A stretch of DNA of 64,000 nucleotides, from the NCBI GenBank assembly GCA_001708385.1, contig CP012388.1:3348001-3412000 (forward strand), written 5' to 3'. Within the stretch, counting starts at the first letter, position 1; each line of letters begins with the position of its first letter. This document shows positions 1 through 64,000 of this stretch, one piece after another. This DNA is from Flavobacterium psychrophilum. Its GTDB lineage: Bacteria; Bacteroidota; Bacteroidia; Flavobacteriales; Flavobacteriaceae. The position numbers and the translations under genes were made by a program. The notes below the pieces were generated by a model that was not told the DNA's origin, searched no databases, and was given only the letters and a program-made list of their open reading frames with translations.

Positions 1-731
1 TAGCTGTTGATTAATCGTAATCCAATAAAGAAAATTATGAGAAGACTGCCTGTGGTAATTAGGGCTTTTTTTCTTGTTTCGGGTCTGATGTTGCTATTAT
101 ACCATCTTCCTGCGGCGTAACCTAAGAGCATGATGCCTGTCCACGGTAATATGGCGTAGGCTGTCATAAATCTAAGGCTGCCTAAAACGTAGGGTTCAAA
201 TTCTGTGATCAGGAAAAAATTAGCAGCGACATCCAGATTGTCATCGGTAATAGTAACGTAATCCATAAGGTTGTGGAGCAATGTTATAAGGATACCTATT
301 GTTACCATTGCCAAATACCGGAGGAATATCAGTGCAGAAAGTAATACCATACTGCAGCCTATTGCCCAGATAACCTGAAGGAAAAAGAAATTAAAGTTGA
401 TGTTGAAACTCCATCCGAAGCCTACAAAGGTTAGTTCTGCAAACATAAGCCACAAACCGCGGGTGAGTAAAAACCATGCAAGTTCTTTTTTGCTTTTCCT
501 GATGCTTTGCAGGTAAATTGACGTGCCTGATAGGAAAACAAATGTTGGAGCGCAAAAATGGGTTATCCATCGGGTAAAAAACAATATCGGCGTTGTGGTT
601 TCCATATTTGTCGGGTCACCGGTCATAGCGTCAATATGAAAATAATCACGTGTATGGTCTAAAGCCATTAGCGCCATTATGATGCCTCTCAGTACATCTA
701 TAGATTGAATGCGTTGTTTTAGGATGTCCAT
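1..731 (-). CDS. Membrane acyltransferase-like protein (heparan-alpha-glucosaminide N-acetyltransferase / DUF1624 type), C-terminus outside window
   Basis: The reading frame opens at ATG 731 on the minus strand and runs off the left edge, so about 243 codons are visible. The N-terminus (MDILKQRIQSIDVLRGIIM) carries the R-x-x-S-I-D-V-x-R-G signature typical of DUF1624/HGSNAT-like and OpgC-like membrane acyltransferases. It is followed by the conserved ALDHTRDYFH segment, where the His is usually invariant. Several hydrophobic helices follow (WFLLTRGLWLMF, FFLQVIWAIGCSMVLLSALIFL, ILITLLHNLMDYV). The family moves acyl groups across the inner membrane onto sugars; the substrate here is unknown. 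It stands alone and is transcribed away from the Hsp20 gene. The fold assignment is fairly secure, the substrate is not. Confidence 0.8.
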   Translation of the reverse strand, partial: MDILKQRIQSIDVLRGIIMALMALDHTRDYFHIDAMTGDPTNMETTTPILFFTRWITHFCAPTFVFLSGTSIYLQSIRKSKKELAWFLLTRGLWLMFAELTFVGFGWSFNINFNFFFLQVIWAIGCSMVLLSALIFLRYLAMVTIGILITLLHNLMDYVTITDDNLDVAANFFLITEFEPYVLGSLRFMTAYAILPWTGIMLLGYAAGRWYNSNIRPETRKKALITTGSLLIIFFIGLRLINS

Positions 732-899
732 TCGTGGTCGATTTTGGTTGCGATAAATATAGCGGTAAATTTAACTCAAAAGCCTATTTAAGACAAAAAG
801 TCATGTAAAGCGTCATTTTGTCTGTAGTTTTTAGATTGGAATAAAAGTTGACTATTACTTATCAAATATTTGAAAAGTCAAACACTAAAAAATAAGATT

Positions 900-1328
900 A
901 TGAACGTAATAAAACGAAATGCAGCTCACGGATTACCAATTGTAATGGATCAGTTCTTCAAAGATATTTTAGGAGGTACGCAGTACAACCAAACTGCAGT
1001 TCCACCCGTAAACGTAAAAGAAACTGATACTGCTTTTACACTCGAACTAGTTGCTCCGGGATTGAAAAAAGAAAATTTCAACATAGAAATTGATAAAGAT
1101 CTTTTAACAATTTCTTCAGAAATTAAAACGGAGAATACAGAAGAGAAGGAAGGTAAATTTACAAGGAGAGAGTTTCGCAGCGCATCATTTAAAAGGTCTT
1201 TCAAACTACCTGATAATGTAAAAGCGGAAGATATTAATGCTTCGTATCAGGATGGTATACTTACAGTTAGCCTTCCTAAGAAAGAAGAAGCGCAGCTGCC
1301 TGCAAAAAGGTCGGTTGCAATAGTGTAA
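900..1328 (+). CDS. Hsp20/alpha-crystallin family small heat-shock chaperone
   Basis: A 142-residue ATP-independent holdase predicted to bind unfolding proteins in the cytoplasm. The alpha-crystallin domain spans about residues 35-130: it starts at PPVNVKETDTAFTLELVAPG, includes REFRSASFKRSFKLPDNV, and ends with the A-x-Y-x-x-G-I-L-T-V-x-x-P-K signature near the C-terminus (ASYQDGILTVSLPKK). I chose ATG 900 (MNVIKRN) over an upstream in-frame TTG at 870, because that TTG lies inside an AATATTTG promoter-like box (865-872) with a TTG about 17 bp upstream. This places a heat-shock or stress promoter roughly 25 nt before the start codon. A strong terminator follows, so the gene is monocistronic. 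Confidence 0.93.
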   Translation: MNVIKRNAAHGLPIVMDQFFKDILGGTQYNQTAVPPVNVKETDTAFTLELVAPGLKKENFNIEIDKDLLTISSEIKTENTEEKEGKFTRREFRSASFKRSFKLPDNVKAEDINASYQDGILTVSLPKKEEAQLPAKRSVAIV

Positions 1329-1356
1329 TAATGATTGGATTTGGTTAGTTAGTTAT

Positions 1357-1385
1357 AAAAGCGCTCCGCAGGGAGCGCTTTTATT
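1357..1385 (+). terminator. Intrinsic terminator of the Hsp20 gene
   Basis: The arms AAAGCGCTCC and GGGAGCGCTTT flank a GCA loop and are followed by TTATTTTTT. It sits 30 nt after the Hsp20 stop codon. Confidence 0.9.
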
Positions 1386-1429
1386 TTTTGCCGAAATCTT
1401 ATTTTTTGCCAGGCTTTTGGCTTAAGATT

Positions 1430-1458
1430 TTTGAAATTCGCAAATTCTTCTATCTTTG
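1430..1458 (+). promoter_or_regulatory. Bacteroidota promoter placed almost on the start codon
   Basis: TTTG at 1430-1433 (-33 element) lies 17 nt before a perfect -7 box TATCTTTG at 1451-1458. The ATG of the downstream glycosyltransferase is at 1463, only 4 nt past the -7 box. A transcript starting at the usual distance would have little or no leader. Confidence 0.75.
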
Positions 1459-1462
1459 CCAA

Positions 1463-2611
1463 ATGCAGTTGTCCGTAATCATACTCAATTACAATGTCCG
1501 CTACTTTTTAGAGCAGTGCGTACTTAGTGTACAGCACGCTATTAAAAATATTGAGGCTGAGATAATTGTAGTAGATAACAATTCTAAAGACGACAGCTGT
1601 GCAATGATGAAGGATCGTTTTCCTGAAATTGCGCTTATAGAAAACACAGAGAATACAGGCTTTCCAAAGGGTAATAATATTGGTGTAGCTGCCGCAAAAG
1701 GTGAATATATCTGTATTTTAAATCCCGATACCGTTATTGCAGAAGACACTTTTTCAAGTATCCTGGAATTTGCCGGAGATCAAAAAGATTTTGGAATATC
1801 CGGTATAAAACTAGTTGATGGTCGTGGCCATTTTTTACCCGAAAGTAAAAGGGGAGTGCCTACACCGTGGGTCGCTTTTACCAAAATTGGCGGTTTATAT
1901 AAGCTTCTGCCGAGGCGCGAGATATTTAACCGTTATTATGCACAGCATCTTAATGAAAATCAAAGTGGGAAAGTAGATATACTTGTAGGTGCCTTTATGG
2001 TAATGAAACGCGAAGTATATCTTTCAGTAGGTGGATTTGATGAAGATTGCTTTATGTATAGTGATGATATAGATCTTTCATATACAGTGCTTAAAAAAGG
2101 GTTACGCAATTATTATTTTGCCGGAAGTGCCGTAATACATTATAAGGGAGAAAGTACGGTTAAAGACGGTGCTTATATGAAACGCTTTAGAGAAGCTATG
2201 CAGTTTTTTTATAATAAGCATTTTAGGAAATCACCCCAATTTGATCTTCTTATGAAAATAGGAACGTTCTTCTTTGCAGTAGCTAAGAAAAACAAAGTTA
2301 TACCTGTGTATGTGCCTCAGCACTATATTCTGGTTTCGGATAATGAAAAACTTCGTGAGGCTATTCAGCAGCGACTTGGTAAAAGTGTAATTAGGACTAC
2401 GCAGATTGCTAATGTACTATCGCTAAAAAATAAGAAAGCAGAGGTTATATTTGATAATGAGCTACTAAGCTTTAAAGAATGTATTACCTTTATGGAGCAG
2501 CAAAAAAACAATGGTTATACTTTTAAGATACGGCCTGAGGGTAGTGATTATCTTATAGGTAGTAACAGTAGTAATGACAGGGGAGAGGTAATTCTTCTCG
2601 ATGGAATGTGA
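1463..2611 (+). CDS. Family 2 glycosyltransferase (rhamnosyltransferase-like)
   Basis: A 382-residue protein with a GT-A fold expected to add a sugar to a cell-surface glycan, using a nucleotide sugar. It opens with SVIILNYNVRYFLEQCVLSV. The nucleotide-binding aspartates are in EIIVVDNNSKD, a DxD-equivalent in ILNPDT, and an acceptor-side ED-like motif in FMYSDDIDLSYTVLKKG. The C-terminal third is less conserved. ATG 1463 (MQLSVII) is preferred over the upstream TTG 1388 because the promoter box ends at 1458 and because family members begin right at the first beta strand. The acceptor cannot be told from sequence. Confidence 0.88.
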   Translation: MQLSVIILNYNVRYFLEQCVLSVQHAIKNIEAEIIVVDNNSKDDSCAMMKDRFPEIALIENTENTGFPKGNNIGVAAAKGEYICILNPDTVIAEDTFSSILEFAGDQKDFGISGIKLVDGRGHFLPESKRGVPTPWVAFTKIGGLYKLLPRREIFNRYYAQHLNENQSGKVDILVGAFMVMKREVYLSVGGFDEDCFMYSDDIDLSYTVLKKGLRNYYFAGSAVIHYKGESTVKDGAYMKRFREAMQFFYNKHFRKSPQFDLLMKIGTFFFAVAKKNKVIPVYVPQHYILVSDNEKLREAIQQRLGKSVIRTTQIANVLSLKNKKAEVIFDNELLSFKECITFMEQQKNNGYTFKIRPEGSDYLIGSNSSNDRGEVILLDGM

Positions 2612-2722
2612 TTAAAAGAAAAACGATATAGTATGCTAAAAATTATACTAAAAACGGCAACGCCTCATTTTTTTTATTAATTTCGCAAACTGAAATAGTA
2701 ATTTTACCTTTAGGTTATCGAT

Positions 2723-4039
2723 ATGGCAAAATTTGAACTAAAATTACCCAAAATGGGTGAGAGTGTTGCAGAGGCAACAATAACAAATTGGTTAAAAAAT
2801 GTTGGCGACCACATTGCTGCTGATGAGGCTGTATTGGAAATTGCAACAGATAAAGTAGATTCTGAGGTGCCGTCTGAAGTATCGGGTACGCTTACAGAGG
2901 TACTTTTCCAGGTTAATGACGTGGTTCAGGTTGGGCAGACTATAGCCTATATTGAAACTGAAGGCGGTGTTGTGGTAGATGCTCCGAAGGAAGAAACTAC
3001 TGCTGCGAATGTTGAGGCTATAGAAAAAACTGTTGAAGCTGCTGCGGCAACTGTAGCTGCTCCTGTAGATTATTCTGAGTCAGAAAAATTCTATTCGCCA
3101 CTGGTAAAAAACATCGCTAAAGAAGAAGGTATCTCTCTTGCAGAACTTGAAGCCATGAATGGTACAGGTAAAGAAGGCAGGGTTACTAAAAATGATATAC
3201 TGGATTATATTAAAACGCGTGGAAGCCAGCCTGTACAAGCTACTCAGCCAGCTGCAGCTCCACAGGCAGTTCAGCAACCGGCAACTAATAACCAGCCAGC
3301 AGCTAAAGCGGCTCCGGTATCGGTTAACGGTGGTGATGAGATTGTTGAAATGGATCGTATGCGTAAACTAATCTCGGGTTACATGGTACAGTCGGTACAA
3401 ACGTCGGCACATGTGCAGTCGTTTATAGAGGTTGATGTAACTAACATTGTAAAGTGGAGGGATAAAGTTAAAACTGCATTCGAGAAAAGAGAAGGTGAGA
3501 AACTTACTTTTACCCCGATATTTATGGAAGCTGTAGCCAAAGCGCTTAAAGACTTCCCGGGTATGAATATTTCTGTAGATGGTGATTATATCATTAAAAA
3601 GAAAAACATAAACCTTGGTATGGCAGCGGCATTGCCTAACGGAAACTTAATTGTTCCTGTTATTAAAAATGCAGATCAGCTAAACCTTGTTGGTATGGCA
3701 AAAGCAGTTAACGATCTTGGTAACCGTGCTAAAGCAGGCAAGCTTAAGCCGGACGATACACAAGGTGGCACGTATACTGTAACTAACGTTGGTACTTTTG
3801 GCAGCGTATTCGGCACACCTATAATCAACCAGCCGCAGGTGGGCATCCTTGCTCTTGGAGCAATCAGGAAAGTGCCTGCAGTTATCGAAACACCTGATGG
3901 AGATTTTATCGGAATCCGCCAGAAAATGTTCCTTTCGCACAGCTATGACCACCGTGTGGTAGATGGTGCCCTTGGAGGATCATTCGTTAAGCGTGTTGCA
4001 GAATACCTTGAAGCCTTTGATGCCAATAGGGATTACTAA
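2723..4039 (+). CDS. Dihydrolipoamide acyltransferase, E2 component of a 2-oxoacid dehydrogenase complex
   Basis: A 438-residue E2 core that takes an acyl group from E1 onto a lipoyl arm and passes it to CoA. The lipoyl domain covers residues 1-80 with the modified lysine in IATDKVDSEVPS. A Glu/Ala-rich linker follows, then a peripheral subunit-binding domain (about 115-155, FYSPLVKNIAKEEGISLAEL) that holds E1/E3. A second Ala/Pro/Gln linker leads to the catalytic domain (about 205-435). The active-site HxxxDG motif is present as YDHRVVDGALGG. It has one lipoyl domain. E1 and E3 genes are not adjacent, so pyruvate, 2-oxoglutarate and branched-chain substrates remain possible; flavobacterial stand-alone copies of this kind are often annotated as branched-chain or generic E2. 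Confidence 0.9.
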   Translation: MAKFELKLPKMGESVAEATITNWLKNVGDHIAADEAVLEIATDKVDSEVPSEVSGTLTEVLFQVNDVVQVGQTIAYIETEGGVVVDAPKEETTAANVEAIEKTVEAAAATVAAPVDYSESEKFYSPLVKNIAKEEGISLAELEAMNGTGKEGRVTKNDILDYIKTRGSQPVQATQPAAAPQAVQQPATNNQPAAKAAPVSVNGGDEIVEMDRMRKLISGYMVQSVQTSAHVQSFIEVDVTNIVKWRDKVKTAFEKREGEKLTFTPIFMEAVAKALKDFPGMNISVDGDYIIKKKNINLGMAAALPNGNLIVPVIKNADQLNLVGMAKAVNDLGNRAKAGKLKPDDTQGGTYTVTNVGTFGSVFGTPIINQPQVGILALGAIRKVPAVIETPDGDFIGIRQKMFLSHSYDHRVVDGALGGSFVKRVAEYLEAFDANRDY

Positions 4040-4067
4040 AAACAAAACAACAAACATATATTTTTGG

Positions 4068-4096
4068 AAAGAGCCTCACATTGTGAGGCTCTTTTT
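4068..4096. terminator. Bidirectional terminator between the E2 gene and the WYL regulator
   Basis: The inverted repeat AAAGAGCCTCACA / TTGTGAGGCTCTTT is followed by a T-run on the plus strand. An A-run ahead of it gives a T-run on the minus strand. It separates two convergent genes. Confidence 0.88.
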
Positions 4097-5122
4097 TTAT
4101 TCTTTTACTTTTTCTGTATAATGCTTTGCGGCATTTTCTATTCTTCGTTTTATTCGTGCCTGTAGATTTCGAGGTGATAAGACCTTTACACACTCACCAA
4201 AACCGAGTATTTCTTTTTCCAGTTCAAAATTCAATACTACATCAATACGTATAATGATACCATCTTCATTGTCGTTCAAAACCTGCTGCGAATGATGCAG
4301 GGGTTTGGTAATAACATAGGGAGCATTAACCTTATCAAACTGTAGTAATACTTTAATAGCCCTGTCGCGTTGCGATTTGGTAACACCTATCAGGTCATCA
4401 AAATAACGGTCAAAGTCTACGGCTTCATATTCAACGTAAGGCTCTTTGGTTAACGGCTGAAATTCTACCATCCTGTCAAGCGCCAATGTCATAATATATG
4501 GATTCTTTTTACGCATGGTAACCAGAAACCAGCGGTTACGGTGCTCTTTAAGCAGGTATGGGTAGTATATTTCTTTGGCGGGTTTTAATGCTTTAAACGA
4601 CTGGTATTCTATCAGTAAAGGTGTTTTGTTGAGTATCGCCTGGTAGAGTGGATTGATATGCTCGATGCCTTTAAGCTGCTTATTATCATCAAACTGAATG
4701 TAATTCTTGGTCTTTTTAGCCGACTTATTTACATTGTTTTCTAGCTTGGCGATAAGCTCGCTCATTTCGTCAAAATAATTAAAGCCATTTAATTGTTTTA
4801 GTACACTCACTATCTCCTTCATTTTATCCATGTCGGTATCATTAATGGGCGATTTGGTTATACTGTAAGTGGCATCTTCGTATGTGTAAAAACGTTTGTC
4901 GGTAACTACAATAGGTGCGTTATAACCCAGGCTATCACTACGCATCACCTGAATGTCTGCCTGAATGGTACGTTTACTTACACCGCTGGTTATACCTTCA
5001 TATTCGTAGAGCGCATCCGATACCTTTTCTATAATATCATCAAGCGTCCACTTTCTAAAGCGGTTCCTAAGGCATTCGTCTATGGTTTTGTAGCGCAGCA
5101 GCGCAAGCTTATTTGTAGCCAT
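4097..5122 (-). CDS. WYL-domain transcriptional regulator, candidate controller of the Rsr/RtcB locus
   Basis: A 341-residue DNA-binding regulator. An N-terminal winged helix-turn-helix lies at about residues 5-70 (LDDIIEKVSDAL then SKRTIQADIQVMRS). A WYL ligand-sensing domain lies at about 160-230, with IEYQSFKALKPAKEIYYPYL followed by NRWFLVT (the W-F-L of the WYL name). A C-terminal WCX-like extension follows. WYL domains are known to sense nucleic acid or nucleotide ligands in several defence and repair systems. It is transcribed divergently from rsr with 281 bp between the start codons, and that gap holds inverted repeats that could be its operator. Control of rsr-rtcB is inferred from this arrangement. 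In the enterobacterial RNA-repair operon the regulator is instead a sigma-54 activator, RtcR. Confidence 0.85.
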   Translation of the reverse strand: MATNKLALLRYKTIDECLRNRFRKWTLDDIIEKVSDALYEYEGITSGVSKRTIQADIQVMRSDSLGYNAPIVVTDKRFYTYEDATYSITKSPINDTDMDKMKEIVSVLKQLNGFNYFDEMSELIAKLENNVNKSAKKTKNYIQFDDNKQLKGIEHINPLYQAILNKTPLLIEYQSFKALKPAKEIYYPYLLKEHRNRWFLVTMRKKNPYIMTLALDRMVEFQPLTKEPYVEYEAVDFDRYFDDLIGVTKSQRDRAIKVLLQFDKVNAPYVITKPLHHSQQVLNDNEDGIIIRIDVVLNFELEKEILGFGECVKVLSPRNLQARIKRRIENAAKHYTEKVKE

Positions 5123-5183
5123 GATACGTATTTAGCATTATTTGATAATAAGTACCTGCCAAAAATAAGTAAAAATTGTCTCA

Positions 5184-5336
5184 GCTGCGCAGCGTATCTG
5201 CGTAGTGAGATTTAATTGTATTCATTTTTAAAATTTATTAATATTTAAGTTGTTGATATATAGATTGTTTTAAATTTTTCATAAACTTTTTTTTACTACG
5301 CATTTTCACTGCGTACATGTGCATGCATCTTTGCAA
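5184..5336. promoter_or_regulatory. Divergent WYL/rsr control region with inverted repeats and rsr promoter
   Basis: Three signals are visible. A perfect palindrome GCTGCGCAGC lies at 5184-5193, followed by TGCGTAGT at 5199-5206. An inverted repeat TACGCA-N7-TGCGTA lies at 5297-5315. A near-consensus -7 box CATCTTTG lies at 5326-5333. The inverted repeat ends 10 bp upstream of the -7 box, where the -33 element should be, and no good TTG is seen there. This is the layout of an activator-dependent promoter. The upstream TGCGTAGT is the reverse complement of ACTACGCA at 5295-5302, so two related sites lie about 96 bp apart. Binding by the WYL protein is inferred. Confidence 0.55.
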
Positions 5337-5403
5337 TGTCAGGATGAGACAATAATTACTCTCCTGAACAACAAACAGATAATAACATATTAAGATTTGT
5401 ATT

Positions 5404-6921
5404 ATGAAATTCAATTTTTTAAACAGGCAAAACAATGTTACAGTAAATCATCAAGGTGCTAAGGCATACAAAATGACTCCGGAACTTGAATTATATTCTG
5501 CCGTGGTTACCACAGGATTGAATGATTCATTTTACGAATCGGGTAACGAAAGACTAGAAAAAATAAAAATGCTTATTGCTAAATGCGATGCAGAATTTGT
5601 GGCAAAGCTTGCCATATATGCAAGAACAGAAATGTATTTGCGATCTATACCAACGGTGCTTTCGGTTGAGTTAGCGAAACAGTCTAAAGGTACCGATACG
5701 GTAAGCAAAACCGTGAGCAATGTAATTCAGCGTGCCGATGAGATAACCGAGTTACTTTCTTATTATCAAATAGCTAATGGCAGGACGGAAGCTAAAAAAT
5801 TAAACAGATTGTCTAAACAAGTACAAAAAGGTTTGGCTGTATCCTTTAACAGGTTTGATGAATACCAGTTTGCTAAATACAACCGTGCTACGGATGTGAA
5901 ATTGAAGGATGCTTTGTTTTTGGTGCATCCAAAAGCAAAAGACGAAACGCAGCAGGAGATCTTTAATAAAATAGCCGCCGATACATTGGCGACACCTTAC
6001 ACGTGGGAAACTGAATTATCTGAATTGGGTAAAACAAAATTTATCAATGCGATAGATAAAAAAAGAGCTGTAGCCGCCAAATGGGGTGAGTTGATTGAGA
6101 GCAGGAAGGTTGGCTACATGGCGTTAATGAGAAACTTAAGAAACATTGTTGAAGCTGAGGTTTCGGCTAAACATATACAAATGGTGTGCGATTACATAGC
6201 GAACGAAAAAGCAGTTATGGGGTCTAAGCAATTGCCTTTCCGTTTTCTTTCGGCGTACAGGGAGATAAAAGCATTAAAATCGGGTTATACATCGGCAATA
6301 TTAAATGCGCTTGAAGATGCTGTAATGCATAGCGCCAAAAATATAAAAGGTTTCGGTTATGATACATCGGTAGTAATTGCAGCAGACGTTTCGGGTTCTA
6401 TGCAGCAGCCGGTATCGGTAAAAAGCAAAGTACAGTTGTATGATATAGGCTTAATGCTTGCTATGCTTATGCAGTCGCAGTGTAAAAATGTAGTTACAGG
6501 CATGTTTGGCGATAAATGGAAAATAGTAAACATGCCCCAACGAAACGTGCTTGCTAATGTATTGGAATTTTACCGTAGGGAGGGTGAAGTAGGTTATGCT
6601 ACAAACGGTTACCTGGTGTTGGAAGACCTTATACAAAGAAAGCATAAAGCTGATAAAGTAATGTTGTTTACAGATGTGCAGATGTACGACACTAGTGGTG
6701 TATTTAACTCGTTTGAAAAATCGTGGATGCGATACAAAGCAATTGCGCCAAACGCCAAATTATATGTGTTTGACCTTGCGGGGCACGGAATGCAGCCTTT
6801 GGATATACGTAGAAATGATGTATATCTTATAGCGGGCTGGAGTGATAAGATATTTGATGTTTTATACGCTGTGGAAGATGCAGGCAATGCATTAACTAAG
6901 ATAAACAGTATTGAATTATAA
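5404..6921 (+). CDS. rsr: Ro60-family TROVE protein (Rsr), Y RNA-binding ring protein
   Basis: A 505-residue orthologue of Ro60/Rsr. Ro proteins form a ring that binds Y RNAs on its outer surface and passes misfolded or damaged RNA 3' ends through its hole. They work in RNA quality control, often with exonucleases. Residues about 15-310 form the TROVE HEAT-repeat ring (YSAVVTTGLNDSFY, FVAKLAIYAR, GYMALMRNLRNIVE). Residues about 320-500 form a von Willebrand A domain with an intact MIDAS site: D328-x-S330-x-S332 in ADVSGSMQQP, T400 in GYATNGY, D424 in LFTDVQMYD. The only other protein gene in the same direction nearby is rtcB. The 987-nt gap between them holds the Y RNA array. Function by homology is secure. 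Confidence 0.95.
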   Translation: MKFNFLNRQNNVTVNHQGAKAYKMTPELELYSAVVTTGLNDSFYESGNERLEKIKMLIAKCDAEFVAKLAIYARTEMYLRSIPTVLSVELAKQSKGTDTVSKTVSNVIQRADEITELLSYYQIANGRTEAKKLNRLSKQVQKGLAVSFNRFDEYQFAKYNRATDVKLKDALFLVHPKAKDETQQEIFNKIAADTLATPYTWETELSELGKTKFINAIDKKRAVAAKWGELIESRKVGYMALMRNLRNIVEAEVSAKHIQMVCDYIANEKAVMGSKQLPFRFLSAYREIKALKSGYTSAILNALEDAVMHSAKNIKGFGYDTSVVIAADVSGSMQQPVSVKSKVQLYDIGLMLAMLMQSQCKNVVTGMFGDKWKIVNMPQRNVLANVLEFYRREGEVGYATNGYLVLEDLIQRKHKADKVMLFTDVQMYDTSGVFNSFEKSWMRYKAIAPNAKLYVFDLAGHGMQPLDIRRNDVYLIAGWSDKIFDVLYAVEDAGNALTKINSIEL

Positions 6922-6940
6922 GATGAAGATTTTCTTTTGC

Positions 6941-6975
6941 GCCCTTCTTCATAGGGAGGAGGGCTTGAGGTAAGG
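6941..6975 (+). repeat. REP-like palindromic element R1
   Basis: GCCCTTCT (6941-6948) pairs with AGGAGGGC (6957-6964) through one G-U pair. The tail is CTTGAGGTAAGGAT. A second copy of the same design with a near-identical tail is at 7382-7415. It resembles short palindromic repeats scattered in many Bacteroidota genomes (hairpin CCCTCTCC/GGAGAGGG with a purine-rich tail). It sits between rsr and Y RNA unit 1. Confidence 0.6.
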
Positions 6976-6988
6976 ATTTATAAAAACA

Positions 6989-7136
6989 TAACAGGTGCCG
7001 TAGAGAAGGGTTACTTCGCACTTTATTGCCCGGGTCGCGGGTTCGATTCCCGCCATCTCCACAAATCAGTTAAATTGGGGATGTAGCTCAGTTGGTTAGA
7101 GCAGGAACCAGTCCCTTTTTGAATTTTGCCCTGTTA
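6989..7136 (+). ncRNA. Y RNA unit 1, with complete permuted tRNA-like domain
   Basis: A 148-nt unit closed by TAACAGG (6989-6995) pairing with CCTGTTA (7130-7136). Just inside the stem are TGCCG (6996-7000) and, 14 nt after that box begins, GTTACTTCG (7010-7018). TTTTGC (7124-7129) precedes the closing arm. Between them is a tRNA-like module in permuted order. The T-arm has stem GCGGG/CCCGC with loop TTCGATT (7037-7053), followed directly by acceptor 3' strand CATCTCC (7054-7060). A 16-nt loop leads to acceptor 5' strand GGGGATG (7077-7083), T8-A9, and D-arm GCTC/GAGC with loop AGTTGGTTA (7086-7102). Only the anticodon arm is missing and the Y stem takes its place. Bacterial Y RNAs with tRNA-like domains are established; assignment here is by structure and by position next to rsr. 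Confidence 0.88.
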
Positions 7137-7151
7137 CAATATAAAGTGGTG

Positions 7152-7179
7152 CTCCCGCAGCTACAGGACGTTGCGGGAG
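7152..7179 (+). other. Conserved inter-unit hairpin H1
   Basis: CTCCCGCA (7152-7159) pairs perfectly with TGCGGGAG (7172-7179) around a 12-nt loop, then TTTATAT. The leader GTGGTG at 7146-7151 is shared with hairpin H2. It may be a weak terminator, a 3'-end stabilizer or a processing site between units 1 and 2. Confidence 0.7.
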
Positions 7180-7194
7180 TTTATATAAAAATTA

Positions 7195-7314
7195 GTAAGT
7201 GCCGTTTAAGAAAGTTACTTCGTTGTGTCGTGGGTTCGATTCCCATCATTGACTGGGTTTAGGCAATGTAGCTCAGTTGGTAGAGCAAAACATTTTCTTT
7301 AGATGTTGCCTTAC
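7195..7314 (+). ncRNA. Y RNA unit 2, with complete permuted tRNA-like domain
   Basis: A 120-nt unit closed by GTAAG (7195-7199) pairing with CTTAC (7310-7314). The 5' boxes are TGCCGT (7200-7205) and GTTACTTCG (7214-7222), again 14 nt apart start to start; TTGC (7306-7309) precedes the closing arm. The tRNA-like part has T-arm GTGGG/CCCAT with loop TTCGATT (7230-7246, basal G-U pair) and acceptor 3' strand CATTG (7247-7251). A 12-nt loop follows, then acceptor 5' strand CAATG (7264-7268), TA, and D-arm GCTC/GAGC with an 8-nt loop (7271-7286). Acceptor and terminal stems differ in sequence from unit 1 but keep pairing, which is covariation between copies. Confidence 0.87.
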
Positions 7315-7325
7315 AATGTGGTGAT

Positions 7326-7355
7326 TCTCCCGTGGCCGGAGGATGCTGCGGGAGA
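7326..7355 (+). other. Conserved inter-unit hairpin H2
   Basis: TCTCCCG (7326-7332) pairs with CGGGAGA (7349-7355). Its CTCCCG...CGGGAG core aligns with H1 over 28 nt and it has the same GTGGTG leader (7318-7323). The loop sequence differs between copies while both stems are kept. Confidence 0.68.
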
Positions 7356-7381
7356 TTATAAAAATAATATGTTCTTGTTTT

Positions 7382-7415
7382 CCCTCTTCCTAGGAGAGGG
7401 GTTGGAGATAAGGAT
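7382..7415 (+). repeat. REP-like palindromic element R2
   Basis: CCCTCTTCC (7382-7390) pairs with GGAGAGGG (7393-7400), with one bulged T. It is followed by GTTGGAGATAAGGAT, close to the tail of R1. It sits just upstream of Y RNA unit 3, as R1 sits upstream of unit 1. Confidence 0.6.
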
Positions 7416-7427
7416 AAAAAATATACC

Positions 7428-7536
7428 GGTAAGTGTCGTGTATAAGGGTTACTCCATTGGTCATTGCGGGTTCGAATCCCGTCACTTTATCCCGAAGATA
7501 GGAGTGTTCGGATCCCTTTTCGCTTGTTGCCTTACC
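7428..7536 (+). ncRNA. Y RNA unit 3, T-arm and acceptor-like hairpin, no D-arm
   Basis: A 109-nt unit closed by GGTAAG (7428-7433) pairing with CTTACC (7531-7536). The 5' boxes are TGTCGT (7434-7439) and GTTACTCCA (7448-7456), 14 nt apart start to start; TTGC (7527-7530) precedes the closing arm. The T-arm is GCGGG/CCCGT with loop TTCGAAT (7466-7482). It is followed at once by CACTTTATC (7483-7491), which folds back on GATAGGAGTG (7497-7506) with a bulge, an acceptor-stem-like hairpin. No D-arm is recognisable. The next unit begins only 3 nt downstream. Confidence 0.8.
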
Positions 7537-7539
7537 AAA

Positions 7540-7672
7540 TACAGGATGCCGTAGGAGTGGGATACTTCGTCACCATTAGGGGAGGAATAACGTAGTCGTT
7601 TTATATGGCAAGGTTATCCGGTTCGACTCCGGCCAGACACGCCCCGTTCCCAACCCGTTTTTTGCTCCTGTA
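7540..7672 (+). ncRNA. Y RNA unit 4, degenerate tRNA-like domain
   Basis: A 133-nt unit closed by TACAGGA (7540-7546) pairing with TCCTGTA (7666-7672). The 5' boxes are TGCCGT (7547-7552) and GATACTTCG (7561-7569), 14 nt apart start to start; TTTTGC precedes the closing arm. A T-arm-like hairpin has CCGG/CCGG with loop TTCGACT (7618-7632). D-arm and acceptor strands are not recognisable. It is separated from unit 3 by 3 nt and from unit 5 by 5 nt. Confidence 0.77.
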
Positions 7673-7677
7673 AAAAT

Positions 7678-7772
7678 ATTGAGATGCCGTATTACAAAGC
7701 GTTACTTCGTTTGGTTGTTCGTCGGGTTCAATTCCCGAAAGTATAAAAGCGCTTGTTGCCATTGCTCTTAAT
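7678..7772 (+). ncRNA. Y RNA unit 5, T-arm only
   Basis: A 95-nt unit closed by ATTGAGA (7678-7684) pairing with TCTTAAT (7766-7772) through one G-U pair. The 5' boxes are TGCCGT (7685-7690) and GTTACTTCG (7701-7709), 16 nt apart start to start in this copy. TTGC (7762-7765) directly precedes the closing arm. The T-arm is TCGGG/CCCGA with loop TTCAATT (7722-7738). No D-arm is seen. Confidence 0.75.
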
Positions 7773-7775
7773 GCT

Positions 7776-7845
7776 AAAAGAGTGCCGTTGTCTAGTGTTA
7801 CTTCGTCCAAAGAAAAAACTCCACTTAACAGTTATTGCCTCTTTT
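7776..7845 (+). ncRNA. Y RNA unit 6, minimal Y stem without tRNA-like domain
   Basis: A 70-nt unit closed by AAAAGAG (7776-7782) pairing with CTCTTTT (7839-7845). The 5' boxes are TGCCGT (7783-7788) and GTTACTTCG (7797-7805), 14 nt apart start to start; TTGC (7835-7838) precedes the closing arm. It has no T-loop. Two extra T residues follow the stem, so the unit may also act as a terminator. It ends 63 nt before the rtcB start codon. Confidence 0.77.
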
Positions 7846-7908
7846 TTAATATGTAATTAACCCTATTCAAAATAAAAACCAACTAACTTTAATTTTCAAA
7901 CCATAGAT

Positions 7909-9333
7909 ATGGAAGCATTAATAAACGGAACCGATTTGCTATACGCCGGTTATAAAGAAACTGGAATATTAGGCCTTGCCTTAAAACTGGCTAACTCTAA
8001 ATACCACGATCAGCCGAGGGAAGAAGTGCTGGCACTTTTTAAAAAAGTAAAAGACTACCCTGAGAATTTTTTGGACGATGAAGTATTAGAACCATTGGCA
8101 TCGGCAATGATAGTAGAGGCCAATGCGCCAAAAGATGAAACGATACCATTAAAAGAAACTTCAGATTCTTATACTGTTTACGGTAAAGAACACATAGAAG
8201 AAGGTGCCAGGGCCCAGATGGATGTGGCAATGAAACTTCCTGTAACGGTAGCAGGTGCTTTAATGCCTGATGCCCACCAGGGATACGGCTTGCCGATAGG
8301 TGGGGTACTGGCTACCAGAAATGCTATTATACCTTATGGTGTAGGTGTAGATATTGGGTGCAGGATGGCATTGTCTATATACGATATACCGGAACATCAT
8401 TTTTTACAGAATGAAGCCAAATACAAACGAGAGCTTATTGCGCATACCAAATTTGGCGCAGGCCACGGTTATCATGGACAGTACAAGACAAAACATGATG
8501 TGCTCGACAGGGATGAATTTAATATTGCACCCTTTATTAAAAAACTGCACGATAAAGCCTGGTCGCAATTAGGTACGTCGGGAGGAGGTAATCACTTTGT
8601 AGAATTTGGTATAATTGAATTTGAACAAAGAGATGAGGTGCTGAATATAGATAAAGGCCGTTATGTGGCATTGCTTACGCATTCGGGTTCGAGGGGGTTC
8701 GGGGCGACCATAGCGGGTCATTATACAAAACTGGCTAAAAGTATTACCAAACTTCCTAAAGAGGCTGCGAACCTGGCTTATTTAGATATGAATTCGCAGG
8801 AAGGGCAGGAGTACTGGATAGCTATGAACCTTGCAGGTGATTATGCTTCGGCCTGTCATCAGGTAATTCATGATAAAATGAAATCGGCTCTTGGTGCACA
8901 GATATTAGCTAAAGTAGAGAATCACCATAACTTTGCCTGGAAAGAAATACTTAACGGCGAGGAAGTGATAGTGCATAGAAAAGGTGCTACTCCAGCAGGT
9001 AAAGGTGTTATGGGAATTATTCCGGGAAGTATGACAGCACCGGGTTTTTTAGTGAGGGGTAAAGGAGAAGCAGATGCTATTAACTCTGCCTCGCATGGTG
9101 CCGGAAGGCAGATGAGCCGTACCCAGGCTATAAAAAGCATAACCAAAGCGGATATGCGCGAGATACTGAAAGATCATGGTGTAACTCTTATCGGTGCCGG
9201 TAGGGACGAAGCCCCGATGGCCTATAAAAATATTGATGCTGTAATGGCATCGCAAATCGAACTGGTAGATGTTGTGGCTAAATTTACACCTAAGTTGGTG
9301 CGTATGGCAGACGACGGAAGCAGGGAAGATTAA
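7909..9333 (+). CDS. rtcB: RtcB-type RNA-splicing ligase
   Basis: A 474-residue tRNA/RNA ligase that joins 2',3'-cyclic phosphate (3'-phosphate) ends to 5'-OH ends using GTP and Mn2+. All signature motifs are present: D121-A-H123-Q-G-Y-G-x-P-I-G, the metal-binding GVDIGC (Cys151), GGGNH (His229), LTHSGSRG (His258), ENHHNF, and the guanylylated histidine in VHRKGATPAG (about His356), followed by ASHGAGRQMSR. The length matches the long RtcB class. With Rsr and the Y RNA array it forms an RNA-repair locus; no rtcA cyclase or archease gene is seen nearby. A terminator follows after 15 nt. Confidence 0.96.
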   Translation: MEALINGTDLLYAGYKETGILGLALKLANSKYHDQPREEVLALFKKVKDYPENFLDDEVLEPLASAMIVEANAPKDETIPLKETSDSYTVYGKEHIEEGARAQMDVAMKLPVTVAGALMPDAHQGYGLPIGGVLATRNAIIPYGVGVDIGCRMALSIYDIPEHHFLQNEAKYKRELIAHTKFGAGHGYHGQYKTKHDVLDRDEFNIAPFIKKLHDKAWSQLGTSGGGNHFVEFGIIEFEQRDEVLNIDKGRYVALLTHSGSRGFGATIAGHYTKLAKSITKLPKEAANLAYLDMNSQEGQEYWIAMNLAGDYASACHQVIHDKMKSALGAQILAKVENHHNFAWKEILNGEEVIVHRKGATPAGKGVMGIIPGSMTAPGFLVRGKGEADAINSASHGAGRQMSRTQAIKSITKADMREILKDHGVTLIGAGRDEAPMAYKNIDAVMASQIELVDVVAKFTPKLVRMADDGSRED

Positions 9334-9348
9334 TTTGAATTGAAAAGT

Positions 9349-9373
9349 AAGCCGGAAATTCTACGGCTTTTTT
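9349..9373 (+). terminator. Terminator after rtcB
   Basis: AAGCCG (9349-9354) pairs with CGGCTT (9364-9369), followed by TTTTT. It closes the rsr-Y-rtcB unit. Confidence 0.8.
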
Positions 9374-9390
9374 ATATGTTGCTGTATGTT

Positions 9391-9398
9391 TATATTTG
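9391..9398 (+). promoter_or_regulatory. -7 promoter box TATATTTG
   Basis: A perfect TAnnTTTG box 17 nt upstream of ATG 9416. It rules out the upstream in-frame ATG at 9386 as the start of the dipeptidase gene. Confidence 0.7.
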
Positions 9399-9415
9399 TA
9401 ATTCAATCTTCACTC

Positions 9416-10066
9416 ATGAAAATCATTCCTTTCCTATCTATTATAAGTCTCATTGCTTTATCGGTGTTTTCACCGAAAGGTATGTATTTCCGCGAAGGCG
9501 TAACAATCACAGTTCAGGATACTTTAAGAGAATGGGCTGAAGTGAATTTTGAAATACAGGGCATTCAGAATAAGATGGCTTATGCCGATACGGCTAATTT
9601 TATGCACCAAAAGATCTATCCTTGTGCACGTTGTTTACTTCGTCCCGAAGTTGCTGATGCCCTGGAAGAAGCGAATCAGATAGCGAAAGATAAAGGCTAT
9701 GCGTTGGTTATATATGATTGTTATCGCCCGTACGGGTACCAAAAGGTTATGTATGATATTGTTAAAGATCCACGTTATGTGGCGCCACCTGGAAAAGGAT
9801 CGAATCATAACCGCGGCCAGGCTATAGATTTATCGTTGGCAGATGAAAACGGTAATTTGCTGGATATGGGTACGCCCTTTGACGATTTTACAGCGAAGTC
9901 GCATTATGACGCTGAAGGACTTTCGCGCGAAGCAAGACGCAACAGAAAAGTGTTGCGAAACATTATGAAAAGAGCTGGTTTTACACCATACAATAACGAA
10001 TGGTGGCATTTTGATTACAAAAAACAACATTATGACACAGCCGATTTTAGGTGGGATTGTAAATAA
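9416..10066 (+). CDS. VanX-like D-alanyl-D-alanine dipeptidase (peptidase M15D)
   Basis: A 216-residue zinc peptidase expected to cleave the D-Ala-D-Ala dipeptide outside the cytoplasm, probably for cell-wall turnover or nutrition. An N-terminal signal sequence is visible (MKIIPFLSIISLIALSVFS). Catalytic motifs are intact: SNHNRGQAIDL carries the zinc His and Asp, and NNEWWHFDY carries the catalytic Glu and the third zinc ligand His. The Arg of DCYRPYGYQ is the conserved transition-state residue region. The start at 9416 is set by the promoter box at 9391-9398. No vanA/vanH-like genes are nearby, so glycopeptide resistance is not implied. Confidence 0.9.
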   Translation: MKIIPFLSIISLIALSVFSPKGMYFREGVTITVQDTLREWAEVNFEIQGIQNKMAYADTANFMHQKIYPCARCLLRPEVADALEEANQIAKDKGYALVIYDCYRPYGYQKVMYDIVKDPRYVAPPGKGSNHNRGQAIDLSLADENGNLLDMGTPFDDFTAKSHYDAEGLSREARRNRKVLRNIMKRAGFTPYNNEWWHFDYKKQHYDTADFRWDCK

Positions 10067-10151
10067 TATACCTGTTCTGTTAAAAAATAAAGCATTCGGG
10101 ATTTGCCTGATATTTTAAGATGAAATCTTATTTTATAAAATAAACTCAAAC

Positions 10152-10159
10152 TATATTTG
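10152..10159 (+). promoter_or_regulatory. -7 promoter box TATATTTG
   Basis: A perfect TAnnTTTG box 18 nt upstream of ATG 10178. It probably drives the exonuclease-FAH-Hpt-cinA run. Confidence 0.7.
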
Positions 10160-10177
10160 TAATTATACAATTTCATT

Positions 10178-10954
10178 ATGGAACTTAAGCTGCATAAACC
10201 TATTTGCTTTTTTGACCTTGAAACTACAGGTACAGATATATCGAGAGACCGAATTGTAGAGATCTCTATACTAAAGGTTTATCCTAATGGCAATAAAGAA
10301 AGCTGTACATGGCTGGTTAACCCCGAAAGACCTATACCACCTGCAACTACTGCTTTTCACGGTATTACCGATGATAAAGTGGTAAACGAGCCTACATTCA
10401 AAGAGCTTTCGCATACAATTTATAACATGATCAAAGATTCAGATCTTGGAGGGTATAACTCTGACAGGTTTGATATTCCGCTATTGGCTGAAGAGCTGCT
10501 TCGTGCAGGTGTTGACTTTGATATGAAAAACAGGGTGTCGGTAGATGTGCAGACTATCTTCCATAAAAAAGAAGAACGTACATTAAGTGCTGCGTATAAG
10601 TTTTACTGTGGTAAAACCCTGGATAATGCCCACACAGCAGAAGCGGATACTAACGCTACTTACGAAATTTTAAAATCGCAGCTGGAGCGTTACGACGATC
10701 TTGAGAACGACATGAAGCTGCTTTCTGAATATACTACCCGTAAAAAAACGGTAGATTTTGCAGGATTTATTGTCCTGGATCCTGACGGAGAGGAAATTTT
10801 TACATTTGGTAAACACAAAGGTGCCAAGGTAGAAAAAGTACTGGAGCAGGAACCCGGATATTTTGGATGGATTCAGAATGCTGATTTTCCGTTGTACACT
10901 AAGAAAGTGCTAACGGCAATCAAACTAAGAAAATTAAATAATAAATTGGCTTAA
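10178..10954 (+). CDS. DnaQ-like 3'-5' exonuclease (DEDDh family)
   Basis: A 258-residue exonuclease related to the epsilon subunit of DNA polymerase III. The DEDDh residues are in CFFDLETTG (D, E), GYNSDRFDIPLL (D) and HTAEADTNAT (H, D). HGITDDKV is the usual Exo I-proximal motif. The C-terminal 65 residues (FTFGKHKGAKVEKVLEQEP...) match the extra domain common to Bacteroidota stand-alone members. It probably trims DNA or RNA ends in repair. It is the first gene of a four-gene same-strand run with short spacings. Confidence 0.9.
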   Translation: MELKLHKPICFFDLETTGTDISRDRIVEISILKVYPNGNKESCTWLVNPERPIPPATTAFHGITDDKVVNEPTFKELSHTIYNMIKDSDLGGYNSDRFDIPLLAEELLRAGVDFDMKNRVSVDVQTIFHKKEERTLSAAYKFYCGKTLDNAHTAEADTNATYEILKSQLERYDDLENDMKLLSEYTTRKKTVDFAGFIVLDPDGEEIFTFGKHKGAKVEKVLEQEPGYFGWIQNADFPLYTKKVLTAIKLRKLNNKLA

Positions 10955-10973
10955 ATACTAATTGCCCCTTACT

Positions 10974-11585
10974 ATGAAGATAATCTGCATTGGCAGGAAT
11001 TATGTTAAGCACATTGAAGAACTGCAAAACGAAAGGCCTGATGAGCCTGTTATTTTCTTAAAGCCGGATACGGCTGTTGTGCAAAAGCAATTTCCATTTG
11101 TAATTCCTGAGTTTACTAACGATGTACATCATGAAGTTGAGGTGCTGGTTAAAATAAACAAGGTAGGTAAATATATAGATGCCAAATTTGCCCATAAATA
11201 TTACGACGAGATTGGTTTGGGTATAGATTTTACGGCTCGCGACCTTCAGGCAAAACTGAAGGAAAAAGGTCTGCCGTGGGAAAAAGCTAAAGCATTTGAC
11301 GGTTCGGCTGTTGTTGGCGACTTTGTGTCTAAGACAGAATTTCCCGACCTTAACAATATTAATTTTGAGCTTACCAGTAATAGTACGGTGGTTCAGTCAG
11401 GAAATACACAGCACATGTTGTGGAAGATTGACGAAATTATAGCTTATGTGTCGCAATATTTTACATTGCGTACTGGCGACATCATTTTTACAGGTACTCC
11501 GGAAGGGGTTGCGAAAGTTAGCCCTGAAGATGTGCTGGAAGGATTTATTGAAGGAAAGAAACTATTCAGGATACAGGTAAAATAA
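10974..11585 (+). CDS. Fumarylacetoacetate hydrolase (FAH) family enzyme
   Basis: A 203-residue metal-dependent hydrolase or decarboxylase of the FAH/YcgM type. It opens with MKIICIGRNYVKHIEEL. Metal-binding acidic residues are in HHEVEVLVKI, and GIDFTARDLQ, KAFDGSAVVGDF and FTGTPEGVAKV are hallmark motifs. Relatives act as acylpyruvases or oxaloacetate decarboxylases. I chose ATG 10974 over the TTG at 10962, because homologues start at the first strand with M-K-I-I-x-I-G-R-N-Y. The stop codon overlaps the next start codon by one base, so it is translationally coupled to the Hpt gene. Confidence 0.88.
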   Translation: MKIICIGRNYVKHIEELQNERPDEPVIFLKPDTAVVQKQFPFVIPEFTNDVHHEVEVLVKINKVGKYIDAKFAHKYYDEIGLGIDFTARDLQAKLKEKGLPWEKAKAFDGSAVVGDFVSKTEFPDLNNINFELTSNSTVVQSGNTQHMLWKIDEIIAYVSQYFTLRTGDIIFTGTPEGVAKVSPEDVLEGFIEGKKLFRIQVK

Positions 11586-11929
11586 TGGCGTTATACTACA
11601 ACCTATCTAAAGTATATGCAATCTCTGACAATGATGTTGAGTTTGCTAAGCAGATTGTTTCTCTCTTTTTGGAAGAAGTGCCTGCCGAGATGAAAAATAT
11701 TAAACATGGCCTTAAAGATAAAGACCACAATAAAGTATACCATGCAGCCCATAAAATTAAGCCTACGCTTGATTTACTGGGTATGACGTTGGCGTATGAC
11801 GATGTTGTGGCTGTGGAAACCTGGAGCCGCGCCGAAGGTAAAAAGAAGGAAATTAAGGATATTGTAAAAAGCCTTAAAGAATATATAAGCAAGACGGTTA
11901 AGGAACTTAAAAAAGATTACGACCTTTAG
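11585..11929 (+). CDS. Hpt-domain histidine phosphotransfer protein
   Basis: A 114-residue all-helical phosphotransfer protein that shuttles phosphoryl groups between response-regulator receiver domains. The site of phosphorylation is the His of AAHKIKPTLDLLG, the usual H-x-[IL]-K-[GP] pattern, at about residue 56. It has no kinase or receiver gene next to it. A hybrid kinase with its own Hpt domain lies at 36.4-38.4 kb, but a link is not shown. The start overlaps the FAH stop by 1 bp, and cinA begins 3 nt after its stop. Confidence 0.85.
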   Translation: MALYYNLSKVYAISDNDVEFAKQIVSLFLEEVPAEMKNIKHGLKDKDHNKVYHAAHKIKPTLDLLGMTLAYDDVVAVETWSRAEGKKKEIKDIVKSLKEYISKTVKELKKDYDL

Positions 11930-11932
11930 ATA

Positions 11933-13180
11933 ATGAAAGCAGCGGTTGTTACCATAGGCGATGAGATACTAATTGGCCAGATAACGGATACAAATACCGG
12001 TTATATAGCTAAGGCACTGGACAAGATAGGTATTGGCGTGCATGAAACACGATCTATTAGTGATGAAAGGCAGCATATCCTGGAGACGCTGGCTTATTTT
12101 CAGAATAGGGTAGATGTTGTAATTGTAACAGGCGGCCTTGGGCCAACTAAGGATGATGTTACAAAAGTGGCGTTCTGCGAATATTTTGATGATCATCTTG
12201 TGCGTGACGAAGCAATAGAAGCTCATGTGATTGAGCTTATAGAGAAGGCAATGAAAAGGCCGGCATCGCAAATGAATAAAGATCAGGCGCTGGTGCCTTC
12301 TAAAGCAAAAGTACTGCACAATGCGGTAGGTACTGCGCCCGGCATGTGGATGGAGCGCGGTGATACGGCGTTTATTTCGTTACCGGGAGTGCCGTATGAA
12401 ATGAAATACCTTGTAGATAACGAGATCATTCCGCAATTTGTAGAAAAATACGAAAGGCCGTATATACTTCATAAAACGATAATTACGCACGGACAAGGGG
12501 AGAGCCTTGTTGCCGAACGTATAGAAGACTGGGAGAACAATCTCCCTGCATTCATAAAACTGGCTTACCTACCCAATCCGGGCCGTGTAAGGCTTCGCCT
12601 GAGTGCCAGGGGAGAAGATGAGCAGTTTCTTAAAGATACCATTGATGTCGAAGCACTTAAACTTAAGGATATTATTGGCGACATTATTGTTGGCTTTGAT
12701 GAAGATGAAACGATTGAGGTTGTTTTAGGTAGGTTATTAAAGCAAAAGGGTAAAACCCTTGCTGCGGCAGAAAGCTGTACAGGGGGTAAAATTGCACAGA
12801 TGATAACATCTGTAGCGGGATCTTCGGCCTATTTTAAAGGTAGTGCAGTTACGTATGCTACAGATGCAAAAGTAAATATACTTAAGGTAGAACAGCAGTT
12901 AATAGATGTTTTTAGTGTAGTTAGTGCACAGGTTGCCGAAAATATGGCACTAAGGGCAAAGACCATTTTTGGGTCGGATTATGCGGTTTCTACTACAGGA
13001 AATGCAGGGCCGCTTAAAGGTGATTCTGCGGTTGAGGTTGGTACCGTTTATATAGGTGTTGCAACCCCAAAAGGGGTGTTTAGCGAAAAGTTAGATCTGG
13101 GTCAGCCCCGTGAAAAGGTTATCGAGAGGGCTGCTAATAAGGCTCTTGAGAAAATTTATCAGGAAATTTTAAAAAACTAA
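11933..13180 (+). CDS. cinA: CinA family nicotinamide-nucleotide amidohydrolase
   Basis: A 415-residue two-domain protein. The N-terminal MoCF-like domain (residues 1-170; [36 protein letters not shown]) has COG1058 ADP-ribose pyrophosphatase-type features. The C-terminal CinA domain (about 255-415) has the amidase motif [13 protein letters not shown] and STTGNAGP. The full-length form recycles NMN and may be induced with competence. It is the last gene of the exonuclease-FAH-Hpt run. Confidence 0.93.
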
Positions 13181-13213
13181 TTAATTAAGTTTGTGTAATA
13201 GTTTTATTTTTCT

Positions 13214-13221
13214 TTTCTTTG
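13214..13221 (+). promoter_or_regulatory. Promoter of the rpmB-rpmG operon
   Basis: TTTCTTTG followed by CACC is one mismatch from TAnnTTTG. TTTG at 13190-13193 is a candidate -33 element. The rpmB start codon is 39 nt downstream of the box. Confidence 0.55.
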
Positions 13222-13259
13222 CACCCTGATTTTGAATAACGATATAAAAGCGAGAAATA

Positions 13260-13496
13260 ATGTCAAGAGTTTGTGCCCTTACCGGTAAAAGAGCGATGGT
13301 TGGAAATAATGTTTCCCACGCAATGAACAAAACTAAAAGGAAGTTTAGTGTAAACTTAGTGAAGAAGCGTTTTTATCTTCCTGAAGAAGATAGGTGGATC
13401 ACACTTAGAGTAGCCGCTTCTACTATCAAGACAATTAACAAAAACGGTATTGCAGCAGTTTTGAAAGAAGCTAAAGCTAACGGATTTATTAAATAA
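13260..13496 (+). CDS. rpmB: 50S ribosomal protein L28
   Basis: A 78-residue ribosomal protein with the typical start [20 protein letters not shown] and basic NKTKRKF segment. It precedes rpmG by 28 nt in the conserved Bacteroidota order rpmB-rpmG-DUF4295-ftsY. Confidence 0.97.
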
Positions 13497-13524
13497 TAAG
13501 TCTTACCAATAAATATATAGCAAG

Positions 13525-13707
13525 ATGGCAAAGAAAGGTAATAGAATCCAGGTGATTTTAGAGTGTACTGAGCATAAAGCTTCTGGTGTTGCAGGAACTT
13601 CAAGGTACATTACTACTAAAAACAAAAAGAACACTCCGGACAGACTTGAGATTAAAAAATTTAATCCGGTTCTTAAAAGAGTGACTGTACATAAAGAAAT
13701 TAAATAA
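13525..13707 (+). CDS. rpmG: 50S ribosomal protein L33
   Basis: A 60-residue protein with the L33 pattern [32 protein letters not shown] and [14 protein letters not shown]. It has a single Cys where zinc-binding forms carry CxxC pairs, so it is a zinc-independent (C-minus type) L33. Confidence 0.96.
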
Positions 13708-13716
13708 TCATTAGTC

Positions 13717-13869
13717 ATGGCAAAGAAAACCGTAGCATCGTTACAGACATCTTCAAAAAGGTTAACTAAAGCTATCAAGATGGTAAAATCTCCAAAATCT
13801 GGAGCTTATACTTTCGTTGAAAGCGTTATGGCTCCTGAAGAAGTAGATGGATTTCTTAAGAAGAAATAA
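13717..13869 (+). CDS. DUF4295 family small protein (Bacteroidota-specific)
   Basis: A 50-residue basic protein starting MAKKTVASLQTSSKRLTKAI and ending with FLKKK. It lies 9 nt after rpmG. This tiny gene is a near-invariant neighbour of rpmG in Bacteroidota and is assigned to DUF4295. A ribosome-associated role is suggested only by position and charge. It is easily missed because of its length. Confidence 0.88.
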   Translation: MAKKTVASLQTSSKRLTKAIKMVKSPKSGAYTFVESVMAPEEVDGFLKKK

Positions 13870-13888
13870 TATCTACCATAATATATAG

Positions 13889-13923
13889 AAAAGCTACTTT
13901 CGGTTTACGGAAGTAGCTTTTTT
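13889..13923 (+). terminator. Terminator after the rpmB-rpmG-DUF4295 operon
   Basis: AAGCTACTT pairs with AAGTAGCTT around TCGGTTTACGG, followed by TTTTTATT. The next gene, ftsY, begins 40 nt later. Confidence 0.88.
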
Positions 13924-13963
13924 ATTTTCTATATTTACATGGGAAAAAATTACAACTGTTACT

Positions 13964-14917
13964 ATGAATTTTTTTAAAAAAATATTTTCTTCAGAAAAGA
14001 AAGAAACCCTGGATAAGGGACTTGAAAAAACAAAGACATCATTCTTTTCTAAACTTTCAAAGGCGGTAGCCGGAAAATCTAAAGTAGATGATGAGGTTCT
14101 TGATAACCTTGAAGAAATACTTGTATCATCAGATGTTGGTGTAAATACTACACTTAAAATTATTCAGCGTATTGAAGCCCGTGTGGCGAACGATAAATAC
14201 CTGGGTACCGATGAGCTTAACCAGATTTTAAGGGACGAAATTGCCGGGTTACTATCTGAAACCAACAGCGGCGATGCTTCTGACTTTGAAGTTCCGGCGA
14301 ACAAAAAACCTTACGTACTTATGGTAGTAGGTGTTAATGGTGTTGGTAAAACTACAACTATTGGCAAGCTTGCATATCAGTTTAAAAAAGCCGGACACAA
14401 TGTGGTACTTGGTGCTGCCGATACCTTTAGGGCTGCGGCGATTGACCAGCTTCAGGTTTGGGCAGACAGGGTAGGTGTGCCTATTGTAAGACAGCAAATG
14501 GGTAGCGACCCTGCATCTGTCGCATTTGATACCTTACAGAGTGCTGTAAGTCAGAATGCCGATGTAGTTATTATAGATACTGCCGGACGTCTTCATAATA
14601 AGGTTAATCTTATGAATGAACTTACCAAAGTAAAAAGGGTAATGCAGAAAGTGATAGACGACGCTCCTCACGATGTGTTACTTGTTCTTGATGGATCTAC
14701 CGGGCAAAATGCTTTTGAGCAGGCTAAGCAGTTTACAGCAGCTACAGAGGTATCATGCCTGGCGGTTACTAAACTTGATGGTACTGCTAAAGGTGGTGTG
14801 GTAATAGGTATTTCAGACCAGTTCCAGATACCTGTAAAATACATTGGCGTAGGTGAAGGTATTGAAGATCTTCAGGTATTTAACAAATATGAATTTGTAG
14901 ACTCTTTCTTTAAGTAA
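13964..14917 (+). CDS. ftsY: Signal recognition particle receptor FtsY
   Basis: A 317-residue SRP-type GTPase that docks SRP-ribosome complexes at the inner membrane. A short basic N-terminal segment replaces the long acidic A-domain of E. coli. The NG domain shows G1 GVNGVGKTTTIGKLA, ADTFRAAAIDQLQ, DTAGR and TKLDGTAKGG. Length is normal for Bacteroidota FtsY. Confidence 0.96.
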   Translation: MNFFKKIFSSEKKETLDKGLEKTKTSFFSKLSKAVAGKSKVDDEVLDNLEEILVSSDVGVNTTLKIIQRIEARVANDKYLGTDELNQILRDEIAGLLSETNSGDASDFEVPANKKPYVLMVVGVNGVGKTTTIGKLAYQFKKAGHNVVLGAADTFRAAAIDQLQVWADRVGVPIVRQQMGSDPASVAFDTLQSAVSQNADVVIIDTAGRLHNKVNLMNELTKVKRVMQKVIDDAPHDVLLVLDGSTGQNAFEQAKQFTAATEVSCLAVTKLDGTAKGGVVIGISDQFQIPVKYIGVGEGIEDLQVFNKYEFVDSFFK

Positions 14918-14937
14918 AGCTCTTTATTTTATAATTG

Positions 14938-14965
14938 AAAGCCATGCATTGCGTGGCTTTTTTTG
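14938..14965 (+). terminator. Terminator after ftsY
   Basis: AAAGCCA pairs with TGGCTTT around TGCATTGCG, then TTTTT. Confidence 0.85.
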
Positions 14966-15001
14966 TAAGTAAAATTTAGATTTGATTAGTAAGGATATTT
15001 C

Positions 15002-15009
15002 TATATTTG
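15002..15009 (+). promoter_or_regulatory. -7 promoter box TATATTTG
   Basis: A perfect TAnnTTTG box 24 nt before ATG 15034. The in-frame TTG at 15007 lies within this box and is therefore not the start codon. Confidence 0.7.
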
Positions 15010-15033
15010 TTTCAAATTAATCAAACCAAATTT

Positions 15034-16251
15034 ATGAGATTTTTTAGTGTATTATCGCTGCTCCTTTTGACGATGCAGTCTTTCGCGCAGGATGTAAAAG
15101 GGTATTATATTACTTATGACGGAAATAAAGTAGATGGGTATTTTAAACAAGGAGACTTCAATGATATATCTTCTCTGGAGTTTAAGCGATCTTCTAAATC
15201 GGGTTATATTAAAATGTCTGCTGATGCTATAAAGGAATACGGTGTTGGTAATGAATTTAAATTCGAAAAGCATCTTGTTCAGGTTGATGTTTCTCTATCA
15301 AATACAAAAGACAAAAATCCTCAAATGAAAGCTGAAACACTTTTTTTGAGTGTTGTAATTACAGGTAAAACAAGTCTTTATTCTTATACGAAAGATTATA
15401 ACACCAAGTTTTTTATCAAGACCAAAGACAATCCAGAACCTGAACAGCTGATCTATAAAAAGTACTTACTAGATAACGGTGCCGTAGGCGATAATACTAT
15501 GTTCAGACAACAATTATATACGCTTGTAAACTGTAAGGCGAATTCTGCAGACTACTTCGCTAATGTTGTATATTACAGAAAACAGCTTTCTGATATTGTA
15601 AAAGAAAATAATATCTGTCAGGGTGGTGTTGCCGAAGAGTTTTTTAATGGTACACATAAAGAGTCAGAGTTTCATTATAGTGCATTTGCAGGACTTTATA
15701 ATCAGAAATTTGGACTTAATAATGAAACTCCTGAAGTTGGTGAAAATACTAAACTAACGTATAGCGTAGGAGCGGAAGCTATGTATACCTTTCCTTCCGA
15801 AAAGGCTTCGTTATTTTTCAGGGTCGAGTATGAAAGCATTTCAAACACCATTAATGCTGTCAATGCCCAAAGTTTTAATGTTGTAAATAGTAAATATGAA
15901 ATTGATGGTGCAGCACTTAATTTCTTTTTTGGGCCACGGTATAATTTTGTGACACTTGACAGGCATAAAGTTTTTGCAGATGTAGGATTTGGTATAAGTA
16001 TACCAATGGCAGACATTAATAAAAAAGTTGTTATTTCTAACGGTACCGGTACTAATTATGATGGAGAAAGCGAAACAGTAAAATTAGGGGCTGCATTTTG
16101 TGTAGGTGCAGGTGTGGGTTATGTTTACAATAAAACATACGGCATAGCACTGCGTTATGAAACGAACAGGGATTATCTTGATGATGCATTAACACCTTAT
16201 AAGACCCAGATTAGTAGGCTTGGAATTAATTTAAGCTACTACTTTAACTAA
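15034..16251 (+). CDS. Secreted outer-membrane beta-barrel protein
   Basis: A 405-residue protein with a clear signal peptide (MRFFSVLSLLLLTMQSFAQ). The first 200 residues form a soluble region with YYITYDGNKVDGYFKQ-like elements. The second half has alternating amphipathic strands (YSVGAEAMYTFPS, SLFFRVEYES, FFGPRYNFVTLD, FADVGFGISIPM, AAFCVGAGVGYVYN) and a terminal aromatic strand SRLGINLSYYFN, as expected for a BAM substrate. It is probably a porin-like or adhesin barrel of the type common in flavobacteria. Substrate is unknown. It stands alone between two terminators. Confidence 0.8.
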   Translation: MRFFSVLSLLLLTMQSFAQDVKGYYITYDGNKVDGYFKQGDFNDISSLEFKRSSKSGYIKMSADAIKEYGVGNEFKFEKHLVQVDVSLSNTKDKNPQMKAETLFLSVVITGKTSLYSYTKDYNTKFFIKTKDNPEPEQLIYKKYLLDNGAVGDNTMFRQQLYTLVNCKANSADYFANVVYYRKQLSDIVKENNICQGGVAEEFFNGTHKESEFHYSAFAGLYNQKFGLNNETPEVGENTKLTYSVGAEAMYTFPSEKASLFFRVEYESISNTINAVNAQSFNVVNSKYEIDGAALNFFFGPRYNFVTLDRHKVFADVGFGISIPMADINKKVVISNGTGTNYDGESETVKLGAAFCVGAGVGYVYNKTYGIALRYETNRDYLDDALTPYKTQISRLGINLSYYFN

Positions 16252-16253
16252 TA

Positions 16254-16285
16254 AAATGCAGTGACTAATAATCACTGCATTTGTT
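16254..16285 (+). terminator. Terminator after the beta-barrel gene
   Basis: AATGCAGTGA pairs with TCACTGCATT around CTAATAA, then TTGTTTTTT. Confidence 0.85.
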
Positions 16286-16374
16286 TTTTAATGAGTTATG
16301 AATGCATTATAATGGCTATTGAAATTAGGAGTTAGTTTGTCGCTTTATTATAAAATTGGCACAGTTTTAATGCC

Positions 16375-16382
16375 TAAATTTG
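16375..16382 (+). promoter_or_regulatory. -7 promoter box TAAATTTG
   Basis: A perfect TAnnTTTG box with TTG at 16356-16358 as -33 element. ATG 16406 lies 23 nt downstream. Confidence 0.7.
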
Positions 16383-16405
16383 CAATTGGAATTAACCTTT
16401 ATAGT

Positions 16406-16825
16406 ATGAAGCATATTGAAGTTTTGTTTTTTGTATTGTTTTTCGCCCTGTCTTGCGGACATAGTGTTTCTGACGAAGATCTTCCTAAGTTGAATGGTTA
16501 CTGGGAGATTGAAGAAGCCGTTATGGCTGACGGGACTAAAAAAGAATACAAAGTAAACCCAACTATTGACTATTTCGAACTAAAAAGAAATGAAGGGTTT
16601 CGAAAAAAAGTAATGCCCCAGTTTGACGGTACCTACAGGGTAAACGACCTTTCTGAAAAAATTGCAGTCGTTAAGAAAGAAGGCAAAATATATCTTAGTT
16701 ATACGACAGAGTACGCCAAATGGCAAGAAGAGGTTTTAGAGCTTGATGATAAAGAACTGGTTGTAAAAAACCAGCATGATATAGAGTATCATTATAAAAA
16801 ACCACAACCTTTCAGTATCAAATAA
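16406..16825 (+). CDS. Small lipoprotein, lipocalin-like
   Basis: A 139-residue protein with a lipoprotein signal (MKHIEVLFFVLFFALSCGHS, lipobox Cys at residue 17). The body has alternating strands (LNGYWEIEEAVMADG, FELKRNEGFRKKVMP, FDGTYRVNDL, IAVVKKEGKIYLSY) resembling the lipocalin-like proteins of Bacteroidota; no ligand can be proposed. The start is set by the promoter box at 16375-16382. The DUF721 gene follows after 3 nt, so the two are probably co-transcribed. Confidence 0.72.
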   Translation: MKHIEVLFFVLFFALSCGHSVSDEDLPKLNGYWEIEEAVMADGTKKEYKVNPTIDYFELKRNEGFRKKVMPQFDGTYRVNDLSEKIAVVKKEGKIYLSYTTEYAKWQEEVLELDDKELVVKNQHDIEYHYKKPQPFSIK

Positions 16826-16828
16826 AAA

Positions 16829-17125
16829 ATGGCGAAACGATTTAATGAAGAGCAGCCAATAGGCGATGTGCTTAAACAGTTTATGCAGGCAAACCGCCTT
16901 CAGGAAGGTATGGATAAACTAGACGTGCGCGAGGCATGGAAAAACCTAATGGGTAATGGTGTAAACAACTACACTCGCGAAATTATGCTAAGAAACAATA
17001 CGCTGTATGTAGAGTTAACATCTTCGGTATTGCGCGAAGAGCTTACTCTTGGGAAAGCTAAGATAATAGCCATGATAAATGATGAACTAAAACGCGAAGT
17101 TGTAAAAAACATAGTGTTACGATAA
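16829..17125 (+). CDS. DUF721 (DciA-like) family protein
   Basis: A 98-residue basic protein with the DUF721 core LDVREAWKNLMGNGVNNYTRE, then LYVELTSSVLREELTLGK and an ending KNIVLR. The family includes DciA, a replicative-helicase loader or operator in bacteria lacking DnaC. The short Bacteroidota version contains only the core KH-like domain. A replication role is inferred from the family. Confidence 0.85.
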   Translation: MAKRFNEEQPIGDVLKQFMQANRLQEGMDKLDVREAWKNLMGNGVNNYTREIMLRNNTLYVELTSSVLREELTLGKAKIIAMINDELKREVVKNIVLR

Positions 17126-17126
17126 T

Positions 17127-17155
17127 AAAAAAGCCGCTGTTTCAGCGGCTTTTCT
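17127..17155. terminator. Bidirectional terminator between DUF721 and ndk
   Basis: AAAAGCCGCTG pairs with CAGCGGCTTTT around TTT. An A-run and a T-run flank it, so it serves both convergent genes. Confidence 0.88.
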
Positions 17156-17174
17156 TATAATATTGGGTTCCTGA

Positions 17175-17594
17175 TTAGAACTGCTCTCTTCCTGCAAAAT
17201 GGAAAGCACCTTCAATAGCTGCATTCTCATCACTGTCAGAACCGTGAACTGCGTTCTCACCAATTGATTTAGCATATTTTTTACGGATTGTACCTTCAGC
17301 TGCATCAGCAGGGTTAGTAGCTCCGATTAGAGTTCTGAATTCTTCAACTGCATTTTCTTTTTCAAGGATTGCAGCTACGATAGGGCCTCTTGACATAAAT
17401 TCTACAAGTTCTCCGTAGAAAGGTCTTGCGCTGTGCACAGCGTAAAATGCCTGAGCGTCAGCTACAGTAAGTTGAGTAAGTTTTAGTGATACGATTTTGA
17501 AACCTGCATCAGCTATCATTGCTAAAATACCACCGATATGCCCGTTTTCAACTGCATCCGGTTTAATCATTGTGAAAGTCCTGTTTGTTGCCAT
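17175..17594 (-). CDS. ndk: Nucleoside diphosphate kinase
   Basis: A 139-residue enzyme that balances NTP pools by ping-pong phosphate transfer. It begins with [20 protein letters not shown] and carries the phosphohistidine motif [27 protein letters not shown] is also diagnostic. Length is normal. It is on the strand opposite DUF721 and next to bshC with 140 nt between. Confidence 0.97.
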
Positions 17595-17734
17595 TGTCTT
17601 TTTTAAATTTGGTGCAAAAGTAGTAGATTTTAGCTAATAACGATAACTTTTAAGGTTTCTTTATCGGATTTTTAGGGGTACAATATAAATACTGTAGTCG
17701 TTGGTCTAGTGTATGCTATCCCTTGTCTTAATAT

Positions 17735-19324
17735 TTATAGTATAATTACATTGAATTTATGCTCCAACGGTTCTAGCTGCCTGAATAATTCGGCCAATAA
17801 TTTACCGTCAAACTCTAGGTAGAATTCAGAAAAATTGGCTTTACGTTCCTGTAAGCTTAATCCGGGGAAAAGCTCATTCTGAATTTGTGTTATACGTTCC
17901 AACTGTTCGGTATGGCTGCGTTTCTCCGCTTTTAGGAGTCTTTTCTCTAAATTTTCAAGGCCTTTAAGCTGTTTTAATTCCTGTGCTTTTACGGCACCTG
18001 TAAATGAAGCGTCTGTTTTTACGGCTATAGCATTTAGGTTTTCAAACTGTTTCTTTAGAAACTCTTTTTGCTCAGAAAAATCAAGCTTAAATTCAGAGAA
18101 GGATTGTATTTTTTTATTTAGCAGGTACTGTTGTTTCGAAAACATATCAGTCCATGTAAGTCCGAGTTTGTCAAGTTTATCGGCCTGCTTTTGTGTGGCG
18201 ATCAATACCGAGTTACGCAGCAATAATATAGGGAAAGTTACATTCGCAGCATTAAAATGCGATTTTAGTTCCAGCCAGTAGGCCAATTCGCCCCCTCCGC
18301 CAATATAGCAAAGGTTAGGAAGTATAACTTCCTGGTATAGCGGACGCATAATTACATTGGGACTGAATTTTTCCGGATTTGATTCCAGCAGTGCTAAAAT
18401 TTCAGACTGTGAAAATTTCAGTTCGGTGTTATTAACGTAGTAAATCCCTTCCTGAAGAATGATACGTTCCCTTATAGTATCTTCTATATAGAACAGGTTT
18501 ATATCCCTCGGATTAACCTGAACGTTATATTCTTTTAACAGGGTTGCGGTTTCGGCTACTTTCTGGTGCGATGTCTGATGTAATAATTCCTCTTTTACAT
18601 GAGGTGCAAAAATTGATTTAAGCTGAGCATCATCTGCATCAATAATCACAAGACCTTCTGTTCCGAAAATCTCGTTTGCAAGGTAGCGGGTAGCATCTGC
18701 AAGATTGTTATGATTAAGGTAGGCTTTTTCGAAAAGATCTTTAAGCCATGCAGCATTAGCACCTGGGCCAAGTTCTTTAGCAAAAACACCAAGTACCGCC
18801 TCGAGCCCTTCGGTAGATAGTCGTCCTACAGGGCCGGTGCTTTCGCGTGGCCATTTTATTTTTTTATTGCGAAAAGTAAAATAATTTATCTCTTCAAAAT
18901 CGTGGTCTTCCGTGGCCATCCAATAAACAGGTATAAAATCCTGACCTGGATAAGCATCTTTTAATTCCCTGCTTAGGTTAATAGCAGAAACGATCTTGTA
19001 CAAAAAGTAAAGCGGACCCGTAAATAAATTTAGCTGATGGCCGGTAGTTACAGTAAAGGTTTCAGGCTCTGCAAGCAGTTTAATATTCTGCTGGGTATAT
19101 GCCGATGTATTAATGTTTTTATATTGCTTTGTAAGCACACTTACTAAGGTGTCCCGATACTGCGGATTGTAATTTTCGCGCTTTTCATCCATCTGTAGTT
19201 TAAAGTTGTCTACAGTTGGAAATCGATGGTACAGTGGCTTCAGCGTATCTTTCTGGTTAAGGTAGTCGTTTATAAGCGGGGTAAAATATCCTGAACTCTG
19301 GAAGCTGATACAGTCTGATGGCAT
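17735..19324 (-). CDS. bshC: Bacillithiol biosynthesis cysteine-adding enzyme BshC
   Basis: A 529-residue enzyme predicted to add cysteine to glucosaminyl-malate, the last step of bacillithiol synthesis. Diagnostic segments are TVTTGHQLNLFTGPLYFLYK, FIPVYWMATEDHDFEEIN, and LPNLCYIGGGGELAYWLELK. A long coiled coil lies near residues 395-470. Bacillithiol is known from Bacillota, Deinococcota and Bacteroidota, so it fits the host. bshA and bshB are not in the window. Confidence 0.93.
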   Translation of the reverse strand: MPSDCISFQSSGYFTPLINDYLNQKDTLKPLYHRFPTVDNFKLQMDEKRENYNPQYRDTLVSVLTKQYKNINTSAYTQQNIKLLAEPETFTVTTGHQLNLFTGPLYFLYKIVSAINLSRELKDAYPGQDFIPVYWMATEDHDFEEINYFTFRNKKIKWPRESTGPVGRLSTEGLEAVLGVFAKELGPGANAAWLKDLFEKAYLNHNNLADATRYLANEIFGTEGLVIIDADDAQLKSIFAPHVKEELLHQTSHQKVAETATLLKEYNVQVNPRDINLFYIEDTIRERIILQEGIYYVNNTELKFSQSEILALLESNPEKFSPNVIMRPLYQEVILPNLCYIGGGGELAYWLELKSHFNAANVTFPILLLRNSVLIATQKQADKLDKLGLTWTDMFSKQQYLLNKKIQSFSEFKLDFSEQKEFLKKQFENLNAIAVKTDASFTGAVKAQELKQLKGLENLEKRLLKAEKRSHTEQLERITQIQNELFPGLSLQERKANFSEFYLEFDGKLLAELFRQLEPLEHKFNVIIL

Positions 19325-19534
19325 TGCAATATGAATTTTGCTGTAAAATTACGGAAAAAAGCGGTTGAATGTCATTTTTAATGACATATGAAATACATCA
19401 GATGGTTTAGTGTGTTATGTTTTGTGTATCAGTGTTACCTGTTTCTCTAGTGATTTTCTCTGGCGGCTTACCTGAATATATTTTAATGAATATACTCAGA
19501 CTATCTTCTCAGTGTAAATCCCGAAAATATGCCT

Positions 19535-19542
19535 TATTTTTG
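19535..19542 (+). promoter_or_regulatory. -7 promoter box TATTTTTG
   Basis: A perfect TAnnTTTG box 20 nt before the TTG start codon of the radical SAM gene at 19563. Confidence 0.65.
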
Positions 19543-19562
19543 TACACTTAATTCCTCACGTT

Positions 19563-21782
19563 TTGAATACCAAAGCTTTTTTAATAACACCTCCTTTTAC
19601 ACAGCTTAATACCCCATATCCGGGTACTGCATATCTTAAGGGGTTTCTCAACACCAAAAACATAGCCTCATTTCAGGCCGATCTTGGTATTGAAGTAATA
19701 TTAAAATTGTTCTCAAAACAGGGGCTTGTAGATTTGTTCAACAGGATTGAATTAAACCGACAATTGTTGACGGACAACCAACAGCCGTTAAGTGACAATT
19801 CGCAGCGTATTATAGCACTAAAAGATGAATATCTTAAAACGATAGATCCTGTTATCCTTTTCCTTCAGGGGAAAAACCCAACGCTTTCGCATTTAATATG
19901 CAGTGAAGATTTTCTTCCCGAGGCATCGCGCTTTGCTCAACTGGAAGAGCTTGACTGGGCATTTGGATCTATGGGTACGCAGGATAAGGCAAAGCATTTT
20001 GCTACGCTGTACCTTGAAGATATATCAGATCTTATTGTAGAATGCATCGATCCGCATTTTGGCTTTAGCCGCTACGCAGAACGACTAGGACGTTCGGCAA
20101 ACTCGTTCGATGAATTATATGAAAGTCTTCAGCAGCCATACACTTACATTGATGAATTGCTGCTTGACCTTTTACATCAGCGAATGCTGGAAGTGCAGCC
20201 AACCGTAGTTGGATTTTCTGTCCCTTTTCCGGGGAATTTATATGCAGCTTTTAGAAGTGCACAATACATAAAACAACATTTTCCGGGTGTTAAGATCACA
20301 ATGGGTGGCGGGTTTCCCAATACCGAATTGCGGTCATTGAGCGATGCACGTGTAATGGAGTTTTTCGACTTTATTACGTTAGATGATGGCGAAGCACCTG
20401 TTGAATGCCTTATTGAATATATTGAAGGAAAAAGGAGTATCGATCAGCTGAAGCGTACGTTTGCCCTGGTTGATGGAAAAGTTCAATATGTTGATAATTC
20501 AGGATGCAGAGATTACAAACAGTCTGATGTTGGTACTCCTGACTATTCTGATTTACTGCTGGATAATTACATTTCGGTAATAGAGATAGTAAATCCCATG
20601 CACCGTATGTGGAGCGATGGAAGATGGAATAAACTTACCATGGCGCACGGCTGTTACTGGGGAAAATGTACCTTTTGCGATATCTCACTTGATTATATAA
20701 AAATATACGAACCTCTGGCTGCACGCCTTTTGTGCGACCGTATGGAAGAACTTATAGCTCAGACGGGGCAGAATGGTTTTCATTTTGTAGATGAAGCCGC
20801 GCCTCCCGCATTGATGCGTGAAATGGCATTGGAAATTCTTCGCCGAAATCTTGCGGTAACATGGTGGACCAACATTCGCTTTGAGAAAAGTTTTACGGCA
20901 GATCTTTGTAAACTGCTAAAAGCTTCGGGATGTATTGCTGTTTCGGGCGGACTTGAAGTTGCGTCAGACAGGTTGTTGGATCTTATACAGAAGGGTGTAA
21001 CGGTAGCTCAGGTGGCACGTGTAACGCGTAACTTTACCGAAGCAGGCGTTATGGTACATGCTTATCTTATGTATGGATTCCCCACGCAAACGGCGCAGGA
21101 AACTATCGATTCGTTAGAGATGGTGCGTCAGATGTTTGAAACAGGTATTTTACAATCCGGTTTCTGGCATCAGTTTGCTATGACGGCTCACAGCCCTGTG
21201 GGTATGTATCCTGAAAAATTTGGTGTGCTTAAAGAAACAGATGCTATTGGCAGCTTTGCCAATAACGATATTGTGCACATAGATAATACCGGAACCAATC
21301 ATGATAAGTTTAGCTTTGGGTTAAAGAAATCACTATTTAACTATATGCACGGCATTTGTTTCGATTATCCGTTGCAGGACTGGTTCGAATTTAAAGTGCC
21401 GCGTACCAAAGTGCCCGACGACTATATTTTTAACGTGCTTCAGGAAGATGATAGCTTTGCTACAAAACCTACCGCTAAAATAGTGTGGACAGGGCATAAG
21501 CCTGCTGTTTCCTATTTCACAAAAAATAAAAAGGGCAGGAGTTTTGAGATGGCTTCGCTTACATTTCATGACAAGAAAGAAAGTTTTACTATCCAGGTTT
21601 CGCAGGAGCAGGGCGAGTGGCTTACTTCATTTTTAGAAAAGGCGGCAGTAGCTGAAAAATTAGTTACTACTTTTGCGCAGGCAAAACTGCATTATGAAGA
21701 TGCCGGCCTGGAAGATTTTGAACTGCTATGGTATAGTAAACCCGTAAACACTTTACGTGAATACGGGCTTTTGGTATTGTAG
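19563..21782 (+). CDS. Radical SAM protein with B12-binding-like N-terminal region
   Basis: A 739-residue protein. Residues about 195-290 form a Rossmann-like B12-binding-type region (VVGFSVPFPGNLYAAFRSA, ITMGGGFPN). The radical SAM domain starts near residue 355. Its cluster cysteines are C364, C369 and C372 (GCYWGKCTFC), a CX4CX2C spacing rather than the usual CX3CX2C. Later motifs HFVDEAAPP, ISGGLEVAS-like SGGLEVAS and MYGFPTQT fit the fold. The classical B12 His motif DxHxxG is not seen. The start codon is TTG, since the N-terminus LITPPFTQLNTPYPGTAYLK matches family starts and no upstream ATG exists. Reaction unknown. Confidence 0.82.
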   Translation: MNTKAFLITPPFTQLNTPYPGTAYLKGFLNTKNIASFQADLGIEVILKLFSKQGLVDLFNRIELNRQLLTDNQQPLSDNSQRIIALKDEYLKTIDPVILFLQGKNPTLSHLICSEDFLPEASRFAQLEELDWAFGSMGTQDKAKHFATLYLEDISDLIVECIDPHFGFSRYAERLGRSANSFDELYESLQQPYTYIDELLLDLLHQRMLEVQPTVVGFSVPFPGNLYAAFRSAQYIKQHFPGVKITMGGGFPNTELRSLSDARVMEFFDFITLDDGEAPVECLIEYIEGKRSIDQLKRTFALVDGKVQYVDNSGCRDYKQSDVGTPDYSDLLLDNYISVIEIVNPMHRMWSDGRWNKLTMAHGCYWGKCTFCDISLDYIKIYEPLAARLLCDRMEELIAQTGQNGFHFVDEAAPPALMREMALEILRRNLAVTWWTNIRFEKSFTADLCKLLKASGCIAVSGGLEVASDRLLDLIQKGVTVAQVARVTRNFTEAGVMVHAYLMYGFPTQTAQETIDSLEMVRQMFETGILQSGFWHQFAMTAHSPVGMYPEKFGVLKETDAIGSFANNDIVHIDNTGTNHDKFSFGLKKSLFNYMHGICFDYPLQDWFEFKVPRTKVPDDYIFNVLQEDDSFATKPTAKIVWTGHKPAVSYFTKNKKGRSFEMASLTFHDKKESFTIQVSQEQGEWLTSFLEKAAVAEKLVTTFAQAKLHYEDAGLEDFELLWYSKPVNTLREYGLLVL

Positions 21783-21793
21783 GTTAAAAGAAG

Positions 21794-22180
21794 TTAGAAC
21801 TTTTTCTCTTCCTCCATTTTTGTATATTTTTCTGCCTGTGTTTTAGAAAGCAGCGGTGTAATTTTTGTATACAGTCTGTTAGAAATAGCAAGGGCACGGT
21901 CTCGTCTTTCGTCTGCTGTTATGCCTTGTGCCTGGTTGAGGTTAGTAATGTTTTCCCTTTCCTCCTCAATAATATTTTTTACTGCGGCTTTCTGAAAGTC
22001 ATCAAGTGTAAGTTCTTTTACCAGATACTCTGTAGAGGTTTCTACAAAATCCTTTTTTTCTACTTTTTTTCTGCTGGGTTTATATTGTTCACGACCCACC
22101 CGGCGATCTACCTGTGCGCTTGAGGCTGTGGTAAATACAAGGGTAAGTAATAATATCAGGTACGATGCTTTAAGTTTCAT
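21794..22180 (-). CDS. Small secreted helical protein, unknown function
   Basis: A 128-residue protein with a signal peptide (MKLKASYLILLLTLVFTTASSAQ). The mature part is basic at first (RRVGREQYKPSRKKVEKKDF), then helical with LTLDDFQKAAVKNIIEEERENI and LSKTQAEKYTKMEEEKKF. The L-T/S-x-x-Q repeats recall CpxP/Spy-type periplasmic proteins, but similarity is weak. It lies between the radical SAM gene (convergent) and rimO. Confidence 0.7.
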   Translation of the reverse strand: MKLKASYLILLLTLVFTTASSAQVDRRVGREQYKPSRKKVEKKDFVETSTEYLVKELTLDDFQKAAVKNIIEEERENITNLNQAQGITADERRDRALAISNRLYTKITPLLSKTQAEKYTKMEEEKKF

Positions 22181-22259
22181 AGTCTATCAGATAATAAAAT
22201 CAAACATAATTAAATTATAGCAAAAAAGCTAAAGATTTTAAGGCTTTAGCTTTTCGATA

Positions 22260-23588
22260 TTAGTTAAGTGCTACGTCTGCAGGAACACCATAAAGGTCAA
22301 ACTCTGTAGCGTCTGTAATTTTGATGTTTACAAACTCCCCTGTTTTAAGGTAAGCAAGAGATGCATCAATCAGAACTTCGTTATCAACATCCGGGCTGTC
22401 AAATTCTGTACGGGCTACAAAGTGGCTGCCTTCTTTTCTGTCGATAATACAATGGAAAGTCTGGCCTATTTTTTCCTGGTTTAGTTCCCATGAAATCTGA
22501 GACTGTATTTCCATGATCTCATTTGCACGCTGCTGCTTTACATCGGCAGGTACATCGTCTTCAAGCAGGTAAGCATGTGTGTTTTCTTCGTGAGAATATG
22601 TAAAGCATCCTAAACGCTCAAAACGCATTTCTTCAACCCAGTTTTTAAGTATAAGGAAATCTTCTTCGGTTTCACCCGGGTAGCCAACAATTAGTGTTGT
22701 TCTTATTGTCATTCCGGGAACAATTGCCCTGAATTCTTTAAGAAGCCTGGTTGTTTTTTCCTGAGTTGTACCACGGCGCATTGACTTTAATACGCTGTCG
22801 CTGATATGCTGTAACGGAATATCAAGATAGTTACAGATTTTCGGCTCACGCTTCATAAGTTCCAGTACATCCATCGGGAATCCTGAAGGGAAAGCATAAT
22901 GAAGGCGTATCCACTCAATGCCTTCTACCTTAACAAGGTTTTCAAGCAATTCAGCGAGGTTACGTTTTTTATAAAGGTCAAGGCCATAATAAGTAAGATC
23001 CTGAGCGATAAGTATAAGTTCTTTTACGCCATCACGTGCAAGGCCTTCTGCTTCTTTAACCAGTTTTTCAATTGGCTGAGAAACGTGTTTACCACGCATA
23101 AGCGGTATAGCGCAAAAACTGCACGGACGGTCGCAACCTTCTGCAATTTTAAGGTAAGCGTAATTTTTAGGAGTAGTGGTAAGGCGTTCACCAAGAAGCT
23201 CGTGCCTATAGTCTGCTCCAAGGGCTTTAAGAAGTCCCGGAAGTTCTGTAGTACCAAAATACTGGTCTACATTCGGAATCTCTCTTTGAAGATCCGGTTT
23301 GTAACGCTCACTAAGACATCCGGTAACAAAAACCTTGTCTACAAGGCCTTGTTCTTTCTTGTCAACATAATTCAATATCATGTTTACCGACTCTTCCTTT
23401 GCATTGTCAATAAAACCGCAGGTGTTGATTACTATGATGTTACCCTCTTCATGCGCTGGCGCTTCATGGGTTACATCTTTACCGCTTGCTTTAAGTTGTC
23501 CCATCAGCACTTCGCTGTCGTACACGTTCTTAGAACAACCTAAGGTTATTACATTGATCTTATTCTTCTTTAACGATTTGGTTCTCAT
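22260..23588 (-). CDS. rimO: Ribosomal protein S12 methylthiotransferase RimO
   Basis: A 442-residue radical SAM enzyme that methylthiolates an aspartate of ribosomal protein S12. An N-terminal UPF0004 domain opens with NVITLGCSKNVYDSEVLMGQ and includes INTCGFIDNAKEES and VTGCLSERY, giving three auxiliary-cluster cysteines. The SAM motif is GCDRPCSFCAIP (CX3CX2C). A C-terminal TRAM domain ends the protein. MRGKHVSQP and LQHISDSVLKSMRRG distinguish RimO from MiaB. Length is normal. Confidence 0.96.
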   Translation of the reverse strand: MRTKSLKKNKINVITLGCSKNVYDSEVLMGQLKASGKDVTHEAPAHEEGNIIVINTCGFIDNAKEESVNMILNYVDKKEQGLVDKVFVTGCLSERYKPDLQREIPNVDQYFGTTELPGLLKALGADYRHELLGERLTTTPKNYAYLKIAEGCDRPCSFCAIPLMRGKHVSQPIEKLVKEAEGLARDGVKELILIAQDLTYYGLDLYKKRNLAELLENLVKVEGIEWIRLHYAFPSGFPMDVLELMKREPKICNYLDIPLQHISDSVLKSMRRGTTQEKTTRLLKEFRAIVPGMTIRTTLIVGYPGETEEDFLILKNWVEEMRFERLGCFTYSHEENTHAYLLEDDVPADVKQQRANEIMEIQSQISWELNQEKIGQTFHCIIDRKEGSHFVARTEFDSPDVDNEVLIDASLAYLKTGEFVNIKITDATEFDLYGVPADVALN

Positions 23589-23725
23589 GTAGTTGAAAAT
23601 TGGAGTGCAAAATTACGCAATTATTTTAATTTGTATGGGGTTTTAAGGTGTCAAGTTTAGGTTATTGGCTGTAAAACACTGTAGTTTATAAACAATCTTA
23701 CTTAAATGTGCCTGTTTAAATATCG

Positions 23726-23762
23726 AAAAAGCCTTCTTTAATAAATAAAGAAGGCTTTTCTT
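23726..23762. terminator. Hairpin terminator between rimO and the FadL-like gene
   Basis: AAAAGCCTTCTTT pairs with AAAGAAGGCTTTT around a 7-nt loop. It lies just beyond the minus-strand stop codon at 23786, so it ends the porin transcript. Confidence 0.85.
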
Positions 23763-23785
23763 TTATAAAAGCAAGATGAAAAAGT

Positions 23786-25288
23786 TTAAAGGTCTATCGT
23801 GTATGAAAGCGTAACATTATTGTTAGTGCTTTTTATACTTGCCGGATCTGTATAGCCTGCCGGTAGCAATTGCGTATCATATTTACGTTGGTACCATGAA
23901 TACGCAAGGTCCAGCCTTGATCCCGGAAATGCAAATCCGATACCGCCTGTGGCACCATTGAGGTCGCCAACGGTTGTTCCGTTTTTGTATGGACTTTGTT
24001 CAAAACGGTAACCGCCTCTAAGGCTTACCTGTTTAATTCGGTACTCAAAACCAACTCTAAGTTCGCTGGCAACATCAAGTGTACTGCTAAGTTCGGCATT
24101 TGCAGCGCTGTATCGTGATCCTGTATATTTTGTATTGCTGTAATCTTTAATACTGTAGTCTACACTTAAAAGTGCATTAGTGCCAAATATATAAGCAAGG
24201 CTGCCTGTCCATTTAGATGGTGTTTTCACTGTGTAATCGTCAAAAGTGTAAGCAATTCCCGGGTCAAAACCAAAATAGTCCTGTCCGCTTACACAGTCAG
24301 GGCAATAAGAATTGATACGTTGGGTAATCTCATTCTGAAGCCTCATCCATGTAGGCGATTCATAAGCGGCACCAATACGAAATGCATCGGTAATTTTATA
24401 AATAGCACCTAAGTTAAATGAGAATCCACCCCCATAGGTATATAGTTCATTATCAAATTGCACCGAACCAAGCTGACCATCCATTACATTAGCGTCAGGA
24501 TCTTCGTAAAGCGAACTCGTTTGTATATAATCGGTAAAATGAATATTTAAGTTTGCACCCAGAAACAGGCGGTCTTTAAGTTGAGTACCAAAGTTAAGGG
24601 CTACTTTGCCATTGTATCCTGTAGAAGTGCTATAGCTCTCTTTGTAGTAACGTCCGGTATCGGGTACATTGCTATCGTATCCTCCTGTTGAATTTGGATT
24701 GATGATAAATGCCTCGTAGCCCAGGGATGCCTGTTGCTGATTAAAATTAAAATTATCGTAATTGCCGGTTTGCAATGTGCTAAGAGGTACGGCGCCTTCG
24801 CCAGCACCGTTAGCAAAACGCAGAAAATAACGGTCTATACTGTTAGATGTAATTCCGGTACTATATACCGTATTGTGAAAGCTATTGGTATTTTCGTAGT
24901 TAAAGCCCAGTGTGAACTTTCTCATAACAGCATCCGGGTTGCTGTTGCTAAAAACAAAAACGGCACCAAGCTGGTTAAGGTCAAGGCTGTTATCGTTCTT
25001 TTTTGTTATCGTGCCGCCAAGTATAGCGCTATTACTAATGTTATAGCTGGATAAGGATGCAGTTCCAGAATTGTAATTAAATATTGCAGAGCCTGCCGGG
25101 TTTACGCTAATGGCAGAAAGATCTCCGCCTACAGCGCCAAAAGCACCACTCATAGCCCTAAAACGGGCAGTGCCTGTTAAATTGTTTGTGCTGTATCGCA
25201 TTGCATTGTCGGCAGTATTAAGTGCTTCCTGTGCATATATTGTAGTTGCTGCAAAAAGTAGGGCAGCGCTTAGTATGTATTTTTTCAT
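23786..25288 (-). CDS. FadL/OmpP1/TodX-family outer-membrane transport protein
   Basis: A 500-residue barrel expected to let hydrophobic compounds across the outer membrane. A signal peptide (MKKYILSAALLFAATTIYAQ) is followed by the family's conserved N-terminal plug GTARFRAMSGAFGAVGGDLS and ISVNPAGSAIF. Many amphipathic strands follow, such as LGFNYENTNSFHN, FSFNLGAIYKIT and ELRVGFEYRI, ending NNVTLSYTIDL. Ligand not predictable. It is monocistronic. Confidence 0.9.
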   Translation of the reverse strand: MKKYILSAALLFAATTIYAQEALNTADNAMRYSTNNLTGTARFRAMSGAFGAVGGDLSAISVNPAGSAIFNYNSGTASLSSYNISNSAILGGTITKKNDNSLDLNQLGAVFVFSNSNPDAVMRKFTLGFNYENTNSFHNTVYSTGITSNSIDRYFLRFANGAGEGAVPLSTLQTGNYDNFNFNQQQASLGYEAFIINPNSTGGYDSNVPDTGRYYKESYSTSTGYNGKVALNFGTQLKDRLFLGANLNIHFTDYIQTSSLYEDPDANVMDGQLGSVQFDNELYTYGGGFSFNLGAIYKITDAFRIGAAYESPTWMRLQNEITQRINSYCPDCVSGQDYFGFDPGIAYTFDDYTVKTPSKWTGSLAYIFGTNALLSVDYSIKDYSNTKYTGSRYSAANAELSSTLDVASELRVGFEYRIKQVSLRGGYRFEQSPYKNGTTVGDLNGATGGIGFAFPGSRLDLAYSWYQRKYDTQLLPAGYTDPASIKSTNNNVTLSYTIDL

Positions 25289-25353
25289 AGCATTTAAATT
25301 TTATATAAAAATCCCCATGTTCTTTTTGTATAAAAACATGGGGACTGTATGTG

Positions 25354-26475
25354 TTATCCTCTACGGCCGCCTCCACCACCGCCGCGTGAACCTCCACCGC
25401 CTCCACCGCCGGATCTTCCGCCGCCAAAGCTGCCTCCGCTACTGCGTGATGGCGCGCTCATAGTAGGAGTGCTTCTTGATGGAGCACTTGTTCTTGGTGT
25501 GTAGCTGTTATTGCTTCTTACCGGTGCGCTATTCATATTGTTGCTTCTTGAAGAATTATTGAATGTTCCTCTTGACTGATTTACGTTGCCACGTGTGTAG
25601 TTTGCATCTCTGTTAGAACGAACAGTATTAACGTTTCTGCTGTTACTGTAAGTTGTTCTTCCCTGGTTATTGCTGTTAAATCTGCTGTTAACTGCACGGG
25701 AACTCGCATTTCTGCTATTAGAGTAAGCTGCGTTTCTACCGTTTGCATAAACATTTCTGCCGTTCGCATAATTTGCGCTTCTGCTGCTATTTCTTCCGTT
25801 GTAGTAGTTGTTTCTACCGCCGCTGTAAGCTGTTGTAGATCTTGGGTAACGGTTGTTATTGTAATAAGGGTGAGAATTACCCCAGCCACCGCCGTAGTAC
25901 GGATTATACCATCCGCCGCCCCAGCCGTAACCACCGCCCCAGCCCCAGCCGCCATAGCCCCAACCTAAGCCAAGTCCCCATCCGGAACCCCAGCCCCAGC
26001 CGCCATAGCCGCCCCAACCGTAGCCTAAGCCCCAGCCGCCGAAACTACCTCCCCAATACGGAGAGTACCAGTTGTTCCAGCCACCGTAACCACCGCCACC
26101 GTAAACGTTTACGGTAACATTGTCGGTGGCCTCACCCCATCCGGGATAAGAAGCGTAGCCTTCGGTACGAACAATAGTGTCGTTTTCTGCCTGTCCTTCA
26201 GTAGCTACGTAAGGAAACTCATTAACGTCGCCAAAGTAAGACTGTGCGTTTGGATTCTGGCCCGAATTATCACCATCGCGGTAATGTTTTACGTTGCCAT
26301 CATTATATTTATATACAGGGTTGCCATTAGCGTCCCTTGGTGTTGAACCGTAAATACCATCGCTCTCGTACGACGATGTGTTTTGGTAAGAACTGCACGA
26401 AGATACAGCCAGACCTAAAATCCCAAGTATGCTAAACAGTGAGATTTGACGGATATTGAAGTAATTAGTTTTCAT
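25354..26475 (-). CDS. Glycine-rich surface lipoprotein with low-complexity repeats
   Basis: A 373-residue protein with a lipoprotein signal ending LGLAVSSCSSYQ. Residues about 120-210 are dominated by Gly, Trp and Tyr in GWG/YGGW-type repeats. Residues about 225-300 are Asn/Arg/Ser-rich with NGRN/NSRN repeats. The tail is nearly pure Gly with Ser and Arg (GGGGGRRG). No enzyme motif is visible. It looks like a structural or sticky envelope protein. I chose ATG 26475 (MKTNYFNIRQ) because a TATTTTTG promoter box covers the upstream TTG. The biased composition creates several long spurious frames on both strands. Confidence 0.75.
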   Translation of the reverse strand: MKTNYFNIRQISLFSILGILGLAVSSCSSYQNTSSYESDGIYGSTPRDANGNPVYKYNDGNVKHYRDGDNSGQNPNAQSYFGDVNEFPYVATEGQAENDTIVRTEGYASYPGWGEATDNVTVNVYGGGGYGGWNNWYSPYWGGSFGGWGLGYGWGGYGGWGWGSGWGLGLGWGYGGWGWGGGYGWGGGWYNPYYGGGWGNSHPYYNNNRYPRSTTAYSGGRNNYYNGRNSSRSANYANGRNVYANGRNAAYSNSRNASSRAVNSRFNSNNQGRTTYSNSRNVNTVRSNRDANYTRGNVNQSRGTFNNSSRSNNMNSAPVRSNNSYTPRTSAPSRSTPTMSAPSRSSGGSFGGGRSGGGGGGGSRGGGGGGRRG

Positions 26476-26504
26476 GGCTCTGCTTTTTTTATTGTTGAAG
26501 TACA

Positions 26505-26512
26505 CAAAAATA
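26505..26512 (-). promoter_or_regulatory. -7 promoter box TATTTTTG for the glycine-rich lipoprotein
   Basis: On the minus strand TATTTTTG reads from 26512 to 26505, 29 nt upstream of ATG 26475. Confidence 0.62.
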
Positions 26513-26551
26513 GTTAGTTTTGCTAACTATAGATGTCTATAAAAGTAAAAC

Positions 26552-26559
26552 AATATTTG
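26552..26559 (+). promoter_or_regulatory. Promoter box AATATTTG for proS
   Basis: One mismatch to TAnnTTTG, 16 nt before ATG 26576. It lies back to back with the minus-strand promoter at 26505-26512. Confidence 0.55.
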
Positions 26560-26575
26560 TGCCAATTTATTAAAA

Positions 26576-28048
26576 ATGAGTAAGAATTTAACGAAACGGG
26601 CAGAAGATTATTCCAAGTGGTATAATGAACTGGTTGTAAAAGCAGACCTTGCTGAAAATTCAGGGGTTAGGGGATGTATGGTTATAAAACCATACGGCTA
26701 TGCAATATGGGAAAAAATGCAGGCAGAACTTGATAGAAAGTTCAAAGAAACAGGACATGAAAATGCATATTTCCCGCTGTTTATACCCAAGTCGTACTTC
26801 AGCAAAGAGGCTAGCCACGTAGATGGTTTTGCCAAAGAATGTGCGGTTGTTACTCACTACAGGCTGAGAACAGCCGAAGATGGCTCTATCGAAGTAGATC
26901 CTGATGCTAAGCTGGAAGAAGAGCTTATCGTAAGGCCAACATCTGAAACTATTATATGGGATACATACAGGAAATGGATACAGTCGTACCGCGACCTGCC
27001 TCTTCTTATTAACCAGTGGGCTAACGTTGTGCGTTGGGAAATGAGAACCAGATTGTTCTTAAGGACTGCCGAATTCCTTTGGCAGGAAGGGCATACCGCT
27101 CATGCTACACAGCAGGAGGCTGTTGCAGAAGCAGAACAAATGATGAACGTATACGCCGACTTCGCAGAGAACTTTATGGCTATACCGGTTATAAAAGGGG
27201 TTAAAACGGCTAACGAACGTTTTGCAGGTGCTCTTGAAACATATTGTATCGAAGCATTAATGCAGGATGGTAAAGCGCTACAGGCAGGTACATCGCACTT
27301 TTTAGGGCAAAACTTTGCTAAGGCGTTCGATGTTAAGTTTGCTAATCAGGAAGGAAAGCAAGAGTATGTATGGGCAACGTCATGGGGTGTTTCAACACGT
27401 TTGATGGGTGCGCTTGTAATGACCCACTCTGATGATAACGGACTGGTGCTTCCTCCAAACCTTGCGCCAATACAAGTGGTTATTGTTCCTATCTATAAAG
27501 GCGATGAGCAGTTGGCTGCTATATCCGAAGAGGCGAAACAGCTTATGGCAAGGTTAAGAAAGCTTGGTATATCTGTTAAATATGACGACAGGACTACGCA
27601 TAAGCCGGGATGGAAGTTTAATGAGTATGAGCTTAAAGGGGTGCCTTTACGTGTTGCTATAGGTCCTAACGACCTTGCAAACGGAACTTTTGAAGTTGCC
27701 CGAAGAGATACTTTAACGAAGGAAACTGTAATAAACAGTGATATCGTAACGTATTTACAGGATAAACTGGAAGAAATTCAGGCGAATCTATATACCAAGG
27801 CACTGGATTTCAGGAATTCTCATATTACAGAGGTAAACTCTTTCGAAGAGTTTAAGGATGTATTGGATAATAAAACAGGTTTTGTGGCTGCCCATTGGGA
27901 TGGTACACCGGAGACCGAAGAAAAGATCAAAGAGCTTACAAAAGCAACAATTCGCTGTATTGCGCTTGATAGGGTGGAAGAAGCCGGAAAGTGCGTATAC
28001 ACTGGTAATCCGTCAGTTGGCAGAGTGTTGTTTGCAAGAGCATATTAA
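26576..28048 (+). CDS. proS: Prolyl-tRNA synthetase, archaeal/eukaryotic-like type
   Basis: A 490-residue class II synthetase charging tRNA-Pro. It lacks the editing insertion of the long bacterial type and resembles the short archaeal-like ProRS found in Bacteroidota. Class II motif 2 is in [20 protein letters not shown] and motif 3 in [16 protein letters not shown]. The anticodon-binding domain begins near residue 300 ([13 protein letters not shown]). The C-terminal zinc-domain-like region ends with [10 protein letters not shown]. Confidence 0.96.
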
Positions 28049-28106
28049 AATTTGAAATTTTTTTAATTTTTTTTGTTTCAACTATTGCGCAAATAAAAAA
28101 TAGTTG

Positions 28107-28114
28107 TATTTTTG
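28107..28114 (+). promoter_or_regulatory. tRNA-Glu operon promoter, TATTTTTG
   Basis: A perfect -7 box with TTG at 28085-28087 as -33 element (19 nt gap). The first tRNA starts 23 nt downstream. Confidence 0.75.
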
Positions 28115-28136
28115 CACCGCATTAGAGAAACAAAAT

Positions 28137-28208
28137 GGCCCGTTCGTCTATCGGTTAGGACGCCAGGTTTTCATCCTGGTAAGGGGGGTTCGATTCCCCC
28201 ACGGGCTA
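28137..28208 (+). tRNA. tRNA-Glu (anticodon TTC), copy 1
   Basis: 72 nt without encoded CCA. Acceptor GGCCCGT/ACGGGCT (with G1-U72), anticodon arm CCAGG/CCTGG with loop TTTTCAT, T-arm with loop TTCGATT. Discriminator A at 28208. Confidence 0.96.
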
Positions 28209-28222
28209 CAAAATTACTCAAT

Positions 28223-28294
28223 GGTCCGTTCGTCTAGGGGTTAGGACGCCAGGTTTTCATCCTGGTAACAGGGGTTCGATTCCCCTACGGACTA
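28223..28294 (+). tRNA. tRNA-Glu (anticodon TTC), copy 2
   Basis: 72 nt, 14 nt after copy 1. Acceptor GGTCCGT/ACGGACT, same anticodon arm, T-arm AGGGG/CCCCT with loop TTCGATT. Compared with copy 1, pair 3-70 changes from C-G to T-A and the outer T-stem pair from G-C to A-T. Both stems are kept, so both copies look functional. Confidence 0.96.
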
Positions 28295-28332
28295 CAACAA
28301 AAACATTAACAAGTTATTTAAGTTAAGAAAAA

Positions 28333-28587
28333 ATGGCAAATCATAAGTCAGCATTAAAAAGAATCAGAACTAGCGAGAAGAAAAGAGTGTTGAACAGATA
28401 CCAGCACAAAACTACACGTAATGCTATCAAAGCAATACGTATAGCTACTGTGAAGAGTGAAGCTTCAGAAAAACTTTCTTCTGTTATCTCTATGATTGAC
28501 AAACTAGCGAAGAAAAACATCATTCACGCTAATAAGGCTTCAAACCTTAAATCAAAATTAACTAAGCACGTAGCTAAACTTGCATAA
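28333..28587 (+). CDS. rpsT: 30S ribosomal protein S20
   Basis: An 84-residue, strongly basic helical protein with the S20 start ANHKSALKRIRTSEKKRVLN and the later NIIHANKASNLKSKLTKHV. It follows the two tRNA genes by 38 nt and may share their promoter. Confidence 0.96.
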   Translation: MANHKSALKRIRTSEKKRVLNRYQHKTTRNAIKAIRIATVKSEASEKLSSVISMIDKLAKKNIIHANKASNLKSKLTKHVAKLA

Positions 28588-28613
28588 GTAAAAGCCGCTT
28601 CTTTATACAATAT

Positions 28614-28643
28614 AAAGCGTTCCTTACCGGGAACGCTTTTTTG
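28614..28643 (+). terminator. Terminator after rpsT
   Basis: AAAGCGTTCC pairs with GGAACGCTTT around TTACCG, then TTTTG. Confidence 0.87.
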
Positions 28644-28749
28644 TTTTGGGATGTACTCAGGCAGTTCTTAATTTTTTGTTGTTTTTTGAAAGAATTTTCT
28701 TTTGCCTTTCGGCGAATGCCTAACTTTATCTACCCGATAATTTGTAGCC

Positions 28750-30012
28750 ATGAAAAAAACACTTACAGTGTTAATAGTACTTGTTGTAATCAACGTTCTT
28801 ATAGTACCGTTGTTCTTTTTATTAAGTTTTGACGATTTAGGTGTACTTATCATCTCTGTATTTAGCATTGCAATATCGTTATTGATTCTTATCATTGTAT
28901 TCGTGGTAGAATTAAGAACCCGTTATGTTGCAAAAAATGCTCAGCAACGGGTAACCTCCCGCAAACGGGGTTTAATTATAGTCGCCGGTATAATTGTAGT
29001 TTTTGCAATTATATTTATTGTAGTATCTTTTAATAATGGCTATAAGATTCCACAACGCGACAGGCATAAAGACTGGAGCGAATTTCCGAAAGGCAGTAAT
29101 CCTGATATAGCGATAGATTCAATTAACGGATTATATATAACCAATATTGACTTGGCTCCGGGGTCTGATTATTATTTCATTCACTTTATTAGTGATACTA
29201 TCTCCTATGACCAGGGAGTAGATGGCGTAATTAGTTTCGGAATCATGGATAAAAATTGTAACATGATCGTTAAATATGAGGATCGGGTATCGGTGTATAC
29301 GGATACTAATAGGATCATCGTCGTTAAAAATATATTTGGCCAGGAAGCCCAACCCGATTTTTGCGATGTCTATGATACCAGGACGCTAAAGCATACCAAA
29401 GAAAAATTGAATCTCTTAGAAGTTCCGGCCAGATTTAAATATTATCCTGAACCGGGAGAACCTGTATTTACAAGAGAAGAATTTTATAAAAGATACAGGA
29501 GTGACTTTTTCGATACTATGACTGGTCTTAAAGAATTTCTGGACATTCCTTCTAATAGCGAAGATTATAGGGGATACGGATTGTATGTAGATACTAAAAG
29601 AAATATATATACGCTGAAAAACTATGAAGATAACACTACCTTGGATGTGCTTTGTGGAAACTGCAACGGATACAATGTGAAAAATTCGATTGACTATAAA
29701 AACAATACTAAAAACATTGTAATGCATGATGCGTCTATAATTAGTGATAATCACTTAAGCAGCGGTATTTCTCTGGGGTTTGGTAATCCAAACGGCGGCG
29801 GTGGCGATATGGTTTATTTTAATTACTACCAGACATGGCTTATGTATTACACCATACATTTGGGAGATAAAACGACATCATTTAAGGCGGAAGGCGGTGA
29901 TAAGGATATTCCTTATTTAAATTTCATTCAGCTCAACGAACCTAAAAACAATTCAGACACACTATATCTTGCTGCTAATACACGTTTATGGAAAGTATAT
30001 GCCAGGAAATAA
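28750..30012 (+). CDS. Membrane-anchored protein of unknown function
   Basis: A 420-residue protein I do not recognise. Three hydrophobic helices are visible at about residues 4-26, 30-52 and 74-93, separated by a basic loop (RTRYVAKNAQQRVTSRKRG). The remaining 320 residues should lie on the periplasmic side or be exposed, with many beta-strand-like stretches (NGLYITNIDLAPGSDYYFI, NMIVKYEDRVSVYTD) resembling a propeller-like fold. Two Cys in LCGNCNGY could form a disulfide. It is flanked by terminators and stands alone. Confidence 0.65.
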   Translation: MKKTLTVLIVLVVINVLIVPLFFLLSFDDLGVLIISVFSIAISLLILIIVFVVELRTRYVAKNAQQRVTSRKRGLIIVAGIIVVFAIIFIVVSFNNGYKIPQRDRHKDWSEFPKGSNPDIAIDSINGLYITNIDLAPGSDYYFIHFISDTISYDQGVDGVISFGIMDKNCNMIVKYEDRVSVYTDTNRIIVVKNIFGQEAQPDFCDVYDTRTLKHTKEKLNLLEVPARFKYYPEPGEPVFTREEFYKRYRSDFFDTMTGLKEFLDIPSNSEDYRGYGLYVDTKRNIYTLKNYEDNTTLDVLCGNCNGYNVKNSIDYKNNTKNIVMHDASIISDNHLSSGISLGFGNPNGGGGDMVYFNYYQTWLMYYTIHLGDKTTSFKAEGGDKDIPYLNFIQLNEPKNNSDTLYLAANTRLWKVYARK

Positions 30013-30044
30013 TAAAAAATGCAGCTCGTAAGCTGCATTTTTTA
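30013..30044. terminator. Bidirectional terminator between the membrane protein gene and tag
   Basis: AAAAAATGCAGCT pairs with AGCTGCATTTTTT around CGTA. It serves two convergent genes. Confidence 0.9.
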
Positions 30045-30590
30045 TTGGGCTGCCCACAATGGGTTAGCTTTTAGAACTTCATTATATGTGGGGCAAGTAT
30101 TTACATGTGCTCCCGGAAGCATTCCGATACTCATTAAAAATTCATTTACAATTTCGCCTCCCGTAAATTTAAATGTCTTTTTAAAGAGCTTTACCCATTC
30201 TTCTTTTGTTTTGGGATGATGGCTCTCCAGCCACTTTGCAAAAGAACCATATTCTTTCTGAAGCTGCTGTATGGTCCTCGCATTTTCTATAGCAGCATTT
30301 ACTTTTAGCTTGTTACGTATAATGCCGGGATCAGCTAATAACCGTTCCCTGTCGTCTTCGGTGTAAGCCGCCACTTTATCGATATTAAAATTGTCATAGG
30401 CAAGCCTGAAGGTCGGCTCTTTTTTAAGTATAAGTTCCCAGCTTAAGCCTGCCTGGTTTATTTCCATGACAAGGCGGCAAAACAACTCGTTATCATTATG
30501 AATGGGAAAGCCGTAATGATAATCGTGGTATTTTTTGTGTAATGCCTTTCGTTCTTCTGGCATATAATTTATTACGTTGCAATAGGACAT
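30042..30590 (-). CDS. tag: DNA-3-methyladenine glycosylase I
   Basis: A 182-residue base-excision repair enzyme removing 3-methyladenine. The N-terminal zinc-snap residues are in MSYCNV and HDYHYGFP and the C-terminal ones in HVNTCPTYN. The active-site region is MEINQAGLSWELILKK. GGEIVNEFLMSIG is also typical. I chose ATG 30590 (MSYCNV) because this Cys-containing start matches the family; an upstream TTG at 30620 adds an unrelated hydrophobic stretch. It lies 26 nt after the AraC gene on the same strand. Confidence 0.9.
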   Translation of the reverse strand: MSYCNVINYMPEERKALHKKYHDYHYGFPIHNDNELFCRLVMEINQAGLSWELILKKEPTFRLAYDNFNIDKVAAYTEDDRERLLADPGIIRNKLKVNAAIENARTIQQLQKEYGSFAKWLESHHPKTKEEWVKLFKKTFKFTGGEIVNEFLMSIGMLPGAHVNTCPTYNEVLKANPLWAAQ

Positions 30591-30616
30591 GATGATGAGT
30601 ATTAAGTTTACGGCGA

Positions 30617-31534
30617 TCAATTAAATGATTGCCTGAATTCTACGGGGGAAACATTTGTTTTTTGCTTGAATATCTTGTTGAAGGACTGGGGATGTTCAAA
30701 CCCTAACTGATAAGCGATCTCAGCAATGGTCAGGTTACTGCTGCTTAAAATTTCTTTTGCTTTTTCAATCAGTTTGTTGTGGATGTGCTGCTGTGTACTT
30801 TGCCCTGTATGCATACGCAGCATATCGGTAAGATATCGGGGGGAAACATTTAGCCGTCCAGAAATATAATTCACAGTAGGCACTCCTGAGAGCAACGCCT
30901 TTTCAGTATCAAAGTATTCGGCGAGTACATCTTCCAGTTTAGCAAGCAAATCGTTATTCGCTGCTTTACGGGTGATGAACTGCCTGTTGTAAAAACGGTT
31001 ACTATAATTAAGGAGCTGTTCTATCTGAGAAACCATAATATCCTGGCTAAAGGTGTCTATGGACTGGGATAGTTCGTGTTGAATATTTTTAAAAATGCCG
31101 CTAATAATTTCTTTCTCTTTTTCTGATAGGCACAATGCTTCGCTGGCTGCATAAGAGAAGAAGCCAAAATTCTTAATATTTTTATCTAAATGATATCCCC
31201 TTAAGAAGTCAGGGTGGATGTGCATGGAAAAACCGGAATAGTCAGCATCGCCTTCAATAGGGGTTATTACCTGAAGCGGAGCGAAGAAGCTCATTCCTCC
31301 GTTGTCAAAGTCATAATATTGCTGTCCGTATTTTATCTGTCCGCTAAAATTGAATTTAAACGAGATCTTATACATATTCATAACCAATGCTTTTGCCAGT
31401 TCTGAGGTGTCTGCAGTAACATCGGCATAATTTACAAGGCTTATAAGCGGATGCATAGAAGCCGGAAGACCAAGTGCGCGGTGCAATCCGGCAACCGAAT
31501 TAAAAACATGAGGTGTAGTGGCTTCTTTTTTCAT
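30617..31534 (-). CDS. AraC-family transcriptional regulator
   Basis: A 305-residue regulator with an N-terminal cupin-like sensing region (residues 1-190, with FSMHIHPDFLRGYHL) and a C-terminal double helix-turn-helix (about 215-300). The second helix pair has the AraC signature NLTIAEIAYQLGFEHPQSFNKIFKQKTNVSPVEFR in two segments. It lies 55 nt downstream of a short-chain dehydrogenase on the same strand. This pairing is common in Bacteroidota and suggests that it regulates that gene. Paired GTAGCC repeats at 32382-32408 are candidate binding sites. Confidence 0.9.
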   Translation of the reverse strand: MKKEATTPHVFNSVAGLHRALGLPASMHPLISLVNYADVTADTSELAKALVMNMYKISFKFNFSGQIKYGQQYYDFDNGGMSFFAPLQVITPIEGDADYSGFSMHIHPDFLRGYHLDKNIKNFGFFSYAASEALCLSEKEKEIISGIFKNIQHELSQSIDTFSQDIMVSQIEQLLNYSNRFYNRQFITRKAANNDLLAKLEDVLAEYFDTEKALLSGVPTVNYISGRLNVSPRYLTDMLRMHTGQSTQQHIHNKLIEKAKEILSSSNLTIAEIAYQLGFEHPQSFNKIFKQKTNVSPVEFRQSFN

Positions 31535-31589
31535 ACTGAGCTAAGTTTGTTGCGCCTTATTAACAAAGATACGCAATCCTTTATTGGGC

Positions 31590-32330
31590 TTACGACTGTG
31601 CTGTAGGACGGATTATTATTTCATTTACATCTACATCGTCAGGTTGTTCTATAGCATAGGCTACAGACCGCGCAATGCTTTCGGCAGATATTGCTATTTT
31701 CATGATATCGCCAATGGCATTTTTAATAGCATTGTCGTTTATAGTAGCTGTAAGTTCGCTTTGTGTAAGTCCCGGAGATATAATGGTACATCGAACATTA
31801 TACGGGGTAAGTTCCTGGCGTAACCCTTCGCTGATAGCCCTCACCGCAAATTTTGTTGCCGAATACACCGCAGCTGTTGGCGGTACAAAATGCCCGACTA
31901 CCGACGCTGTGTTAATAAAGTGTCCGCTTTTCTGTTCTTTAAAATAAGGTAGTGCAGCTCCAATACCAAACAGTAATCCTTTAATATTAATGTCTATCAT
32001 GTTTATCCATTCATCATAGTTAAGGTTTTCCATCAAAGCTAAAGGCATAATACCTGCGTTGTTAAACATAACGTCTACTTTACCAAAGGCAGCTGCCGTA
32101 CTTTTAAGGAGATTGTCTACCTGGTCTTTATCGGTTACATCGCAGGCAAAGGCAATCGCTGTTCCGCCCAGTTGATTAATTTCTTCCGCCAGCTTATCCA
32201 GTTTTTCTTTCCTTCTGGCACCCAGGCTAACTTTTGCTCCTTTTAATGCAAGATGCCTTGCTACTGCTTCGCCAATACCACTGCTTGCACCGGTTATAAC
32301 GACTACTTTTCCTTCTGTGTTGTTTTTCAT
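31590..32330 (-). CDS. Short-chain dehydrogenase/reductase
   Basis: A 246-residue NAD(P)-dependent oxidoreductase. The cofactor motif TGASSGIGEAV is at residues 13-23, NNAGIM near 90, and the catalytic YSATK (Tyr-x-x-x-Lys) near 155 with the Ser in ASVVGHFV. An Arg-rich segment LGARRKEKL after strand 2 suggests NADP preference. It belongs to the YdfG/clavaldehyde-dehydrogenase-like classical SDRs. Substrate unknown. It is probably the first gene of an operon with the AraC regulator. Confidence 0.9.
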   Translation of the reverse strand: MKNNTEGKVVVITGASSGIGEAVARHLALKGAKVSLGARRKEKLDKLAEEINQLGGTAIAFACDVTDKDQVDNLLKSTAAAFGKVDVMFNNAGIMPLALMENLNYDEWINMIDINIKGLLFGIGAALPYFKEQKSGHFINTASVVGHFVPPTAAVYSATKFAVRAISEGLRQELTPYNVRCTIISPGLTQSELTATINDNAIKNAIGDIMKIAISAESIARSVAYAIEQPDDVDVNEIIIRPTAQS

Positions 32331-32352
32331 TTTGTATGTTATTTTGATGAAG

Positions 32353-32413
32353 CAAAGTTCGCTGTATACAAAAGTTGTGGCGTAGCCTAAAAAACATATG
32401 TTGTAGCCAAAAA
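32353..32413 (-). promoter_or_regulatory. SDR promoter with 21-bp spaced direct repeats (candidate AraC site)
   Basis: On the minus strand a -7-like box GAACTTTG covers 32360-32353. Upstream of it, GTAGCC (plus strand) followed by an A-rich run occurs at 32382-32387 and 32403-32408, exactly 21 bp apart, about two helical turns. That is the usual spacing for AraC-type half sites. The near repeat begins 22 bp upstream of the -7 box, overlapping the -33 region, as expected for an activator. Confidence 0.5.
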
Positions 32414-32426
32414 GGTAAGGCGAAAT

Positions 32427-32450
32427 AAAAAAGCAGCTAATAGCTGCTTT
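32427..32450 (-). terminator. Terminator after the GT2 operon (minus strand)
   Basis: AAAGCAGCT pairs with AGCTGCTTT around AAT. An A-run at 32423-32430 gives a T-run on the minus strand, just past the GT2 stop at 32457. Confidence 0.82.
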
Positions 32451-32456
32451 ATAATA

Positions 32457-33917
32457 TTATTTTGTATTGCCTGGGGCTTGTGGAGGTTCGGGTTTTGCGA
32501 AGCCTTTTCGGGTCATTTCGCCCCAGCTCTTTTTACCTCTTATTTTTTCTACGTAACCCAACAATGCAGAGTACACCGTTAGCGGATGAAAATAAATAGG
32601 TTCTATGAGGGCGGCTACAAGCATTTTTGCAAAGTCCTGTCTCTTTCTGTATTTATGATAAGAACGCTCTTCTGTATATAGCGCAAGTACAGAAAACATG
32701 ACTGAGAATGTATAAACAAATAGTAATAACAAAAAGAAAAAATGCCAGTTTAATAAACCTAGAACAATGAAAGCAATAGTAATAACTATCCCTGCAAACT
32801 CTATAAAGGGAGCAAGGAATTCAAAAAATGTCCAATAGGGTACACTAAGCATTCCTAAGAGTTTGTACTTAGGGTTAAAGAACATTTTTTTGTGTATCTG
32901 TAATGTTTCAATAGTACCGCGCATCCATCGGCTGCGCTGTTTTTTAAATATGGCTGCCGACTCCGGCGCTTCTGTCCAGCACAACGGATCGGGAATATAA
33001 CTCACTGTATACGGTGTGTTGTTTTCCAGCATATAGCGTCTCATACGTACCACAAGTTCCATGTCTTCCCCAACGGTTTTGGTATCGTACCCGCCGCAAA
33101 GCACTGCGATTTCTTTATCAAACGCGCCAAAGGCACCACTAATAAGTAAAAGGCCATCAAGCCTTCCCCATGCCATTCGGCCTAAAAGGAATGCTCTTAG
33201 GTATTCCAATACCTGAATTCTTGGCAGCATCTTATCGGGAATATTTACTTCGACCAGTCGTCCGTCGCGAATAACACACTGATTGGCAATTCTAACAACA
33301 CCTCCTGTCGCTATAACTCTTTTCCCCTGCGATTCTAAGAACGGTTTGGCAAGTTTAAGTAAAGAGTCTTTATCAAGAATACAGTCTACGTCGATACAAA
33401 CCACATATGGATTATGGGCAATGTTAAGCCCAACGTTAAGGGCATCTGCCTTACCACCATTTTCTTTATCTACAACCACCAGTTTTTTAAAGGCAGCATT
33501 TTTAGAAACATAAACGCCGCGTATCGGTTTGGTAGCTATAGTTTGCTGGTAAGCAAAATCGGCAGGAATAAGGTCGTAACTGCTTATAAGAATCTCCATT
33601 GAGTTGTCCTTGCTTCCGTCGTTTACAACAATTACCTGGTAGTTGTTGTAATTTAACGATAGCAGCGATCGTACATTTTCTTTAATGGTAAACCCTTCAT
33701 TATATGCCGGGGCAATAAGCGAAAGGGCAGGAGAGAACTCGCTGGAAAGCAAGACCTCATAATCAACAAAGCTGTTCTTTTTAAGGTATTCTTTTAGTTC
33801 CTTAGCCGAAAGATAGGCAAGGAAAAGATAAGAAGACATTATTAATATGGCATACGCCAATATTAATATCAGGTATATATTTACAAGATTTGAAACTTCC
33901 CCCTCAAAAAATCCCAT
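32457..33917 (-). CDS. Processive family 2 glycosyltransferase (BcsA/PgaC-like)
   Basis: A 486-residue inner-membrane polysaccharide synthase. One N-terminal helix (residues 10-35) precedes the GT-A domain: LSLIAPAYNEGFTIKENV, VIVVNDGSKD, VCIDVDCIL (DxD), EDMELVVRMRR, and the Q-x-x-R-W motif of processive enzymes in KKQRSRWMRGT. Three or four C-terminal helices follow. These features resemble cellulose, hyaluronan and poly-N-acetylglucosamine synthases. It overlaps the HEAT gene upstream by 14 bp and ends a four-gene operon with YaiO and a response regulator, suggesting regulated exopolysaccharide export. The sugar is not predictable. Confidence 0.88.
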   Translation of the reverse strand: MGFFEGEVSNLVNIYLILILAYAILIMSSYLFLAYLSAKELKEYLKKNSFVDYEVLLSSEFSPALSLIAPAYNEGFTIKENVRSLLSLNYNNYQVIVVNDGSKDNSMEILISSYDLIPADFAYQQTIATKPIRGVYVSKNAAFKKLVVVDKENGGKADALNVGLNIAHNPYVVCIDVDCILDKDSLLKLAKPFLESQGKRVIATGGVVRIANQCVIRDGRLVEVNIPDKMLPRIQVLEYLRAFLLGRMAWGRLDGLLLISGAFGAFDKEIAVLCGGYDTKTVGEDMELVVRMRRYMLENNTPYTVSYIPDPLCWTEAPESAAIFKKQRSRWMRGTIETLQIHKKMFFNPKYKLLGMLSVPYWTFFEFLAPFIEFAGIVITIAFIVLGLLNWHFFFLLLLFVYTFSVMFSVLALYTEERSYHKYRKRQDFAKMLVAALIEPIYFHPLTVYSALLGYVEKIRGKKSWGEMTRKGFAKPEPPQAPGNTK

Positions 33918-34752
33918 TGTTTGATTTTGTCTTAGTTATTAAAAAGCGCAGTACATCCTGAGCTTCAAGTTTAATAGCGTCATTGGGGGCATGTTCTATT
34001 AAATGTGTTATATACGGAACTTTACTTGCGAGTTCCAGTGTCTGTATTATTTTTAACCCTAAGCTCACTACTGTAGTGTTTTGCGAGGTAAGGAGTTTTT
34101 CGGTATCTTCATTGTCTTCAACATAATTGCGTTTAAACGCGCCAATAATATTTACCTGTGTCCATAAATCTATAGGATCCTTATGATCTGTAAGGTGAAC
34201 AATTCCTTTGTTGCCGTTAAGCTTGGCACAGGCTTTAATAGCGATAATCTTAACCTCTTTATTTTTAGATTTAGATATTTTTACCAATGCAGGGAATGCT
34301 TTTGTAACATTCATTTCTGCCAGTTCCTGAATGCCACTGCACACCACTTGCCATTTATTACTTTTCATTTTTGAAAGCGACGTTTTTATGAGTCCCGATT
34401 CAAAATAAAAAGTCTCCAGTTTTTTTGCATAAATCCCATCGTAATTCTGGTGCAGGTTAATGATGGATTTAAGCATTTGCCTCCTGAAATTTTTAATAGA
34501 AAGGTATGGGGTGTATTCAGGATTTGAAGTGAAAAAATTGTAATTACGATTTTCAAAAACAACCAGCATAAAAATCTTTTCGACAACTACTTCATATAGT
34601 ATATGGCGTTTTCTGCGTTCTATTTTTTCTGAACGTATGGCAATTATAAGAATGAAAAGTATGGCCGCTATAAGTAAGAAACTAGCGATAGAAATATGCA
34701 GGAAAGGCTCTACCCAAATTCCTGATCTATAAAACTCCCAAATGTTTTCCAT
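33904..34752 (-). CDS. Membrane-anchored HEAT-repeat protein of the polysaccharide cassette
   Basis: A 282-residue protein with one N-terminal helix (about 18-40, FLHISIASFLLIAAILFILI) and a basic stop-transfer segment (RSEKIERRKRH). The rest is alpha-helical with HEAT-like repeats, such as MNVTKAFPALVKISKSKN and KEVKIIAIKACAKLNG. It should face the cytoplasm and act as scaffold. Its start abuts the YaiO stop, and its end overlaps the glycosyltransferase start by 14 bp, implying coupled translation and a partner role for the synthase. Confidence 0.78.
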   Translation of the reverse strand: MENIWEFYRSGIWVEPFLHISIASFLLIAAILFILIIAIRSEKIERRKRHILYEVVVEKIFMLVVFENRNYNFFTSNPEYTPYLSIKNFRRQMLKSIINLHQNYDGIYAKKLETFYFESGLIKTSLSKMKSNKWQVVCSGIQELAEMNVTKAFPALVKISKSKNKEVKIIAIKACAKLNGNKGIVHLTDHKDPIDLWTQVNIIGAFKRNYVEDNEDTEKLLTSQNTTVVSLGLKIIQTLELASKVPYITHLIEHAPNDAIKLEAQDVLRFLITKTKSNNGIF

Positions 34753-35961
34753 TTAAAACCTTTTTGTGAAAATTACCTGGCAGTTATATTTGTTTCTCAT
34801 TATGCCCGGTAGGTATTCTTCGTACTCATATAAAAATATAGGTCGTACAAAAAACGATTCTGCCAGCCTGTGTTGGTACTGTATACCAATCCTATACGCT
34901 TTAAGCGGCTCGGTAAAATTATTGTAAAGATACAAATAAGGTACGTTACCATATTGCAATTCTACCCTCAGAAGGCTTTCTTTATCTTCATTTGTTCGTT
35001 GGAAACTTACCACATGCGACATAAGGCTATTGTCTATGTCGTAGTACGGCCTGTAGCCAAAGGCATAATTCTTATAATTGTAGGTTGCCTGACCGGTAAT
35101 TAGCGTAACATTATCGTTTTCAAAACTCATATACCTACCACCCAATGAAAGATCAAACTTACCTGCCGGCGCAAAATAATATTCGGCGCCGAGCCTTAGT
35201 TTCGGAAAAATAATATTAGTGTTAGACACGCCAACATTTGTATACAGGTAATTTTTTTTGAAGGTATGGTAATAATCAACCTCAAGCTGGCCTTCTGTTT
35301 GTCCTTCGCGGTAGCCAACATTTGCCCTGGCAATAACGGTGTTGTTTGTAAACTTTCTTAAATATTCTACGTACCCGTAATGAACAGGTGCAATACCAGG
35401 ATCGTAGGTAGAGATATTAAGGTAAGATGCTGAGATAGCATTTTTTTTCTTTCTGCTTATGGCTGTTTTTAAACCATTAATTTGTTCTTGGTATTCCTGC
35501 CCTTTAACGCTGTCTAAAATCACCAAAGCTTCTTCATCGCGGTTTGTCCTTTCAAGGGAAATGGCCTTTATCATCAGAACATTTTCCGCGTTTGGCTGCT
35601 TTTCAAGATATTTGTTACTGTAGGTAATACTGTTCTTATAATCAGAGGACCAGTAGTAAGTGTTTACCAGAGCGTCTACTGCCTCCATGTTAGGCTCGGA
35701 TCTGTCTGCAAGCGGTTTAAGTGCTTTTTTTGCTTTGGTAAAATCTCTTTTCCAGCCATATACACGCCCCTGAAAAACAAGAATATCCTCATTAGCAGGA
35801 TATTTTTTTTGCAGGTTATTTAATATGTTTATAGCGCTATTATAATCTTTTGCTTCTGCTTTCGCACGTGCCTGATTAAAACCTGTATCTATATCGGTAT
35901 CCTGCCCAAACGATAGAAAAGGTATCATAAGGCACATAATAATGGTGCGAAGCAGTTTCAT
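34753..35961 (-). CDS. TPR plus YaiO-family outer-membrane barrel
   Basis: A 402-residue exported protein with signal peptide MKLLRTIIMCLMIPFLSFGQ. Residues about 25-160 contain tetratricopeptide repeats (FNQARAKAEAKDYNSAINIL, VLMIKAISLERTNRDEEALV). Residues about 175-402 form a YaiO-type barrel with strands such as VIARANVGYREGQTEGQLEV, LRLGAEYYFAPAG and a terminal CQVIFTKRF. TPR-barrel proteins of this design (compare PgaA and BcsC) carry polysaccharide across the outer membrane. It overlaps the response regulator by 4 bp. Confidence 0.85.
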   Translation of the reverse strand: MKLLRTIIMCLMIPFLSFGQDTDIDTGFNQARAKAEAKDYNSAINILNNLQKKYPANEDILVFQGRVYGWKRDFTKAKKALKPLADRSEPNMEAVDALVNTYYWSSDYKNSITYSNKYLEKQPNAENVLMIKAISLERTNRDEEALVILDSVKGQEYQEQINGLKTAISRKKKNAISASYLNISTYDPGIAPVHYGYVEYLRKFTNNTVIARANVGYREGQTEGQLEVDYYHTFKKNYLYTNVGVSNTNIIFPKLRLGAEYYFAPAGKFDLSLGGRYMSFENDNVTLITGQATYNYKNYAFGYRPYYDIDNSLMSHVVSFQRTNEDKESLLRVELQYGNVPYLYLYNNFTEPLKAYRIGIQYQHRLAESFFVRPIFLYEYEEYLPGIMRNKYNCQVIFTKRF

Positions 35962-36326
35962 CGTGATTTTTCTTTTAGTAGTTTGTTTATTCGCACCAGC
36001 AGTACCGATGGGCTTATGGGTTTTGCCATAAAGTCACTGGCACCAAGGTCAAACGAGTCAAGCTCTGTTTGCTCAATTCCCGAAGAGGTAAAAATAATTA
36101 TGGGTGTATCCAGTTTCAGCGTAACCCTTACATACTGAGTAATTTCCAATCCACTAATACCGGGCATATTTATATCTGATAATATAATATCATAGTTGTT
36201 GTTCCTGATAGATTCAAGTGCTTCTTTACCATCAGAAAACTGAGTAACTTCAAATCCTTTTGATTCTAAAAAGAATGACAATGATTTTCGCAAAAGCTCA
36301 TTGTCTTCAGACAAAATTATTCTCAT
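35958..36326 (-). CDS. Single-domain response regulator
   Basis: A 122-residue CheY-like receiver. The phosphoacceptor is D51 in YDIILSDINMPG, with acidic pair E7-D8 in LSEDNE, T/S in IIFTSSG and K in FMAKPISP. It has no output domain. It is the first gene of the YaiO-HEAT-GT2 operon (4-bp overlap) and lies 108 bp downstream of a hybrid kinase carrying an Hpt domain, so a phosphorelay from that kinase to this receiver is a reasonable inference. Confidence 0.9.
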   Translation of the reverse strand: MRIILSEDNELLRKSLSFFLESKGFEVTQFSDGKEALESIRNNNYDIILSDINMPGISGLEITQYVRVTLKLDTPIIIFTSSGIEQTELDSFDLGASDFMAKPISPSVLLVRINKLLKEKSR

Positions 36327-36434
36327 AATAAATAAATTGTTGCGATATTATTTGTGTTTTAAATAATACGTAAGTAAAATCCAAAGTTAATGTCTAAATT
36401 ATGATTTTTTTCGGGAAAGTGCTAAATTTTATCG

Positions 36435-38435
36435 TCAATAGGTAATTAACTTTTCTATTGTTTCTGAGATTCCTTCTTTTAAAATATCAAAATTCGTAAT
36501 CGTATCACCATTAAACTGGCGTTTTATAGCCTGCGTTTCTATCGTGATAAGATTAGATGTTAAACCATCCAGCTTAAATATGTGAAGGCTTGATTTTAGG
36601 TTATGTGCAATTTTTTTTACGGAATCAAAATCATTTTGGCTAATGGCTTTTTCGAGCAGTTCTGTTTCAATAGGTACTTTATCAATAAATATTGCAACCA
36701 TTTCATTGATAAAATCCTTGTCCTCGCACGACATTTCCAGCAGGTAAGAAAGATCTATACCTTTAAAATTATGAATCTCTTCCTCACTAATTTCGTATAA
36801 AACTCTATTTATTTCAGCTAATAGTTCCGCCTGTTTAAAAGGTTTTGGTACGTAGCCGTTCATGCCAATATTATAGCATTTTTGTTGTTCACCCACTAAT
36901 GAATGTGCTGTCATAGCAATGATAGGCACGTCAGATTTTAATTCGTTTCGAAGGTATTCAGTAGTCTGGTAGCCATCTTTAACAGGCATTTGCAAATCCA
37001 TCAAAACAAGGTCATACTGTTTTTGGGTAAACATTTCTATCCCTTCCTGGCCATTATTTGCAATATCAAGATCAAAGCCAAATTCGTCGATAACGCTTTT
37101 AGCTAGTTTTTGATTTAGTATGTTATCCTCACACAAAAGCACCACCAGTTTTTTAGGCTGCAGCAGTGTTGTCTGTGATTCCTGGTAGACTTCGGGTTTA
37201 GTATCAGTTTTTTTGAAATCCATTATAAAATAGAATTCAGAACCTGCCCCAAACCTGCTTTTTACACGAATTTCGCCATTTTGCAATTCAATTAGCTGTT
37301 TAACAATATTCAGTCCGAGACCGGTACCACCAAAGCGTCGCGTTGTGCTTTCTTCTGCCTGCGTAAACCTATCAAAAATGGTATCCAGTTTTTCCTTTGG
37401 AATACCTATACCTGTATCTTTAACAGAGAAGCGAAGTTTATAAGTACCCTTAGTTTCCTCAATTTTTTTAACCGAGATAGTAATTTCTCCCTCAGTGGTA
37501 AATTTAATGGCATTACCGGCAAGATTGGTTAAAATCTGATTGATCCTGCCTTTGTCTCCGGTAACCATTTCGGGCATATCGGCATCTAAAAACAGGTTGA
37601 ATTCAATTTCGGGAGTTACTTTAACTTTAAGCAGGTCGTACGTATGCTTAAGTGCCTTTTTTAAATTGAAGGGATGCGATTCTATAATAAGGTTGCCCGA
37701 TTCTATCTTAGATAGATCCAGGATATCGTTAATGATAATCATAAGATTTTCACCTGCTGTTTGCACATTATTGATGTACTCTTTCTGAGTGCCGTCAAGT
37801 TTACTTTTAGCAAGAAGATCGGTAAAACCTATGATAGCATTTAGCGGAGTCCTTATTTCATGGCTCATATTAGCAAGAAAACTGTCCTTGGCATAAATAG
37901 CCAGTTCGGCAATTTCCTTTTGCTTATCCAGCTCTATATTTTTTACTCTTAATTCCAACTGGCTTATAACATGGTTTGCCAGTATTTTAAGCGCGTTTCT
38001 TTGATCGTCGTTAATCGTTTTCGGTGTGTGGTCTATGGCACAGATAGTACCAATATTAAACCCATCGGGAGACGTTAACGGTATGCCTGCATAAAATCCC
38101 ACATTAAATCCGCCACCTACGTTAGGGTTGCCAACAAGTTTAGGTTCTTTATTAGCGTCAGGTATAACCCACATTTCCTTTTCCATCAAGGTGTACTGAC
38201 AAAAAGTAGTTTCGCGTGGCACATCTTGTGCTTCAAACCCTACTGTTGCTTTAAACCATTGCCTGTCTTCGGCCATGAAGGATACGTGTGCAACAGGAAC
38301 ATTACATATATAAGCGACAAGCTTAGCGATGTCGTTAAATTCCTGTTCTGGTAGCGTGTCAAGAATATTATAGCGTCTTAAAGCAGCCAGCCTTTCCTTT
38401 TCGTTGACAGGTATAGGATACGTTTGTGTAGACAT
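36435..38435 (-). CDS. Hybrid sensor histidine kinase (GAF-HisKA-HATPase-REC-Hpt)
   Basis: A 666-residue soluble kinase with no membrane segment. A GAF domain covers about 20-165 (CNVPVAHVSFMAEDRQWFKA, FYAGIPLTSPDG). The HisKA domain has the phospho-His H192 in NMSHEIRTPLNAIIG. The ATPase has N-box GNAIKFT, G1 DTGIGIP and G2 RFGGTGLGLNI. A receiver (about 435-550) has D in VLMDLQMPVKDG. A C-terminal Hpt domain (about 575-660) has H in AHNLKSSLHIF. The whole phosphorelay up to an external receiver is on one chain. It probably senses an intracellular cue and feeds the adjacent response regulator. Confidence 0.92.
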   Translation of the reverse strand: MSTQTYPIPVNEKERLAALRRYNILDTLPEQEFNDIAKLVAYICNVPVAHVSFMAEDRQWFKATVGFEAQDVPRETTFCQYTLMEKEMWVIPDANKEPKLVGNPNVGGGFNVGFYAGIPLTSPDGFNIGTICAIDHTPKTINDDQRNALKILANHVISQLELRVKNIELDKQKEIAELAIYAKDSFLANMSHEIRTPLNAIIGFTDLLAKSKLDGTQKEYINNVQTAGENLMIIINDILDLSKIESGNLIIESHPFNLKKALKHTYDLLKVKVTPEIEFNLFLDADMPEMVTGDKGRINQILTNLAGNAIKFTTEGEITISVKKIEETKGTYKLRFSVKDTGIGIPKEKLDTIFDRFTQAEESTTRRFGGTGLGLNIVKQLIELQNGEIRVKSRFGAGSEFYFIMDFKKTDTKPEVYQESQTTLLQPKKLVVLLCEDNILNQKLAKSVIDEFGFDLDIANNGQEGIEMFTQKQYDLVLMDLQMPVKDGYQTTEYLRNELKSDVPIIAMTAHSLVGEQQKCYNIGMNGYVPKPFKQAELLAEINRVLYEISEEEIHNFKGIDLSYLLEMSCEDKDFINEMVAIFIDKVPIETELLEKAISQNDFDSVKKIAHNLKSSLHIFKLDGLTSNLITIETQAIKRQFNGDTITNFDILKEGISETIEKLITY

Positions 38436-38860
38436 TTATAAATTTTTGGGGTTGGATTTATAACTTGAAACCGGGCAAAAACCTGTAAGGAAGTTAGCAG
38501 TTGCCTTTATTCACTTCAAATATAGTATTTTTTTATAAATAAGTCCTCTCTCAGCCCGCAACAGGGTTATTCTTAATTATAGTGTAGTTAAAAATCGTAC
38601 TTAATCAGTCGATAATTCTATAGATATAGATACAATATAAGCGTTGACATCATCAACGTTTTGGCAGTAAAGTAAGGATTTTAAAGTCTTAAAAAACAAT
38701 AATTTTTTGAATTATATGTATCTAAATCATACATATTTTGCATATTTAATATAATTACAATAACTTTTATTATATTTGCCACCTCATAAACATTATTTTT
38801 CTTAAGATTTTGAAAAATATATAACTTCACTTTGCATAATCACTATTCATCTATATTGTA
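38436..38860. other. 425-bp intergenic region between the hybrid kinase and lacI
   Basis: An AT-rich gap between divergent genes, with no coding potential that I can see. It contains an inverted repeat CGTTGA-N5-TCAACG at 38642-38658 that could be an operator or small hairpin. A perfect -7 box TATATTTG lies at 38771-38778, implying a lacI leader of about 75 nt. Confidence 0.6.
38771..38778 (+). promoter_or_regulatory. -7 promoter box TATATTTG of the lacI-type gene
   Basis: A perfect TAnnTTTG match followed by CC, 82 nt upstream of ATG 38861. Confidence 0.6.
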
Positions 38861-39907
38861 ATGAAAAAGAAACAAGTCTCTATTAAAAATATAGCGTCGG
38901 CACTTAACATCTCTGTTACGACTGTTTCTTTTGTATTGAATGGTAAGGCAAAGGAAAAGCATATATCAAAAGAGCTTACTAAGAAAATATTAGACTACGT
39001 AAAAGAGATCAATTACAGGCCTAACCAAATAGCGCAAAGCCTTCGTACCGGAAAATCCAAGATATTGGTTTTTATGGTAGAAGATATATCAAACAGTTTC
39101 TTTGCCAAGCTTGCCCGTATTATAGAAGACATTGCATACGAGAAAGGCTATAAAGTTATTTTTTGCAGTAACGAAAATGACGATGAAAAGTCGGAGGAGC
39201 TTATAGAGCTTTTTAATTTCAGGCAGGTAGACGGTTTTATCATAGTGCCGTCTCCGGGTATTAAAAATACAGTTGAAAGCCTTATCGAAGAAAATATACC
39301 GGTAGTACTTTTAGACAGGTATTTCCCCGGACTTGAAAGCAACACGGTAATTATCGACAATGAAGAAGCTGCCTTTACAGCAACGTTACACTTAATAAAC
39401 AACAACTACTCAAAGATTGCTTTCATAACAACCGATACTACTCAAACACAGATGCTGGACAGGCTTATGGGGTACGAACGAGCTATAAAAGAAAATAATT
39501 TAGTGCCTTCTGTGCTTTCTATACCATTTAGCCAAACCGGAAAAGAAGAGGGGAAAGAGCTTATAAAGGATTTTGTGAAAAATGCTACAGATCTTGATGC
39601 TGTATTTTTTTCTACCAATTATCTTACACTAAGCGGCCTTGAAGTATTTAAAGAGAATAATCCAAATGCTATGAGCAGCCTGGGTATTGTTACTTTTGAT
39701 GACAACGAGCTCTTTAAAATATTCAATCCTACTATCACTGCTGTTTCTCAACCCCTATGGGAGATAGGTACAGAGTTAATGCAGTTAATGCTTAATTTGT
39801 TGAAAAAGAAAGATGTAAAAGATTCTCCGGAGAAAATAGTACTTAAAACAGAGCTTAAAGTGCGTGAGTCTTCTGCACTTAGAAAATCGCCTGTTATAGA
39901 AATGTAA
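38861..39907 (+). CDS. LacI-family transcriptional regulator of the mannan locus
   Basis: A 348-residue regulator. The N-terminal helix-turn-helix (VSIKNIASALNISVTTVSFV) and hinge helix (YRPNQIAQSLRTGKS) are canonical. A periplasmic-binding-like sensor domain covers about 60-340 (VFMVEDISNSFFAKLARIIE, DGFIIVPSPG, VVLLDRYFPG, IVTFDDNELF, TAVSQPLWEIG). It lies directly upstream of, and in line with, the SusC/SusD operon. A palindrome with a central CG over the susC promoter is a candidate operator. The inducer is presumably a sugar released from the locus's substrate. Most Bacteroidota loci of this sort use HTCS, SusR or ECF regulators instead. Confidence 0.9.
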   Translation: MKKKQVSIKNIASALNISVTTVSFVLNGKAKEKHISKELTKKILDYVKEINYRPNQIAQSLRTGKSKILVFMVEDISNSFFAKLARIIEDIAYEKGYKVIFCSNENDDEKSEELIELFNFRQVDGFIIVPSPGIKNTVESLIEENIPVVLLDRYFPGLESNTVIIDNEEAAFTATLHLINNNYSKIAFITTDTTQTQMLDRLMGYERAIKENNLVPSVLSIPFSQTGKEEGKELIKDFVKNATDLDAVFFSTNYLTLSGLEVFKENNPNAMSSLGIVTFDDNELFKIFNPTITAVSQPLWEIGTELMQLMLNLLKKKDVKDSPEKIVLKTELKVRESSALRKSPVIEM

Positions 39908-40250
39908 TCTATTAGTTTTTTGTGTCTGGTAATCTTTGCCCTACTACTATAACCTTTTCGTTGAAATTTGCCAAATATGCCTTTTTGCGCAGAATTTTTA
40001 AAAATCCGTAATATTATATTGTCAAATTTTAATATTATTTCTGGTTTTATAGATACGAAATGTTCAATATTTATTTTAATTTCGAAATAAATAATAATTG
40101 AATTCGCATAAATACACCTTATTTTTAATTAAAAATCTATTTATTAACACTAATTTTAAATAGATGAAAAATTATTTTTTTTACTAAATCGTTTTAGTAC
40201 ATTTGATTTCACCATTTCTAATTATTATACCACAAATAATTCTAACCCTA
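39908..40250. other. 343-bp control region upstream of susC
   Basis: A very AT-rich, non-coding gap. It holds the LacI-type operator and promoter at 40182-40205 and a second palindrome ATTTCGAAAT with central CG at 40078-40087. The susC leader would be about 40 nt. I see no riboswitch-like conserved motif. Confidence 0.6.
40182..40205 (+). promoter_or_regulatory. susC promoter overlapped by a LacI-type operator
   Basis: The sequence TACTAAATCGTTTTAGTA at 40182-40199 is an 18-bp near-palindrome with central CG and 7 of 8 symmetric pairs, the hallmark of LacI/GalR operators. Its last two bases are the first two of a perfect -7 box TACATTTG at 40198-40205. A bound repressor would block the promoter. 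ATG 40251 is 45 nt downstream. Confidence 0.7.
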
Positions 40251-43200
40251 ATGAAAACTAAAACTACTTTGAAAATTTTGTTGTCATCAGGCTTAAATTT
40301 AATTACGCTCAGTAATTCGAAATTAAGTAAGCCTGGATTGATTTGTCTCTTAATGCTATTTCTCAGTATCGGAAATAGTTTTGCAAAAACTAACTATTTC
40401 CAGGAGCCAATAGTTATAACAGGAACCATAACCGATATAAAGGGAGGTTCATTACCTGGGGTGTCTATTCTTGAAAAAGGTACATCCAATTCGGCACAAA
40501 CAGATTTAGATGGAAACTTTACTATTAAAGTAGCGTCATCACAATCAGTTCTTGTTTTTTCTTATATCGGAATGAGAACGGTTGAAAAATTTGCAAATAG
40601 TACAAACATGACTATTGTTCTGGAAGATGATGCTACAAATCTTGAAGAGGTTGTGGTTGTGGGTTACGGAACCCAAAAAAGAACAAAGGTTGTAGGTGCT
40701 ATAGACCAGGTTACCAGTAAGGCTTTTAACGGACGCGCAAATGTAAATGCAACTCAGGCATTACAGGGAAAGGCACCGAGTTTAACTATTCAGCAAACCA
40801 GTGCTGAGCCGGGTCAGGGGTTAAATATTAACATTAGAGGTATTGGTACCTTGGGTAATAATAGCCCGCTAGTTGTTATAGACGGTATTGTAGGAGGTGA
40901 TATTAATGCTCTGAACCCATCAGATATTGAGAGTGTTTCGGTATTAAAAGATGCCGGTAGTGCTGCTATATACGGTTCGAGGGCAAGTAATGGGGTTGTG
41001 CTCATCACCACAAAAAAGGGTAGCAGAAACAGCCCAATGACCGTACAGTATAATAGTCTTGTTGGTTTTAATAATCCGCATTTCTTTACTGCGCCGGTAC
41101 ATGGTTATGAAAATGCGATGTTGCGCAATGAAGCTGCATTCAATTCAGGAGAGAGTAGCGCGGTATTTACCGCTGCACAAATTGCACAATTTAAGGCGCA
41201 AGGCGATACAGAATGGTTTGCTAAAGAAATTGTTAAACCGGCAGCTCAGCAAAATCATAACTTAACAATATCTGGAGGTAGTGAAAATTCTACTTATTTG
41301 GTTTCATTGGGATACCTTGACCAAAGGAGTAATTTTGTTGGGCCAGATAAAGGTTTAGAGCGTTACAACTACAGAATTAACCTAACGAACGAGTACGGAA
41401 GATTCAAGCTTACATCTACATTGGCTTATGCTAAACAAAAAATTACAGATCATTCATCCAACACGAGTACATTAATGGTAGATGCTTTCAGGGTACCATT
41501 ATATTACAGGCAGAAAGACGAGCAGGGTAATTATTTAACCAATGATATTCTTCAACAATTTAACTCACTAGGTATATTAGAGCAGGGTGGTTTCAGGAAA
41601 TATGACGATGATGATATTTTCGGGTCATTAAATGCTGAACTAAAACTAACGGATTTCTTAAAAGCAAAAGCTGTATTTGGTGGACGCGTAAGGGCTAACA
41701 GTATGTATAGCAGAGTTAAAGAAGTTAATTTCTTACCAGGAGGTATATATGGCGCAGATAGAAACACTAACGATGAAAGCAGCAAAACCATGGATTTGAA
41801 TACTCAGTTTATGCTGGAATTCAATAAAATATTTGCTGAGAAACATACTATAGGAGCATTGATTGGTTATTCTAATGAAAACTATAAAGGAAGAGGAATT
41901 GGTCTGTACAGAAAAAATACAGATGTTGCCTTAGGTACGCCTGTGAGTGAAACAATTATTGACCCGGAATCATATGGCTCTAATGAAAGTTCACGCGACG
42001 CAAATGGCAGCCCGGCTTTAAATAGTCTTAATTCAGTATTTGGGCGTGCTACTTACGATTTTAAGGATAAGTATTTTGCCGAATTCAGTTTTAGGTATGA
42101 TGGTTCTTCTAAATTCAGGAAAGATATCCGATGGGGCTTTTTTCCATCTGCAACTGTCGGTTATGGTTTAACGAATGAAGACTTTATGGGTGATTATAGA
42201 GATAAGGTAGGGAACATCAAATTCAAGGCATCATACGGTATCTTGGGTAACCAAAATGTTGGTGATTTCCAGTATCAAACAACTTATTATTCATTTACTA
42301 ATGCTTACGGTTTTAATAATAATGCCGTTAGCGGTACAGGTTATAACTTCTCAAATCCAGATCTTCAGTGGGAGAAAGCAGCAACGCTTAACTTGGGCGT
42401 TGAAGCCGATTTCTTTAAGGGAGCATTAGGCGTTACTTTTGATTATTTTGACAAAGTAACCAGGGATATCTTACTACCTCCACAGGTGCCGGGTGCTTTT
42501 GGTACAGGATTGCCTAATTTCAATGCAGGTAAACTAGGCAATAGGGGCTGGGAAATCAGTGCGACCTACAGACATGCGGGTAAGCTTTTTAACCATAGCC
42601 TTACTATAACATTAGGAGATTCTAAAAACGAAGTACTTGACTATAACAATGGTCAGGAGCAGCTTACGGGAGTTGAAGAGCTACAGGTGTTACTTCGTGA
42701 AGGATTGCCGTTTAACTCTTATGTGGGGTTAAAACGTGATGGGTACTTCCAAAGCTGGGAAGAGATACAAGGTGCAGCAGTACCGGAAGGAATTGCTGTG
42801 CAGCCTGGAGACAACCGATATGTTGACCTTAATAAAGATGGAAAAATTGATGATAATGATAGATTCATATTTGGCAACCCTTTTCCAAGATATACATTTG
42901 GAGCAACATACAATGTTGATTACAAAGGTTTTGATATGAGTATCTTTATCCAGGGTGTAGGTAAAAGAACCATGATGATACGTGGTGAACTTGTCGAGCC
43001 TTTTCATTACAACTATGGTATGACAATGTATACCCATCAGTTAGATTACTGGACTCCTCAAAATCCGGATGCAAGATATCCGCGTTTAGCAAACAACGGA
43101 ACTGCATCTAACACCAACAACTTCAGGAGAGGATCTGATATGTATTTATATGATGGTGCTTACGCAAGGCTTAAAAATATTCAAATTGGTTATTCGCTTC

Positions 43201-43403
43201 CTGATAATGTACTTAAAGATATCGGGCTAAAAGGTTTCCGTATGTATGTATCGGGTCAGAATCTTTTAACATTATCTAAAGTTAAGTTTGTTGATCCTGA
43301 ACTTTCTGAGTTCAATAACAGTATGAGAACATCGGGCGCAAATAGCGGAAGAGCTTACCCAACACAAGTATATTACGGATTAGGACTGGACGTTACCTTT
43401 TAA
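40251..43403 (+). CDS. SusC/RagA-family TonB-dependent outer-membrane transporter
   Basis: A 1050-residue importer for oligosaccharides, working with SusD and TonB. The N-terminal signal region is unusually long and ends around GNSFAKTNYFQEP. A carboxypeptidase-regulatory-like domain (about 55-125, ITGTITDIKGGSLPGVSI) precedes the plug (EEVVVVGYGTQKRTKVVGAI, GIGTLGNNSPLVVIDGI, DAGSAAIYGSRASNGVVLIT). A 22-strand barrel ends with YYGLGLDVTF. I use ATG 40251 because the promoter box at 40198-40205 makes the in-frame TTG at 40203 impossible. susD follows after 11 nt. Confidence 0.96.
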   Translation: MKTKTTLKILLSSGLNLITLSNSKLSKPGLICLLMLFLSIGNSFAKTNYFQEPIVITGTITDIKGGSLPGVSILEKGTSNSAQTDLDGNFTIKVASSQSVLVFSYIGMRTVEKFANSTNMTIVLEDDATNLEEVVVVGYGTQKRTKVVGAIDQVTSKAFNGRANVNATQALQGKAPSLTIQQTSAEPGQGLNINIRGIGTLGNNSPLVVIDGIVGGDINALNPSDIESVSVLKDAGSAAIYGSRASNGVVLITTKKGSRNSPMTVQYNSLVGFNNPHFFTAPVHGYENAMLRNEAAFNSGESSAVFTAAQIAQFKAQGDTEWFAKEIVKPAAQQNHNLTISGGSENSTYLVSLGYLDQRSNFVGPDKGLERYNYRINLTNEYGRFKLTSTLAYAKQKITDHSSNTSTLMVDAFRVPLYYRQKDEQGNYLTNDILQQFNSLGILEQGGFRKYDDDDIFGSLNAELKLTDFLKAKAVFGGRVRANSMYSRVKEVNFLPGGIYGADRNTNDESSKTMDLNTQFMLEFNKIFAEKHTIGALIGYSNENYKGRGIGLYRKNTDVALGTPVSETIIDPESYGSNESSRDANGSPALNSLNSVFGRATYDFKDKYFAEFSFRYDGSSKFRKDIRWGFFPSATVGYGLTNEDFMGDYRDKVGNIKFKASYGILGNQNVGDFQYQTTYYSFTNAYGFNNNAVSGTGYNFSNPDLQWEKAATLNLGVEADFFKGALGVTFDYFDKVTRDILLPPQVPGAFGTGLPNFNAGKLGNRGWEISATYRHAGKLFNHSLTITLGDSKNEVLDYNNGQEQLTGVEELQVLLREGLPFNSYVGLKRDGYFQSWEEIQGAAVPEGIAVQPGDNRYVDLNKDGKIDDNDRFIFGNPFPRYTFGATYNVDYKGFDMSIFIQGVGKRTMMIRGELVEPFHYNYGMTMYTHQLDYWTPQNPDARYPRLANNGTASNTNNFRRGSDMYLYDGAYARLKNIQIGYSLPDNVLKDIGLKGFRMYVSGQNLLTLSKVKFVDPELSEFNNSMRTSGANSGRAYPTQVYYGLGLDVTF

Positions 43404-43414
43404 TAAGAAGAAAA

Positions 43415-45040
43415 ATGAAAAATATATTTAAACAATTAAAATTTATTCCGGTTTTGCTCCTGCTGGTTGTAGGATGTGAAGATCTTGATACGGCTCCGGA
43501 AAACAAGTTTACCGATGCTAATTACTGGACAAGTGTAGAAAATGCGCAATCGGTTCTAAATACGGCATATTCGCAAATGCAGTCCAGCGCCTGGTTTTTT
43601 TATAATGAAGGACTGTCAGATAATGCATATAATGGAAGAGGAGATAATGAAGGTGCAGCATCTTTAGCTGCAGGTATTTATGATCCGTCGTTAGCAAGGA
43701 TTAAAAGAGAATGGGTTGATAGGTATGCAGGTATAAAAACATGCAACATTTTGCTTGAAAATATCGATCGTGTTCCAAGTGCAGATCCGGCTATAATTAG
43801 CCGAATTAAAGCAGAAGCACGTTTCCTAAGGGCTTTTCAGCATTTTCAGTTAACCACGTGGTTTGGTGATATTCCATTATTACAAAAAGATCCGTCGTTA
43901 GCGGAGGCTACGACAATTAGCCGTACTCCTCACACAGAAGTAGTTAATTTTATTTTGAGCGAACTTGATGATGTTGTTGCTGTTTTACCTAAAAATACAG
44001 AGTACGCAACAGCAGATAGGGGTAGAATAACATCTGGTGCAGCGCTTGCGTTAAAGGCAAGAGTATTATTGTATGAAGGAAGATGGGCAGATGTAGTTAC
44101 AGCTACAGAGCAGCTTATGGCAGGTACTTATGGAACATATAACCTTTTTGCTTCTTATGAAGGTGTGTTTCTTCCCCAAAATGAGTACAATAGTGAGGAT
44201 ATTTTAAGCATTCAGTATGTACCACAATTCAGAATGTGGCCTGAAATGTTTGATATGGCACCAATATCTGCGGGAGCAAGGCTTAATGCACTTGCGCCAA
44301 CGCAGGAACTTGTAGATAGCTATATCATGCTTAACGGAAAAAAGATAAGCGAAGACGGTTCAGGATACAATGAAGAAGATCCGTATGTAAACCGTGACCC
44401 GAGATTAACAGGAACTGTTGTATACCATTTATACAATTGGCAGGATCCGAATGGAACGGTTCGTCCTATCTACATCAAACCGGGTTCTGGGCCTGAAGGA
44501 AGTAAAGCAGACGAATATGTGTCAGGATCTTCATCAACAACTACCGGATATTACACACGAAAATATTTCGATCCTCAGCATTTAACATCATTACAATCGG
44601 GCTTAAACCTAATGTTAATTCGTTATGCAGATGTATTGTTAATGCACGCAGAGGCTAAAAACGAATTAAATCAGATGGACGGTACCGTTTGGGGCCAGAC
44701 TATTGGAGCACTTAGAACACGCGCCGGGTTTACCGACGCTGCTGCTGTAAACTTTGACGGTTCACTAACGCAAACAGCGCTTCGTGAAGTGATACGTAAC
44801 GAACGCCGTACAGAATTAGGTATGGAAGGGTTAAGGATATTTGACATCAGGAGATGGAAAATTGCAGAAGACGTACTTGACGGATGGGCACATGGCGCGC
44901 AATTTGGCGTACAATCTATTGATAATGGATATCTAAGGGTGAATTTAAGAACTTTTGACCCTGGTAAACATTACTTATGGCCAATACCTAGGGATGAGCG
45001 CTTGATTAACTCAAATCTTTCTCAAAACCCAGGCTGGTAA
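43415..45040 (+). CDS. SusD/RagB-family glycan-binding surface lipoprotein
   Basis: A 541-residue partner lid of SusC that binds glycans at the cell surface. The lipoprotein signal ends LLLVVGCEDLDT. Family features include NYWTSVENAQSVLNTAYSQM, the TPR-like ARFLRAFQHFQLTTWFGDIP and the C-terminal RRTELGMEGLRIFDIRRW, ending NPGW. The protein is canonical in length and order. Confidence 0.95.
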   Translation: MKNIFKQLKFIPVLLLLVVGCEDLDTAPENKFTDANYWTSVENAQSVLNTAYSQMQSSAWFFYNEGLSDNAYNGRGDNEGAASLAAGIYDPSLARIKREWVDRYAGIKTCNILLENIDRVPSADPAIISRIKAEARFLRAFQHFQLTTWFGDIPLLQKDPSLAEATTISRTPHTEVVNFILSELDDVVAVLPKNTEYATADRGRITSGAALALKARVLLYEGRWADVVTATEQLMAGTYGTYNLFASYEGVFLPQNEYNSEDILSIQYVPQFRMWPEMFDMAPISAGARLNALAPTQELVDSYIMLNGKKISEDGSGYNEEDPYVNRDPRLTGTVVYHLYNWQDPNGTVRPIYIKPGSGPEGSKADEYVSGSSSTTTGYYTRKYFDPQHLTSLQSGLNLMLIRYADVLLMHAEAKNELNQMDGTVWGQTIGALRTRAGFTDAAAVNFDGSLTQTALREVIRNERRTELGMEGLRIFDIRRWKIAEDVLDGWAHGAQFGVQSIDNGYLRVNLRTFDPGKHYLWPIPRDERLINSNLSQNPGW

Positions 45041-45076
45041 TCTTTAAAAATCAAACAAAATATAAAACTTAATAAG

Positions 45077-46171
45077 ATGAAAAATATATATTCAAAACTG
45101 TTACTGATTGTATTTTCAGTATTCGCAATTGGCTGTTCAGACGATGATACTTTAAGCCATACAAACGTAAGTGCAGTAAACGCACTTTATGCTCCTGCAA
45201 ATAACAAATCCTTTGACCTTAACGCAGATAGTTCTGTTGTATTTGAGTGGGAAGGCGCTAAAGCAGAAGACAATGGTGTCGTGCTTTATGACGTAGTATT
45301 TGATCTTGAAAGCGGAGACTTCTCTAACCCAGTTTATGTAACTCCATCTGACGGCAACGGGTTTCAAAAAACGCTTAACTTATCTTTCGGGAACCTTAAT
45401 AGGATTGCAATTATGGCAGGCATTAAGTCTGGAGAAGTTGGCAAGTTAAAATGGACTGTACAATCTTCAAAAGGTTTAAATGTTCAGAAATCAGCAGTTT
45501 CAAGTCTGATAGAAGTAATAGGTGCAACCGGATTTGAAACACCGGATCAGCTTTTTATTACAGGTTCAGGTTCTGAAGATGGTGATGCCTTCAAAAAAAC
45601 AGGAGCTACAACATTTGAAATATACACACAGCTGTCTGCCGGTGAATACCAATTTATTACGAGAAAAACCGGAACACCGGAAGCATTTTCTATAAGCGAG
45701 GGTAAATTAGTACAGGATGGTACGACAACGGTTACCGGTAACGCTAAGGTTTATAAAATAGCTATCGACTTCAGTAAAAGTTCTGTGGCAATGACAGAAA
45801 TACAAAAAGTTCAGCTTTGGTTTGCTCCGAATGACGAATTCATGTTCGACTATGAGTATGCAGGCCATGGTATATGGAAAGCAGACAACAAGCAGATAGT
45901 TTTCAAACAGGAAGGATGGGGCAGAGATGAGCGTTACAAGTTTAAATTTACTTTGGCAGGTGGCGAACAGTGGTATGGTAGTGTTAACAATGATAATAAC
46001 AGGCCTGATGCAAATACAGCCGCATCGTACTGGTTTATGGTTCCTGTAACCAGCGACCGTTGGAATAACAGCTTTAAGTTTGCTACAGAGGTAGATAACA
46101 GTACTGTAAATGCAGTAATCAACTTTAGTGCTTCTGTTCCTGCTTACACTCACAGTTTTACAGTTCTATAG
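45077..46171 (+). CDS. SusE/SusF-like outer-membrane glycan-binding lipoprotein
   Basis: A 364-residue surface lipoprotein (signal end FAIGCSDDD). The N-terminal SusE-like Ig domain contains ALYAPANNKSFDLNADSSVV and FEWEGAKAEDNGVVLYDVVF. Two further beta-domains follow; the last has aromatic-rich segments (VQLWFAPNDEFMF, EQWYGSVNNDNNRPDA, SYWFMVPVTSDRW) suited to starch- or mannan-binding modules. It probably holds substrate near SusCD. A hairpin follows before the GH76 gene. Confidence 0.85.
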   Translation: MKNIYSKLLLIVFSVFAIGCSDDDTLSHTNVSAVNALYAPANNKSFDLNADSSVVFEWEGAKAEDNGVVLYDVVFDLESGDFSNPVYVTPSDGNGFQKTLNLSFGNLNRIAIMAGIKSGEVGKLKWTVQSSKGLNVQKSAVSSLIEVIGATGFETPDQLFITGSGSEDGDAFKKTGATTFEIYTQLSAGEYQFITRKTGTPEAFSISEGKLVQDGTTTVTGNAKVYKIAIDFSKSSVAMTEIQKVQLWFAPNDEFMFDYEYAGHGIWKADNKQIVFKQEGWGRDERYKFKFTLAGGEQWYGSVNNDNNRPDANTAASYWFMVPVTSDRWNNSFKFATEVDNSTVNAVINFSASVPAYTHSFTVL

Positions 46172-46185
46172 ATAAATTATACAGT

Positions 46186-46214
46186 ATCTCTTTGGGCTTA
46201 ACGTTCAAAGAGAT
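46186..46214 (+). other. Intra-operon hairpin between SusE-like and GH76 genes
   Basis: ATCTCTTTG (46186-46194) pairs perfectly with CAAAGAGAT (46206-46214) around an 11-nt loop. Only a weak T-rich stretch follows (GCTTTAAAATAA). It could partly terminate transcription or protect the upstream transporter mRNA. Confidence 0.65.
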
Positions 46215-46232
46215 GCTTTAAAATAAACAATC

Positions 46233-47411
46233 ATGAAAAGAAATTTTTCAATACGCCAGAGTTTATTAATTGCTTCGATTATTGGAGCAGGATTGCTTAC
46301 TGTTTCGTGTGATGATGATCCTATTCCGTTAAGAGATCCTAATGGTACGGTTCCAACTGAACTTGTTTATACATGGGAAGCAACAGCAGATTCATTACAA
46401 AATGCTACGTATCAAACCTATTTAGGAAGCAATGGAACTTTTGTACAGGACAATCAGGGTAACACCAATTTTAATTACTGGCCAAATGCGCATGCACTTG
46501 ATGTTTTGGTAGATGGCTACGTAAGAACGGGTGACGAAAATTATGTATCAAAGATGAAAGCTTTGGTACAGGGTATTAAAGTTAAAAACGGAAATACCTA
46601 TAACAATGTTTTCAACGACGATATGATTTGGCTTGCCAATTCAGCACTTCGTGCATTTGTAGCCACCAACGACCAGGAGTATAAAGACGTTGCCGATTAC
46701 CTATGGGACAGAATTAAACTTAGTTGGAGCGACGACGTATTTGGTGGAGGTATCACCTGGAAACAGGATACACCAAAACAAAAAAATGCAGTGTCCAATG
46801 CACCTGCTGCTATCATTGGTTTAAGGCTTTATGAGCTTGATAATGATGCGGAAGATTTAGAATGGGCGAAGAAAATTTATGCATGGCAAAAAAGCAACCT
46901 TGTTGATCCTGCTACAGGATTGGTATGGGATAATATTGCAGAAGTGAACGGCGTGGTAGTTACAAACAAAGACTGGGTATTTACTTATAACATGGGTACA
47001 TGGATAGGTGCAGGACTTAGATTGTACAAGGCTACGAACGACTCAGGATACCTTAACGATGCTGTTAAATCGGCGAGATCGTTATTAACAAGCCCTAAAC
47101 TTGTTTCTGAAGGAATACTTAGAGACGAAGGCCAGGGTGACGGTGGTTTATTTAAAGGAATTTTGGTACGCTACTTTACAGAGCTTATCCAGGAGCCAAA
47201 TATAAACGCAAGCGACCGTGAGAGCTTTGTTGATTTCCTTAAATTCAATGCACAGACATTGTATAGAAAAGGTATTACAAGGCCGGCAATGTTCTGTGGT
47301 TCGAATTGGAGAGTAGCACCTACAGGTGGTACCGACCTTACAACGCAGCTTAGTGGCGTTATGCTTATAGAAGCAGCAGCTAAACTGGATAAAGCAGGAC
47401 AATTTGATTAA
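46233..47411 (+). CDS. Glycoside hydrolase family 76 alpha-1,6-mannanase, surface lipoprotein
   Basis: A 392-residue endo-acting enzyme predicted to cut the alpha-1,6-mannose backbone of yeast-type mannan. The lipoprotein signal ends GLLTVSCDDDP, so it should sit on the outer membrane. The GH76 catalytic aspartate pair is D129-D130 in FNDDMIWLA. Other hallmarks are NYWPNAHALDVLVDGY, FGGGITWKQD, NAVSNAPAAIIGLRLY and FTYNMGTWIGAG. It is the only clearly endo-acting mannanase in the locus and would feed SusCD. Confidence 0.92.
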   Translation: MKRNFSIRQSLLIASIIGAGLLTVSCDDDPIPLRDPNGTVPTELVYTWEATADSLQNATYQTYLGSNGTFVQDNQGNTNFNYWPNAHALDVLVDGYVRTGDENYVSKMKALVQGIKVKNGNTYNNVFNDDMIWLANSALRAFVATNDQEYKDVADYLWDRIKLSWSDDVFGGGITWKQDTPKQKNAVSNAPAAIIGLRLYELDNDAEDLEWAKKIYAWQKSNLVDPATGLVWDNIAEVNGVVVTNKDWVFTYNMGTWIGAGLRLYKATNDSGYLNDAVKSARSLLTSPKLVSEGILRDEGQGDGGLFKGILVRYFTELIQEPNINASDRESFVDFLKFNAQTLYRKGITRPAMFCGSNWRVAPTGGTDLTTQLSGVMLIEAAAKLDKAGQFD

Positions 47412-47442
47412 GAATTAATAGAAGTTGGGTTAGTAATTTTAG

Positions 47443-47475
47443 TACCTGCAGGCATTGGGCTGCCTGCAGGTTTTA
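47443..47475 (+). terminator. Strong hairpin terminator inside the polysaccharide locus
   Basis: ACCTGCAGGCA pairs with TGCCTGCAGGT over 11 bp around TTGGGC, then TTTATTT. It divides SusC-SusD-SusE-GH76 from the downstream exo-enzymes. Confidence 0.8.
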
Positions 47476-47507
47476 TTTAACCTGCTTTGCATCAATCATC
47501 AAACCGA

Positions 47508-48212
47508 ATGAAGAATACAATTTTAGCATACAGCTTGTTTCTAATTGTTTTTGCTATGCAGCAATCGCATGGGCAGGACTGGGCTAATTTAAAGCGTTAT
47601 GAAAAGGAGAATGCCCAACTGGCACTTCCGGCTGCTAACGAAAACAGGGTTGTTTTTATAGGCAACTCTATTACAGAAGGCTGGCTACGTGTTCATCCTT
47701 CATTTTTTGATGGCAAGCCTTATATAGACAGGGGCATTAGCGGGCAAACCACATCGCAGATGCTGTTGCGTTTCAGGCAGGATGTCATTAGCCTGAAACC
47801 TTCAATTGTGGTTATACTTGCCGGAATAAACGATATAGCAGAGAACACTGGGCCAATAACCCTTGAAGAAACTGCCGGAAATATCTTTTCAATGGCAGAA
47901 CTGGCAAAAGCGCACGGCATTAAAGTAATAATGTGTACCGTATTGCCTGCATCAGACTTTCCGTGGAAACCGGATATGAATCCCAGACCGAAAGTCGTAA
48001 AGCTTAATGCCTTATTAAGCAGTTATGCAAAACAACATAACATTCCGTTTGTAGATTTTTACACGTCAATGGTAAATAATTCGCTTGGTTTACAGAAAGA
48101 ACTTGGCGAAGACGGCGTGCATCCTAACGAAAAAGGGTATGCCATTATGGAACCTCTTGTAGAAAGGGCAATTACCAATCTTTCCAATAAAAAATCCAAA
48201 AAACTAAAATGA
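47508..48212 (+). CDS. SGNH/GDSL-family esterase
   Basis: A 234-residue secreted hydrolase with signal peptide ending AMQQSHGQ. The SGNH blocks are clear: FIGNSITEGW (catalytic Ser), RGISGQTT (Gly), LAGINDIAEN (Asn), and DGVHPNEKGY (catalytic Asp-x-x-His). This subfamily often deacetylates sugars, so it may remove O-acetyl groups from mannan. ATG 47508 is chosen because the signal peptide begins there (MKNTILAYSLF). The stop overlaps the GH2 start by 4 bp. Confidence 0.88.
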   Translation: MKNTILAYSLFLIVFAMQQSHGQDWANLKRYEKENAQLALPAANENRVVFIGNSITEGWLRVHPSFFDGKPYIDRGISGQTTSQMLLRFRQDVISLKPSIVVILAGINDIAENTGPITLEETAGNIFSMAELAKAHGIKVIMCTVLPASDFPWKPDMNPRPKVVKLNALLSSYAKQHNIPFVDFYTSMVNNSLGLQKELGEDGVHPNEKGYAIMEPLVERAITNLSNKKSKKLK

Positions 48213-50017
48213 AAAATAATGTAACAGTAGCCTTACTGCTTTTTGCTGCACTTTCCGGTTTCGCACAATGGAAACCGCAAGGCGACAAAATTAAAACCAA
48301 ATGGGCAGAACAGGTTGACCCAAATAAAACTTTACCCGAATACCCACGCCCAATTATGGAGCGCGGTAAATGGAAAAACCTTAACGGTTTATGGAACTAT
48401 GCTATACAGTCTGAAGGAGCGACGGCTCCGTCTAAATATGATGGAAAAATACTGGTTCCGTTTGCTGTAGAATCAAGCTTGTCCGGTGTAATGAAAACTG
48501 TTGGTTCTGAAAAAGAACTATGGTACGAAACATCATTTACTGTGGACGACGACTGGAAAAATAAAGATATACTGCTACACTTTGGCGCCGTAGATTGGAA
48601 AACCGAAGTTTGGCTAAACAATATAAAAATTGGTACGCACACTGGTGGCTATACCGAATTTTCATTCAACATTACTCCGTTCTTAAACGGTAAAAATCAA
48701 AAGCTGGTTGTTAAGGTTTGGGATCCCTCAAGTGATGGTACTCAGCCCCGAGGTAAGCAGGTTAAAAATCCTGAGTCGATTTGGTATACTCCGGTAACAG
48801 GTATCTGGCAAACCGTATGGCTGGAGCCGGTAAATAAAAAATATATTCAGGACATAAGGACTACTTCTGACATTGATCATAACACAATCAATATCGATAC
48901 CAAAGCCGAAGGTGCATCTTCTTCGGATATTGTAGAAGTTACGGTATTAGATGGTGGTAAAGTAATAGCATCGGCAAAATCGGTTGCGGGTCAGTCATTA
49001 GATATCGCTGTACCAAATGCCAAATTATGGTCGCCGGAGTCACCTTTTTTATATGATACCAAAATCAGGCTTGTCAGTAATGGTAAAGTGGTAGATGAAG
49101 TTAAAAGCTACTTTGCGATGCGTAAGATATCGTCTAAAAGAGATGCAAACGGTGTCATGAGGATGCAGCTTAATAATAAAGATGTTTTTCAGTTTGGCCC
49201 TCTTGACCAGGGATGGTGGCCCGACGGTTTATACACCGCCCCAACTGATGAAGCATTAAAATATGACCTTGTTAAAACCAAAGAACTTGGCTTTAATATG
49301 ATTCGTAAGCACGTAAAGGTAGAGCCCGCACGCTGGTACACGCATTGCGACAAAATGGGCTTTCTAGTATGGCAGGATATGCCTAGTGGCGATGCCGGAC
49401 CAATATGGCAGATGCACCAATACTTTGATGGCACCGAGCTGAAAAGAACAGCACAATCTGAAGCTACCTATAAAAAAGAGTGGAAGGAAATTATGGATCA
49501 GCTGTATTCATATCCAAGTATTGTAGTATGGGTTCCCTTCAACGAGGCATGGGGACAGTTTAAAACGGTAGAGATTACCGAGTGGACAAAGCAGCATGAC
49601 CCAAGCAGGCTGGTAAACTCTTCAAGTGGGGGTAACCATTTCCAAACGGGTGATATTCTTGATATTCACCATTACCCCGGCCCTGAATTAAAACTTTACG
49701 ATGCCCGCAGGATTACTGTTTTAGGTGAGTATGGCGGAATAGGGCTGCCGATGGAAGGCCACTTATGGCAAACCGATAAAAACTGGGGTTACACGCAGTT
49801 TAAAAATACGAACGAAACCACAGCCAAGTATAAAGAATATGCCAATCAGCTTATAAAACAGGCAAAGGCAGGATTCTCTGCTGCCGTATACACGCAGACA
49901 ACAGATGTTGAAGGTGAAGTAAATGGTTTTATGACTTACGACCGTAAGGTGGATAAAATGAATTTTGCCGAGGTAAATAAAATCAATAAGGAAGTAATCA
50001 ATTCTATCAATAACTAA
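48209..50017 (+). CDS. Glycoside hydrolase family 2 enzyme
   Basis: A 602-residue secreted enzyme (signal ALLLFAALSGFAQ). An N-terminal jelly-roll (GKWKNLNGLWNYAI, GAVDWKTEVWLNNIKIG) precedes an Ig-like domain and a TIM barrel. The acid/base Glu is in VVWVPFNEAWGQ and the probable nucleophile Glu in TVLGEYGGIGLP. GH2 includes beta-mannosidases, beta-galactosidases and beta-glucuronidases. In a mannan or N-glycan locus, beta-mannosidase or beta-galactosidase is plausible, but specificity cannot be read from sequence. Confidence 0.9.
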   Translation: MKNNVTVALLLFAALSGFAQWKPQGDKIKTKWAEQVDPNKTLPEYPRPIMERGKWKNLNGLWNYAIQSEGATAPSKYDGKILVPFAVESSLSGVMKTVGSEKELWYETSFTVDDDWKNKDILLHFGAVDWKTEVWLNNIKIGTHTGGYTEFSFNITPFLNGKNQKLVVKVWDPSSDGTQPRGKQVKNPESIWYTPVTGIWQTVWLEPVNKKYIQDIRTTSDIDHNTINIDTKAEGASSSDIVEVTVLDGGKVIASAKSVAGQSLDIAVPNAKLWSPESPFLYDTKIRLVSNGKVVDEVKSYFAMRKISSKRDANGVMRMQLNNKDVFQFGPLDQGWWPDGLYTAPTDEALKYDLVKTKELGFNMIRKHVKVEPARWYTHCDKMGFLVWQDMPSGDAGPIWQMHQYFDGTELKRTAQSEATYKKEWKEIMDQLYSYPSIVVWVPFNEAWGQFKTVEITEWTKQHDPSRLVNSSSGGNHFQTGDILDIHHYPGPELKLYDARRITVLGEYGGIGLPMEGHLWQTDKNWGYTQFKNTNETTAKYKEYANQLIKQAKAGFSAAVYTQTTDVEGEVNGFMTYDRKVDKMNFAEVNKINKEVINSINN

Positions 50018-50020
50018 GTT

Positions 50021-52324
50021 TTGACAAAATTTCATAGCATATATAAATTTGTTTTTGGGTTATTGGCATTTGCGGTATGTGAACCGTTTAATGCCCAGAA
50101 CGTTCCCGTTAGCGATGTTAAGCCGCCTGTAGACTGGGTTAATCCGCTAATGGGTACCGATTCTGATTACGATGTTTCTAACGGAAACGTATATCCTGCC
50201 ATTGCTATGCCGTGGGGTATGAACTTCTGGACACCGCAAACAGGAAACATGGGAGACGGATGGGCATATACCTACAGGGCAACTAAAATTAAAGGTTTTA
50301 AGCAAACGCATCAGCCATCGCCGTGGATGAATGATTACGGACAGTTTTCTATCATGCCGGTAACAGGTAAGCTTAAATTTAAACAAGATGAAAGGCAAAG
50401 CTGGTTTTCGCATAAAACCGAAACCGTTACGCCATACTATTATAGTGTATACCTCGCAGATCATGATGTAACTACCGAAATTACACCAACTGAAAGGGCG
50501 GCACGTTTTAGGTTTACATTTCCGCAGGGTGATGCTTTTATTGTAGTTGATGCCTTTGATAAAGGATCGTACATAAAGGTCATTCCACAGGAAAATAAGA
50601 TAGTGGGTTACACTACTAAAAACAGCGGTGGGGTTCCATCTAACTTTAAAAATTACTTTGTAGTAGTTTTTGATAAGGCATTTTCGGTTACTAATACCTT
50701 TAACGGAGATGTACTAGGCAATGCACTTGAACTAACTGCCGATCATTCAGGGGCGGTTATAGGCTTTAAAACTAAAGACGGCGAAAAAGTAAATGCTCAA
50801 GTAGCATCGTCATTTATCAGTCTGGCGCAGGCAGAGATCAACCTTAAAGAAATTGGAGGTAATGATTTTGACCAGCTAAAACAAAAAGGCAAATCTATCT
50901 GGAATGAAAGGCTAAGCAAAATAAAAATTGAAGGCGGCACAGCTGCCCAGACAACTACGTTTTACTCATGCATATACCGTTCATTACTTTTTCCAAGAAA
51001 GTTTTATGAGATCGATGCTACTGGTAAAGCACTACATTACAGTCCGTACAATGGTCAGGTATTACCTGGCTATATGTATACCGATACCGGCTTTTGGGAC
51101 ACCTTCAGATCGTTGTTTCCTTTCCTAAACTTAGTATATCCAAAGATAAATGCTGAGATACAGGAAGGTTTATCTAATGCATATAAAGAAAGCGGATGGT
51201 TGCCGGAATGGGCAAGCCCGGGCTTAAGAGATATTATGGTGGGCAATAACTCGGCTTCGGTCGTGGCAGATGCTTACCTCAAAATTGGAGGGGAGAATAC
51301 ATACGACATTAATAACCTGTACGATGCGCTATTACATGGCTCCAACAATGCAGGGCCTATGAAAGCAGTGGGACGTGCAGGCGCGACAGAATACAATAAA
51401 CTGGGCTATGTTCCGTATGATGTGGTTAACGAAAGTGCTGCCCGTACATTAGAATATGCTTATGACGATTTTGCTATCTATCAATTGGCAAAAGCCTTAA
51501 AGCGTCCGAAAAAAGAAATTGAGTTGTATAAAAAACGCAGTCAGAATTATAAGAACCTTTTTGATCCCACCCACAACTTAATGCGCGGAAAAATGACAAA
51601 CGGCAAGTTTATGGAACCGTTTGATCCTATACGTTGGGGCGAAGGCTTTACCGAAGGCAATAGCTGGCATTACAGCTGGTCAGTATTTCATGATGTGCAG
51701 GGGCTTATTGACCTGATGGGGGGTAAAGAAACTTTCACCAGACAACTGGATAGCGTTTTTGCTATGCCGCCTGTTTTCAACAATAGTTTTAACGGAGGTT
51801 TCATTCACGAAATGAGGGAAATGCAGGTTGCCAACATGGGGCAGTACGCTCACGGTAATCAGCCTATCCAACATATGATCTATCTGTACAATCATGGCAG
51901 CCAGCCCTGGAAAGCGCAATACTGGGTTAGGGAAACCATGAACCGTTTGTATAACCCGAATCCGGACGGCTATTGCGGTGATGAGGATAATGGGCAAACA
52001 TCGGCTTGGTATGTGTTCTCGGCGATGGGCTTTTATCCGGTAACCCCGGCATCAGACCAATATGTTATAGGCGCACCTTTGTTTAAAAAGGTTACACTTG
52101 AACTGGAAAACGGAAAGCAGGTAATTATAAATGCACCGCAAAACAGTGAGGAAAACAGGTATATAAGATCGATGCAGTATAATGGCAAAAACTACACTAA
52201 GAACTGGTTGAGCTATAGCGATCTTACCAAAGGGGCAACAATAGATGTCGAAATGACAGCTACGCCCAATAAGGACAGGGGCACTAAAAAAGAAGACCTT
52301 CCTTACTCTTTAACAAACGAATAA
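50021..52324 (+). CDS. Glycoside hydrolase family 92 alpha-mannosidase (copy A)
   Basis: A 767-residue calcium-dependent exo-alpha-mannosidase. The N-terminal domain has VNPLMGTDSDYDVSNGNVYP and WGMNFWTPQTG. The catalytic (alpha/alpha)6 domain contains NESAARTLEYAYDDFA, QPIQHMIYLYNHG and the base motif GYCGDEDNGQTSAWYVFSAMG. The start codon is TTG at 50021: only this gives a signal peptide (MTKFHSIYKFVFGLLAFAV), and the first in-frame ATG lies inside the mature enzyme. It follows GH2 after 3 nt. The intact GDEDNGQ suggests a standard mannosidase, removing side chains. Confidence 0.92.
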   Translation: MTKFHSIYKFVFGLLAFAVCEPFNAQNVPVSDVKPPVDWVNPLMGTDSDYDVSNGNVYPAIAMPWGMNFWTPQTGNMGDGWAYTYRATKIKGFKQTHQPSPWMNDYGQFSIMPVTGKLKFKQDERQSWFSHKTETVTPYYYSVYLADHDVTTEITPTERAARFRFTFPQGDAFIVVDAFDKGSYIKVIPQENKIVGYTTKNSGGVPSNFKNYFVVVFDKAFSVTNTFNGDVLGNALELTADHSGAVIGFKTKDGEKVNAQVASSFISLAQAEINLKEIGGNDFDQLKQKGKSIWNERLSKIKIEGGTAAQTTTFYSCIYRSLLFPRKFYEIDATGKALHYSPYNGQVLPGYMYTDTGFWDTFRSLFPFLNLVYPKINAEIQEGLSNAYKESGWLPEWASPGLRDIMVGNNSASVVADAYLKIGGENTYDINNLYDALLHGSNNAGPMKAVGRAGATEYNKLGYVPYDVVNESAARTLEYAYDDFAIYQLAKALKRPKKEIELYKKRSQNYKNLFDPTHNLMRGKMTNGKFMEPFDPIRWGEGFTEGNSWHYSWSVFHDVQGLIDLMGGKETFTRQLDSVFAMPPVFNNSFNGGFIHEMREMQVANMGQYAHGNQPIQHMIYLYNHGSQPWKAQYWVRETMNRLYNPNPDGYCGDEDNGQTSAWYVFSAMGFYPVTPASDQYVIGAPLFKKVTLELENGKQVIINAPQNSEENRYIRSMQYNGKNYTKNWLSYSDLTKGATIDVEMTATPNKDRGTKKEDLPYSLTNE

Positions 52325-52366
52325 TAGTAAAGGCCAGAAAGCCTGACAATTTTAAAATTTACAATA

Positions 52367-53797
52367 ATGCAAAGAAGAAAATTTATCCAGAACACAGCTT
52401 TATTCAGTGGTTTGACTCTGATAGACCCTATGGAAATTTTAGCCGCTACCAACACAACTAAAGATTTCCCTGTAGTAAGGGTTGCCAAAGGCAAAAGGAA
52501 TTTTGAAAGTGATTTGGTAGAGAAAACTATTGCTGAATTTCAGAAGAATGTAAAAGATAAAGAATTGGGATGGTTGTTTAATAACTGTTTCCCGAACACG
52601 CTGGATACTACAGTTACCTATAGCGAGAAGAACGGCAAACCCGATACCTATGTAATTACAGGAGATATTGATGCTATGTGGTTAAGGGACAGTTCTGCGC
52701 AGGTATGGCCGTATATGGCTTTTGCCGGTAAAGACAAAAAACTGAAAAACCTTATTGCAGGCGTTATAAACAGGCAAACAAAGTACATACTTAAAGATCC
52801 GTATGCTAACGCATTTTATAACGACCCTGAGAAAAAAGGGGAGTGGACAACTGACCATACCGATATGAAACCGGGCGTACACGAAAGAAAATACGAAATA
52901 GATTCGCTTTGCTACCCGATACGCCTTGCTTATAACTACTGGAAAAACACAGGAGACACAGCTCCGTTTGATGCCGAGTGGGTAAAAGCAATTAAGGCTA
53001 CGCTAAAGGTATTTAAAGACCAGCAGCAAAAAGATGGTACAAATCCATACCGATTTGAAAGAACTACACAGTTTGCTACAGATACAAGGCCGCTTAAAGG
53101 GTACGGATATCCGGTTAAGCCTGTAGGCTTGGTTTGCTCGGCATTCAGGCCAAGTGACGATGCTACTGTTTTCTCTTTCCTTATTCCGTCTAACTTCTTT
53201 GTAGTTGTTAGTATGAATCAGGCTGCAGAGATGATGGAGACTATTAAAAAAGACAATGCTACTGCAAAAGAGCTAAGAACTCTGGCATCAGAAGTTGATA
53301 AAGCTATTAAACAATATGGTATAGTAAAGCATCCTAAATACGGAGATATCTATGCTTTTGAAGTTGATGGTTTTGGAGGTCATTTGTTGATGGACGATTC
53401 TAACGTGCCAAGTTTATTGGGACTACCATACTTGGATGCTGTTGACGTTAATGACCCTACATACCAAAACACAAGGAAATTTGTGCTTTCGGAAGATAAT
53501 CCATTCTTTTTTAAAGGTAAGGTTGCAGAAGGTATCGGAGGTCCGCATGTAGGTATGGATATGATATGGCCAATGTCTCTTGTTATGAGGGCGCGTACAA
53601 CATCAGACCCTAAAGAAATTAAAGAATGCATTAAAATGCTTAAGGCATCGCATGGTGATACAGGTTTTATGCATGAGTCTTTCCATAAAGATGATGCAAA
53701 GAACTTTACAAGGTCATGGTTTGCATGGACAAATACTCTGTTTGGGGAATTGCTATGGGATACGTACCTGAAGCAGCCAAAATTGCTTGAAGTATAA
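52367..53797 (+). CDS. Glycoside hydrolase family 125 exo-alpha-1,6-mannosidase
   Basis: A 476-residue enzyme removing terminal alpha-1,6-mannose. The N-terminus MQRRKFIQNTALFSGLTL has a twin-arginine-like pattern, so export by Tat to the periplasm is likely. GH125 hallmarks are NCFPNTLDTTV, YVITGDIDAMWLRDSSAQV, EIDSLCYPIRLAY, FRPSDDATVFSFLIPSN, MDDSNVPSLLGLPYL and GIGGPHVGMDMIWPMSL. It complements GH76 by degrading the backbone oligosaccharides to mannose. Confidence 0.94.
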   Translation: MQRRKFIQNTALFSGLTLIDPMEILAATNTTKDFPVVRVAKGKRNFESDLVEKTIAEFQKNVKDKELGWLFNNCFPNTLDTTVTYSEKNGKPDTYVITGDIDAMWLRDSSAQVWPYMAFAGKDKKLKNLIAGVINRQTKYILKDPYANAFYNDPEKKGEWTTDHTDMKPGVHERKYEIDSLCYPIRLAYNYWKNTGDTAPFDAEWVKAIKATLKVFKDQQQKDGTNPYRFERTTQFATDTRPLKGYGYPVKPVGLVCSAFRPSDDATVFSFLIPSNFFVVVSMNQAAEMMETIKKDNATAKELRTLASEVDKAIKQYGIVKHPKYGDIYAFEVDGFGGHLLMDDSNVPSLLGLPYLDAVDVNDPTYQNTRKFVLSEDNPFFFKGKVAEGIGGPHVGMDMIWPMSLVMRARTTSDPKEIKECIKMLKASHGDTGFMHESFHKDDAKNFTRSWFAWTNTLFGELLWDTYLKQPKLLEV

Positions 53798-53826
53798 CTA
53801 TAAACTCCAACTAAAATTTTTACAGG

Positions 53827-55992
53827 ATGATAAAATTCAAAAGTAGTATTGCGCTGGCAGTGCTTTCGGTCGCTATGATCGGGGCTAAAGCCAACGCGCA
53901 GAAAACATCTAAATATACATCTCAGGTAAATACCTTTATTGGTACAGCACCTTTGTTAGATGAAAAAATTATTGGATACAAACCACCCTCCGATATGCGT
54001 GTTTGGGCAGGACTTGTATTCCCGGGATCGTCTGTGCCTAATGCAATGGTACAGTTAAGCCCTATGACAAAATACAGGTCGGGTGCAGGATATGAGTATG
54101 AAGATACTAATATTCTTGGTTTTACCCATACTAACAAAGGTCACTGGAACTTATGCCATATTCCGTTACTACCTGTATCGGGCAACGCTTCGGCACCATT
54201 CCAGTCATCATTTAGCCATACACAGGAAAAAGCAAGCCCTGCCTATTACGAGGTATTCTTAAAAGACTATAACGTACAGGTAAAGCTAACATCTACACTG
54301 CGTTGTGGTATTCATGAATATACCTTTAAAAACAACAAAGGACGTAAAGTACTTTTTGATCTGGGGCGTGCCAACAACCATGTAGACGACTGGCAGATTA
54401 AACAGGAAGGTAAAAATGTTGTAACCGGTTTCCAGAGAACAGGTGGCGAGAAAATTTACTTCTACGCAACAGTTAGCAGCGATATCGACAAAGTTGATGT
54501 TAAAGACATGGCTAAAAGCAACGGTTATGCTATGCTTAACATTAAAGATGGCGACAACAAACCGGTTACGGTTAAAATTGCCCTATCGTTTGTGAGTGTA
54601 GAAAATGCACAAGCTAACCTTAAGGCAGAAGCTGCTGATAAAACTTTTGCAAAGATTCAGGAAGAAGGTAACACTACATGGGAAACTTTACTTTCTAAAA
54701 TTCAGGTGAAAGGCGGTACAGACAAACAGGACAAAATGTTTTACAGTATGCTGTACAGGTCATTCCTTTGGCCTGCGCTAAGAAGTGATGCAAACGGACA
54801 GTTTACAGATGAAGCAGGTAAAGTAAGAAAAGAGAATTATCATTATTACACACTGCCTTCTTTTTGGGACGATTACCGCAACAAGCTGGTATTGTTAAGC
54901 ATTGTTTCACCAGATGTTACCAGAGATGTAATAAACTCTGTTATTAACGAAGGGGAGATAAAAGGCTTTATGCCAACCTTCTTCCACGGAGATCATGCGG
55001 CATCTTTTATCGCGGGATCTTACATGAGAGGTATCAGGGATTATGATGTGAAAAAAGCATATCAGTTATTACTGAACAATGCCTACAAAGAAGGCGGAAC
55101 AAGGCCATATATTTCTGAATATATAGCTAAAGGTTTTATCTCTGAACCGGATATTAAAGATCCGCAGGTAGAAACAAAAGCACATGCAGGTGTTACAAAA
55201 ACACTTGAGTACGCTTACGATGATCACGCACTGTCATTACTGGCAAAAGAACTCAACGATACCGAACATTATAACGACCTTGTAAAGCGTTCTAAAAATT
55301 ATGCTAATGTGTTTGACAAGCAGACTACCTTTATGAGGGGTCGACTTGAAAACGGCGATTGGATTACTCCATTTAACCCTGAGTTTCCGTATTACGAGTA
55401 CATGTACCGTGAAGCAAATGCATGGCAGTTATCTTTTTATGCACCGCATGATATGCCGGGTCTTGTTAAGCTGTACGGAGGTGCAAAACCTTTTGAAGCA
55501 AAACTTGATGAACTGTTTACAAAACCGTGGAATCCTAATTACATTGCTTGGAACATATCAGGATTTATCGGTCAGTATTGTCACGGTAACCAGCCCGATC
55601 ATGAGGCACCGTTCTCCTATTACTTTGTAAATAAGCCTGAGAAGTCGCAGCAGCGTATCGACGAAATTCTGGATACAATGTACGGCATCGGTCCTGAAGG
55701 ACTTGCTATGTGCGGTATGGACGATGCAGGCGAAATGTCATCATGGTATGTGTTTGGTGCATTAGGATTATACCCGCTTTCACCGGCAGATCCTGAGTAC
55801 ATTGTTACGGTTCCTGTATTTAAAGAAGTACAGTGGAATTTAACTTCAGGTAAAAAACTAACCATTACTAACCCTAACGGTGGGCGTAACCTTAAAGATA
55901 TTAAGGTAGACGGTAAAAAAATAAACGGTTATTATATCCCTCACAACCTTTTTGTTAAAGGTGGTAAGGTTGAGGTTGATACCAAAAAATAA
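53827..55992 (+). CDS. Divergent glycoside hydrolase family 92 enzyme (copy B)
   Basis: A 721-residue secreted paralogue with signal peptide ending IGAKANAQ. It keeps the GH92 plan (VNTFIGTAP, MLYRSFLWP, TLEYAYDDHALSLLA, CHGNQPDHEAPFSYYFVN). It differs from copy A at the base loop, which reads CGMDDAGEMSSWYVFGALG where most family members have GDEDxGQ. The N-terminal domain also carries a different insert (YKPPSDMRVWAGLVFPGSSV). This suggests another linkage or leaving group, for example alpha-1,3 or mannose-phosphate. It follows GH125 after 29 nt. Confidence 0.9.
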   Translation: MIKFKSSIALAVLSVAMIGAKANAQKTSKYTSQVNTFIGTAPLLDEKIIGYKPPSDMRVWAGLVFPGSSVPNAMVQLSPMTKYRSGAGYEYEDTNILGFTHTNKGHWNLCHIPLLPVSGNASAPFQSSFSHTQEKASPAYYEVFLKDYNVQVKLTSTLRCGIHEYTFKNNKGRKVLFDLGRANNHVDDWQIKQEGKNVVTGFQRTGGEKIYFYATVSSDIDKVDVKDMAKSNGYAMLNIKDGDNKPVTVKIALSFVSVENAQANLKAEAADKTFAKIQEEGNTTWETLLSKIQVKGGTDKQDKMFYSMLYRSFLWPALRSDANGQFTDEAGKVRKENYHYYTLPSFWDDYRNKLVLLSIVSPDVTRDVINSVINEGEIKGFMPTFFHGDHAASFIAGSYMRGIRDYDVKKAYQLLLNNAYKEGGTRPYISEYIAKGFISEPDIKDPQVETKAHAGVTKTLEYAYDDHALSLLAKELNDTEHYNDLVKRSKNYANVFDKQTTFMRGRLENGDWITPFNPEFPYYEYMYREANAWQLSFYAPHDMPGLVKLYGGAKPFEAKLDELFTKPWNPNYIAWNISGFIGQYCHGNQPDHEAPFSYYFVNKPEKSQQRIDEILDTMYGIGPEGLAMCGMDDAGEMSSWYVFGALGLYPLSPADPEYIVTVPVFKEVQWNLTSGKKLTITNPNGGRNLKDIKVDGKKINGYYIPHNLFVKGGKVEVDTKK

Positions 55993-56036
55993 TACTTCCT
56001 AAAGCATTAATCTTTCAGAAGATATAAGAGTATGTT

Positions 56037-56055
56037 CGTCCCGCCCAGCGGGACG
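56037..56055 (+). other. GC-rich hairpin between GH92 copy B and GH97
   Basis: CGTCCCGC pairs perfectly with GCGGGACG around CCA. No T-run follows, so it is probably an mRNA-stabilizing or processing hairpin rather than a terminator. Confidence 0.65.
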
Positions 56056-56081
56056 TTCTGCGATATAAAAACCAGAAACCA

Positions 56082-58046
56082 ATGAAAACAACCAATACAT
56101 TATTAACCTGTCTTATCCTGTTTTTGGGGCTATCAATTGTGGTATCTGCCCAAAAAAATAAGTTCGACCTGCTTTCGCCGAATGGCGGTATTAAAGTATC
56201 GGTCAGCTTAGAAGATAAAATCTATTATACCCTTTCGGCAGACGGGAAGGAACTGGCTGCTAAAAATCATCTGGCAATTAGCCTGAGAAATGAAGTGCTG
56301 GGAGATAAACCTAAACTTTCAGGATCAAAAACCGGAAAGATAAGGGAGGTTATTAAACCTGCTATCGCTTTAAAATATGCTGAGGTTAAAAACGAATACA
56401 ATTATCTGTTACTGAATTTTAAAGACGGTTATTCGGTTGAGTTCCGTGCTTTTAATGATGGAATAGCCTACCGTTTTATCACCGCTAAAAATGGCACTGT
56501 TGAGGTTTTGAGTGAAGATTTTGCGCTGAATTTTCCCAACGATTACCTGCTGCATTTACAGCAACCTGGTGGATTTAAAACTGCTTATGAAGAAGCGTAT
56601 ACACATGTTGAATCGCAAAAATTGTCTGCTACCGATAAGATGGCTACACTACCATTATTGGTAGATACCAAAAAGCAGTACAAAATATTAGTAAGCGAAT
56701 CGGATCTGTCGGATTATCCATGTATGTTTCTTAAAGGTACCGGCAACGGTGTGCAGGCAACGTTTCCTAAAGTGCCTATGCAATTTGGACCCGATGGCGA
56801 CCGTAGCCTGAAAATTGAAAAAGAAGCCGACTATATTGCGAAGACCAGTGGTACAAGAAATTTTCCGTGGCGTTATTTTGTCATTACTAAAGATGACAAA
56901 GAGCTTATAGAAAATACTATGACGCTTAAATTAGCGCACAAAAGCGAACTTGCAGACACCTCATGGATAAAACCCGGACAGGCAAGCTGGGAGTGGTGGA
57001 ACGATGCATCGCCGTATGGCGAAGATGTAAATTTTGTTTCGGGATATAATCTTGAAACCTATAAATACTACATTGACTTTGCTTCTAAATATGGTATTAA
57101 ATACATTATTATGGATGAAGGCTGGGCAATGAGTACAACCGATCCCTATACGCCAAACCCAAAGGTAGATGTGCATGAGCTTATCCGTTATGGTAAAGAG
57201 AAAAATGTTGATATAGTACTTTGGCTTACATGGCTTACGGTAGATAAGAACATGGATTTATTTAAAACCTTTAAGCAATGGGGCATAAAAGGAGTCAAGA
57301 TCGACTTTATGGATCGTAGCGACCAGGTTATGGTAAACTACTACGAGAGGGTTGCAAAAGAGGCTGCCAAACATCAGCTGTTTGTTGATTTTCATGGCTC
57401 GTTTAAGCCGGCAGGATTAGAGTATAAATATCCAAACCTTATTTCTTACGAAGGTGTTAGGGGTATGGAACAAATGGGTGGATGCACGCCCGATAACAGC
57501 CTGTATTTTCCGTTTATGAGAAATGCGGTTGGCCCTATGGATTACACTCCGGGGGCGATGATAAGCATGCAGCCCGAAGTATACAGATCGGAGAGACCTA
57601 ACTCTGCAAGCATAGGCACAAGGGCGTATCAAATGGCACTGTTCGTAGTTTTTGAAAGTGGTATACAAATGCTTGCCGACAATCCAACGATGTACTATAG
57701 AAATGCCGAATGCACCGAATTTATTACCGGCATACCTACAACCTGGGATGATACCAAAGCACTAGTCGCTAAAGCCGGTGAAGTTGCTGTTGTTGCCAAG
57801 CGTAAAGGCGATAAGTGGTTTGTAGGGTGCATTACTAATAATAGCGAAAGGGAAATAGCAGTAAAGTTTGATTTTCTTGAAAAAGGCAAAACATACATTA
57901 TGACCTATTTTGAAGATGGTATTAATGCCAACCGCCAGGCGATGGATTACAGAAAGAAGACTGCAAGCATAAAAGCGGGTGATACCATAACTATTAAAAT
58001 GGCACGCAACGGCGGATGGGCAGCAATGCTGACAAAGATCAATTAG
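56082..58046 (+). CDS. Glycoside hydrolase family 97 enzyme
   Basis: A 654-residue secreted enzyme (signal ending SIVVSAQ). An N-terminal beta-super-sandwich (about 25-280; LLSPNGGIKVSVSLEDKIYY) precedes a TIM barrel (WEWWNDASPYGEDVNF, KYIIMDEGWAMS, GVKIDFMDRSDQVMVNYYE, FVDFHGSFKPAGLE, ISYEGVRGMEQ) and a C-terminal sheet. GH97 contains inverting alpha-glucosidases (SusB type) and retaining alpha-galactosidases. The Asp-rich KIDFMDRSDQ recalls retaining members, but I cannot prove the nucleophile. It suggests that the substrate has a non-mannose alpha-linked side chain. Last gene of the locus. Confidence 0.9.
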   Translation: MKTTNTLLTCLILFLGLSIVVSAQKNKFDLLSPNGGIKVSVSLEDKIYYTLSADGKELAAKNHLAISLRNEVLGDKPKLSGSKTGKIREVIKPAIALKYAEVKNEYNYLLLNFKDGYSVEFRAFNDGIAYRFITAKNGTVEVLSEDFALNFPNDYLLHLQQPGGFKTAYEEAYTHVESQKLSATDKMATLPLLVDTKKQYKILVSESDLSDYPCMFLKGTGNGVQATFPKVPMQFGPDGDRSLKIEKEADYIAKTSGTRNFPWRYFVITKDDKELIENTMTLKLAHKSELADTSWIKPGQASWEWWNDASPYGEDVNFVSGYNLETYKYYIDFASKYGIKYIIMDEGWAMSTTDPYTPNPKVDVHELIRYGKEKNVDIVLWLTWLTVDKNMDLFKTFKQWGIKGVKIDFMDRSDQVMVNYYERVAKEAAKHQLFVDFHGSFKPAGLEYKYPNLISYEGVRGMEQMGGCTPDNSLYFPFMRNAVGPMDYTPGAMISMQPEVYRSERPNSASIGTRAYQMALFVVFESGIQMLADNPTMYYRNAECTEFITGIPTTWDDTKALVAKAGEVAVVAKRKGDKWFVGCITNNSEREIAVKFDFLEKGKTYIMTYFEDGINANRQAMDYRKKTASIKAGDTITIKMARNGGWAAMLTKIN

Positions 58047-58071
58047 ATAATAATTTAGTTTGTAATAGGTG

Positions 58072-58105
58072 AAAAGGGCTGCCAGAATTTCTGACAGCCC
58101 TTTTC
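58072..58105. terminator. Terminator at the end of the mannan locus
   Basis: AAAAGGGCTG-C-CAG pairs with CTG-A-CAGCCCTTTT around AATTT (one mismatch), then TTTTCTATT. It also faces the convergent FMN reductase gene. Confidence 0.85.
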
Positions 58106-58123
58106 TATTATAACAGGTATTTT

Positions 58124-58678
58124 TTATTTTGTATTGGCATCTACCCAGTTGGCAAAGGCATCGGCGAACTTTTTAAGAAAATCTGCGGTTGATGATTTTA
58201 CAAGCTTGCCTTTTTCGTCAAACAATTCATTAGCCATGCCAATATAGGCTTCCGGCTGCTGCATTGCAGGAACATTTAAAAACACTAGTGACTGCCTTAA
58301 GTGGTGATTGGCTCCAAAAGCGCCTATAGCACTGGGGCTAACACTCACAATAGCACCTGGTTTTCCGTCCCATACGCTACTGCCATAAGGGCGTGAGCCT
58401 ACATCAATAGCATTTTTAAGCACAGAAGGGACAGATCGGTTATATTCCGGGGTAAAGAATAATGCTCCATCAAAGGTTTTCATTTCATCCCTAAAGCGTT
58501 TCCATTCTGCCGGAGCATCTTTGTCAAGGTCTTCATTGTACATTGGAAGGTCGCTAATATCAACAATGTCCAGTTGTAAGGTATCTGGGGCAAGTTCAAT
58601 TAGAGCTTCCGCCATTTTTTTGTTAAGCGATTCTTTTCGTAAGCTTCCAACCAAAACAGCAATTTTATATGTCTTCAT
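58124..58678 (-). CDS. NADPH-dependent FMN reductase / quinone reductase
   Basis: A 184-residue flavodoxin-like enzyme of the ChrR/NQR type. The FMN phosphate loop is LVGSLRKESLNKKMAEAL, FFTPEYNRSVPSVLKNAID binds the flavin, and SVSPSAIGAFGANHHLRQ is typical. It should reduce quinones, azo dyes or metals and protect from oxidative stress. It is a single gene convergent with the mannan locus. Confidence 0.9.
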   Translation of the reverse strand: MKTYKIAVLVGSLRKESLNKKMAEALIELAPDTLQLDIVDISDLPMYNEDLDKDAPAEWKRFRDEMKTFDGALFFTPEYNRSVPSVLKNAIDVGSRPYGSSVWDGKPGAIVSVSPSAIGAFGANHHLRQSLVFLNVPAMQQPEAYIGMANELFDEKGKLVKSSTADFLKKFADAFANWVDANTK

Positions 58679-58765
58679 ATCGTTAAATAGTTATATAAAC
58701 ATAAAGTTAGGGGTTCATTATCTGTAGCCCGAATAAATTAACAGAACTTTAGTCTGAGATAAAAC

Positions 58766-59671
58766 TTATATAAATTCAGAAGCGGCTTTATAACCTTCGG
58801 GGAGGTAACTAAGGTATTGCACCATTCTAGGCGCTTTTCCACGGTTTGGTGTGGCACAATGTGGTAGTGTGTTATTCCAGATAATAAAATCACCTGCGTT
58901 GGCAGCTATAGGTATTGGTGTTAATGTTTGAAGTGCCTTATCTCTGGGACTTTCATGTGGTCGTACATTAGCAAGCCAATTCTCAATTGTTTTATGAAAT
59001 CCCGGTACGCAATGAAATGCACCATCATCAGGACCGCAATCTGTTAGGTATAATAATCCCTGAAGCGCAAAGGGTATGGGCGTTTTTAAGCTTACATCCC
59101 AATGCAGCGCACTACCTAAATATGTAAAGTGATTGTTTTCGGGTGGGTTAAAGCTAACCTTATCTATTGTCCTATAAACTTTTTGGGTTTTGTAAAGCTG
59201 TTGGTATGCTTTTTTTATCCGTGCAGAAAACCTGTTCTTGTTGAGCGTTTCATGGTCAAAGAAACTAACCATTAATCCTCGTTGCTCTTCATGCCTTACA
59301 TACCATGAAGTCTTATCATCGGGACTCATCCGTAAAAAGTCCCATATTGCTTTTTGGGTAGCTTCGCAATCGGGTTTACAAATAGCTTTGCGTACAATTA
59401 CATAGCCGTTGGTGTTATAGAAGTCGAGGTCTTCGGGAGTAAGTACATCTTCACGCAGGTCGTCCGGTTCTACAGTATCTTTCCTGTTAGCATCTACCCA
59501 GTTTTTAAAGTTTTCGTGGGTTGGTTTTTCACTGTATAAATAACGCATTGTATCTTCCATGCTTATCCCCAAACGATAGAGGGTTTCCATCTCGACCTCC
59601 CATGAATCTGCATTTTCTGACTCAGGTGATACTGAACGCTGCCATAAAGTTTCAAGGATAGTATGCGGCAT
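58766..59671 (-). CDS. Phytanoyl-CoA dioxygenase (PhyH) family protein
   Basis: A 301-residue Fe(II)/2-oxoglutarate oxygenase candidate. The iron ligands fit LHWDVSLKTP (His-x-Asp) and a distal His in NTLPHCATPNRGKAP, with an Arg downstream in APRMVQYLSY. FYNTNGYVIVRKAI begins the double-stranded helix. The small-molecule substrate is unknown. I chose ATG 59671 (MPHTILE) over the TTG at 59701. It lies 80 nt downstream of the GNAT gene on the same strand. Confidence 0.85.
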   Translation of the reverse strand: MPHTILETLWQRSVSPESENADSWEVEMETLYRLGISMEDTMRYLYSEKPTHENFKNWVDANRKDTVEPDDLREDVLTPEDLDFYNTNGYVIVRKAICKPDCEATQKAIWDFLRMSPDDKTSWYVRHEEQRGLMVSFFDHETLNKNRFSARIKKAYQQLYKTQKVYRTIDKVSFNPPENNHFTYLGSALHWDVSLKTPIPFALQGLLYLTDCGPDDGAFHCVPGFHKTIENWLANVRPHESPRDKALQTLTPIPIAANAGDFIIWNNTLPHCATPNRGKAPRMVQYLSYLPEGYKAASEFI

Positions 59672-59751
59672 AATTTCGTTTAATGATAATTTGAGTATCA
59701 AAAATAAGAAAGTGAACCGCTTTTATTACAGGTGTTTTTACCTGATTGTGG

Positions 59752-60183
59752 TTACGGATTTAATGTTTTTGAGAGATAAATACGCCTGTGTCCGTTTGGA
59801 AAGTTGTTTAACTCGCCAAAAGGGGTATAGCCATTCTTAAGGTAAAAGCCTTCTGCCTGAAAATCGAAAGTATCTAAAATCGAAATTGTTGCGCCTTTTG
59901 CTGTCGCAAAGTCTTCGGCATGCTGTAAAAGCTGTTTGCCTATGCCTTTACTGCGGTAATCATCGGCTACCCATAGGATTTGTATTTCAAGCCCGTTCCA
60001 ATATCCAATACCGCCCAATATGCCGCCAATAACCTCTCCCACTTCATTTTTTGCGACAAATTCAACTGGTGTCCATACATCTGCCAACGCAGCAGCTTTA
60101 CTTAAATTATAGCTGTTTATACCGTTTATTACTGTTTTTCTTTCTTCGTTCTGTAGTATTTCAATAGTTAGATTATGCGGCAT
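59752..60183 (-). CDS. GNAT-family N-acetyltransferase
   Basis: A 143-residue acetyltransferase. Acetyl-CoA motif A is WVADDYRSKGIGKQLLQHAE (R/Q-x-x-G-x-G/A type), followed by AKGATISILDTFDFQAEGFYLKNGYTPFGEL. The C-terminus ends RIYLSKTL. Target unknown. It precedes the PhyH gene and may be co-transcribed with it. Confidence 0.9.
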   Translation of the reverse strand: MPHNLTIEILQNEERKTVINGINSYNLSKAAALADVWTPVEFVAKNEVGEVIGGILGGIGYWNGLEIQILWVADDYRSKGIGKQLLQHAEDFATAKGATISILDTFDFQAEGFYLKNGYTPFGELNNFPNGHRRIYLSKTLNP

Positions 60184-60201
60184 AGTAATAGCATTGCTTG
60201 G

Positions 60202-60572
60202 TTATTTTTTGGTTTTTAAAACTCTGTACAAAGTAAACGATTGTTGCTTATTTCCGTCCTGATAAATAGCTTTAATCTTTTTTGGAAGCGTTTTCACGTT
60301 GGTAGTCAGATCGGTTAAGACAAAATGAGATGCATTGAGGGCCGATTCAAAAAGTAAGGTGCCATTCTTTTCTCCGGGCAGGAATACAGAAACCTTTCCC
60401 GTTGCCGTGTCTGTTGTTTTAATTTCACTTCCTAAATATAGCCGTCGGCTAAGGTGAGTACAACCTTCACTTTTGGCAGTTTACCATTGTATACAATAGT
60501 TTCATATGCTTTTTGTGCACTAGCCGAAGATGAAAATAGCACAAGTAAAAATAGAATACAGAACTGTTTCAT
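60202..60572 (-). pseudogene. Frameshifted gene for a small secreted protein
   Basis: From ATG 60572 the minus strand encodes a signal peptide (MKQFCILFLLVLFSSSASAQ) and KAYETIVYNGKLPKVKVVLT, then meets a stop after LADGYI near 60436. Another frame, beginning within the same stretch (about 60430-60450), continues as YLGSEIKTTDTATGKVSVF and runs to a stop at 60202-60204, ending FTLYRVLKTKK. Joined, they make a coherent secreted protein of about 122 residues. The span is 371 bp, so a net one-base loss (or two-base gain) is needed. It may be a true frameshift or a sequencing error. Function unknown; beta-rich, periplasmic. Confidence 0.75.
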
Positions 60573-60582
60573 AAAGGTTTAA

Positions 60583-61200
60583 TTACGTAGCTATCCTTCT
60601 CCTGATGAGTTGTAGCACTTCTTCTGTATGATGTTTATTATCGCCAAGATAGGGCAGGTAAAATCCTCCGGTATTGGTATAAATGTAAATAGAGTCGCCA
60701 TACATAGCATTGGGTATTACTACAATATCTGTAATATTGGTAAATGGAAGATATTTTACAGGCTTCTTAAAGAACAAGCCAAACACATTGCGACTTTTAG
60801 AAGGTGTCCAGTCTACGTCAACATAATAAAGTCCTTGTGCATCCATCTTTAGCTGAACTATAGTATTCCTGCGCAGGAAAACATATAGCCCAAAAATTGC
60901 CATACCAATGCCGATTAGTCCAAAAATAATTGAAATATAGGTATATGATTCGGAAAAATCGGGAGGGATCTGAAAACCCGAAAATAAGAGGTAACAAAAC
61001 ATTAGACCAATAAACATGAAAGCAATGCCAACTAATGTTGGCCGGATTGGCGAAATTTGTATGTTCTGAACTTTTGAGGAAAATCCGTCGGTACCAATAG
61101 CCGTTTTATTTTTATTAAATAGCATTACGGCATAAACGCTTACAATAGTAAGACTAAATACTGCAAGAAAAATGAAGATAATAATGTAGCTGCTAAACAT
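60583..61200 (-). CDS. Membrane protein with PH-like cytoplasmic tail (STM3941-like)
   Basis: A 205-residue protein. Hydrophobic helices lie at about 5-28, 52-75 and 88-108. A C-terminal soluble part (about 115-205; IVQLKMDAQGLYYVDVDWTP, FTNITDIVVIPN, SIYIYTNTGGFYLPY) resembles the PH-like domain of STM3941-type proteins. Function unknown. Its start codon directly abuts a perfect 13-bp hairpin at 61201-61234, which is unusual. Confidence 0.72.
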   Translation of the reverse strand: MFSSYIIIFIFLAVFSLTIVSVYAVMLFNKNKTAIGTDGFSSKVQNIQISPIRPTLVGIAFMFIGLMFCYLLFSGFQIPPDFSESYTYISIIFGLIGIGMAIFGLYVFLRRNTIVQLKMDAQGLYYVDVDWTPSKSRNVFGLFFKKPVKYLPFTNITDIVVIPNAMYGDSIYIYTNTGGFYLPYLGDNKHHTEEVLQLIRRRIAT

Positions 61201-61234
61201 AACGGGCTTTTGTTTAAAGATACAAAAGCCCGTT
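61201..61234. terminator. Perfect 13-bp hairpin between the lipoprotein gene and the start codon at 61200
   Basis: AACGGGCTTTTGT (61201-61213) and ACAAAAGCCCGTT (61222-61234) are exact reverse complements around 8 nt. On the minus strand the stem ends directly at ATG 61200. It may terminate the upstream lipoprotein mRNA or mask the ribosome-binding region of the downstream gene; there is no proper T-run on the minus strand. Confidence 0.75.
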
Positions 61235-61297
61235 ATTAATTTATGCTATTTTGGCAATCTGTTAATAATCATATTAGTGCCTGTCAAAAAGGCGATA

Positions 61298-62470
61298 CTA
61301 TTGTATGGTCTTTTCGTCCAGGTACTGTTTCCATTTATGGCTTTCAAATTTGTCAACCAGCTTGTTGTTTTTGTCTATAATGTAGCATGTTCGTGAACAG
61401 TATTCACCTCTGTAACTATCATATAGTTCCTTATTTTCTTTGACGGAAACATTAATCTGAAGCCCATCAAGATCTTTCCTTATGTCTGAATCTAAACGAA
61501 GCAGGTTGATTTTATCGCCGTATTTTTCTCTAATTTCATAATAGGCTTCGGTCGATTCTTTGTCGCCGCCACATTCGCAGGAATTCAGGATAATAGTGAT
61601 TTTGTTATGCAGGTCGGCAGAATTTACAATAGCACCGGCAATAGTTACACCTTTAAATCCGGGAGCATTCATACCAATTTGCAATCCTGTTTTTTTGTCG
61701 AAATCCTTGTCTTTTATTAAGGTGATATACTCTCCGTTATTGCTAATGTTTTCAAAGCGGTAAAATGTATTGTTAAGCCGAATATATTCGCCCATCTTTA
61801 AATTATCTTTTAAGACTACTACATCTTTTAGTTTGCCGTTATCATTTAAAAGGGCAATTTCAGTTATATTCGAATAGGAAAAGACTGCAGGGCTACGCGG
61901 ATCTGCAATTCCAATTTTGTATTGTTTTTTACCGAGAGTGATATCTGCAGTAAGATGCTCATTTTTTCTAAAAAATAATGTGTTGTCATAAACACCCAGT
62001 TCTACCCAGGCAGAATCGCGTACTATTTTATGTCCGTTAGATATTAAGAAAGTAGTCTTGGCAAGATGATCAGAGCGGTCCCATATCAGTTCTTTTATAG
62101 GATGTATAGCATCGTCTGTAAAATCATGATTATTATTCTTATCTACAATAAACACTTCTTCATTATCCTTTGTTCCTTTTAGAATGTCAATATAATTTTT
62201 GTTTTCGTGTACGAATTCTGTTAATAATTGAAGGCGTGTGATATTTTCTATCTGAGTTGAAAAGGTAACCGGATATGTAAATGATTTGTCTGCCGGATCT
62301 TTAAAATCCGGATTCACAGCTCCTATCATAAACAAGCCCTGACCCTTTTGCTTTTGTGTGCGTATAACGAGTGTGTCATTAGTAGCTGAAAAACTATTCA
62401 TCTCTTTGGTAAGACTACTGCATCCGGACAGCATACAAATAAGAACTAGGGCTATTAGTAAATATTTCAA
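61298..62470 (-). CDS. Lipoprotein with C-terminal thioredoxin-like domain
   Basis: A 390-residue lipoprotein (signal ending LICMLSGCSSL). Residues about 25-245 are beta-rich and unrecognised, with NNNHDFTDDAIHPI resembling a calcium-binding loop. Residues about 250-385 resemble an AhpC/TlpA thioredoxin fold (QIGMNAPGFKGVTIAG, ITIILNSCECGG, CYIIDKNNKLVDKFES). The place of the CxxC motif is taken by CECGG, and two more Cys follow in YCSRTC. Redox activity is therefore uncertain. Confidence 0.72.
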   Translation of the reverse strand: MKYLLIALVLICMLSGCSSLTKEMNSFSATNDTLVIRTQKQKGQGLFMIGAVNPDFKDPADKSFTYPVTFSTQIENITRLQLLTEFVHENKNYIDILKGTKDNEEVFIVDKNNNHDFTDDAIHPIKELIWDRSDHLAKTTFLISNGHKIVRDSAWVELGVYDNTLFFRKNEHLTADITLGKKQYKIGIADPRSPAVFSYSNITEIALLNDNGKLKDVVVLKDNLKMGEYIRLNNTFYRFENISNNGEYITLIKDKDFDKKTGLQIGMNAPGFKGVTIAGAIVNSADLHNKITIILNSCECGGDKESTEAYYEIREKYGDKINLLRLDSDIRKDLDGLQINVSVKENKELYDSYRGEYCSRTCYIIDKNNKLVDKFESHKWKQYLDEKTIQ

Positions 62471-62726
62471 GATATATAGGTTTGGTTGATTAAGAATTGC
62501 CTCACAATAAAATAACGAAACTATTTTTAATTGATTATTCGTTAGGAGAAAAATAATAGTTTTTATTTAGGAAGGAAAGTATTTTTTAAAGCTCTATTAC
62601 TACTTATTTGTCAATGGTTTTGATTTGACGTATTTTCAACTTCAACAGTAATTACAGGCCTTTTACGGATAGGTTATTTTTTATTTTACAATAGTCTTCA
62701 ACGTTATTTACTGTTTTTGTTTGAAA

Positions 62727-62734
62727 TATCTTTG
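62727..62734 (+). promoter_or_regulatory. -7 promoter box TATCTTTG
   Basis: A perfect TAnnTTTG box 29 nt before ATG 62764. The rest of the 293-bp gap from 62471 is AT-rich and shows nothing else that I can support. Confidence 0.68.
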
Positions 62735-62763
62735 CGTTTATCAGCAATAAGAAAGTAAATACT

Positions 62764-63312
62764 ATGTCATTTCATACCATTATAGAAAAACAGCATTTTG
62801 ACGTAATGCACCAAAAAGAATTTTTTAATACAGAATTTAAGAACTGTACGTTTTCATCTATTTCGCTTACCGATTTTTCCGACTGTAAATTTACAGCGTG
62901 CGACCTTAGTAATTGCCAGGTGATGGGCACCGGACTGCAGGATGTTACGTTTACCGATTGTAAGCTTATGGGGATTACTTTCTATGAAGCAAATGATTTT
63001 GGTTTTGCAGTGCACTGCATTAACTGCGTGCTGGATTATTGCAGCTTCGACAATAAAAAAATGAACAATAGCAGTTTTAACGATTGCAGGATTCACGGAG
63101 CAAGCTTCAGAGAGGCCGATCTTAGCAGGGTTAAGCTTAAAAATTGCGATTTTCTGCACGCTATCTTTGTCGGTACAAATCTTTTTGGGGTCAACTTTAC
63201 TACAAGTACAAACATAAGTATGGATCTTTCGCTTAATAAAGTAAAGAAGACAAAATTTAGTGCAGCAAGCCTTGGCGGGCTGTTAGGGCATTTTGATATT
63301 ATTATAGAATAA
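62764..63312 (+). CDS. Pentapeptide-repeat protein
   Basis: A 182-residue right-handed quadrilateral beta-helix. The A(D/N)LXX-type repeat runs through most of the protein (CTFSSISLTDFSDCKFTACD, CSFDNKKMNNSSFNDCRIHG, ASFREADLSRVKLKNCDFLH). It is cysteine-rich, with Cys often at the same repeat position. The family includes DNA mimics such as Qnr and MfpA that protect gyrase, but most members have no known role. Length is near that of Qnr-like proteins; a gyrase link is speculation. Confidence 0.85.
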   Translation: MSFHTIIEKQHFDVMHQKEFFNTEFKNCTFSSISLTDFSDCKFTACDLSNCQVMGTGLQDVTFTDCKLMGITFYEANDFGFAVHCINCVLDYCSFDNKKMNNSSFNDCRIHGASFREADLSRVKLKNCDFLHAIFVGTNLFGVNFTTSTNISMDLSLNKVKKTKFSAASLGGLLGHFDIIIE

Positions 63313-63394
63313 TATTACTAAACTTACCTAGTGTTAATAAATGCCGGATACTATTCCGGCATTTATTATTTATTAAGTTGACTTAAATGCTCTA

Positions 63395-63958
63395 TCAAAC
63401 TCTCAATACCCCACGGAATCCCCTCGCAGCATAATAAGAATCTGCACCGTTATGGTATAAAAACACTTTGTTGTAGCGTCGGTCGCAGAAAACAGCACCG
63501 CCAAGTTTTCGAATTTCGTCAGGCGTTTTAATCCACGTTGAGGTTTTGATATCAAAAGTACCAAGCTGTTGTAGCTCGCTGTATTGTACTTCGTCTAAAA
63601 TATCAATACCCATTTCGTGAGCCATATTTACAGCACTGTTTTTGGGTTTATTTTCTTTTCTGGCTTCAAGCGCTTTATGATCATAGCAAATACTCCTGCG
63701 ACCCTTAGGGCTTTCGGCTGCGCAATCATAGAAAACATATTCGCCTGTCTTTTCATCAAAGCCAACAACATCGGGTTCGCCCTCGGTTTCTTCCATGAGG
63801 TCAAGCGACCAGAGCTTTTCAGGATTGGCTTCAAGTTTTACCTGTACTTTATTCCATTCGATGCCTTTGTGGCGGTCGGGGTTTTTCTCGAAACGGGTTT
63901 TTAAAATATCAAGAAGTGCTTCACGCTGTTCTGCTGACAATTCTTTTTTAGTACTCAT
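63395..63958 (-). CDS. DUF4256-family protein
   Basis: A 187-residue soluble protein matching DUF4256 by its recurrent segments RFEKNPDRHKGIEWNKVQ, EPDVVGFDEKTGEYVFYDCA, ESPKGRRSICYDHKALEARK, NSAVNMAHEMGIDIL and FCDRRYNKVFLYHNGADSYY. No function is known. The start at ATG 63958 gives the family's usual length. It is convergent with the pentapeptide gene. Confidence 0.85.
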   Translation of the reverse strand: MSTKKELSAEQREALLDILKTRFEKNPDRHKGIEWNKVQVKLEANPEKLWSLDLMEETEGEPDVVGFDEKTGEYVFYDCAAESPKGRRSICYDHKALEARKENKPKNSAVNMAHEMGIDILDEVQYSELQQLGTFDIKTSTWIKTPDEIRKLGGAVFCDRRYNKVFLYHNGADSYYAARGFRGVLRV

Positions 63959-64000
63959 ATCTTGGTTGATTGGATTGGAATACTAAGATAACATAATCGC

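Follow-up and report, generated by a model that had tools for sequence, protein, structure and literature searches.

The 987-nt gap between rsr and rtcB in the genome of Flavobacterium psychrophilum (assembly GCA_001708385.1) holds an array of six tandem units that are almost certainly Y RNAs. The best overall explanation, and in our judgement the probable one, is a tandem Y RNA array for the neighbouring Rsr, in which one docking stem carries differing heads; the array is of a known kind (Y RNAs), with diversified heads. The Y RNA reading had been put forward in a first-pass annotation of the sequence, and is borne out by the position of the units, covariation in two helices, sub-threshold YrlA matches, a permuted tRNA core in two units, and co-occurrence with rsr. 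All coordinates refer to the window, i.e. the whole stretch of 64,000 nucleotides that was analysed (positions 3,348,001 to 3,412,000 of contig CP012388.1).

The genome comprises a single contig of 4.14 Mb. The rsr gene (5404..6921, + strand) encodes a Ro60 orthologue with a TROVE domain (Pfam TROVE, E=5.9e-27); its product scores 25.6 bits against the Pfam Ro60 vWA model, slightly short of the cut-off of 27.7. The gene for the RNA ligase RtcB (7909..9333, + strand; Pfam RtcB, E=3.1e-82) follows the array, and a WYL-domain regulator (4097..5122, - strand; Pfam WYL, E=1.3e-8, and WCX, E=1.4e-10) is encoded divergently from rsr. Homologues of this regulator were found in 27 of the 80 longer rsr loci, 26 of these upstream of rsr on the opposite strand, and 12 loci of the same set have one at most 600 nt from rsr. 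Five other neighbours in the window are predicted to encode a glycosyltransferase, a 2-oxoacid dehydrogenase subunit, a peptidase, an exonuclease-like protein and an FAA hydrolase. The closest named relatives of rsr, among the best 80 of 433 relatives, belong to Flavobacterium. A gene for PNPase is present in the same genome (892 bits); a gene of the RtcA family (PF01137) was looked for across the genome and not found. A G-rich repeat element was observed at 7393-7413, the pattern of which matches once more elsewhere in the genome, and a stretch near 6955-6975 resembles it by eye.

The units were searched for with a scanner built from the grammar that the first-pass annotation had proposed (core TGYCGT, box GTTACTTCG, T[TA][GA]C, and complementary arms). 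All six units between rsr and rtcB were recovered with the borders that had been claimed for them, essentially also for unit 5, for which the scanner gives 7677-7773, with one extra G-T pair, instead of 7678-7772. The spacer from core to box is 8 nt, or 10 nt in unit 5; the box reads GTTACTTCG in units 1, 2, 5 and 6, GTTACTCCA in unit 3 and GATACTTCG in unit 4. At a loose threshold, two weak matches on the + strand and five matches on the - strand were found in the 64 kb in addition; at a stricter threshold of 12 of the 15 core and box letters, which was used for the later counts, the + strand of the window contains the six units alone and the - strand one match. When the 987-nt gap was dinucleotide-shuffled 1000 times, 987 of the shuffles contained no unit, 13 contained one, and none contained two. 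The strict pattern has four occurrences in the whole 4.14-Mb genome, all of them inside the array.

Since the scanner already demands paired arms, the arms were tested separately, with the arm criterion removed. At least five arm pairs were found at 284 of 332 core-plus-box sites, compared with 165 of 1660 shuffled arms. The other strand of the same rsr regions contained no core-plus-box sites. For 40 short units (alignment A1, chosen by the analyst from 55 non-redundant ones), RNAalifold predicted helix 1 (six pairs), a bulged U, two core pairs and helix 2 (six pairs), with compensatory changes in 13 of the 14 stem pairs; 95.8% of the pair cells are paired in these units, a share that falls to 69.4% on shuffling and to 56.9% or less on sliding. 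Helix 2 is formed by the stretch between core and box and a stretch shortly upstream of TTGC; it was no selection criterion for the units, and is 91.3% paired with covariation in all six pairs. The second core pair alternates between C-G (24 units), U-A (13) and U-G (2). The predicted docking stem is laid out as helix 1, bulged U, G-C pair, Y-R pair, a C-G-U/U-U internal loop, and helix 2.

A covariance model built from short units, among them unit 6 of the window (model R1), recovers units 1, 2, 3 and 5, all of which lie outside its training set, at E-values of 5.5e-10 to 1.9e-4; unit 4 was not recovered in the R1 search of the window. Genome-wide the model is weak, with five matches at E<=1, four of them in the array and one elsewhere at E=0.6. 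The folding energy of single units is close to that of shuffles (z of -0.15 to -2.10) and was discarded as evidence for the units. Helix 1 is present in all six minimum-energy folds, and the whole proposed head is obtained in that of unit 1 only.

The heads carried by this stem differ between the units. The claim of a single shared grammar is correct for the stem, but overlooks that the heads are of different types (permuted tRNA core, branched, T-arm, bare loop); the second helix, the T-arms and D-arms, and two inter-unit hairpins confined to the array had likewise been missed. Unit 1 (6989..7136, + strand; scanner, Rfam YrlA, R1 and fold) consists of the docking stem and a circularly permuted tRNA core, with a T-arm at 7037..7053, an acceptor hairpin directly after it at 7054-7083, and a D-arm, 3' of the T-arm, at 7086..7102, each of which is seen both in the minimum-energy fold and in the Rfam YrlA alignment. 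Unit 2 (7195..7314, + strand; scanner, Rfam YrlA and R1) is likewise a docking stem with a permuted tRNA core; of its T-arm (7230-7246) and D-arm (7271-7286), the T-arm alone is seen in the minimum-energy fold, in which the acceptor and D-arm region is paired otherwise. In both units the order of the head is T-arm, loop-closed acceptor helix, D-arm, which is the order obtained by opening a tRNA at its anticodon and closing its acceptor end. The Rfam model for YrlA (RF02553) aligns to units 1 and 2 with 38.9 and 36.8 bits and misses its gathering score of 69, so that these two are named YrlA-like by architecture and not members of the family.

Units 3 (7428..7536, + strand; scanner, R1 and head clustering) and 5 (7678..7772, + strand; scanner, R1 and fold) each carry a T-arm hairpin (7466-7482 and 7722-7738, respectively), and unit 4 (7540..7672, + strand; scanner) has a branched head (7579-7645) with a T-arm (7618-7632) that was identified from the alignment; the T-arm is absent from the minimum-energy folds of units 3 and 4, and no D-arm was recognised in units 3, 4 and 5. 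Unit 6 (7776..7845, + strand; scanner and R1) is a minimal docking stem plus loop, in which neither a T-arm nor a D-arm was found. Units 3 to 6 show no permuted T/acceptor/D domain and are not filed as YrlA. Between units 1 and 2 (7152..7179, + strand) and between units 2 and 3 (7327..7354, + strand) lie two similar GC hairpins, whose pattern occurs twice in the genome, both times in the array; they are possible processing sites. Permuted tmRNA was considered for unit 1 and rejected, since unit 1 alone matches the model (Rfam RF04321), below threshold (36.5 bits, gathering score 47), and with the T-arm and acceptor part only (model positions 36-95, i.e. 60 of 213).

The head structures are supported by alignments across loci. 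For the permuted tRNA core (alignment A3; 30 of 43 units, chosen by the analyst), compensatory changes were found in 24 of 32 pairs, and the invariant or near-invariant columns include what we take to be elbow and core residues of tRNA, namely U8, A14, a D-loop G, A21, U54, U55, C56 and A58. For the class of unit 4 (alignment A2; 24 of 25 units, chosen by the analyst), 20 of 32 pairs covary; its head comprises a covarying hairpin and the T-arm, flanked by GGGG and CCCC, which RNAalifold leaves unpaired and which in our reading pair with each other.

Clustering of 558 heads from 105 loci resulted in 109 groups, of which 24 have at least three heads and 73 are single. The largest group (190 heads in 94 loci) includes units 1 and 2; unit 4 falls into a family of 67 heads in 67 loci, one per locus, and unit 3 into a group of three heads, and units 5 and 6 are single by this measure. 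A T-arm was recognised in 346 of the 558 heads, compared with five when shuffled; of the heads in which both arms could be recognised, 134 have the D-arm 3' of the T-arm and none has it 5'. Short heads of the unit 6 type, in which the class patterns detect neither T-arm nor D-arm, account for 151 of 507. Unit order is alike within groups of related loci and not across the phylum. The eight heads of one family (F10) have a D-arm that by eye resembles that of a class II tRNA, and in three of the four heads with a blastn match to the genome's own tRNAs the 3' half matches tRNA-Leu best; the class II tRNA-like assignment of this head is a lead only. By eye, heads in loci L199, L202, L203, L036 and L037 share the string CTGTCACGC or CCGCTAGAG-like blocks.

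In relatives, one head type resembles rRNA. Nine of 509 units compared (222-230 nt) match the genome's own 23S rRNA at one place (L126:4200-4232) over 25-33 nt with 85-100% identity (best E=1.3e-9, weakest 1.8e-4), and the same block is found behind Y core and box in three further loci. In one of them, the Rfam LSU model gives a weak match (15.2 bits, E=0.13) that covers its positions 1932-1988 of 2925, which correspond to the region of helices 69-71 in 23S rRNA. The loci with this head are from Chryseobacterium, plus one bin labelled Limnohabitans (L037) that is probably mis-binned. Outside this block, the nine units (L058:9604-9833 and eight similar ones) are also highly conserved in the head. 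A single unit gave one 16S-like blastn match (L049, E=2.6e-4). In Chryseobacterium, the Flavo-1 RNA of Rfam was also observed on the minus strand, antisense, right after rsr (L053:7578-7660, L047:7598-7673 and L064:7564-7677, the last of which falls short of the cut-off).

Stem pairing and boxes recur in related genomes, in keeping with the original annotation. The scanner was run over 91 rsr loci (1.10 Mb). On the rsr strand it found 509 matches, of which 507 lie downstream of rsr; the other strand has three. A locus has a median of five units (range 0-11), at least two in 90 of 91 loci; the sole locus with none is on a contig that stops about 200 nt past rsr. Six or more units are found in 39 of the 91 loci, and the suggestion that six copies are unusually many was consequently dropped, six being ordinary in this lineage; in four pairs of loci the two unit sets are the same, which leaves 87 distinct loci with the median and the 39 loci unchanged. 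RtcB was detected in 28 of the 91 loci, some of the stretches being short, from which we conclude that the array follows rsr and not rtcB. In locus L023, two genes that by eye are nucleotidyltransferase-like lie about 900-2650 nt past rsr, between array and rtcB.

In 150 genomes of the genus, rsr is present in 11, and the unit-4 model matches exactly those 11; in 296 genomes of the phylum, rsr is present in 25. Of the latter, 20 regions were used, with scanner matches downstream of rsr in 17, and 15 entered the head clustering. Model R1 matches in 10 of the 296 genomes, all of them rsr-bearing, and all 18 matches adjoin rsr on the same strand; 15 of the 25 rsr genomes are without an R1 match. 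The tRNA-core model (R3) matches 145 of the 296 genomes at E<=1e-3. Four full-length R3 matches away from rsr that were checked, three of them in genomes without rsr and one in a genome that has it, are tandem tRNA-Lys genes, and therefore only scores of at least 55 bits were counted; the highest score among genomes lacking rsr is 53.4 bits, from tandem tRNA-Lys. At this threshold, R3 matches 20 of the 25 genomes with rsr and none of the 271 without; among the five rsr genomes below it, one scores 53.9 and another 47.3 bits near rsr. The positives of the unit-4, R1 and R3 searches overlap partly with training sequences of the models, and the negatives do not. In genomes G243 and G425 the near-rsr matches sit upstream of rsr, and in G243 (L220) three tRNAs are called by ARAGORN between rsr and the Y-type matches. 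In 20 IMG/VR contigs with rsr (L221-L240), the scanner found 14 matches in seven contigs, two of which carry the same units, and R3 gave 32 matches in 13 contigs at E<=1e-3, nine of them, in seven contigs, at 55 bits or more.

As to function, the gap would encode six tandem Y RNAs that serve the adjacent Rsr. On the proposed structures, a common docking stem would carry two permuted tRNA cores, in which it occupies the place of the anticodon arm, as well as one branched T-arm, two T-arm hairpins and one bare loop. The units may be co-transcribed with rsr and then cut apart; for units 3 to 6, which are separated by 3-5 nt, co-transcription is suggested because this spacing leaves no room for separate promoters. 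The stem of each unit would dock on the Rsr ring, and the head would set the RNA-handling partner, or the substrate class, that the Rsr particle meets; candidate partners, taken from other species, are PNPase, as in Deinococcus, and proteins that grip the tRNA elbow. RtcB next to the Rsr particle could then reseal broken RNA. By analogy, the heads may act as adaptors or mimics; to the adaptor role we would give about an even chance. More tentatively, and somewhat short of even, the shared docking stem in the rsr loci of Bacteroidota may carry a whole library of RNA mimics, by which Rsr, at the side of the ligase RtcB, could be addressed to, or shielded from, the enzymes of each RNA class; this library would include elbow-bearing tRNA cores that differ in their D-arms, perhaps a class II tRNA, the minimal branched T-arm head, and helix 69-71 of 23S rRNA.

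Alternatively, the heads may be decoys that imitate the targets of a nuclease or toxin, with the array absorbing the attacker while RtcB repairs the real targets. This we regard as unlikely. The adjoining rtcB, the tRNA-like heads and, in relatives, the 23S helix 69-71 head would fit, and a role of YrlA as possible competitive inhibitor of an anticodon nuclease is raised in the excerpted text of PMC7790460; the same excerpt, however, reports that no YrlA fragments were found, so that YrlA is no substrate of that nuclease. Further, the permuted tRNA cores have the docking stem where the anticodon arm would be, and the short heads without T-arm or D-arm are common.

Slightly less likely still is that the array remains one RNA, without processing, on which several Rsr rings are lined up like beads. 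The close spacing of units 3 to 6 is compatible with it, as is that in the 91 loci, where 225 of 417 pairs of neighbouring units are at most 10 nt apart, and promoter- and terminator-like sites in the array are no more frequent than in shuffles. Against this, known bacterial Y RNAs are described as separate small RNAs of about 90-150 nt (excerpt of PMC8394870), and the number and order of units vary among loci, which fits independent units. A cis-acting leader that controls translation or termination of rtcB, for which the array is suitably placed upstream and in the same direction, is very unlikely, as the units track rsr and not rtcB. Finally, a graveyard of degenerate tRNA genes, to which the resemblance of T-arms and D-arms to the genome's own tRNAs might point, was rejected with hardly any reservation, on account of the permuted order in 134 of 134 heads, a stem that is not tRNA yet covaries, units without tRNA parts such as unit 6, and a unit-4 head family found exactly once per locus.

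We return to the tandem Y RNA array with differing heads, and to what it offers. The bacterial Y RNAs described in the excerpts cited here number one or two in an operon, and one of them has a tRNA-like head. Arrays in which as many as 11 detected units per protein share a stem and carry many recurring heads constitute a natural set of chimeras for studying the function of the Y RNA head, and their heads connect Ro60 to both tRNA and rRNA (the latter through the rRNA copy in relatives). Among the titles and abstract openings surveyed, none mentions Y RNAs in Bacteroidota or with rRNA-like parts; the primary YrlA papers may already describe some of these features.

The window shares with bacterial Y RNAs the adjoining Ro60/TROVE gene and a covarying terminal stem formed by the ends of the RNA. 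At the Ro60 site of vertebrate Y RNAs, the lower stem comprises a helix, one bulged base and a small internal bulge (excerpt of PMC4726728). The site of the vertebrate type has a helix of seven pairs, one bulged C and a bulge of three nucleotides opposite, whereas the units of the window have helices of 5-8 pairs, one bulged U and an internal loop, i.e. a similar layout in other letters. In Deinococcus radiodurans, a Y RNA tethers Rsr to PNPase (RYPER), and Y RNAs are described as modular, with the lower stem binding Rsr and the other end recruiting a partner (excerpt of PMC4726728). We liken that Rsr-binding lower stem to the docking stem, and a gene for PNPase, as a candidate partner, is also present in this genome; in contrast to the Deinococcus Y RNA, the window has a tandem array with several head types.

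The order rsr, Y RNAs, rtcB is the same in the rsr-yrlBA-rtcBA operon of Salmonella, which responds to tRNA damage (excerpt of PMC7790460). This operon has two Y RNAs and an RtcA gene, compared with six units and no RtcA gene found here, and its regulator is RtcR, the place of which may be taken by the divergent WYL-type regulator of the window. In Salmonella, the Y RNA mimics a tRNA in circularly permuted form (PDB 6CU1; excerpt of PMC11472068), and dihydrouridine and pseudouridine have been reported in the D and T loops of YrlA (excerpt of PMC8394870). Like the array, YrlA (Rfam RF02553) is encoded beside rsr and near rtcB and combines a terminal stem with a permuted tRNA domain of T, acceptor and D arms, which in the window is found in units 1 and 2 only; the array differs from it in that units 1 and 2 score below the Rfam cut-off and that there are six units with several types of head.
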